From Blepharisma japonicum (taxonomy: Eukaryota; Ciliophora; Heterotrichea; Heterotrichida; Blepharismidae), in assembly GCA_949751835.1 (NCBI GenBank), contig CATKHK010000159.1, positions 1 to 41,747 of the forward strand: 41,747 nt of DNA, given 5' to 3'. The notes beneath the pieces are model-generated. The model was not told where the DNA came from, searched no databases, and saw nothing but the letters and a program-made list of their open reading frames with translations. The position numbers and the translations under genes are program-made. Below, piece after piece: positions 1 to 41,747 of the stretch. The first letter of the stretch is position 1. The number at the start of each line of letters is the position of its first letter.

Positions 1-428
1 TTCATTATTGTAAGCGCTCTCCAAAATAGTTTTACTTTTATCAAAAGCAAAAACAGTCGACCTTGCATTAAATGCAAAAAATTTTCCTTTATTTAAAATA
101 TTAAAAGGGATTTCTGATCAGCTGTCAGTAATAATATCATATTTACTGATAACAGAATGCTTTACCCAAAAATTAATATTGATTATTTAAAAAATGCAAC
201 GGAGTCTATCATCCAATCGCCTTGAAATTCATTTAATTTTCTTCATCTATTTTCAGCTAAATTCAATTGCCAAATTATCATATTTTTATAGTTTTTTAAA
301 GAGGAGGTAATAAAGTATGCGGATTTTTCGTTATAAACTGGAGGCAAACAACAGAATTCTCGTAGAGAGTTAAACTTCTTCTTATTAAATATATGTTTCA
401 GTAACTGTTTTCTCGACATATACATCAA
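1..428 (-). pseudogene. Kelch-like gene remnant, runs off the left edge
   Basis: Read on the minus strand with UGA as Trp, positions 1 to about 165 give a continuous Kelch-blade-like stretch (KYDIITDSWSEIP, with Trp encoded by UGA at 118-120) that continues out of the window. Upstream, 243-428 gives a 61-codon frame containing CLPPVYNEKSAYFITSS, which also looks like a Kelch blade. The two parts lie in different frames, separated by a TAA and at least one frameshift near 170-200, and no GT..AG intron of 15-16 nt joins them. This fits a decayed member of the same family as the genes at 1951-2787 and 3170-4527. The family call is inference from pattern; a short unseen exon structure is the alternative. 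Confidence 0.4.
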
Positions 429-1950
429 AATTCTGAGTTTGGGAGGATTAATGTTAGAGTTGAATAAGGGAAAGAAATGTTTGGGATAGTGTTTTTAGCT
501 ATTCATAGCATTTTATATTTAAGCTAAGCAAAGTTGAAGCATTCTGGTTATTCGGAAACGGTATATATAAAAATTCATCATTTCTTCTATTAATAATAAG
601 CTCGCTGAGTTTTGAAATTTTTATATTCATTTTATTTATTATCAACTTACTCTTTGTGATAGAGTCAATGAGATAATTATGAATTTTATTTATGCTTTAA
701 CTATTTTTTAATCATACTAGACCTATAGTTTCCGTTTTCAATTCAGAGTAAAATGGCATTATTAAAAACTAGTTATATGATTTTCTCCGTAGTTAAATAA
801 CATGAAGAAAATAGAATTGAGCCTAATAAATAATAAATAAATATAAAAATAAAATATATACTACTTAGAAAAAGATAAAAAAATATTTTGGTAAATCTGG
901 AAAACACACAAAAACCAGAAGTAAAAAGTATAAAGTAGCGAATTTTATAGTTTAACAGGGTATGAGTAAAGAAAATATTAAAACAAGCTAAAATTTATGA
1001 AATTAATGATAAAAATATTTTAATAAATTTTGGTAAAGCACATGGGTAATCAAAATTAAATTATTTTGCATAAAAAAGACCAAAAATCTACTTTAAATTT
1101 AACTTCACTAAGTAAATATCATTTAATGGAATTTATTTTCAATCCCACCTCATTCAAATTAAAAATGGACTTTCTACAATATATTTGCATACTAATTTAT
1201 TTGTCAAGTCAATTCAATTAAGCATGCGAGAAAGAAATTTAAAACTCTCAAGTGGCATTTAACAATGGAACCTCAGATTTTTTCTCAATTCGAATTTTAG
1301 CTTATTCTTTAATTCTAGTTGGCTTTATCCTCGAATTAAGTCTCCTCTTTTTGACTATCATTTATTTTAACTTTAATTTTGATATTTAATTTAATTTATT
1401 TTTTTTGATTTTTGATTAATTATGATGCAATAGTGTAAACACAATAATGATTCACTAGCAACACAGCAAAGCTCAATACATGGTATCTTGCTATTTTAAA
1501 CGATATCGTATATCAAAATTAATCCCTATACTATTAGATAACATAATCATAGCGCAGGACATACCGATTATTTACTCTATTAAATCATTAAGTGCTTTGC
1601 TTGCTCATTGTATTTATGATAGGTTTTTCGAATATTGCAAATAAATCCATCTTCAAATTGGATTAAATTGATTTTGCAATTTTATATATCTTTACCTGGC
1701 TCTCTGCTGGTCGATTTTTGGGATTGTGTGGTGAAAATGTCGATTAATAAGATTTTTGTATTATTTTCGAGTGAGAAAAGATGTTGGTTGCAATTTTGTG
1801 ATACCTTTAGCAATTTTTTATTATGCTATAAAATTTTGTTAAACAAATTTCTTGAATTATGACTAGAGAAGCATAAACATGATGCTAATTGTTTTTTCAT
1901 TAGGATTTAAGATTGATTAAGCTTAAATTCTTATAATATTAAAAATCGAA
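429..1950. other. AT-rich spacer
   Basis: About 1.5 kb of very AT-rich DNA. No frame has an ATG start plus family features. A plus-strand frame from 1635 (TTG start) runs through one UGA to about 1911, but its composition looks random and I do not call it a gene. The block at about 1680-1810 is slightly richer in G, like other pseudogenic blocks in this part of the window. Probably intergenic DNA with decayed gene fragments. Confidence 0.5.
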
Positions 1951-2787
1951 TTAAAATAAATCACAGCAAACACTTTTTTGCTTTTTTTGAATTTTTTTAA
2001 CCTTCTTTGCACTTAAATCAAATGAATAATAAATTTTATTTTTCATAGACATATATGTAGCAATAATAACTGAATTTTTGTATGTAATTCATGGTATATT
2101 CGCTCCACTCAAACTAAAGCGTGGGCAAGTAAGTTGGCTTCAGCTATATTCATCTTTAAGCCCACTTTCAAAAATTATGCCTCCGTTTATTACTAAATAA
2201 GCCCTAGAATTCTGAGCAAATATTATTTTATCTTTACTTTCACCTCCTTGAAATTCAAATATTACTGAATAGCTATCAATGCTGATATCATATTGAAATA
2301 TTTCGGAAATTGAAAAAGACGATATTAAAACTGCATTTTTATAAAAAATGCATGCACATCAAGAAATTTTTTTTGGGAATTTACACATTTTACTTCAAAC
2401 GTCTTTAGCCAAATCATACTTATAGGCAAAATCGTTATTAGGTGTCCATCATCCCCCAAAAGCATAAAGAGACCCTTTTCAATAAAAATTCAGAGGTCCT
2501 GGGCAGAGGGATTTTTCTAAATATCTTCTCCTTACACAAAAAGTTTTAGCATCTATTATTCATAAGCAATTATCAGGAGTATGAAAAATAAATTCATCTT
2601 TATATTGAACTAAGCTGATATTATAAGTCGCTTCGTAATTTTTGCTTAGAATTTTTTCAGTAGATTCTTCAATTTCTGCATCAAAAATGTCAATTTGTCA
2701 TTCTTTTGCATTATTGTCAAGTGTAAAAAGATACCTGCTATTGTTTGTGCTGAATTTTCAGTGTTTTTGAGAAGAAAGTTTAACCAT
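1951..2787 (-). CDS. Kelch-like beta-propeller protein (278 aa)
   Basis: Invisible with the standard code, but a continuous 279-codon frame (stop included) once UGA is Trp: ATG at 2785-2787, stop TAA at 1951-1953. Nine Trp are UGA and one is UGG. An in-frame TAA lies two codons upstream of the ATG, supporting this start. Kelch-like signatures recur, for example YAFGGWW near the middle and Tyr-Asp pairs followed about 5 residues later by Trp (KYDLAKDVW). A late blade reads RAYLVINGGIIFESG. Length suits four to five blades without the N-terminal B-box/coiled-coil part seen in the gene at 8607-9926. The next gene upstream is a diverged paralog in the same orientation. Kelch propellers bind other proteins; the partner is unknown. 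Open frame sure; family call fairly sure. Confidence 0.75.
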
Positions 2788-3169
2788 GATTTAAAATTGC
2801 TTCTTAATAGAAAGTTATAGAAAGAAATTCAGAATTTAAAAGGGGATATTATTATTAAATTGATAAAATTTAAATCTTTTGAGTTTATTTAAATTTAATA
2901 GCTATATCATAGGAAAAGTAAGAAAAAAATTCTTTAGAAATAAGAAATGAAAATTTGATTAATTTTATTATTAGTCTCTCTTTAATAATCTATTAAATAT
3001 ATAAAGTTAACAAAAAACCAATAATGAATAGCTATGATAGAGTACTAGAAATTCTTAATTCATTATCAGCATACTATAAATATTGATTTATTTTAACAAG
3101 TATTAAATATAACACTTATTCTTTTATTTTTCCGATTTATTATTATATTGATAATATTTATTTAATTTT
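2788..3169. other. Spacer between two Kelch-like paralogs
   Basis: 382 bp of AT-rich DNA holding the 3' flank of the split paralog and the upstream region of the intact one. No open frame or structured element seen. Confidence 0.6.
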
Positions 3170-4527
3170 TTAAAGTTCGATTTGCTCAATGTTTTTAGTG
3201 CTTAAGTCAAATAAATAAAAAATTTTTTGAAAATGATTTTGCATAAAACAATTTGTTTCAAAATAAACATAATTATTATATGAAATTCATGGAATATGAG
3301 TACCTATTATTTTGATATTTCATTTAAGAGAAAGGAGATTTCATTTATACTCATCTTCAGGTCCACTTTCAAAAACTCCACCTCCATCTATTACTAAATA
3401 TGCTCTAGAATTTCCAACAAATATTACCTCGCATTTTTTTTCACTTCATTCCAAAAATGATATGATTGAATAGCTATCAGCTATGATGTCATAAAGAAAT
3501 ATTTCGGAATGTAAAAAGGACGCTATTAAAATCAAATTTTTTTGTTTTTATTAATTTTTTACTAGCAAGCGCTTTTCGCGCCAAAAAAGAAAGAAAGAAC
3601 CAAGTGAAATTGAAAGTGCTGAAGGTGATGGAGACTCTGTGGGAATTGTTGAGATATGTCCTGCTACTGGTGGCCTATTTCGGAGGCTCGAATAGGTGGT
3701 GCATCAATGGCTGGATCTTGTATTGGAGATTGTGTAGTAGACATGGAGATTCATTTGGAGTTCTTGATGGCGAAGTATTTAAAGTTGGGGTTTTCGAATA
3801 TGAACTGGATGCTTGATTTTTGTCGCGAATTTAATACAACATAGACTGGCAAAGTTTTTAATTGGCCGATTTCGGATGAATATTGTGCGAATCTGTGATT
3901 CAGTTAAAAACTAAAATTAGGAAAGTGATTCAATGAGGATGCGGCAAAAAAATATAAAGAGAAGTTTGAGGATGTTGATACGGAAATTGAAAGGTTTATT
4001 TATCTGATTGTGAAAAAAGAGAGAAATGCTGCTCATGCAGCGATAGATAGGTTTAATAATAATAAAATCAAATTTTTATAGTAAACACATGAGCAGCAGC
4101 AAAGTTTTTTTGAAAAATTACTGATTTTCATTCATTTATCTTGCATTAAATCATATTTATATGCAAAATTATTATTGCCGGCTATGAATCATCCTTCAAA
4201 AGAATAAAAAGTGTTATCTCAATATAAACTAAAAGGCCCAGAGCAGCAATATTTTGGAATATTTCTGTATGAGATATCAAGGGTTTTAGCATTTATTAGT
4301 CATAGTTTTTCACCTCCTCGACTTCTCGCACAAATTAGTTCTCCACTTTTGAATTGAATACTATTTATATCATAATTGGGTCAAAATCCTGCATTAGACT
4401 CATTCGATTTTTGGGTTTCTGCATCAAAAGTGTATACCTGCAAATTATTTAAATCATTATTGAGTGCATAAAGATATCGACTATAATTGAAGCTATATTC
4501 TTGAGAAAGTTGAGGGATTTTTATCAT
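3170..4527 (-). CDS. Kelch-like paralog split by a 536-bp insertion
   Basis: With UGA as Trp the frame opens at the ATG at 4525-4527 and runs to about 4064. A second frame with the same homology runs from about 3541 to the TAA at 3170-3172. Between them lies foreign sequence bounded by 15-bp direct repeats. Leaving out exactly 536 bp (one repeat plus the unique part) leaves 822 nt, 274 codons with the stop, no internal stop, aligned end to end with the intact paralog (shared motifs FAYKYDL, SRAYLVI.GG, FESG..DEY.W). Read without removal, translation enters the insert and stops within about 20 codons. All nine Trp codons are UGA. Either a functional gene whose insert is removed from most copies, or a recently broken gene. 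Confidence 0.75.
3527..3541. repeat. Left 15-bp direct repeat of the insertion
   Basis: TAAAATCAAATTTTT, identical to 4063-4077. One copy belongs to the coding sequence of the interrupted Kelch gene (in the reading strand it covers codons for Asn-Leu-Ile-Leu and neighbours), the other was created by or used in the insertion. Confidence 0.85.
3566..3905 (+). pseudogene. Possible decayed ISXO2/Merlin-type transposase fragment inside the insertion
   Basis: Read with UGA as Trp, pieces in three frames line up in the order of the N-terminal half of ISXO2-like (IS1595/Merlin) transposases. First comes a Cys-containing stretch (VEICPATGG), then an Arg-Trp-Cys piece (NRWCIN). Next is a helix-rich stretch after a Gly-Ser (GSCIGD...) with LEFLMAKYLKLGFSN and DFCREF, then DWQSF. 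The family normally shows a zinc-binding pair, Arg-Trp-x-Cys, Ser...Gly-Ser, a helix-turn-helix-like region and Asp-Trp..Phe. The frames are broken by shifts and by TAG at 3842-3844, and no DDE catalytic core is present. The match is by eye and could be chance. Confidence 0.3.
4063..4077. repeat. Right 15-bp direct repeat of the insertion
   Basis: Identical to 3527-3541. On the outer side it continues straight into the upstream half of the Kelch frame. Confidence 0.85.
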
Positions 4528-4655
4528 TAGTTTTTAATAATATAAAAATTAAATTGATTTTTGTAATAAAAAGAATGAATATTGTAGATTAGCACTTGCA
4601 ATTTCTTCTTCTGATGCACTCAAATTACTCTGCTATCATTATAAAATGGTATTTA

Positions 4656-4814
4656 CTATTTTTCAATAAAGCGCACTTTCGTGCCAAATAGTGGAGCATC
4701 TTCTGGTAACTGAGGTTTCGAGAAGCTTGGGGAACATTTTTGAAGGATTGTGTAGGATTCGAGGTGGCGCAAAGTGATGCACGAATTTTCTATTTTATAC
4801 AATTTGAGATGCTT
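4656..4814 (-). pseudogene. Orphan C-terminal coding fragment (52 codons)
   Basis: A block richer in G and C than its AT-rich surroundings carries a minus-strand frame without ATG, opening after a TAA at 4815-4817 and ending in TAG at 4656-4658. Its end (QLPEDAPLFGTKVRFIEK) looks like real protein, as if the last exon or tail of a longer gene had been left behind. The family is not recognised. It may be the displaced tail of the adjacent pseudogene or a fragment moved by the same activity as the 3527-4062 insertion. Chance is possible for so short a frame. Confidence 0.3.
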
Positions 4815-4837
4815 TTAGTCCTTTTAGTATTAGCTTT

Positions 4838-5935
4838 ATATTATAGTTCATGATTCCAATAGCGATTACAATCTAGTTTAAATTTATTAAAATATTCAAA
4901 CAAACTTTGCATCATAAGTTTTGCCAAACTCTCCTTATAAGAGTAAATAGATATGTAAATTTCTCCTTTATTATATGAACAATATAATTGCTCGTGATAT
5001 AAGAGATTATTGATTTTTCAATTTGTTTTCAATCATATACATTGTCAATTTCACTTTCATAAATATATCCATCTCTACACTCAATTGCACAAAACCTCTC
5101 CACTTTAATCAAAATTGTTGCTCTCTCTCCAAAGTCATATGGAATTATTGAGAAAGAATCAATATCAATAGAATATAGAACAAGATTTCGGGAATAACTT
5201 TATTAAGCATTATACTATGGCAATTGCAGTTAGGTTCAGGCATAGGAACTAATTTAATTCATCTATTTTTCTCCAAATTAAATTTTTCAGATTTAGTTAA
5301 AGCATAACCTCTTGCTAATCCTCCAAAACAGTAGACATTTCTATTGAAATAAATATATCTTTTAGCTGAATTTCTGTCCTCTATTTGCAATATTATTAAA
5401 TCTTTTTTTCATTCCAATTCAATTCTAGAAGTTTAGCTGATGATAGCTTACATGGTGTTCCAGCTGGAAGCAATTTGACTTCATGATTGCTATTAATAAT
5501 AATGGTAATTCTAGAGACTGGGTCATCCCGACCAAAACAGAATAATTCACCATTTGGCAGTTGAGCTATGCATGTAAACTATTTAATGGTTCTGGAGTCT
5601 CCAGCACTTCTATTTCTTCTATTTCTTCTCTTTCATTTTCTGTGTCATAAATAAACAAATTAATCGTGTTTTTATCAAAATCTTTGCCAATAAGATAAAG
5701 AGATGTGATTTTATGGTAAGTGCTGATATATTCTTGATAAGCTTGGTAGAGCTACGGGGTATAATTCTGACTTTCATATATAGAGCAAATTCTCCTAAAA
5801 TCTTTCTCTGCTTCTGGGTCATTGGCCCTACTTAAGATCTCTCATTTTTTAGCTTTTAGTTCTTGAGAAGTTAATACTTCATTAATAGTGTTCGAGCTGG
5901 GAACTAGTATCAAGACTTTTTACGCCAGAATTAAG
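4838..5935 (-). pseudogene. Kelch-like pseudogene with several frameshifts
   Basis: Minus-strand translation with UGA as Trp gives a chain of homologous pieces broken about four times. An N-terminal piece (from about 5910, LKAKKWEILSRANDPEAEKDF) meets TAG near 5753. A first blade (SLYLIGKDFDKNTINLFIYD) shifts near 5575. The next piece (ELFCFGRDDPVSRI) shifts in an A-run near 5405. A canonical Kelch blade follows (VYCFGGLARGYAL...SEKFN) and shifts near 5190. A last blade (CRDGYIYESEIDNVYDW) matches the FESG..DEY.W motif of the intact copies. A 14-nt GT..AG at the 5575 break would restore frame, but heterotrich introns are typically 15-16 nt, so decay is the simpler reading. Sequencing error cannot explain all breaks plus the TAG. 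Confidence 0.65.
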
Positions 5936-6201
5936 TTGGGAAGAAAGCAAGATTTTTAGATATTGAGTTTTGAGTTCCACATTATTTGTGTAATTTGATT
6001 AATTCTTTTCCCAATAAGGCACTTAGAATCCTTAAAATTTTTATTTTAAATCCAGCGAATATAATTTAATTATGTTGATTTAAATAAGCAAAAGCTTTTC
6101 TAAGTTTTCTTCTCAATCTTATAAAATAAAAATATAAAAATATCCAAATTTTCATAATCATAAATCTTATTTAGCCAATAGCCAAATATCATTACCTATA
6201 C

Positions 6202-7482
6202 TTATAGATTTTCTTTACTGGATCTAAGTTTAGCTATAGCAAGCTCCAGTTCATTCTCTGACTGTTCCAGTGCTTCTCTCGCTTCTTCTTGTGTAAACCC
6301 AAGACTAAAAATAATCGCAATCTTCTCTTCTAAATCTTCCATCTCTTTTTTCAAAGCCTGTAAAATCACATGCAGCTTGTCCCCAAACTTACCTCCAAGT
6401 GGAGTGCTAAGTCTCCAAATTCCATTATATCTTCCTTCTTTTTCTGGAATTTGTATAGGAGCTCCAATTTCGATTTCTTCTCCAGGCTTTGCAGAAACCA
6501 CTGCAGTTCTTTCACCTCCTAACTCCCCTTTTGTATGGGTCAATAAGCACCCATCAGGCCACGGGTCGCATCCATCATTTTTGACTCTTCATATTTTGAA
6601 GACTGTTGACCCTGGCTCAAATGTGTCGCATTCTTTCATATTTACATGACTGATAAATTGCATTTTTGGCTTTCTGCATTTCACGAATTTTTTAATATTT
6701 TTTCATGTGTTTTTCATAAAGCAGCATTTGCGAGGTTTTTCTGGCTTAGAACAGCATCATTTTCTGATTGGAAATGAAGGGATTTGGAAAGGTGGAGGAG
6801 GGAGGAGATGAACAGGCGGAGGAGGAAGGGTTTGGACTGGCGGAGGAGGGAGAGTTTGGACTGGTGGAGGAGGCAAGGTTTGAGTTTGTGGAGCAGGAAG
6901 TTGAGCTTTTATAAAAGAGACAGGATTTTCTAACGATTTCAGCTTTAAAAAAGGATGAGGGTGTTTAAGAGTGTCCTCACAAAGCCCACAATAATCCAAA
7001 TCACTACAAACTGTACAGTGATATCTAGCCCCAATAATCGGAGATTTCCCACATCCTCCACAAGTGTAATTTTCCCATATCGTTCCTTCAGAAGTTTTGT
7101 ACCCCATTGTCTTCTCAAGCTCAGTTCTGACAATATCCTTGACATACCCATTCCACTTATCGTCAAAAACCCAGTCAAACTCTGATTTTGCTATTATTTG
7201 AGGGATTTCTTCAACAGATTCTTTAGGAGGAATTTCTTCATCTAAAATAAGTTTAAAGCTAGGTAACTTTAGCCTCGCAACCATATTGTAAGCGTCTTGA
7301 AGTTCCTGATCACAAGAAATGGTGATCATATCATTTTCATCATCTCGGTACCGATATCTGAAATTGGCATGACCATAGAGCTTGGTGATTTCTTGTCGAA
7401 GATCTTCTATTGTGTGTGGGATTCTTTTTAGTTTTCTGATTTGATCTTTGTAAGAGATCTTTAGGGGTGTGTTCAGACTCAT
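6202..7482 (-). CDS. NBR1: NBR1-like selective autophagy receptor (426 aa)
   Basis: One continuous frame with UGA as Trp (UGA at residues 242, 260 and 298). Order: PB1 domain (residues 6-82) with the acidic loop YRDDENDMITISCDQEL; ZZ zinc finger (about 139-176; CGGC, CTVC, CGLC, then His-x-His); a Pro-rich linker with repeated TLPPPPVQ; FW domain (about 275-380); C-terminal UBA (about 385-422, SLGFTQEEAREAL). In the FW domain Trp298 (UGA), Trp308 and Trp356 match conserved tryptophans, while the last is His (KLHVIL). FDWV at 102-105 after an acidic residue is a candidate Atg8-binding LIR. By family knowledge NBR1 oligomerises through PB1, binds ubiquitin through UBA and links cargo to Atg8 on the phagophore. 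Domain order makes the assignment strong. Confidence 0.93.
6797..6905 (-). repeat. 24-nt minisatellite encoding TLPPPPVQ repeats
   Basis: Three to four tandem 24-nt units inside the NBR1-like gene encode the proline-rich linker between the ZZ and FW domains (residues about 202-233). The first copies are nearly identical in DNA; the last (HLLPPPPFQ) has diverged. Copy number is likely to vary between strains. Confidence 0.8.
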
Positions 7483-8606
7483 TAGTCCTTGAACAGAAAT
7501 TTATTATGAAAATGTCAGAATAAATAGAAGTGGTGAGTTAGATTTACTTACAATTAGAAATAAAGGAAGTTGATGGATTTTAAATAACTTTTTTTTAGAT
7601 TTTGGGACAAAAGATAAACATTGAAACAAAAATTTAAATAATATCACACAAATAATCTAAAAATCATGAAAATTTTAATTTTAAAATGTGCTATAAACAT
7701 CTCTCATTATATTAATAAGGGAAATTAGAGATTACTCTTTTCATTAATTTAAGAAGAAATAGTCATTTATCCTTTAGCTTTATAGCAAATTTTCATTATC
7801 TATGAAAGTGCAATTCATGTTAGTATCAAAATCTTGTTATACAACAGTGCTAAGGAGAAATTTAAAATTGCAAAAGCCTCATTTTTGATGGCAAGAAATT
7901 AGAATTTATTCTTGATAGGGAAAAAATGTTTTGTTAAGAAATAAATATTATGCGGATCAAGTACTTTATCTAAAATTTAACATAGAATTTCGCTTGTATA
8001 TAAAATCATTGGCTTAATAATAATTAACAATATTAAACTAAACTTGATAAATATTAGCTCATTCAAAATTCTGATTAAATGTGTAATTGTTAATTTACCA
8101 ATAAAATTAATCTTTTAAACTAGATTTAAAGATTTAATGCCATTAGTTTAAGTATTGATTATCACTAGTTATATAAAAAACACTTATAAAATTGTTGAAT
8201 AATGAAGGGGTTATTTCTTTAATCGATAATTATAAAATGGCATAATTCTGAAGATAATGATCTACCCATTAGCACAACTCTTTTTTGAGGTTTGGTTTTA
8301 CAGAAGAGATCTCTTTTGACTGATGTGTAAAGCAACAGGAGTAGAGGCGTTTGGGCTCTAGTCAACGAATTAAAAATTTTTTGATCGCTCTGTGAGAGGA
8401 AAACATGTCTTGTAATAATATTAAAGGAAATTTTTTTTATAGGCTTAAATTTTAAAGGAGATAAAAGTTCACAACTATAAAAGTGAAATATAGGAAATAA
8501 ATTTAATTTATTCATGTAATAGATTTAAAATTATTTTTATTTTCTTACTATGATCATCATTTTTTAAACTGTTTCATTGATTTTCGAGATTAATCTTTTA
8601 AAATTA
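7483..8606. other. AT-rich spacer
   Basis: 1.1 kb between two minus-strand genes. A 98-codon minus-strand frame at 8219-8515 (ATG at 8513-8515, TAA end) is hydrophobic and Ser/Leu-rich. It has no recognisable motif and sits just 3' of a gene with a shortened Kelch part, so it may be a decayed tail. I see no other signal. Confidence 0.5.
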
Positions 8607-9926
8607 TTATGCAATGCCTTTAGCCTCTATTAATATGCAAAGTTTTTTATACCCTTCTAATTCATCAGACAGCGCCAGCATACATTTTTCAAGTACGTAT
8701 AAATTCATACAAAAAGGCATCTCTCTATATGGCTTATATCAATTTGTCAAAGACTCTGTTCGTAGTGAAAATTGCATTTTTGTTTCAGAATTCGCAAAAG
8801 TTAGCTTTAATTTTATTCTTTCTGTCTCTAAATCATAAAAATGCACATAAAACCCTTTGTTATCGCAAAAAGATTTCATGATAATCGAAACCCCAGAAGC
8901 CAACTTTAGAATTCATATATCTCACTCACAGATTTTTCAGACCTTGGCATTTCAGAATTTTATTGTTCCTTCTTTTGGAACTAAGCATTCTTTGCATCGG
9001 TGATAAATCTTTAAGTGGTCAATAAGATCTCCTCCAGGCCACTCACAGTCATCAAAAAGGCAATTAGTGATTGGATCATACTCTTCTTTGTCGTTTTTAG
9101 AAAAATATTTTTTAATAAAACTTGGACTATGTGGATCATCTAGGAATCTAGCTAAAAATAGATTAGCTTGCATAAGTGCTTCGATTTGGTATTTTTTTTG
9201 TTTTTTTTTGTTTTGGATGTGTTTTATGGCTTTTTCAAGCTGGGTAATTTTATTTTCATTTGCGATAAAATTCTTTTGCATAGTGTTGTTAGAATAATCA
9301 CCGGATTGGAGTATATCACTAATTATATGCTCTTTTTCTGATATGGCTGCTTGATAAGTGCTTATAGATTCATTAAGATCTTTCTCCAATTTTTCTGTTT
9401 TAGATTTTTCATAAAACAATAACAATCTCAATTCATCAAGCTCATTATATTGTTTACTAATTATTTTATTTGCGGGGTTTAATACATCATCAAGGCAAGC
9501 CCAAGATTTTATTTGGTCTAAATAACTAAATGCTTTTATTTGCAAATTTTCAAATTTGTCTTCTGAAACAACCTTATTTGATAAAATTTGTCTTAATGAA
9601 ACAAGTAAATCATTCTCTAGATGATTTATATTTTCAAGGTATTCATATACTCATTTATTTATAACTTTAAATTTGTTTGAAGCATTTAGCAGGGCAAAAT
9701 TCTTAATTTTTCCTAACTTTTTCGATATTGAGTTAAAGAGTATTTTCATTCGTTTCCTAATCTCTGATTGAGCATCAATAAAAGCTTGTTGATATCTGTG
9801 ATCAATAGCGGGATAGCGCGTGATATGGTCTTTTATATGATAATTACAAAAATAAAGCTCATCTGTGTCACAATAGCAAGCATAAATCACTGGAATTCCA
9901 CATCCTACATATGAACATATTGACAT
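8607..9926 (-). CDS. B-box zinc finger / coiled-coil protein with a shortened Kelch-like end (439 aa)
   Basis: Continuous from the ATG at 9924-9926 to the TAA at 8607-8609 when UGA is Trp; standard reading breaks it at 9651-9653 and 8952-8954. The N-terminus is B-box-like: Cys4, Cys9, Cys17, Cys19, Cys27, His30, then His34 and His43. A long coiled coil follows (about residues 95-290, rich in Lys/Glu/Leu). Then comes a second Cys/His cluster (NCLFDDCEW..., HLKIYHRCKEC) of C2H2 type. The C-terminal ~110 residues begin like the first Kelch blade of the neighbouring family (NKGFYVHFYDLETE) but stop early at GIA. Perhaps a TRIM/Kelch-like adaptor, without a RING. It may have lost most of its propeller by a frameshift. 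Confidence 0.75.
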
Positions 9927-10089
9927 ATAATTTAAGTATTTTATTAAGATCTTAAAATTTACATTTCATCGATATATCTAAAAAAAAGGTATGAAGAATT
10001 CACGAATAATTTCTCAGTTTTAGCAAATTTATTGAAAGCCTTTTTACTCAATTTACCATAAGATTTACAATTTTACCTATATAAAGTAA
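9927..10089. promoter_or_regulatory. Divergent intergenic region, B-box gene / SDA1
   Basis: 163 bp between two head-to-head start codons must hold both promoters. It is AT-rich, with no motif I can name. Confidence 0.5.
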
Positions 10090-12447
10090 ATGGATACTCC
10101 TTTAACCGAGCTCCAAAGCAATGTGAAAAAAGACCCAGACCTCTACAAAGAAATCGTCTTGCAACACATAGACGAATACACACAACTCATCACAAATTTC
10201 CCTGAAAATCCTTCAGGCCCAAATGAACGACTAGGAGAGCTCATTTACTTTCTCTCACAAATTTCCCCGTTTTTTGTGGTAGAACTAAAGCATTTTCCAT
10301 CACAAATTCTTACAATTCTTGACAACTATTATGTAGCTTTACACCAGGAATTTAGAAAAACCCTGTTTTCCTCTCTTATAATCCTACGTAATCGTGAACA
10401 AATTCCAGCCATGAGCATCCTCCCTCTATGTTTTAAGCTTTTCCGCTGTCAAGACAAAGGTTTACGCCTTCAAGCCTTCAATTTCCTTATAGCAGATATC
10501 AAAAAAATAAATAAATCATCACAAAATTACAAGCTAAATAAGCAGCTTCAGGGGTTTATTTTTGATATGATAAAAGACTCAAATGTGACAGCTGCTAAAA
10601 AATCGCTGCATGTGGTGATGACACTCTATAAAAAAAGGGTATGAAAAGACTCAAGGACTGTAAATGTGGTAGCTAATGCATGCCTATTGAAAGAGCCAAA
10701 ACTTGTGCAGATTGGCTGCACATTTTTATTAGCAGCTGACACAGACTCTTTTGAAACTGACGATGAAGAAGACGAAGATGCTCCAGAAAAAACCATCATC
10801 GGTGCTAAAAAATCTAAAGGAAAAATCAACAAGCGAGAGCGTGAAATCGCTAACTATGAACGCAAAGAACGCAGAAAAGAGCGAAAAGTCGAAAATAAAG
10901 CCCCTGATTTTTTAACCATTGACCAAATAAACAACCCTCAAGGCTTCGTAGAAGAAATGTTTTTAAATTTACAAAAAACCTTTTCCAAAGCAAAATATGA
11001 CCTAAAAATCGTAATGCTCCAAGTAATTGCAAGAATTGTGGGGAGACATAGACTGATACTGTTAGAGTTGTATCCTTATTTGCAAAAAATTTTGTCACCT
11101 AAGTCAAGGAGGATTACACATATTTTAATTGTGTGTGCTGAAGCAACGCATGAGCTAGTCCCGCCTGCAGATTTGCAACCTTTAGTTAAGAAATTGATTG
11201 ATAATTTTATAGGCGAACAATGTGCAGAAGAGACCTTAATTTTAGGGTTAAATACATTGAGAGAAATATGTAAAAGACAGCCATTAGTGGTTGATGCTGA
11301 TGTGTTGGAATATGTATCTGGGTTTAAAAACTATAGAAATAAATCAGTTGTGGTGGCTGCTTGCTCTATTATTAGTTTGTATAAAGAAATCAAGCCTTCT
11401 CTATTGAAAAAGAAATTAAGAGGAAATGGGGAAGACCAGGTAGGAGAGTTTGGGGAAGTCAAAGTTTTTAAAAGAATTCCGGGGATCGAGCTATTAGAAA
11501 GTCAAAATGAAGGGAAAGAGCTTGGTAATAATCAAACTGTTTTTCTGAGGCAACCAATTGTAAAATCAGATAACTTAGAGAGACTAGAGAAAGTACTAGA
11601 GAAAAGGAAAGAAAAGGAAGATCAAAATGAAGAGAAAAATAATCAGGAAGAAGAGGAAAGTGAAGAGGAGGGAAGCGAAGAAGGAGGAAGCGAAGAGGAA
11701 GGAAGCGAAGAGGAAGGAAGCGATGAAGAAAGTGAAGAGGAAGGAAGTGAAGAAGTAGAAGAAGAAAGTGAAGAAGTGGAAAACCTAGAAGAAGAAAGCG
11801 AAGAAGAAGAAGAAGAAGAAGGACAAGAAGAGGAAAGTGAAGAAGGTAATGAAGACTCTGAAAATGAAAAAAATAATGAAGAAATGGAGGAAGAAAATTC
11901 AAACTCTGAGCTTTCTGAAAATGAGGACTCAGAAGAAGAATCTATGCCAAACGAAGAAGACATCAACCCTCCTGAAGAAAACACTCTTTTACAAGCAGCT
12001 CAATATCTTCCCCAGTCTAATCCACAGCTTCCAATTGAATGTGACCGCATTTTGACTCAAAAAGATTTCAACCGCATTAAGCAGCTTCAGAGAGAAGCCG
12101 AAGCCAGACGAAAACATGAGCAAGTCATTGACGACTCAGAATCTGATAGTAATCCTCACGATTTCCTTGAAGACAGCGATCTTGAAACAGGCCAAGTCTC
12201 CAAAGAAGAAAAACGCAAAGCTACAATTGAGGATAAACTCAAAAAAAAATATGAGAAAAAAAAGAAAACCGGAGGAAAAACTCACAGGGAGCATAAGAAA
12301 AACAAGCCAGCTATGATGGTAATGAAGAAGAAAAAATCTGGAATTAAAGAGCAGCTGCAGCAGGTTAGAAAGAAAATAAGAAGAAGTAAGCAGCAGCTTG
12401 GAAAATTCAGTAAGAGATTTAGTCAAACAAAGAAAAAAGCAGCTTAA
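10090..12447 (+). CDS. SDA1: SDA1 homolog, 60S ribosome biogenesis factor (785 aa)
   Basis: One frame with UGA as Trp; the UGA at 10642-10644 sits in the conserved SDA1 segment that here reads KKRVWKDSRTVNVVANAC. The alpha-helical N-terminal NUC130/3NT-like region covers about residues 50-185, and the SDA1 core continues to about 450. A long Glu/Ser acidic tract follows (about 515-630), then a Lys-rich tail ending in an RRSKQQLGKFSKRF stretch typical of nucleolar proteins. In yeast Sda1 acts in the nucleus in maturation and export of pre-60S particles. Length fits the family (687-767 aa in yeast and human). It is convergent with the next gene with no base between the stops. Confidence 0.95.
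11667..11760 (+). repeat. Purine-only minisatellite coding for the SDA1 acidic tract
   Basis: About 15-nt units (GGAAGCGAAGAGGAA and variants) encode GSEEE repeats. The surrounding 11580-11900 is almost all purine on the plus strand, so antisense open frames here are artefacts of composition. Confidence 0.8.
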
Positions 12448-12804
12448 TTAATTATTTCATTTTTCATAGTCAATTTTGGTACCATTTTTCCAAAATTTGT
12501 TGGAAATTATAAGAGAAGTTTCTTCGTTATAAGCTGGAAGTGGGCTTTCTTCTGCTGGAGAGGACTCCAGATAGTCATTAATAGAAAGTTTAAGAGCTGA
12601 AGCTTTTGGCGGGGTAGAAAATCCTACTGTGCGACTTATTTTTGGTCTGCTTTGGCTTCTTAGCTTGCAGGTTAGACAGTTTTCTTTCACTAAATGCGTA
12701 CACACTGTTTTGTACTCAGGCTGATTCTCGATCGATTTTAAGGGAACTCTATGGATTTCTTGTCTGGAGCCGATCCTATAAGCAGGAAAGTATCTACTAT
12801 TCAT
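12448..12804 (-). CDS. Small uncharacterised protein (118 aa)
   Basis: ATG at 12802-12804. Standard reading stops at UGA 12457-12459, but with UGA as Trp the frame ends Tyr-Glu-Lys-Trp-Asn-Asn at TAA 12448-12450, directly abutting the SDA1 stop codon. The protein is polar. It has a small Cys/His cluster (VCTHLV..NCLTC) that could bind a metal, and a Ser/Pro-rich middle; no signal peptide or membrane segment. No family recognised. It is head to head with the EF-hand gene across 32 bp. Confidence 0.6.
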
Positions 12805-12836
12805 ATTTACTATTATTTAAAGCTTATAATTTAAAT
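12805..12836. promoter_or_regulatory. 32-bp divergent intergenic region
   Basis: Only 32 bp, all but three of them A or T, separate the start codons of the divergent genes at 12448-12804 and 12837-13868. Both 5' UTRs and any core promoter have to fit here or overlap the coding regions. Confidence 0.6.
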
Positions 12837-13868
12837 ATGGGCTGTTGTCATACAACGGCAGCAACAACAGAAAGCCATATCTCACTTAGTCTATGTGATG
12901 AAGAAATCACAATCAGCCAATACGAAGCCTCCAATCCTTTTTCAAGTAAATCATCTAAACTCCTCACAAGCGAATTTCTGATGTTAGGAGAATCCTCATC
13001 TATCAATTTTTCTCAATTTGAGCTTTCTTGTTCTCATTTAGGGATAAATCCAAGGCTATTTATTTCTCAATACCCGAATTTTATAGAAAGTTTAAAAGAC
13101 AGTCCACAAACATATGATATAAAAAAAATTATACTTGTTTGTATTCTATTAGGCAAAGGGATGCCTAGGGAAAAGTGCAATTTATTATTTGACTATACAG
13201 ATGCGAACTCAGATGATGTAGTCAGTGTAAAAGATGTAGAAAAAATGCTAAGTGATTTAATTGATGCATCCTTAATGCTTACTCCTATGACAGCAATCGG
13301 CCACAATAAATTATCCCTAATTGAGATCGAAAATTATTGCGAAAGCCTTGTGCAGTCCAAAAGAAAGTTAATAAAAAAATTGAAGTATTGCATCATGGGC
13401 GATGAAAAAACATTGGATTCAAGCCAATTCGATGTGAAAATTTTCGATTCAGAAATTTTGCAAAATATTATTAACCCTAATGGTATCAGAATTTTATTAA
13501 AAAATCAGCATTTTTCTTTATCATCGCTAGAAGAAAGTCCCATTACTTCAGATAATAAAAGTGATGCATTTTTCGGTAGGGAAAGCTCCGTAAAAGACTT
13601 AAATCTTCACTTAAGAAGTCTTAATGATGAAGGATCTCCTATAGAAGAAATCCATACTGCAACTGAATCAATGCAAACCCCAGAAAAACCAATGGTAATT
13701 GATCTGAATTTTGGCCCTGGACAAAAAGAAAAACTTTATTTATATAGAAATGACGACCTCGACACAAAGGTAAAAAATTTCGCAAGAGCACATAGACTTA
13801 CTAAAAAAGAAACTGACGGGTTGCTCAATTACATTGAGAAAATAAAACAAGACGCTTACAAAAGCTAA
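12837..13868 (+). CDS. EF-hand protein with predicted N-myristoylation (343 aa)
   Basis: The frame is open further upstream (ATG at 12642), but the start at 12837 is preferred. It yields MGCCHTT, a Gly2 myristoylation signal followed by two Cys suitable for palmitoylation, and the upstream part overlaps the divergent gene. One EF-hand-like loop is visible (about residues 125-136: D-A-N-S-D-D-V-V-S-V-K-D, with acceptable ligands at 1, 3, 5 and 12 but Asp for the usual Gly at 6). The last ~50 residues (VIDLNFGPGQKEKLYLYRN to the end) resemble a small C-terminal domain I have seen in protist proteins, but I cannot name it. Likely a membrane-tethered Ca-responsive protein; partner unknown. Confidence 0.75.
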   Translation: MGCCHTTAATTESHISLSLCDEEITISQYEASNPFSSKSSKLLTSEFLMLGESSSINFSQFELSCSHLGINPRLFISQYPNFIESLKDSPQTYDIKKIILVCILLGKGMPREKCNLLFDYTDANSDDVVSVKDVEKMLSDLIDASLMLTPMTAIGHNKLSLIEIENYCESLVQSKRKLIKKLKYCIMGDEKTLDSSQFDVKIFDSEILQNIINPNGIRILLKNQHFSLSSLEESPITSDNKSDAFFGRESSVKDLNLHLRSLNDEGSPIEEIHTATESMQTPEKPMVIDLNFGPGQKEKLYLYRNDDLDTKVKNFARAHRLTKKETDGLLNYIEKIKQDAYKS

Positions 13869-13887
13869 ATTATTATTATAATATGTA

Positions 13888-14727
13888 TTATTCCATAGGA
13901 ATTGCAAGCATCATTGACAAAAATTCCTCTAATTTAATTCTATTTTTTGGGGTTCCTCTTCTTTTATTAGCTTTTTTTAAAAAGAAAAATGCCATTTTCT
14001 CAATTGCACGGTTTTCAGCTTTAGATTTCTTATGAGCCATGTTCACGACAGTTTTTAAATCTTCGAAATTTAAATCGTCCTTTTTTTCATTGTAAACCAA
14101 GTTAAAGAAAAATACTAATTTTTGCTTGGTAAATAGGCTTTCTAGCTTGGGGTCATGAGAACTTTGCAGGAAAAACTGAGCTATCGGCTTTTGATGGATT
14201 CCTTCTATGCAGTTTACAAAGGTGGTCAGATCAACTCAGTTTTTTTTCCCCATGCCGAGTAGTAGAATATTGAGAAAACTTTGATCATAAACATAGCAAT
14301 TTAGGAAAAACTGTGCAATTGCAATTCTGTGAACTTCATAATGATTTTTTATTTGCTGAATTCATCCAGTTCCTAAGTAATCTTTCACAATATTGATGTA
14401 CACTGAATGAATAATAGAAAACTCATCCTTAGTATATTCTTTATAGTTGAATTTTTTCCCCAAAAATTTCTTTGACAAGTAGTTGTCAGCTTCCTGAGCT
14501 TTAGTTGGGCCTAATAAACATGGAACTGAATAATTCATGCTCAAGTTATGAGTAAAATCTGCTTCAGTTGCAAAAGTACCTAGGGTAATCATAGAGACAT
14601 TTTCCCGATATCTTGGATTCCGAAATCTACTTTGCTGATCAGCTTTTTTCCTTAATCCACAATATATTTTCACGAATAATTTTAAAGTATCAATTATCTC
14701 TCCATCTGAATTTTTATATTGCGACAT
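13888..14727 (-). CDS. Uncharacterised helical protein (279 aa)
   Basis: Joined across two UGA codons (14362-14364 and near 14237) into one frame from the ATG at 14725-14727 to the TAG at 13888-13890, 19 bp from the convergent EF-hand gene. The sequence is helix-rich, with a Lys/Arg cluster near the end (KKANKRRGTPKNRIK). Segments such as FNYKEYTKDEF and KKDDLNFEDLKTVVNMA have the rhythm of degenerate EF-hand pairs, but without enough acidic ligands to claim Ca binding. No membrane segment or signal peptide. Function unknown. Confidence 0.65.
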
Positions 14728-15238
14728 AACCTTATTTTTATCAAAAAGGTTTCCACAAAATTTGAAAACTGAAAAATTATGTGAAATATGAGCTTTTATA
14801 TGTTTATAATAAGACTTCTATCAGGAATGGGCTTATATAGCAAATGCTACAAGATAAAATAAAGTTTGAATATATCTACGAATTTTAGGAGGGTTTTACT
14901 GTTAGTCAAAAAATTGATTAAGAGAATAAAATAAATTTAATGAAAATATATAAATAAACAATCATATTAGTTTAAATTATAATAAATTAAAGAATATATA
15001 GGAACGAATGAGCCGTAAAGGTTTTAAATGAAAATGAAAAATATGTGGACATTTTTTAAGTCCTTATAAAATCCTAGTCTATGCAAACTCTTCAAGTCAT
15101 ATATCTCCATTTATAATGCTAGCAATTTTTGAAAATATATTAAATATCTAAATTAAGTATCCCCTTTAGACATTGAAAATTTATTAGATGGAAGATAATA
15201 CAGCTCAAATCGTATCATTTATCTAGCTTGTTGACTTA
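14728..15238. other. AT-rich spacer
   Basis: 511 bp between divergent genes; presumably holds both promoters. No open frame or RNA-like structure noticed. Confidence 0.55.
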
Positions 15239-15751
15239 ATGCGTTTAGCTTCAAATTTCTTCAACCAAGCCGCTGACCTTCTTCAATCCCGAGTTTCATT
15301 CCATCCTATCGAAACTCCAACTCCAGACAAGCAAGATAAAAGAAAAAAATGCAAATTGCAATACAACAAATCTTGCTATCAACTTTTCTTACTTGAAAGA
15401 TCCAAAACCCTTAAACAAAACCCTGAAAATGCTCGTAAATTTTATTTAGCGTTAAAACTTAGTGAGATTTCTAAATTAATTTCTCAAGAATGGAAAACTA
15501 TGTCAGACGAAGAAAAGAAAATCTGAAAAGAGAAGGCCGATCTCCTTAGAGGAATAGTAAAAAAACCCCAAAATAGTGAGGAGAACCCTAAACTTTCTTT
15601 GCTAAAGCTTCTGGAGGATGAAGATGATATATTTGACGTTTCACAAAATCATAGTGTCACAATAAAAAATGAGTCGCCAAGTCAAACTGATGAGAACACT
15701 GAAAGTGATGAAGAGGAGCCTAAAAAACGTATGAAGCTCGAAAGTTGTTAG
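15239..15751 (+). CDS. HMG-box protein (170 aa)
   Basis: Frame open from ATG 15239 (an in-frame TAG lies a few codons upstream) to TAG 15749-15751 with UGA as Trp. Residues about 42-105 form one HMG box: SCYQLFLLERS at the start, then LISQEWKTMSDEEKKIW with the second conserved Trp encoded by UGA at 15524-15526, then KEKADLL. A basic stretch precedes it (KQDKRKKCK). An acidic Ser/Glu-rich region and a basic PKKRMK end resembling a nuclear localisation signal follow. HMG boxes bend DNA and act in chromatin; a general chromatin or transcription role is likely, the target unknown. Confidence 0.85.
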
Positions 15752-15854
15752 AATTACAATCAAAAGTCTTCATCTCGGAATAAATTTAGTTTTATTTAGA
15801 TTATATTAGATAATGCATTTTCTCGAATGGCTATAAAGTTGACTTATAATAATT

Positions 15855-16628
15855 ATGAAGCTGTGGAGGAGATTAGTTGCTGAAACATACGGGACAGCTG
15901 CATTAGCGTTCGTTATTTTTGCTAGCGAAGGAGAAGCTTGGTCTGTAGGAATTGGCTTCTGGGTCATTATAGTTGGGTGCGGATTTATCGGTGGTGCCCA
16001 CTTTAACCCTACTGTTACTTGTGCAGCAATTGCCAAGGATCTTTACTTTAGACACCTCCAAATCAAAAAGGCTAAAGACAAGTCATTGAAATACTTCACT
16101 GAGTCAGTCCAAGAAGACCTTCTTTACTTGGTCGCTCAAATTGTTGGAGCATTGCTTGGAAGCTTCTTCGGACAAGCAGTCTGGGATAGCCCATGGAGTG
16201 TATCTATTGCTGGAGGAAGCTCTGAAATCCAAGCCATCTTTGCAGAGCTCATTTTCACTGCTCATCTTGTTCTTGTGGTCTTGGTCTCAGCTGAACTTAT
16301 GGACTCTGTCATTGCTTCAGGTATGGCAATTGCATTTACAGTTCTCGCAGGCATTTTAACAGTAGGAGATATTTCTGGAGGCTGCTTTAACCCAACTGTT
16401 TGCATTGCAATTGACATTGTCAAAGCAATTTTTGCAAATGATACAGCTAGCTTAACTAACTGGTGGGTTTATATTGCTGGTCCATTCCTTGGTGCTATTC
16501 TAGGAACTATCATCGGCATCACCTTCTTAAGAGAAAAGATCCAAATCAACAAGAAGAAAAAGATGAAGTGGCATCCTAAAGAATTCGGCTTGGCACTCCT
16601 CAAGGATCATATTAAGAGCGACAATTAA
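15855..16628 (+). CDS. Aquaporin / MIP-family channel (257 aa)
   Basis: A complete MIP protein with six predicted membrane helices and both half-helix loops, the first with HFNPTVTCA and the second with CFNPTVCIA. Both canonical NPA boxes are NPT. The Arg that normally follows the second box (NPAR) and forms the ar/R filter is replaced by Val, so selectivity cannot be assumed from classic aquaporins. The C-terminus is basic (KINKKKKMKW). All eight Trp are UGG, unlike most genes here. Probably moves water or small solutes across a plasma or contractile-vacuole membrane; location is inference. It is convergent with the two-TM gene, 74 bp apart. Confidence 0.92.
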   Translation: MKLWRRLVAETYGTAALAFVIFASEGEAWSVGIGFWVIIVGCGFIGGAHFNPTVTCAAIAKDLYFRHLQIKKAKDKSLKYFTESVQEDLLYLVAQIVGALLGSFFGQAVWDSPWSVSIAGGSSEIQAIFAELIFTAHLVLVVLVSAELMDSVIASGMAIAFTVLAGILTVGDISGGCFNPTVCIAIDIVKAIFANDTASLTNWWVYIAGPFLGAILGTIIGITFLREKIQINKKKKMKWHPKEFGLALLKDHIKSDN

Positions 16629-16702
16629 TTAACTAAGTCTTAAGTTACCTTATTATCTTTATTTTTATAATCTTTTCATTATTTCCTGATTTATTTAGAA
16701 AA

Positions 16703-17116
16703 TTATAAGTCAGCATCACTAGAAATCGGCAATTTAATAGCATGCTGAGAAATTGCGTAAATAATCCCTGTTATCACTAAGCAGAGCACTACAAACATGC
16801 ATCAATCTACTCCTTTGTGAAAGCCTGACTCGTGGTTTTTTTCTTTTTCTTGTATATCTTTTATGTAACTTTTAAATATTTCTTGCTCATGCGGGGTCAT
16901 TGCGCTTAATATTCTTTCTTGCCGTTCTTTTGATCTTTGCTTCATTCCATCTAATTCTTCTTGAGTGTAAAATCTTTCTTGTACTGGCTCTTCTTTTTGA
17001 GATTCTTCAGGCTTTTCAAGTGTAGGCTCAATGGGGACTGGGCGGGTGCTGTAGTAGATTAAAGGGATTGATATAAGGCCTCCGATTAATATATATTCCA
17101 TTATATTAGAAATCAA
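16703..17116 (-). CDS. Small protein with two membrane segments (137 aa)
   Basis: With UGA as Trp the frame runs from the ATG at 17114-17116 (a second Met five codons on is equally possible) through UGA at 16802-16804 to TAA 16703-16705. Hydrophobic segments lie at both ends: residues about 6-22 (MEYILIGGLISIPLIYYS) and about 107-121 (MFVVLCLVITGIIYA). Between them is a charged region rich in Glu, Lys and Gln (TQEELDGMKQRSKERQERIL). The second segment appears only with the reassigned code. Family unknown; perhaps a hairpin-like ER or mitochondrial membrane protein. Confidence 0.65.
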
Positions 17117-17588
17117 AAAATTTTGATTTATAGAGTGGGATGCTATGAGATTTTAGGAGTTTATAAAAATATGAAGATTTGAATTAGTAATTCTTTTTAT
17201 AGTGATATAAGAAAAGTTAACCCTAAAATTTGCGAAAAAAGGAATTTTCAATTTTATTTTTGGCGATAACATAATTCAAATATTAAATCTTTTTTTCTTG
17301 TTAAAATATGGAATTAATTTCTGGAATTGAAAAAATTATTTATATAAAAAAGCAATATATATTATCTACTGAATATATTTGTATTAGAAAATAATTTTTG
17401 TTATAGATCATTTATTAGAAAGGGTGCTTCTGATAATTAAAAAGGGTGCTTCTGCAATTAAAAAGTGGTTTAAATTAATTTGTAAATGCCTGGTGATAGA
17501 TATTATAAGACTAAAAATTGGAAGAAAGATTATTACAAGCAAAAATTAAGAAAAAATTAAGTTAATCAATATGGTATTAATCAATAAA
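17117..17588. other. Divergent AT-rich intergenic region
   Basis: About 470 bp between two divergent genes. It includes a short tandem near 17421-17465 in which a motif ending aagggtgcttctg occurs twice about 30 bp apart. No other signal. Confidence 0.5.
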
Positions 17589-18604
17589 ATGGGAAACAAA
17601 CCATCCAAAAAGCCATCTGTTAAGCTGAAAACTCATGAAGAGCATCCTAGGGCTAGTGAAGAAGCCAAAACCATCCAAAAATTTCAACGACTACAATCCC
17701 GAAAACATACAAAAAGGAAGCTTATTAATATTTGTGACATAGAAGCCACACCACCACTATCTCCTCGAGGTAACCAAAAAGATGAAATTCAAAAAGAAAT
17801 TCAAACGGTGATCGACAAAAAGAAAAAAGAAGATGCTTATAATGGAAATTTTATGCCTTTAGCGTTAATGAAAGCAGAAGTCACTAAAATTGATGTAAAT
17901 AAAGGCTAAGCTATCTAAAAAAACAAAAAAATAAATCTGAATTCCAAATAAAAGTTCCAATTCCACCTGTTAAAAGGCACTCAAAATTCAAATCAATTCC
18001 ATTTGAATATGAAAAACAGCTAAAAACTTATGATGTGGCTCGACATGATTGATTCGGTGAAACCGAAAATATTTTTGAAGCACAAACTACCAGAAGAGAC
18101 TTTTTAAATTCCCCAAAAGCTGTGAATTTTAACTTAAAATTCACAAAAAACGTCAAAAAAGAGATTATAAAGACTGATATAAAAGAAGAAAGTGTGCCTT
18201 ATGCTCCCATTTTTAAGCCAAAAAGACCTTCAAAGCTTAACTTGAATTTTGAAGGAATGACCCTTGAAGTACCAAAACCTAAAGCTAATGAGAATTTATT
18301 GCCAATCACTCCTATTATAAATAGAAGCAATCAGGGGCTTCGAAGTTTAGTAAGGGACAGGACCTTTCAATATTCAGATTCTATTCCATTTGGATCAATT
18401 TCTGGCAAAGAGTCATCAATAAGATCTCCACCCCCTTCAGCATTGCCAGAAACACCAATAGAGCCGAGAAATAAAATCATCAGATTACGGACAAAAATCC
18501 AAGGTAATTTCAGCAAGGACCTAGGAAGTGACAAATCCCCAGCTCCAAAAAACCTAAAAGACCAAATTGTATGGAGAGGTCAGCATGGTTATATTGATCG
18601 TTGA
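17589..18604 (+). CDS. Disordered protein with predicted N-myristoylation, frameshifted; may continue into the NEK kinase
   Basis: The Met at 17589 is chosen over 17571 because it gives MGNKPSKKPS, a classical Gly2 myristoylation signal with a basic patch. Residues about 25-45 (AKTIQKFQRLQSRKHTKRK) resemble an IQ-like basic helix. The first frame ends at TAA 17907-17909. A second frame, open from 17903, continues with the same Lys/Pro-rich composition and has no start codon before 18258. One extra base in the A-run near 17901 would join them (NK-RLSYLKKQ). The second frame reads to the UGA at 18602-18604 and, if that is Trp, straight on into the kinase with no stop. So this is either the N-terminal half of one ~780-aa kinase or a separate gene ending in a UGA stop. 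Confidence 0.5.
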
Positions 18605-18631
18605 TTTACTAATTTGTTTCTTAATAAGAAT

Positions 18632-19933
18632 ATGTCTTTAAAAGACTTTTTATTAATTTCAAAGCTCGGTGAAGGAGCCTATAGCGTCGTCTGAAAAGCC
18701 CTCCGAATCTGTGACAACGAAGTTTACGCCTTAAAAAAAGTATCCCTAGGTAAGCTAAAGCCAAAAGAAAAATCAAACGGTCTTAACGAAGTTCGAATTT
18801 TAGCAAGCATAAACCATCCCAATGTAATTGCTTACAAAGAAGCATTTTTCGATGATGACAGCAACAGTCTATGCATTGTGATGGAATATGCAGACGACGG
18901 CGATTTATACCAAAGAGTCCTAGAATACCAGAAAAAAGGCACTTATATGGCAGAAAATTTTATATGAGACGTTTTAATACAGCTCACAAAAGGTCTTAAA
19001 GCACTCCACAAGCTCAATATAATGCATAGAGATTTGAAATCTGCTAATGTATTTTTGTGTAAGGACGGAAGCGTAAAATTAGGAGATATGAATGTTTCAA
19101 AGGTGGCGAAGCAGGGCATGATGAATACGCAGACAGGGACTCCTTATTATGCAAGTCCTGAGGTATGGAAAGACGCACCATATGATATTAAGTCTGATAT
19201 TTGGTCACTTGGGTGTGTAATTTACGAAGCAATTACGCTTAAACCGCCTTTTCAGGCTGAAGATATGCAAGGACTTTATAAAAAAGTGATAAAAGGGGAT
19301 TATCATCCTATACCGAGAGGATTTTCGCAAGATTTAGCGAATATAGTGTCACAGCTTATACAAGTTGATCCGAAGCTGAGGCCAAGCTGCTCACAAATTT
19401 TGTTGATGCCTGCTGTTACTAGAAGGGTAAATTTAATAGAAGAGGAAGAAAATCTTGATAATTATTTGTTAGGGACTATTAAGATGCATAAAAACATGCC
19501 TCAAGAAAAGCTGCCAAGAGCTAAGTATAGAGATGATTTAAGACAGAATATGAGCGAGCCGCCTCCTGAAAATGATTCCGATATAAAACAGTTGACGAGT
19601 AAACAAAAAACGAAAGATTCTCTTAAAATTAAAAAGAATGCGTTTTCCGGTAGAGTTAAAGATTATAGTTTTGACAGCTTAGGAAATCTAGAGAAATTTG
19701 GGCTTTCTTCAGTAAAGAGAAGAAGTATTAGAAATAAGAGTGAAATGAGAGAAAATTATGACACTTTAAAACTCCCTGGTGTTTCACAAAAGACTAGGAA
19801 ATATAAAGTGTTCGACGGTATTGAATCATTGAAAAGAGAAGGATATTTAATGAAATACATGCCTTTGCCACAGCGAAGAAGAGTTTTTCAAAGAAACCCA
19901 AATACGAATCAAAGCTACATTGTCCATCTTTAA
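18632..19933 (+). CDS. NEK-family (NIMA-related) protein kinase (433 aa)
   Basis: The kinase domain covers residues about 6-265 with UGA as Trp at residue 21 (SVVWKA) and in IWDVL. Seen: Gly loop LGEGAYSVV, Lys35 (YALKKV), catalytic HRDLKSANVF (Asp134), and DMN instead of DFG at 152-154 with the Mg-binding Asp kept. The activation segment is GTPYYASPEVW, followed by DIWSLGCVIYE. NEKs at large share HRDLK.xN and GTPYY.SPE, and ciliates carry large NEK sets acting on cilia, basal bodies and the cortex. The tail (~170 residues) is basic and disordered. The start at MSLKDF matches the usual NEK N-terminus. The frame is open upstream through the preceding gene, so a longer protein is possible. Confidence 0.88.
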
Positions 19934-20023
19934 CTAATGTAAGATAAATTCAACAGTTTTTAATTACTGAATATAATGTTACATTCACTAAAATTTAGAT
20001 TTTCATGGCATGTTTATTTATAA

Positions 20024-23000
20024 TTAAATTATCTCAATCAAGAAATATATTGCAACAACTAAAAAATTTTTTGCAGAGTCTAAACTAAGAGGTATTAGAG
20101 CAGGGACTGCAAGCGTTTTAATAGTTAATACAACCTCATTTTCTGAAAACTGTGGATTTCCTGGATAATTATTTCCACAGACAACATATACATTATAGTC
20201 TGTAGATCCATTCAATCCACTAATAGTCACATTGGTAGCTACTCTTGCATACATTTTTGAAGAAATAGATGGGACTATTTTATTCTCAGAATCCACCCCT
20301 AATACAACTTGCTGAGGTATTGGCACTGAAGTATTATTTTTATTAGCCACAGCAGTTGTATATATAAATCCATCTTCTTTAAGTGTCGCTGAAATAGTAA
20401 TTTCACTATATTTCCCTGCCGTATAAACTTTAGGGGATATATCATAAATACAAGGTTGGAAATAGACAGCTTGAATTTTTGCTCTAGAAGATTGATTATA
20501 ATAAGGGATGAGGCTGGAAAATGATGGCTGGAGTAGCCTACTAATAATTGTTTGTGGAGTTGGATAGTTTGTGCTTGTTAAATCATCAACAATATAATAA
20601 AGCAAAGTCCCATTAGTTTGTGCAAGTCTTCTTGATCCACTTGATGTAGAAATCAGCCTTGTCTCAGGCAAACTTAATACAGTCCTTAGAGCTGTTTCTA
20701 TAGACTCCACTTGAGATTTTGTTAAATAAGTTTGATTAAAATGAAGCTCAGCCATTGCAGCAGAATACCTAGAATCTGTCACAAACTCACAAGAAGATGC
20801 ATCAGAAGAGATTTTTCCAGTCATATCTTCAAGCCACACATAAAGCACATATGAGGTTTCAGATAAAAGACCATCAATTTCAATATCATTATTAACTCCA
20901 CCAGACAAAATTAAAGACCCAAATACAGTTTTAGTTACATTAGAGCTTAAAACTTGGTTTTTCGTATCTAAAAAGGAAGATTTTGGTGTCCCAAATAGTG
21001 ATAATGAGTAGTAAGCAATGGCTGCCTTATTTGATGAAATAGAAAAGCTTGCAGAGATTTTCCCTGATTTTTCTAAAATAAGAGAATTTATTGAGGGGGA
21101 TATGCTGTCGCTCGAAGTAATGTCAAAAGAAACGCTGGCTGGGATATTTTTGTATATAAATTTGTTTGTACCTGATAAAGAAATAGTTAATAAAGGGACT
21201 CCTGATAGTTTTATATCACTTGATGCTGATATATTGAATTTTTGTATATAAGAATTTGAGGTAAATTGCAGAGTAGAGGGTGAAACAGTTAAGCCAGAGC
21301 TGGTGTATGAAATTCCTAAAGAAACTGATACATCTTCTGTAGGTGCTGCATCAAGAATAAACGATAATGGCAAACTAGTGCCACCAACTGGAACTGATAG
21401 AATTCCACTAATATTTGAGCCTAAATTTCTTAAATGGATTACTCTTAAATAGCTTTCGAAAATGGGTGTATAGAATGGAGATGGCAGTTCTCCACTTATT
21501 GTCCATTGAATTATATAAGTTCCTGGAATTGTCTGATAAGGAACTGAAATTGTAAATGACGCTTTTATTTGTCCTACAGACAATGATACTTGGCTTGGTG
21601 TAAAAATGTAGCCTTCACAGTTAGGTATTAAAATCAAGTCTAAAGCACATGGGTAGTCAAGTGTTATAAAAACTTCTCTAGAAGTCGACCCTGCTTCCAC
21701 ACTGACAATTTCATCAGAATTTATTTTAATTAAAGGCCCTGGGTATATATAATCAAAATCATAATAATTTATATTTTGATAAGTCCGGTCCATAACAGCC
21801 TGATTTACACCATCATAAGTCCTGACTACCAAAGACCCCACTTTTCCTTCATAAAGAGGGTTTGGAATATTTTTAACCGTAATTTCTAAATTCCCAGCAT
21901 ATGCATTGCTGTTTCCTTCAATTTTGATAGTATTATAATATTTTTCTATATATGGTGCTCCATTTTGCCAGAAATTACTTGTGGTGCATTCGGGGTTTGC
22001 ATTATCAAGGGAATACTGGCTTGGAAAATCCACCAAGATTTCGCCTCCATTTTCTTGGCTAGGGACTATATCATTAAAAGTGATATCTAAAGTAAAACTA
22101 TTAGAGTACCTTGTATATAAATTTAAGCTGAATAAAGAGTCTAGGAGCATTATACTAGGAGACTCATATATTAAAACAGGCCCTGCTTTGTCGTTATATT
22201 GAATTCATGTATTTTCGCTTATTACTCCTACCTTAAAATAATCAGTTTTAGCTGAAGTGTAGGAAGGGTTAATAATTCCATATAGAGAAATATTAATTTT
22301 GCATGATGGGCAATAGGTGTAATCAGAGGCCAAAGTTATTAAAATTTCGTGGTCATTTGAGCTGTCACAAGACATATCATAGGATCCTGAACATTTTATA
22401 GAATTTCCAAGCCAATTGTCATAAGAAATTGGGAATATTATAGAAATGCTATAATCTGTAGTAAAACTTGCAGAAGGTAAAATATAAAATTCATAAGTAG
22501 CGATTTCACCTTCATTTTTAGGGTAAAAAACTATATCAGATATAGACAAAGCGTTTGGATCTCCCACTATTTTAGCTGAAAAAGTGCTTGGTAGCGTAGT
22601 ATCTAAAGTGACACCATTAAACTCTGTATGCACATAAAATGGTGAAAAAGTCCCTTGGTCAGGGTTTTGTATTTGTCTTACCCTTATAATAAAATTTCCT
22701 TCAATTTTGCTTGCTGTTACTGCTATAATTTCTGCACCATTCATAGTGCAAGATTTTAAAATTCCACTATCTAAAATGCATGATAAAGGTGACGGAAATA
22801 CTGCATATTGGCTTGGAAAATGTATATGAATAGATCCTCCTATAGGAATATAATTTGTCACTGTGCAAGAAAACATATAATCTGCATATAAATATCTATT
22901 GCTCGGAAATGGGCTTAAATCTGCACAAAATAACTCCCCAGCAGTAAATTGGGTATCAAAATTTAATTCGGGTATAGAATTAAAGCTATCAATTGTGTAT

Positions 23001-25945
23001 CCCTCATTAGTTTGTGTTTTAACTGAAAATGTGCCTGAGCTTGAAGGATTCGTGAAGCCAAAAATAATGATGTTTATGTATGATTTTTCTGGGAGACTTA
23101 AAAAGTTTGAAATTGTTATGGTAGTTGTGGAGGCCGCACAGGAAATCCCTGCATCAGAAGCTTGAAACAGTCCAATATATGAGCATATTAATCCTGGGCT
23201 TAGACTAGTCAAAGTGTACATATTTGAAAAATTTATAAAAATTTTCGAGTTTTCAGGAAGTTTATTTAAGGTTTGCAATTTAAATGTATATGTAACTCCA
23301 GCTGAGCCTTTTAGTAAATTGTCAACTTCTAAAATTGCTTTTAAAAGAGTTCCTTCTGTTAATGCTGGGATATATGTGGACTCGGTGACTATATTTTCAG
23401 CTTGGCTATTTTGGCATGCATATATAATTATCCCATCATGACCTGCTGATACTGATCCTGGATTTTTTAGTCCTGATATGCTTAAAGTGTGAGTAGATAC
23501 TGATAAGGCTGAACTTTTTATATAAATCATATTTGAAGCGCTGAAGCAAAAACATGTTTTTGAATTATTATCTAATTTACATGATATTGAATCAGTACAA
23601 TAGCCTTCTCCATGTGCAGGGCTTATCCTCAGCAAAATTGCTGAGTTTGGACCTGTTGCAGTTCCTGTTGAAATTGTAAAACTTGTTATAGCCAATTCAC
23701 TAGCTGCGAATAAGTTTAAATTTGATAAAGTAATAGTTGCGCTATCAGTTGATGACTGTGTAGGGTTACTTCCTCCCAGATAGCTAACACTATCTCTATT
23801 TAAAGTGATTGTTTTATAATTGCTTCTTAAATATGCTGCTATAAATCCTGTTGATGATGCTGCAGATTGTGAATATTTTATATTAGGGAACATAAATTCT
23901 ACAGAAATCCCTGAGCTTATTTGACTGTAACCTGATATCCTGATTACTACATCATTTGAGGCTCCAGCTGAAGCTGGCACTTGTGCTAAATAGCAATTAA
24001 TTTGCTTTTGAGGGCTTTTGCATTCTATTAATGACTCTTGAGAGACTCCAAGACCTAAGTCAGTTCTAAATAATAAATTCGTTGAGTCCTTTGTGGGAAC
24101 TGAAATTTCAATATAGCTATAGCTATTTGTTAAATCGTCAGGGATTACTGCTGACGGGATATTTACAGATGGGCTTATAGTAAAGCTTAAAAGTGTAGGG
24201 GTATCTTTAACTGTATGGACAGGCAAGAAACTAGAAGAAGTAAATACTGGATACGTAATTTGGACTATTACGGACCCAGTTTCTAATAAAAGAAAATTTT
24301 GGTCATAGGACTGGACGTCTATATAATAGTATCCTTCATATTGTGGGTTTCTTAGGACTGAAGAAATAGCTATTACTGAGTCATGAAATGAAAGAAAGTC
24401 TCCTGAGCCTGCAGGGTAGGTAGAAGTGCTTGCAAAAAGCCTAACTTTTATTGTGGTACCTGTAGAAGTGCATGATAAAGAATTATCAGTTGCTACGTTT
24501 TTAGGGGTGATTTGGCAATTAGAATTTGTGAGGCTCCCAATAGTAAAATCACTTGGAAACGTAAAAAGCACATATCCTTGGTTTGGGATCAATATATTAG
24601 GGATTATTGTAAACGTCGCTGTTTGGACGCTATTTGGTGTATTTGTCATACTTAAAGAAACTCCTAGTGAAGTATAACTAGAAATAACAGTTTTTGCGTC
24701 AGATAAATTCTGGTCTATTATATTCCCATTTCCATCAAGGGTAGATATAGCAATTGCTTTTGTGGCTCCTGAGTTCGGCAAATTTGTTAATTGGAGTGTT
24801 AATGATATTTCTTGAGACTTAGCAGCTTGAAAATTTGTTATTGTCAATATTTTAGTACTTGTGGAGTATGATAAAGTGATGGTCTGGAACTGAGAAATAT
24901 CGATAAGCCCATAATTCATATACAAAATATTGCTCCCATCACAATTGAAATTTGAGCTAAATTCAAGAGTAATTGACCCGCCCAATGGTATAGAATGGGC
25001 AGGGGTAAATTTTAGTGTATAGAGCTGAGTTTTTCCACGTGAAGCTATAAAAGAGTTATTGGGAGTTAAAGATATGCTGGTTATATCTCCAGCTGCTATA
25101 GATACACCTGGGATATTTATTGCTTTGTCTATAATAGAATTTGTTTTTGTGGTCCCTGCTTCTATGCTAAAACTCCCAGTTGTCTGGACATACCCAGGAT
25201 TTGTTGCAGAAATGCTTATTGATATATAAGAACTTCCTGAAATATCAACAGGCAGCTCATTAAGCGTCACCTCATTCTTAGAAACCACACAATAATTGTT
25301 AGCTTGAGCCAATTTCCCATTAATTTTTAAATTTGTGCAGCTTGGAATATTGCTTATAATAAAACCATCAGGGAACGTAAATTTCATTCAATTTCCTTTC
25401 TGTAAGCTAGTCTGAGTTTTAAAGCTGAATAAATAATTTGTCGAGGAATTTACCTTTGAGCTTCCATTAGTGTCTACTGCTACCTGAGTAGACGTCAAAA
25501 CTCCAGGAGAAGGAGAAATTCCAATAACCCCAAACACAGAATTGCGTTGGGTTAAATATTGAGATGAATAAGAAGAAATTTGAAAAGGCCCTGTCCCTCC
25601 AGATGTAGAAGGATTAAGAATGCTATAAACTGTAACTAAGGTAAAGCTTTGGGTAGATATTGGTTTATTAATTGTAAGGGTAACTTGGAGATTTGAAATA
25701 GTGCATGGCATGCTACAGGTGACTGCAGTAGTAAGAGATGAAGAATATTGTCTAGGAAAATCAATAATGATAAAATCTCCAATAAGAACTTGCCTTGACA
25801 GTTGAAATGTAAATGTATAGTCTGCATATTCATTGGCATTGTTTTTAGATGGGTTTATGGGTAAAATATCAGCCGGATTAATAGTGCCAATAGAGTTGAA
25901 TGATCTTCCTCATGCTTGGAAAATTGTAAAGAAAAATATGAGCAT
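20024..25945 (-). CDS. Large repeat-rich cell-surface protein (1973 aa)
   Basis: Three standard-code frames are one gene with UGA as Trp (UGA in QAWGRS near the start, at 25388-25390 and at 22202-22204). ATG 25943-25945, stop TAA 20024-20026. The N-terminus (MLIFFFTIFQAW) looks like a signal peptide. The C-terminus ends in a bare hydrophobic segment (FLVVAIYFLIEII) after small residues, as in a GPI-anchored or tail-membrane protein. At least seven copies of a beta-rich unit occur, each with an aromatic strand, Ile-Pro-x-Gly-Gly or a variant, a strand like SIHIHFPSQY, and a Cys 10-15 residues later. The C-terminal third resembles fibronectin-like modules (LSETSYVLYVWLED, GLNGSTDYNVYVVCG). Likely a surface-coat, adhesion or mating-type-exposed protein; exact role unknown. 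Confidence 0.8.
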
Positions 25946-25972
25946 TATTATTAAAGATTAATTAATTTAAGC

Positions 25973-26743
25973 TTAGTGCTTGGATTTCTTTTTCTTTTTG
26001 TCAAGCTTTAAGTCGACTTTCTTTTTATCAGGCCAGAATTTTGCACAAATTTTGATTGGCTCAAAAATATTTGCGGCAAAAGCTGCTTTGCCCACAACAT
26101 GAGTTTTTGCCATTTCGTCTGTGGCAAACCTTTCTGAGAGCCCTTTAATAGCAGTGTTTAAATTTTCGATAACTTCTTTAGTTTCTTCCAAGACCTTTTT
26201 TACCCCAGATAACCTATTGCAATTAACCGCGATGCATTTAGTGGCTCTTAGCTTGTCCATAGGACCAAGAGATTCCATCCCGCTTTTAGCCTCTTCAGGG
26301 AAATTTGGAATTCTTTCAATGATATCATTAAGTTGAGGTCTCAATTCTTCAAGTCTGTTAGGTGCTGTTTCTAAAGTTTCCACAAGGTCATTCCATCTGT
26401 CAACAATTCCATAATGATCACTCTTCAAGCCTTGTTTATCTACTTCTATATACGGTTTGTAGTCAACAAGCCTTAGATGAATTTTTTCAAAATCCCCATC
26501 AGTTGAAGCTGAATAGCAATAAAGCATCATCGTAAGCGCATCACTAAAAGTTTGATGCTTTATCACATGAGCTCCTGCAGCTCTTGTAAAGTACTTAATG
26601 GTCCTTTTAAGTGATTTAGAAACATTGTGGAGGTTCTGAATTGGGTCTTTGACACTGTAAAACATATCATCAACAACTGCAATTTTGCATCATTCTAAGT
26701 TAAGATTGACGCTCTTCTTCTTTTTACTGTGGCGGCCACCCAT
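25973..26743 (-). CDS. Myristoylated paralog A of an uncharacterised 256-aa family
   Basis: With UGA as Trp (LEWCK) the frame extends up to the ATG at 26741-26743, giving MGGRHSKKKKS, a myristoylation signal with a Lys patch, and a length of 256 aa, identical to its neighbour. Shared core with paralog B: MLYCYSASTDGDF, KPYI.V...GLK..H, WND, IP.FP..AKS, KFWPD and a Lys-rich end. The rest is amphipathic helix (about 120-230). No cysteine-protease, kinase or lipid-binding signature seen. Probably held on the inner face of a membrane by acyl chain plus basic residues. Ends 27 bp before the start of the co-directional surface-protein gene. Confidence 0.72.
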
Positions 26744-27060
26744 TAGATTTAGATTATAATAGCGATAATTAAGTCAACTGATTATTGATTAAATTGATAA
26801 AATTTTAATCAATGGTATAGATGGTGAATTGTTTATCATTATTGGTGAAATAATAAATAATTATTTTAGTGCTAGGGTGTTATAAAATAAAAACTCCTTG
26901 ACTTATCGGAAATGCTCAGAAATGTAAATTTTATATTGATTAAAATTGTTTGAGCATCCATATATGAAAGCAAACAATTTATATGACTAATAAGATTAAA
27001 CCAAACACATGCGCAATTATTTCGATAAATATTGAATAAACTTATTGGCATTAAGCCTAT
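26744..27060. other. Spacer between tandem paralogs
   Basis: 317 bp, AT-rich, upstream of paralog A and downstream of paralog B. No open frame or motif seen. Confidence 0.6.
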
Positions 27061-27831
27061 TTACTTTTTCTTTGGTTTTGGAGGTTTGTCCAAGCTGAGA
27101 TCAATCTTAGTAGGATCTGGCCAGAATTTTCTTATGATATCTTTTGGCTCATAAACTTTGTCTTTATGAGCATCCTTTCCAATCTTTTCTATCTTTTCAC
27201 GTTCTTCCCTTCCACATTTGTTCGCAAAGCTTGCTGCTGCTTGAGAAACCTCAGTAATTGTTTTCTGAAACTCATTCAGGATTTTGCTAGCAGCAGTGAG
27301 CCTAGATACATTTGTAGCACTGCACTTTAATCCTTTAGCTTTGTCCATGAAATCTGCGTTTTCTAATGCACTTTTGGCTTGGTTAGGAAAATCAGGGATT
27401 TTTTCGAAGAATTCTTTTAATTGTCCTGGAAGCTCGGCTGCTTTTGCTACGGATTCTTCGATTGCTTCTAGCATGTCATTCCAGGCATCTGCGATAATAT
27501 GATGTTCAGTCTTGAGACCGTGCCTTTCTATATTCACATATGGCTTTTCTGTTGTAATTTCCAGATTGATTTTGCTGAAATCACCATCAGTTGACGCCGA
27601 ATAACAGTAGAGCATTGAATCCAACGCGTCTTTAAATGTAGCGTCTTTGATGATGTGGCAGCCAGTTGCCTTTTTAAGCTTTTTGATATGTTTGTTGAGT
27701 TTATGACTAACCTTGTCAAGAGTTGCAAGAGGCTCTGCTGCTGCACTGAACATGTTATCGATATCTACAAGACCGCAGACCTCCATTTCGATGTTGATTT
27801 TAGTTTTCTTCTTGCTTCCACCACAGCCCAT
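27061..27831 (-). CDS. Myristoylated paralog B of an uncharacterised 256-aa family
   Basis: ATG at 27829-27831, TAA-type stop at 27061-27063, no UGA needed. Starts MGCGGSKKKTK: Gly2 for myristate, Cys3 for palmitate, then a Lys cluster. Aligns end to end with paralog A (same length; motifs MLYCYSASTDGDF, KPYVNIERHGLKTEHH, AWNDM, IPDFPNQAKSA, KFWPDPTKIDLSLDK). A tandem duplication in the same orientation is the simplest origin. Predicted peripheral inner-leaflet protein. Function unknown; no named domain recognised. Confidence 0.75.
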   Translation of the reverse strand: MGCGGSKKKTKINIEMEVCGLVDIDNMFSAAAEPLATLDKVSHKLNKHIKKLKKATGCHIIKDATFKDALDSMLYCYSASTDGDFSKINLEITTEKPYVNIERHGLKTEHHIIADAWNDMLEAIEESVAKAAELPGQLKEFFEKIPDFPNQAKSALENADFMDKAKGLKCSATNVSRLTAASKILNEFQKTITEVSQAAASFANKCGREEREKIEKIGKDAHKDKVYEPKDIIRKFWPDPTKIDLSLDKPPKPKKK

Positions 27832-28892
27832 GGCTATTAATTATTATTACGATTTGTATAACTGCCCAAAAAATCCTTAAATATGGATTATCGCTGAGGA
27901 ACTGTTTTTAAGCTTATCAAGCCTATAGAATTTGAATTTGAGGAAATTAGATAAATCTGATTAAGCTTATATTAGGAAACTATAGTTTAAATATTATTAG
28001 TAATCAAAATATTCTTTACATTTATTATAAAAAAAAGCAAATCAGAAAATACAAATAATCAAAAAATTACTTGCTGGGAACTGAAAATTTTTGGCTTTTT
28101 CATTTCAATAATTTAGCAAGATAAACTTAAGGCTTCTACTTGGATAGAAATTGGAATTTTCTAGCTAAATTTTAGTTGTCATTACTAATGCTTATTGAAT
28201 TATTTTATGATTAATATTATACATATTCACCAATTTTCGGTAGAAATCACTTACTAATGCACACTTAAATAGAGTTTATGAATATATTTTTATATCAAAT
28301 TTTTATTCTTCTAATCTTTGGTCACAAAATTTTCTTATCAAAATATTCTGATAAAGGTCTATTTCATTATTCGACCTATTAAAATAAAATTTTTGAAGAT
28401 TAAATGAATAACTAAACATTTGTATTATTATTGTCAGTTTAAATATTGCACGTTCAATAAATTGCTGTAGTGATGGTATTTTTGATAGATCAATTAAAAA
28501 TATTTGGAAACGCATCAAAAGTCTTTATATTTTTAAAATTTTTGTAGCGTGTTTAGTAAATTCATGATGATCTGTGTAATAATTTATATATATTGCTATC
28601 GTTTTATCTTTAATTATTATAATAATGGAATTAAATTCAAATGATTAGCTGCATTTCTATATACAATATAAAAATTGGATAGTGACTACTAATATTTTTT
28701 CAAAAAACTGTTTCGAAATTTATAAAATATTTTCACATTCAAATATTTTAATCATAAATCTTTTAGTGTAGAATGAACATAAAACGCTTTACTTAAATAC
28801 ATATTCTACCCTTATATATAAACAAAATCGTCTTAATGAAAACACAAAATACGGATTTCTCTTTAAGGTTTAAATTATCAACAAGCATTTTT
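27832..28892. other. AT-rich spacer
   Basis: About 1.06 kb. The only frame of note is a 71-codon minus-strand one at 28303-28518 (MMRFQIFLIDL start, TAA end), hydrophobic at first then Asn/Lys-rich. Its composition matches the spacer, so I do not call it a gene. Confidence 0.5.
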
Positions 28893-30110
28893 TTAAATTA
28901 TTAAAGGCTCCATCATCGGTCCTTGCTGCACTTGACTTGACTCACAAGGTCCTAACATTACACAGAATATTTTCATCAAAAAGAAAAACATCCCAACCGC
29001 CGGAGACAACACAAAAGACAATATCAATACAGTCAAGAATAAAACCTCCATTAAAAACCCAAATATCAGAATAAAAGGTGTAAATAAACATTTCCTCTTA
29101 CAAGAGTAATATCTACCTTCAAATGTTATCTTAAACGCTAAAAAGTGGCCACAAAATACCATGATAAGTATGACAGCTATTGGGGACAAAATTATCAAAA
29201 GCAGATATAATAAAAACCTATGTGAAAATAAAAATTTGAGACAGCCTGGCAGCCCAGTTGGATCAAGAAATCCTTGGCTTCTTTCAATATAATTATAAAG
29301 AACAGCAGCTGCAAAAAGATACCAGAATGGAAACAGCATGATCATAAAAATTATATGCCAATACAAATCCAGTTTGCTTCGCCCAAACATACATTTAAAT
29401 TCGCTATGCTGTGCTACAGGATTTCCACAGTTCCAGCACCAATAATACCCACATTTGATGCAAGTCATATGTGAGCATCCTCCATTTTTCTCAACCCTCC
29501 AAAAGCATTTAGGACAAGCTTTTGCATTTCTTTGAGAGGCCCATCGTTCGAATTTTTTATCAGTTTTGCACTTTTTCCTGCCATGCCAAATTTGATTGCA
29601 TTTTGCACAAAAATAATTATGACATATATTGCATTGGAGCTTTAATTTTCCGCCTCCAATTGTGTCGTAGCCTTCACAGTTAGGATAAGGGCACCATTTA
29701 AGATTTGGGTCATTTTGAAGCTTTTTTCTTTTAATAAGTTTATCATACAGTTCTAATCTTTCTCCAAATAAAAGTTGTCGGATAATGCTATCAGGGAAAA
29801 AATCATTGCAAGTATAGTCGCAGCATTTTATTTTGTCAATTTGGCCTTCATGGACTTGCAGATCTAAGTACTGGTCGAAGCAAGATTTGCAAAAGGTGTG
29901 ATTGCATGGTATAAGCTTAATAAACTCTGATCTGATTTCAAAGCATATAGGGCATTGTTTTTCTTCAGTAGTTTCAGATTCTATGCTTGTTACTGAGCCT
30001 AAAGGAATTATTGCCTGCACTGCTTCTCTTATGTCTTCACTACTGTCATAGATTAAATCTTCTGACCAACTTCTCTCTTCATTCTGTGGAATATCACTAT
30101 ATATACTCAT
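28893..30110 (-). CDS. RBR-type E3 ubiquitin ligase with membrane segments (405 aa)
   Basis: Complete RING1-IBR-RING2 module. RING1 (about residues 53-100) has CPICFE and CNHTFCKSC. The IBR (about 140-190) has CPYPNCEG, CNICHNYFCAKC and WHGRKKC. RING2 (about 198-240) has CPKCFWRVEKNGGCSHMTC and CWNCG. The Cys in KNGGC is the position of the catalytic thioester Cys of parkin-like ligases. Three to four hydrophobic helices follow (about 250-275, 290-330, 345-390), as in RNF19/RNF144-type ligases anchored in membranes. Known mechanism: E2-ubiquitin binds RING1 and ubiquitin passes to the RING2 Cys. All nine Trp are UGG. Divergent from the coiled-coil gene 116 bp away. Confidence 0.93.
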   Translation of the reverse strand: MSIYSDIPQNEERSWSEDLIYDSSEDIREAVQAIIPLGSVTSIESETTEEKQCPICFEIRSEFIKLIPCNHTFCKSCFDQYLDLQVHEGQIDKIKCCDYTCNDFFPDSIIRQLLFGERLELYDKLIKRKKLQNDPNLKWCPYPNCEGYDTIGGGKLKLQCNICHNYFCAKCNQIWHGRKKCKTDKKFERWASQRNAKACPKCFWRVEKNGGCSHMTCIKCGYYWCWNCGNPVAQHSEFKCMFGRSKLDLYWHIIFMIMLFPFWYLFAAAVLYNYIERSQGFLDPTGLPGCLKFLFSHRFLLYLLLIILSPIAVILIMVFCGHFLAFKITFEGRYYSCKRKCLFTPFILIFGFLMEVLFLTVLILSFVLSPAVGMFFFLMKIFCVMLGPCESSQVQQGPMMEPLII

Positions 30111-30226
30111 TTTTGCTTTGAATATTTTTAATCAGATACAATTGGAATAGTTAATTCTTAATGAAAAAACTTATTACGATATTCAAAATAATTTATTTGA
30201 ATTAGAAGTGCAACATAATTTCGAAA

Positions 30227-32272
30227 ATGGAATTAGACCGTTCACACTCGATTTCTCCTTCCCAAAGCTCTAGTGAATCCCACAAAAAGCCTACCATGAA
30301 CCGGTTAGGTTCAACTCCATTATTCAAAAAGCGAAATGCCCCATTTTCCCACGACCTCAATATTCCAGACAGTGCATCAAAAGCTTCTCGTAGACCATCA
30401 GCGCCTGGTATCCCAAGATCTAGAGAACCAGAAACCCAAATAACTCCAGAAATAGCTGCAATGGTGGTTCGTCAATACTTGTTGCCTATGTTTGAATCTG
30501 ATAATGTAGGAAAAGGGAGGAACATGTTTTTCGGGCTCCCAGGAATGAGTGATATTAATAAACCTCTAGAAGTTATATCAGGGACTGTATACGGAGAGCT
30601 AAAACTGGCTGACCAGCTGATGAATCAGCTGACACAGGCAAGAAAAGAAATGAATCAAATAGGCCAAAATTTAAAAGATGCTGAACAAGAAAGGAAAAGT
30701 GTTTTAGCTGAGCTGGAAAATGTAAAAAAACAATATTTATCAGTAATATCAGAAATAGAAACTTGCCAATACCAATTCCAAGAAACTCTCTGTGCCCAGC
30801 AGCAGTCTGATTTGAAACTGTCATTCATGAACAACCAGTTATACGAATATAAGCAGCTCTACGCCTTAAATGATGCTGAAAATAAACAGTTTACTGTAGA
30901 CCTCCACGAGGAAAAAGCTTTAAATGATAAGCGAAGGAACACAGCTGCAGAGCTGGAACATGGTAACCAGCTTTTAAGGATGGAAAATGACATTATGTCA
31001 GAAAGACTAGGCGGACTCTACCAAGAGCTAGACAAACTTTCCCAGAGAAGGTTTATAGAAGATAAATTAGTAGAAGAAACCGACGTTCTTGTCCATTGTT
31101 TACGCAATTTAGCTGATTACTGCAATACTTTGTCACTCAGCCTTATTTCTGCTATGAACCAAAGAGACGAGCTTAAAATCCAGCATGCTGATATTGAAGC
31201 TTTAACTGAAGAAATCAAAACTTTAAGGGATAAATTAGTATCTAAAAGCAAAGAAGCCAGAAATAGCATAGAAAAAGAATATAATAGTGTCGTAGAACAG
31301 CGCGAAGAATACAAATCCAGGCTGTCTAAGCTTGAAAAGGCTTACAAAGATATGAGCGAAAGCTATGAAAAACTCCGCCAAAAGCTAAAACAGTGGAAAC
31401 AAAGAGGCAAACAGTACGGCGAACAAGAAGAAAAAGTCTGCAGTAAATGTCGGCAGACTTATACAGAAAAAGAAAATTATAACTGGTCTTGCAAAACTCA
31501 CAGTGGACAATTTAATGGAGAAATGTACTGGTGCTGTGGGAGAAAAGGAAAAGAAGCCTTAGGCTGTCAGACCTCAAAGCATGTGTCAAAAGAAGACGAA
31601 GACGAAGAAGCAGCCAAAGAAAAAGAAGACGACAAGTTTAAGCAAGGCACCGCTAAATGCTCAAGTTGCAAAGAAATAGGGCATAGAGCTCATGAATGTC
31701 CAAAAGATCCTAATATTAGAAGTGCACTAGATGCAGTTGACGAAATTGATAGAATTGATGGGATAAAATCAAGGAAAAAAGCAAATGTGAATAATATTGA
31801 CGTAAATCAGAAATTGATGGGAATTCTTAATGCGAGGTTTGGGCAGATAGGGTTTGGAGATGATATGGCGTCGTCCGCAGGGACTGAAACTTTGAGGGGG
31901 ATGGAAGAGGAGGAAGAAAATGCGGAAAATAATCAGGTGCATGAGCATGATCCTTTTAAAGATTTACATAGCATGAGAAATGAAGTTAGCTTCCAAGCAG
32001 ATCAAAATGCTGTAAAAATAGATGATATCCAAACAAGAGAAGAGACTGAAAACATAAGGTCAGGAAAAAGAAGACAGACTACAGGATTTAGCAACTCGAA
32101 AAATTTTAGTATGAATCCGAGAACGTCAGGGCAGCCAAGTCAAGATATGAGAAGCCCAAGCATAGACTCAGATTTCAAAATCCCTAATGTCCCTGGTGTG
32201 CCAAGCCAGGACTTAAGAAGCCCAAGCGTTGATTCTGAATTCAAGTTGCCAAGTGAGCTAAAATTAGATTAA
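30227..32272 (+). CDS. Coiled-coil protein with CHORD-like and CCHC zinc modules (681 aa)
   Basis: N-terminus Ser/Pro-rich and disordered (1-75). A conserved-looking stretch follows (80-125, ITPEIAAMVVRQYLLPMFES), then a long coiled coil (about 125-400). Next comes a Cys/His module (CSKCRQTY..., CKTHSG, YWCCGRKGKEALGC, then His), whose order recalls a CHORD-like domain. An acidic linker leads to a zinc knuckle CSSCKEIGHRAHEC (CX2CX4HX4C). The tail has SQDMRSPSIDSDFK repeated as SQDLRSPSVDSEFK about 30 residues apart. No UGA codon is used. Possibly a cytoskeletal or basal-body scaffold that binds RNA or protein through the knuckle; that role is inference. Confidence 0.8.
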   Translation: MELDRSHSISPSQSSSESHKKPTMNRLGSTPLFKKRNAPFSHDLNIPDSASKASRRPSAPGIPRSREPETQITPEIAAMVVRQYLLPMFESDNVGKGRNMFFGLPGMSDINKPLEVISGTVYGELKLADQLMNQLTQARKEMNQIGQNLKDAEQERKSVLAELENVKKQYLSVISEIETCQYQFQETLCAQQQSDLKLSFMNNQLYEYKQLYALNDAENKQFTVDLHEEKALNDKRRNTAAELEHGNQLLRMENDIMSERLGGLYQELDKLSQRRFIEDKLVEETDVLVHCLRNLADYCNTLSLSLISAMNQRDELKIQHADIEALTEEIKTLRDKLVSKSKEARNSIEKEYNSVVEQREEYKSRLSKLEKAYKDMSESYEKLRQKLKQWKQRGKQYGEQEEKVCSKCRQTYTEKENYNWSCKTHSGQFNGEMYWCCGRKGKEALGCQTSKHVSKEDEDEEAAKEKEDDKFKQGTAKCSSCKEIGHRAHECPKDPNIRSALDAVDEIDRIDGIKSRKKANVNNIDVNQKLMGILNARFGQIGFGDDMASSAGTETLRGMEEEEENAENNQVHEHDPFKDLHSMRNEVSFQADQNAVKIDDIQTREETENIRSGKRRQTTGFSNSKNFSMNPRTSGQPSQDMRSPSIDSDFKIPNVPGVPSQDLRSPSVDSEFKLPSELKLD

Positions 32273-32424
32273 ATTTTAATTATCATTGTGTAATATTTAT
32301 TATGAGCCAGATTATTATTTTTCCTCATGCAAAAATTATAAGCAACAAAGAATATGCAATAGAAATATTATCATTTAATTATAATAAAATAATATAATAT
32401 AAAAGAATTATTTTTTATAGTTTA

Positions 32425-33714
32425 ATGCTAAGGCAAATTGATGAAGAATTTTATGATGCATGCGAAAATATCAATCAGATGTCAAACTTGTATATGACAA
32501 TGCCTGTAATTTTGCATGAAAGCACTAATGAATCCCCAATCGCAACCGTTCAGACTTTAAGATGTGAGTCTCCTCCTTCTAGAAAGAGTAGTCATATGAA
32601 CAATGTCGAAATCATAACAGCTGGTCTAAAAATCATTAATAGAAGCAAAACAATCTCAAATAAACCCAAAGAGTTATTTCAATTTAATAATCTTCGATTA
32701 ATCCAAGAAATTGATCTTATTGATAAACGTGAAAGCGGCACGTGAGTTATGAAATTTTCTCCAGACCAAAAATCATTAGTGATTGGAGGACAAATAGGGA
32801 TTGTTTGCTTATATGATATAATAAATAATCCACCCAAGCTCATCGAAGAAACTCCTTTACGAATATTTGCAGAGCACGAAGGGATGATTACAGATATTGA
32901 TATTAATACTGAAGGTAATATTCTCACCTCATCATTAGATGGTGCTGTTAAGTTATGAAGAAAAAGCCAGGAAAGCTCAATACATACGTTTAAACATGCA
33001 ACGGCAGTTAATGCTGTATGCTCTCATCCATTATGCGGAAATGTGTTTGTTACTGCATCAAAAGACTCAATGATAAGGCAGTTTAGACTTCCTGAAAAGT
33101 ATGCAGAAAGCTTATATAAAGCTCCAAAAGAAGTAACTGCACTGACATATTCTCTTGATGGAGAATATTTGGCTGCTGGGCTTAAAAAAGGAGAGGTTAT
33201 CATATATCAGTCTCTACCTGAGACATATAAGTTGAGGCTTAAATATACTTTGAAATGCAGAAATCGCTTTGGACTGAAGAGAGGAGGGAGAAGAGTTACT
33301 AATTTAGAGTTCATGAATCATGATTATTTGCTTGTCACCACAAATGATTCAAGGATTCGATTATATAAATTTAAAGAAAATTTACTTGTTCAAAAATACA
33401 AAGGAAACATTAATGCCAAATTTCCTATAAGGGCCAGTTTTTCTTCTCATAAAGCACATATTATATGTGGATCAGAAAAGGGAAGGTTTTTTATATGAAA
33501 TACATTTAGACAAACAGAAGGAGAAAAAATTGAGAAAAATACAGAATTTGAAAGTTTTGATGCAAGATTCAATAAAGGTGGAGAGTTTTCTATTTTTGCT
33601 CCAGAAGGAGTAGTAGAGTCTGCTAAAGAATGGTATAGAGAAGGAGAAGTGACTCATATGATTTTATCAGCAGGGTCAAACGATACATTACGAATCTTTT
33701 TAAATGTTTCTTAA
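32425..33714 (+). CDS. WD40-repeat protein, WDR44-like (429 aa)
   Basis: Three standard frames join through UGA codons at 32743-32745, 32956-32958 and 33496-33498. The last two sit at the end of WD blades, where Trp or an aromatic is expected (LDGAVKLW, KGRFFIW). Blades visible: WVMKFSPDQKSLVIGGQIG; GMITDIDINTEGNILTSSLDG; AVNAVCSHPLCGNVFVTASKD; VTALTYSLDGEYLAAGLKKG; VTNLEFMNHDYLLVTTNDSRI; and a final RASFSSHKAHIICGSEKG. The last two resemble WDR44-type propellers, which act in Rab11-linked membrane traffic. About seven blades in 320 residues after a ~105-residue disordered N-terminus. Stop TAA 33712-33714. Confidence 0.88.
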
Positions 33715-33806
33715 ATTTATATATACATAAATATCTCAAATAATTCTTATTTACCCAGAATATTAAGAAAATCAGTTTAAAATACATTTTTGTAAATTAA
33801 AATTTA

Positions 33807-34730
33807 TTACCTACTCTTAGCTAACACAAGGGTACATTTAGGGCATCTATGCATCCTTAGCTTATCAAGCCATTCAGGCACTCTACAGCATGAAGTAATT
33901 GTTGAAAAAACTTTTATTAAAGGCCGAGGGATTTTTGCATTGAAATCTAATGTAGTGTGCACAACTTCTTTACAAAAATGGCAATAAGCTGTGCATGGCA
34001 TATTTCCAAATGTTGGTAAACTTCCTTTCATATAAGATTCGTTAGTTAATTTTCCAGCTTCTGATATTATTGAATCATATTTTTCTGTTTTTGCTGTACA
34101 AGCAGTAAAAGCTGTTGGGGCTTTTTTATGAAAATTTGATTTTAATTCATCTGTCTGCTCTAATGAATCAATAAAGGTATTTTCTTTTTCTCTTGAAGGC
34201 TCTTCTCCATGTCCTAAATAAATCACAGAATCACAATCACTGAGGTTTCGCCCATGGCATGATCCAGTGCTTATAGGGCTTTGATTTTTTACAAATAATT
34301 TATTTTCATCAATTGCAATAACCTGCTTCGAGGTATTTGCAACTTGTTTAGTGATTTCTTTTAAAACTTGCTCATCTGGAACACCCATTAGGACACAAAT
34401 GCTACTGCTTCTTCTGTGTGAATTTTTTCGGCTATGATTTGGAGGAGGCTGTGGAGAGGTTTCTTCAGCATAATTCAGGAATTTTCCAGATTTAAAATCA
34501 ATAAGACCTTCATGAACAAGCAGGTTTTCATCAATAATTTTATCTGTCAAAATTTCATCAATTGCTTGGGATTGACGGATATTTGTATATCGTCTTTGGG
34601 ATGCTCTTGATTGTGTTTTCTTATGTTCTGACGAAAAAATGCATTCATTTTGAGTCCTTTGAACTGTTTGTGGTGTCTCTTTGATAAGATCTGCAAGATC
34701 TTTTTCTGGGGTTGAAAAATCAGTTGTCAT
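33807..34730 (-). CDS. LITAF-like zinc-binding protein, degenerate (307 aa)
   Basis: The frame is open to an ATG at 34770-34772, but the Met at 34728-34730 (MTTDFSTPEKDL) is preferred because the extra 14 residues look like translated leader. The first ~250 residues are polar and disordered with Ser/Arg patches (SRKNSHRRSSS). The last ~60 resemble a LITAF domain: an N-terminal Cys-x2-Cys (YCHFCKE), then His-x-Cys-Pro-x-Cys (HRCPKC) about 45 residues later. The stretch between is less hydrophobic than in LITAF/SIMPLE, so monotopic membrane insertion on endosomes is uncertain. Convergent with the WD40 gene, 92 bp apart. Confidence 0.65.
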   Translation of the reverse strand: MTTDFSTPEKDLADLIKETPQTVQRTQNECIFSSEHKKTQSRASQRRYTNIRQSQAIDEILTDKIIDENLLVHEGLIDFKSGKFLNYAEETSPQPPPNHSRKNSHRRSSSICVLMGVPDEQVLKEITKQVANTSKQVIAIDENKLFVKNQSPISTGSCHGRNLSDCDSVIYLGHGEEPSREKENTFIDSLEQTDELKSNFHKKAPTAFTACTAKTEKYDSIISEAGKLTNESYMKGSLPTFGNMPCTAYCHFCKEVVHTTLDFNAKIPRPLIKVFSTITSCCRVPEWLDKLRMHRCPKCTLVLAKSR

Positions 34731-35198
34731 ATTCAGTTTATTTTTAAATATGAAAGTGAGTTGAAGAATCAAATTAAAAAATTATTAGAAAAATAAAGAA
34801 AATAAGGAAAATTTGATGAATTAAGAGCCAATTTAAACTTAAAAGCAGCTAAAATTAGGGAAAAACCTTAATTCATGCCAAAGTTTAACGAATAACTCCA
34901 CTTTTAGTAAAACTTTTATTTTTGGGTAAGATTACTCTCTAACCTTGTAAACAAGATTAATTTTGGCTCTGAATAGGGAGCCTCGTGCGCACTGACTGTT
35001 AGAACTAGCAGCCTCCAGTCTCGAAGGATTCTTTTTCTAGAACACCAATTGAGCCGTCACATATTCAGGGAGCTGTTTCTTAGTAGTAAAGAAATATTTT
35101 AAAAGTCAAATCAACTAAAATATTAAAGTCCCAGACACAAGAAATTAAAATCATATATATTTAGTTACTGAATTAATGGAAACAGAGTTGTACTGAGC

Positions 35199-35218
35199 AA
35201 TCAGCTCTAGAGCTGATT
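35199..35218. repeat. Perfect 20-bp palindrome
   Basis: AATCAGCTCTAGAGCTGATT reads the same on both strands, with no loop. Related shorter inverted repeats with AGATCAGC/GATCTAGC cores follow at 35703-35729 and 35820-35834. Confidence 0.85.
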
Positions 35219-35493
35219 AACTAGCGGTCATGTCCAATATTTTATGTATCAACTTTTAAGAGGTTCACTACATATGATTCTGCTAATTTTATGGTATTGG
35301 AACTTAAAACCAGGATATGTATTGCTAAATAAAAACTGCATGATGGCTAGAATTTTCATATGATTTAATCAAAGATCAAAGAAAATCTATTTGCCTTTAT
35401 AAGGTGATATTGAGCTCCAGAATAATACAATTGTTATTCAATGAATAAATTTTCAATAATTATTCCTCAAAAAATCTATTAAGTCACATAAAA

Positions 35494-35688
35494 ATGTATA
35501 ATGATAAGTTCTTCTGGATATTCAAAAAAACACTGCTATATGTAGATGTAGGTGCATTTTTGCTGAATTTCTTGGAAGATCCATATTATTTCCTTTTAGA
35601 GATTATATTAATTTTGTATAGCTTATATTCGGCTATTAGGTACTCCTTCTCGGATGATATTGTTTTCATTGAAAATCCTCAATATTAA
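35494..35688 (+). CDS. Doubtful small hydrophobic ORF (64 aa)
   Basis: ATG to TAA, with a hydrophobic run (YYFLLEIILILYSLYSAIRYSF) that could be one membrane helix. It sits in a long spacer, uses one ordinary Trp codon and has no recognisable relatives by eye. It could be a small membrane protein, a piece of a decayed channel-like gene, or chance. Confidence 0.22.
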   Translation: MYNDKFFWIFKKTLLYVDVGAFLLNFLEDPYYFLLEIILILYSLYSAIRYSFSDDIVFIENPQY

Positions 35689-35979
35689 AGATTTATTGCA
35701 CTGATCTAGCTTGTATTCTAGAGCAGATCCACTGGCATTAGATTTGCTTGATAAAATGATAGTTATTAATATTGAAAAAAGAGAGCTGCTTTGCATTGTT
35801 TAGAGCATTCTTATTTTGAAGATCAGCATGATCTAGCAGATGAGCCCCTTTCAAGAGATTGCTTTAACTGGAACCTTAGAAATTGTTAATTAGAAAAAGG
35901 CTGTTTTCAAAAATTGGCATATGAAAATATATTGCTTAGGTTGTGAAATGCGATTTAGAGAGAATTAATTTATATAAAT

Positions 35980-36777
35980 TTAATAAGTTATATAATTTCC
36001 TTCTATATTATCCAAAGGTATGAACGACTGATTTTTCTCAGGAGACTGTGTTGATTTGTAAACAAATTTAGCTTTTTTATAAGTTTCATTAAAAATTTCA
36101 ACTGATTTTTTCATCAGAAACCCTGTGATTGGCTTAATTTTCATATTATTCTTTGCCATATTTTTTGGGTATCTAAACGTCTCATGATAAGGGAAATAAT
36201 GCAAATCCCTTATAAGCATTTCTTCTTCAATGTGAGGCTTTTCCTCATTAATAATTTTTTGAAAATTATTAGTAAGTCCGATATTGGGAATTTTCTTGAT
36301 ATTTCTAACCAGTGTCAAAGCTTTAGGCTCTTTTATCATTTGGTCAGCTGAAAACATCAAGCCTAGCGCGTCATGTATGATTTTGTGGCTCATGTCATTT
36401 AGCATCCTGTCCTTCAATACGAACTGCACAACCCTTTTCATAACACTCAAAGCGATTTCTTTTGTGTCAGGAGAATCCAATACTTTTAAAGTCAAATCTT
36501 TTATAGAATTTTCCATAACTTCTGTGCCCATAACTTCGTTAAAGAATAAAATCAATTCCTCTTTGGACTCAGGGTCATCAAGCAGCCTTTGAAGGAGGTC
36601 TTTAAAAAGATTTTCTACCTCCTCTTTGACTTCTGGATGATCCATGCAATCACGGGTCGATTTAATTAATCTCTTAGTTACGATATCTTGGATGATTGCA
36701 ATAGAATAGACTGAAGTACCAAATAGAATTGTGCTTGGTAAATAAGTCCTAAATACCTCAGTAAAGAACTTTGACAT
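35980..36777 (-). CDS. Uncharacterised protein with N-terminal membrane segment (265 aa)
   Basis: ATG at 36775-36777. A short polar start (MSKFFTEVFRTY) leads into a hydrophobic helix (about 13-32, LPSTILFGTSVYSIAIIQDI). A repeated helical pattern follows in which Asp-Pro-x-x-Lys-Glu motifs recur every ~30-40 residues (DHPEVKEEVENLFKDLL, DDPESKEELILFFNEVM, DSPDTKEIALSVMKRVV). These look like three tandem copies of one helical unit. The last third is basic with aromatic residues. N-terminal anchor plus helical repeats would suit a mitochondrial or ER membrane protein with a soluble domain; that is inference. No family name. Confidence 0.72.
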   Translation of the reverse strand: MSKFFTEVFRTYLPSTILFGTSVYSIAIIQDIVTKRLIKSTRDCMDHPEVKEEVENLFKDLLQRLLDDPESKEELILFFNEVMGTEVMENSIKDLTLKVLDSPDTKEIALSVMKRVVQFVLKDRMLNDMSHKIIHDALGLMFSADQMIKEPKALTLVRNIKKIPNIGLTNNFQKIINEEKPHIEEEMLIRDLHYFPYHETFRYPKNMAKNNMKIKPITGFLMKKSVEIFNETYKKAKFVYKSTQSPEKNQSFIPLDNIEGNYITY

Positions 36778-36939
36778 TTAGAATTTACAAAAAAATAATA
36801 ATTTGGGAGCACGTATAATAACTGATCAGAGATGATGTCATTAAATATTAATGGGAAGTATCAAAAATTACTGAATTTTAAAATAGATAGTTAGGATGGC
36901 TAATAGTGAGGATTGTTTAGGAAAGTTTAGGGTATCAAA

Positions 36940-37920
36940 TTAATTATTATTTCAATTATCGTGGCTTCCAAATGAGCTAGCAGTTCTTCTGCATTGCAGA
37001 ATCGATGCAGTTGCTGGCCTTGATTTTAGGCTTGTCCCTCTTCTGGATTTTGAATTATCTTTGGTTGAAATCCCATTATCTCTGGAAGGGGTGTTAGGCC
37101 TGGAATTTTGAGATTTTTTAGCTAAAAATAGGCATTCTTGAACTAAGTTTTGCATGTTTTTCTCGCTGATCCTACTTTCATGTTTTAACTCTAAAATTGG
37201 CTTTGTTTCTTTATTAGAAAAAATTTCATTTTTCTCATTATTTGCTTTAATTTCATCGCATCTTCCAACTGAGCTTCATCGTTTATGGCCAGAATCTGTA
37301 TATTTTGTGGTAGAATAAACGCTTCTTGGAGGTGATTTTTGATTTATTCCTTGTACCCCTAAAGGCATTGTTGTTAGAAAAGTACTTAAAGATGGCTCAA
37401 CTTCTTTAGAAGGAGTTACTGATCTTGCAGGATTAAAATCTTGGTAAATTTCAAAATGTTTTCTATAAAATTTTGTTTTGAAATTAGAGGAATTTTTTTT
37501 TGTGTGTAATAGCAAAGCTTTAATATCACGAAAAACAATACCATTATTTTGCTTTTCTCTTGACTCATAAATATTTTTCAGCTGATTTAAAGTGATATTT
37601 CCATTTCCATACTGATTTATTAACTCCACATATTTCCCATTTGTTATCTTTGTTGCTTCTTGTATCCTATGACTCTTTTCTAATGCAAATGGATTAATTT
37701 TTTCTTTTGGGGCTTCATAGTCTTTGAATTTTACATCAGTCATTCATTCAGGCGAGTCATCAAAATTTCGATCACTTTCATTATCCCTGGTATTGCTCAT
37801 AATTGAGCATATAATTTTTGCATCATCTTTTGGCTTTCATAATCCAAGTAGCCCATGGATTCGTCTTTTTCTTGATTTTTTAGCTTCTTTTTGTTTGAGT
37901 AAAGCAAATTTGGAATTCAT
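36940..37920 (-). CDS. Uncharacterised basic protein (326 aa)
   Basis: Built from three standard-code frames joined by UGA as Trp (37741-area, 37276-37278, 36952-36954). ATG at 37918-37920, TAA at 36940-36942, ending Trp-Asn-Asn-Asn. The N-terminus is basic (KQKEAKKSRKRRIHGLLGLW). A central helical part (KYVELINQYGNGNITLNQLKNIY) has some EF-hand rhythm but too few ligands to claim one. The rest is Ser/Arg/Pro-rich and probably disordered (RPNTPSRDNG, SRRGTSLKSRPATAS). No membrane segment. Function unknown; possibly cytoskeleton- or nucleus-associated. Confidence 0.62.
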
Positions 37921-38313
37921 AAATATTGAAGTAAACTTTAAATTAATTCAATATATAAATGTCTGATGGTAAAGTGAGAAACAATTGAAAATAGATATTT
38001 TTCGAATCAAGCTATTAAGGTAATCTTACTGTGATTATAGCCTTATATGCCTTATATAAATGTAGATAAAAATTTTGATTTTTAGCGCTATATAATGAAA
38101 AATTATTCTTGATGGCTAACTGCAATAATATAGAAATTATAATTAAAAATATTTTGAATTATTTTTTACAAAAGTCCTAGATTAATGATTAAAATACGAG
38201 TTTTAAATTAATTTGTTTCTGGTTTAAATTTCTTTGATTTCTTTATTTTCATATAAATAATATCTGAAATTCTGAGTAAATTTTTGAGCTTATTTATGTT
38301 TTAATCATTAATA
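37921..38313. other. Divergent intergenic region upstream of the Ca channel
   Basis: 393 bp between the start codons of the basic-protein gene and the channel gene. Very AT-rich, no open frame. Presumed promoters for both. Confidence 0.55.
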
Positions 38314-41300
38314 ATGGCCCAAACAGAAGAAAAAAGAACTAATGCCAAGCTTAAAAATCCAGTTTATCGGATGAATCACGATTTTGAGCTTCTTTATGCA
38401 CAGCAGTTAGAATTCCAAAGGATTTCAGAGCAAGTAGATGTGTCTTTAGTCAAAATGAAATGCAAAATTGATAAATATTCTTTTGCTGAAACTTCTCTGT
38501 TTTTTTTCCACGTTGACAGCCCTTTTAGAAAATTTTTACTAGAGCTTACAATGAATATCTGATTTGATCGATTTATTTTGCTTGTTCTTTTACTGAACAG
38601 TATTTGCTTAGCTTACGAAATACAAACTGATAAGTGACTCCAGTGAAACGAAGCCTTAGAACAAGTATTTTTAGTGATTTTTACAATAGAAATATTTCTC
38701 AGAATTTTTGCAAAAGGCTTAATATTAGGAAAGTATACATATTTTCGAGATTTTTGAAATATTTTTGATTTTATTATAATTTTGATCGGATGGTTTGGAG
38801 AATTAGATGAAAATGTAGATCAAACCATTACAAGGACTTTTAGACTTTTTAGACCTTTAAGAGCTATAAATAGCTTTCCTGAATTAAAAATTATCATTTT
38901 ATCAATCATGAAGTCAATACCTTTACTACTTGATATTTTTTCGCTTTTCAGCCTCGTCATACTAATATACGCAATTGCGGGAACTCGTATTTATGCAGGT
39001 CTCTATAATCAACAATGCTACACTCAAGATGGAAATACGACAGGAGTTTATTGCTACTTAGATCCATATTGCAAAGAATTTGAAATTAATTGCGGAAAGG
39101 GAAATTCTCGATGCGGAGAAGGAGAGTATTGTTGAGATAGCAATCTAAATTTAAATAATGGAATCTCATCATTTGACAATATTGGAGAAAGCATTTTAAC
39201 TGTATTAAATGTCGTATTTGTGGAAGGCTGAAGCGCAATAATGTTTGAAGGTAGACTGGCTTATAATGAAATTCTTTTAAACGATATATTTTTTGTATCT
39301 TTAATTGTTATTGGAGCATTTTTTTTACTGAATTTAATTAAAGCTGTTTTATTTGTAAAATTTCATGAAGTTGTAAATGAAGAAAAAATTTTGAAAAAAA
39401 ATAACGGGATAATTATTGATGAAAAAGAAGAAAATGATTTTAAGCCGAAAGAGCCTGAAGATAACAGTGGAGCATGATATTTCTGGTATATTATTAGAAT
39501 CAAACTATATCTATTTTTCCAAAGCAAAATTTATTATTGATTAATAGGAACTTGCACATTGGTTAACACAATTTTTTTATCGACTGAATATTATGGAATG
39601 TCATCCTCGCATAAACGATCAGTTCTATATAGCGATGCTTTATTTACTTGAATATTTTTAACTGAAATGATCTTAAAATTAATTGCACTAGGGATAAAAG
39701 GATATAAAGCCGACAATTTCCATATTTTTGAGGCAGTTTTAGTTATTTTTGGAATTGCCGAATTTATTTTTCTTAAACTTTCTTATGATTTTGATTCTGC
39801 TGAATTGCGATTCCTTAGGACTATTAGAATATTCAGGGTTTTTAAGCTAGCTCGAAGGTGGAAAGGATTAAGATATTTAATTGAAAAGGCTTGAAGCAGT
39901 GCAAAACTGGTTATTTACTTAGGAATTCTTTGTTTTATTGTATTATTTGTTTATGCTATAATAGGTGTTCAAATATTTCGAGGAAAATTGCATGAAAATG
40001 GAGAAGAATCTCGCTCGAATTTTGATAACTTATTTTGGGCATTTATAACTACATTCCAATTATTTACAGATGAAAACTGAAATTCTGTATGATATGACTC
40101 AGTCAATGGAGCCGGTTGATGGGCTACAGCATACTATTTTTCAATTTTAAGTATAGGGAGCTATATTTTATTTGATTTTTTCTTAGCCATATTATTAGAA
40201 CAGTTCGAAGAAACTAAAGAAAACAATAATTTTCTCAACTCAAAATCCCAAAAAACAGAGTTAAGTTTAACAGATCAAAAGCTAGAAAAAAAGAGAAGAG
40301 AAATTTTTGAGAAAAAACTTAGGCAATTAAACGAAAAGCAATACGATCCATTACCAATGCATGGAAAATCTCTATATTTATTTACTGTGGACAGTAATTT
40401 TAGACAGAAACTCAGAAAAATGATTTTGCATCCTTATTTCAATAGTTTAACGTTTTGAATCCAAGTATTATCAGCATTTTTTTTGACTTTTGATAAAACA
40501 ATAATGGATCCTTATGAGTTCAAAGTTTTATTAGTAGGAAGGACTATTGTTTTATCATGCTTATGGATTGAAATTTTTATAAAAGTCATAGTCAGTTCCT
40601 TTTTATTTGGAAAAAAAGCATACCTTAAAGATGGCTGAAACATTCTTGATTTTTTAGTGTGCTTTCTAGGAACTGTTAGAATGATTGTTAGAAATCTATT
40701 TTTCGACTCAATTCCCATTGATTTTTTTATTTTTTTGCAAGCGTTTTTTTCATTAAGAGTTCTCCGACTTGTATCAAGGAATCAAAGGCTGAAAAAAATA
40801 GTCACGGCAATAATTTCAGCATTCCCAGTACTATTCAATGTCATGATTTTGTCGTTTTTAGACTATTTTATGTTTGGAGTTGTAGGAGTTATTTATTTTA
40901 AAGGTGCTTTTCACTCATGCAATGATCCAACAATTGAATCAGAAAAAAATTGTGTAGGTACCTTTTTTAATGGGACAGATTATCAAGATAGAGCTTGGAT
41001 AAACTCTAAGTATAATTTTGACAATATTATTCATGCCATAAATTTACTTTTTCAAATATCTTCAATTGAAGATTGACCGAATTTCATGTTTACTATTGTT
41101 GATGCTGTTGGGCCAGGGCAGTCAATGAAAAGAGATTACAATCCTTATGCAGCTTTATTTGTAGTTGTATTTTTATTTATTACGACCTTTTTTGTAGTAA
41201 ATTTATATATTGGAGCCATCGTCACAAAATTTTCTGAAATTCATGATGAGCTTGATGGGTCATTAATTTTGACGGGTAGACAAAAAGAATGGGTAGATAC

Positions 41301-41747
41301 ACAAAAACTTCTATTAAAAGTATCTCCAAGAATTAAGTATATAAGGCCAGAAAATAAATACCGAGGGATTTTCTTTGATTTGGTCTTAGATTATAAATTT
41401 GACTATTTAGTTACAGGCTGCATTATTATGAACATGCTTTTCTTGTGCCTTTATAATTCTGAAATGGATAGCGAGCTATATGATACTCTTTATTATGGGT
41501 CTATCGGCTTTGCTGTGCTTTTTTCAATTGAATGCATACTAAAAATTATAGGTTTAGGTCCAGGATATTATTTTGCAAGCAAATGGAATATTTTTGATTT
41601 TATTATAACAGTTTTGTCACTTATTTCTTTTATGGAAGAATTTATTGCAGAAAACAGCATTACTCTATCTAAACTATTAAGAGTAGTGAGAAGCTTGAGA
41701 TTAATTAGATTTTTTAAACACTTTAGAAGGATTTTCGATTCTTTATT
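38314..41747 (+). CDS. Four-domain voltage-gated Ca-type channel alpha subunit, cut by the right edge (first 1144 aa)
   Basis: One unbroken frame of 1144 codons with UGA as Trp (about two-thirds of 24 Trp codons). Domains I-III are complete and IV starts before the edge. S4 sensors: I, RTFRLFRPLRAI (about 172-185); II, RFLRTIRIFRVFKLARRWK (about 499-517); III, LRVLRLVSRNQRLKK (about 814-828); IV, RVVRSLRLIRFFKHFRR (1123-1139). Pore glutamates: I, VEGWS (Glu304); II, DENWN (Glu587); III, IEDWP (Glu919), as in CaV channels. The domain I turret carries seven Cys. No intron seen. Ciliate CaV channels sit in the ciliary membrane and drive the Ca action potential that reverses beating. The fourth filter residue and C-terminal IQ/EF-hand region lie outside. 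Confidence 0.95.

Follow-up and report, generated by a model that had tools for sequence, protein, structure and literature searches.

A weakly Kelch-like gene of Blepharisma japonicum is split by a 521-bp insert, and this insert is very probably a SINE-like retroposon that was mobilized by a LINE through target-primed reverse transcription and hit one of two gene copies after their duplication. The window examined here is contig C159 at its full length (41,747 nucleotides), from an assembly of 45.2 Mb in 224 contigs. In the element RNA that we propose, a hairpin head at the 5' end would be followed by one or two hairpins in the central part, and the 3' end would consist of GAGAGAAATGC, a stem-loop, and GCG(N)TAAA with TAA repeats after it. 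A LINE of the family found on C41, C185, and C33, with a stem-loop tail at its own 3' end, would supply the endonuclease and the reverse transcriptase. The RNA would then be copied into a staggered nick by target-primed reverse transcription, producing the 15-bp target-site duplication. The gene would already have existed as two recent duplicates when the insertion entered one of them, and the copy on C5 would have stayed intact. In the window copy, the SINE body (to position 3953) would have been joined to a LINE 3' coding end; template switching or an RNA chimera would be the simplest route.

The first-pass annotation had described an insertion between 15-bp direct repeats whose removal restores a gene. 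The repeats are real: TAAAATCAAATTTTT is a perfect repeat spaced by 536 bp, around an interior of 521 bp, and it has just these two exact occurrences in the whole window. With up to two mismatches there were 10 matches in the window versus 4.3 expected, and 10 was reached in 2 of 100 shuffles. By itself, an AT-rich 15-bp repeat is modest evidence for insertion. The two halves of the gene were also said to be open in mismatched frames, and they are when TGA is read in frame as tryptophan, as our frame analysis of the locus indicates (minus strand; 5' half open over 4003-4533, 3' half over 3173-3547). UGA as tryptophan and CCCTAACA as the telomere are described for Blepharisma in passages of PMC9942806. 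When one repeat and the interior are omitted, a joined frame runs from an ATG at 4527 to a TAA at 3170-3172. Its 822 nt are open as reported, but they hold 273 codons plus a stop rather than 274 codons without one, and the openness needs tryptophan at nine in-frame TGA codons. The neighboring paralog is likewise open. The Kelch likeness is weak (PF24681, E=3e-4, 20.6 bits versus a 50-bit cut-off).

The decisive evidence for an insertion comes from a second locus. Positions 28281-29826 of contig C5 (minus strand) are a 90-94% copy of window 2700-3541 joined to 4060-4798; by segment, identity is 90% over 2700-3541, 94% over 4060-4798, and 95% over 4078-4560. This locus has no insert and one TAAAATCAAATTTTT, and it carries an intact, ~95% identical gene duplicate (C5:28543-29367) whose frame, counted from its ATG, stays open for 272 codons. 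In an assembly search, the right flank (4078-4560) matched C5:28517-28998 at 95%, with no further match at E 0.01 beyond its own locus and this diverged duplicate. Within the 10 kb examined, the similarity to C5 breaks off at either end, so C5 holds a duplicate of the segment rather than an allele. The C5 locus is the pre-insertion site; its target site is unduplicated, and so the insertion took place after the gene had been duplicated. A head-only repeat fragment (AGCGCACTTTCGTGCCAAATAG..., window 4671-4798), a relative of the SINE head, lies close to one end of this segment; it is older than the duplication because both gene copies have it. The features are listed in Table 1.

Table 1. Features of the split-gene locus (window positions) and members of the element family
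Feature	Location	Strand	Remarks
Split gene, weakly Kelch-like	3170..4527	-	5' half 4063-4527, 3' half 3170-3541; TGA=Trp
Older paralog of the split gene, uninterrupted	1951..2790	-	Open over 1954-2790 with TGA=Trp
Target-site duplication TAAAATCAAATTTTT, 15 bp, left copy	3527..3541		Occurs once at the C5 empty site
Target-site duplication TAAAATCAAATTTTT, right copy	4063..4077		Abuts the TAA-rich tail
SINE-like retroposon insert, 521 bp	3542..4062	+	Antisense to the gene; relatives across the genome
5' head hairpin	3567..3582	+	GGCGC-TTTTC-GCGCC in relatives, AGCGC in the window copy
Central hairpin module 1	3671..3696	+	CCTATT-TCG...CGAATAGG; compared with module 2 and other subfamilies
Central hairpin module 2	3863..3895	+	CCGATTTCG...CGAATC
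Putatively LINE-derived 3' end	3954..4052	+	Frame from 3941 reads AAKKYKEKFEDVDTEIERFIYLIVKKERNAAHAAIDRF
3' stem-loop GCTGC-TCAT-GCAGC after GAGAGAAAT	4028..4041	+	Covariance model match 4014-4051, 41 bits; training sequence
TAA-type tail TTTAATAATAA	4052..4062	+	Similar tail precedes the duplication in relatives
Head-only fragment of an older related element	4671..4688	+	Common to C159 and the C5 duplicate
Group A	window, C96:123.5k, C17, C18:513k, C195, C26
Group A2	C85, C100
Group B	C10:442k, C79, C96:154k
Group C	C180, C18:203k
Group D	C97
Partial copies	C15, C19, C39, window 4671 and its C5 twin		C15 5'-truncated; C19 tail-only; C39 decayed; window 4671 and C5 twin head-only

The insert belongs to a dispersed family. 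Searched against the assembly, it gave nine matches: its own locus in the window, one on each of seven more contigs (83-94% identity), and a second, short match on C85. At least 10 more loci hold bodies, heads, or tails that are related to it; all family copy counts are lower bounds. The copies diverge outside the element. The 3' motif GAGAGAAATGCNG was found at 16 places genome-wide and at 0 in the reversed control; four of the 16 (L040, L045, L049, and L051) were left out because by eye they resemble ordinary coding sequence. The head pattern occurred at 8 places genome-wide versus 0 for the reversed pattern. A central-motif pattern with one mismatch allowed gave 24 places versus 1 in the control, 11 of them known copies. 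Eleven of the remaining 13 were examined (C8:515465 and C10:490362 lay outside this set): L082 is a new copy; L083, L084, L085, and L088 were read as other DNA; and L089-L094 had no match in a screen with three motif words. Over the first ~308 bases, five group A copies share 90.9-99.0% identity, and the 99.0% likeness of the C17 and C195 copies implies recent activity. The element measures 327-541 bp, including one duplication copy, in eight copies. In ten copies, the longest frames from an ATG span 20-121 codons, and stop-to-stop frames reach at most 144 codons (TGA=Trp). As expected of a SINE, the repeat is short and dispersed and encodes no protein of its own; the window copy holds what appears to be a piece of a LINE coding end.

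Next to the body, we examined how the copies sit in the genome. The 70 bases before the head were compared with the 110 bases after the stem in 12 copies, with 300 shuffles each; L004 is without a 3' end, hence 11 copies are comparable, and L048 lay outside the tested set. Eight of the 11 had their own repeat of 11-16 bp, different in sequence in each and above the 95% shuffle level. Because each of the eight starts in the TAA-rich tail or at its end, the lengths may include tail bases: 15 bases in the window, 15 in C17 (19 with one mismatch), 12 in C85, 16 in C100, 11 in C26, 14 in C10, 11 in C96:154k, and 14 in C180. No duplication was found in L002, L005, or L046 among the 11. Elsewhere, the 8-base repeat of L099 was equalled in 283 of 500 shuffles and is no duplication, the 11-base repeat of L100 (30 of 500 shuffles) is doubtful, and L095 has a 7-base repeat. 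In the tail-only copy on C19 (L042), the 3' tail stands between 16-bp duplications (0 of 1000 shuffles), so duplications of variable length at the 3' tail are present in this copy as well as in 8 of 11. The 5'-truncated C26 copy is without the first ~230 bases of the element and has kept its 11-bp duplication. Target-primed reverse transcription characteristically leaves duplications of differing length, truncated 5' ends, and a constant 3' end; all three occur in this family, which points to that process.

A short, non-autonomous, dispersed element between direct repeats could also be a MITE, a deletion derivative of a DNA transposon like the Bogo MITEs. A MITE would carry terminal inverted repeats, whereas the insert ends have none, just AT-rich chance pairings of 73-87% near them. 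The variable 11-16-bp duplications, the 5' truncation, the tail-only copy, and the LINE-like coding end also argue against a MITE, and we consider it highly improbable.

The insert had previously been interpreted as a retained internal eliminated sequence (IES) or a recent transposon. The transposon part survives in the form of a dispersed retroposon family; for an IES, no hallmark beyond the TA was found. A true IES would normally be excised at TA-containing repeats during macronuclear development and would here have been retained by the assembly or by incomplete excision. The repeat does start with TA, and omission of one repeat and the interior does open the frame. According to passages of PMC9942856, about three-quarters of Blepharisma IESs are bounded by TA-containing direct repeats and some LINE loci of the Blepharisma macronucleus seem partly excised. 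However, the TA-containing repeat that TAAAATCAAATTTTT provides at both ends, taken earlier as an IES sign, is not discriminating: by inspection, TA occurs inside all eight copy duplications and that of the tail-only copy, and this is uninformative because most AT-rich 11-16-mers would contain TA. The ends are without terminal inverted repeats, and clean removal of any duplication-flanked insertion restores the old frame. Furthermore, all eight duplication-bearing copies are present in an apparently somatic assembly, and seven of them lie outside long frames (275 codons at the window copy, at most 73 at the others). The assembly is most likely somatic because frames of 708 and 1060 codons are unbroken, although B. 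stoltei has ~40,000 IESs, roughly one per kb (PMC9942856, in the passages covered). A true IES is improbable. In an assembly search, no allelic contig was found for window 20024-22150.

If the insert is a retroposon, the split copy is probably a plain dead gene, in which the retroposon is fixed, no excision takes place, and the loss is harmless given the C5 duplicate; this is an expected sub-case of the retroposon reading. The intact ~95% duplicate and a right flank without any other assembly copy are in keeping with it. Against it, neither a stop nor a frameshift is present in the split copy apart from the insert, and its comparison with C5 (14 synonymous and 28 non-synonymous changes) gives a dN/dS of 0.455. 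When polarized with the older paralog, the changes (synonymous/non-synonymous) are 4/7 for the split copy and 7/8 for C5, with 16 unassigned, and the 11 on the split-copy branch are too few to separate a dead gene from an excision-rescued one. An improbable variant is a retroposon becoming an IES, in which a domesticated excisase would precisely remove the insert through the TA-containing duplication in some somatic copies and the gene would work. PMC9942856 proposes that a target-site duplication with an excisase motif could allow clean excision, and the split-gene locus is compatible with that proposal; the anatomy of the insert is explained by retroposition. If true, the step that Fig. 6B of that paper draws for transposons would have been caught for a retroposon. 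The locus and its empty-site paralog offer a clean natural test of whether an IES excisase can remove a retroposon through a target-site duplication.

We then returned to the retroposon and its predicted RNA. Over the five pairs of the 3' stem in 15 sequences, 90.7% of cells were paired versus 75.8% in shuffles (0 of 500), with 12 double-changed cells; with 11 sequences, the values were 90.9% and 76.8%. Slid-alignment controls gave 20-68% pairing, below that of the stem. Two stricter counts were unexceptional: three pairs changed on both sides (reached in 113 of 500 shuffles) and seven further pair types (37 of 500); for the 11-sequence stem, the same counts were reached in 474 and 312 of 500. 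The alignments were padded by hand to line up the stems, and the shuffles ignore relatedness. Given these caveats, the pairing supports a predicted 3' stem that covaries through compensatory changes. The central hairpin CC(U/G)AUU-UCG...CGAAU(A/C)GG, which occurs twice in group A, was 89.8% paired versus 82.8% (1 of 500), and its two stricter counts were reached in 27 and 26 of 500 shuffles. The whole-element fold of one copy was unremarkable (z -1.8, 6 of 100 shuffles).

The head gave no sign of a classical origin. By eye, L053 holds a B-box-like GGTTCGAATC. ARAGORN found no tRNA in 11 loci, and no Rfam family reached its gathering score for the insert and four loci; the best Rfam candidate, DLEU2_4 (E 0.033, 22 of 40 bits, in the AT-rich tail), was taken as chance. 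Within this scope, no pol III promoter of tRNA, 5S, or 7SL origin was detected, and by the strict pol III definition the element is SINE-like. SINEs with LINE-derived heads do exist (PMC3747384, Table 1).

A candidate partner LINE was sought with an assembly profile search, in which RVT_1 matched at 32 places, including L028 on C41 (44 bits, above the cut-off) and L034 on C185 (28 bits, below it). The main RVT_1 LINE family (L009-L022) was rejected as the partner, since L022 has a TAA tail yet no stem-loop. In L022 (C69:1-420), this LINE 3' end with its TAA tail lies a few bases from contig-end telomere repeats, TGTTAGGG, the complement of CCCTAACA. The exact tail word of the element also occurs at C33:204672 (L095), where the covariance model R1, which was not trained there, scored 43 bits (E 9e-12 in 3746 bases). 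Just before this tail lie pieces of a LINE C-terminus in broken frames (IFRLRAGF..., CIGC, and LEDEIHLLNDC). In a 12-sequence set, the L028 C-terminus aligned with L095 at 1.4e-6 and with L034 at 1.6e-33. Pfam found nothing in three short L095 pieces, nor did tblastn of LINE protein pieces (at least 100 aa, ten loci, L028 excluded) against C33. L034 ends in GAGAGAGAGCAGTGCTGCGTTCCAGCGCTGAAGTTAG, which we read as a possible diverged form of the stem-loop tail; R1 gave no match there. A relaxed 14-mer of the tail occurred at 84 places versus 21 in the control (12 known, 4 fetched, and 68 others). Among those fetched, L095 is real, and L096, L097, and L098 were judged by eye to be chance, though L097 scored 20 bits and L098 17 bits. 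No intact LINE with the stem-loop tail was found in the 16 of 84 places covered: L095 is degraded, and L028 is without the tail in the DNA examined. A 3' end common to a LINE of the same genome, as expected of such SINEs, is therefore provisional, being seen in one degraded copy (L095).

The most telling trace of a LINE lies in the window copy itself. It departs from the other group A copies at 3954, and the frame from 3941, AAKKYKEKFEDVDTEIERFIYLIVKKERNAAHAAIDRF, scored (BLOSUM62) 60 to the L028 C-terminus and 53 to that of L034, each reached in 0 of 2000 shuffles. Against L095 it scored 37 (7 of 2000 shuffles) and, in the other L095 frame, 16 (1275 of 2000). As controls, 2982 random window pieces scored at most 38, and the other 10 copies scored 18-25. 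By these scores, the last ~110 nt of the insert encode a homologue of the L028 C-terminus, and the insert is an apparent SINE body joined to a LINE-like 3' end. Because the match at the DNA level stands out for L095 only, mostly through the tail (0 of 500 shuffles, versus 220 for L034 and 229 for L028), the donor was probably a diverged member outside the LINEs found. In the LINE-like frame (L028/L034/L095, window 3941-4060), the final codons contain the stem-loop, so selection may act on the tail both as coding sequence and as RNA structure. The position of the stem-loop and the SINE-LINE chimera bear on how LINEs choose their RNA templates.

SINE/LINE pairs generally show target-site duplications and 5' truncation, as this family does. 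In the "stringent" pairs described in passages of PMC3747384 (e.g., of the RTE and CR1 clades), stem-loops are common at the 3' ends, and the likeness extends to a non-autonomous body, a 3' end shared with the LINE, compensatory changes in the stem-loop, and a short-repeat tail other than poly(A). Unlike those pairs, the family has a head that matches no Rfam family or tRNA, a low copy number, and, in the insert, a stem-loop inside the last codons of a LINE-like frame. The putative SINEs of the Paramecium germline (PMC5405496) are likewise multicopy ciliate elements without a recognized protein, beside APE-RT LINEs; they are defined as non-coding multicopy inserts making up 0.04-0.53% of MIC assembly compartments, and the passages covered describe no shared tail. 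The LINE/RTE-X elements of B. stoltei (PMC9942806 and PMC9942856, in part) are also somatic retroelements, in a genome with UGA=Trp and the CCCTAACA telomere, but they are coding LINEs, and words beginning with "sine" are absent from the main texts of both papers. Bogo MITEs and TA-bound IESs of Blepharisma are non-autonomous dispersed inserts between direct repeats too; as described in passages of PMC9942856, they differ in being derived from DNA transposons, with terminal inverted repeats, and germline limited. SINE/LINE pairs and Paramecium SINEs are thus already known, and a SINE-like family of Blepharisma was not found in the open-access literature searched. Almost no mobile elements are expected in ciliate somatic genomes; this apparently somatic heterotrich assembly holds a SINE-like family with a candidate LINE partner, and the family has broken a gene.

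Three further observations concern single copies and the window. The group A copies L004 (C18:513543) and L002 (C96:123508) are without the normal 3' end, which is unusual for target-primed insertion. By eye against L003, L005 (C195:14645-15040) has lost an internal stretch flanked by a pair of TCTGTGATT-like direct repeats, a deletion that could be slippage or cryptic excision. Last, a 24-bp tandem repeat of 4.4 copies lies at window 6776-6882, inside a minus-strand frame of 241 codons.
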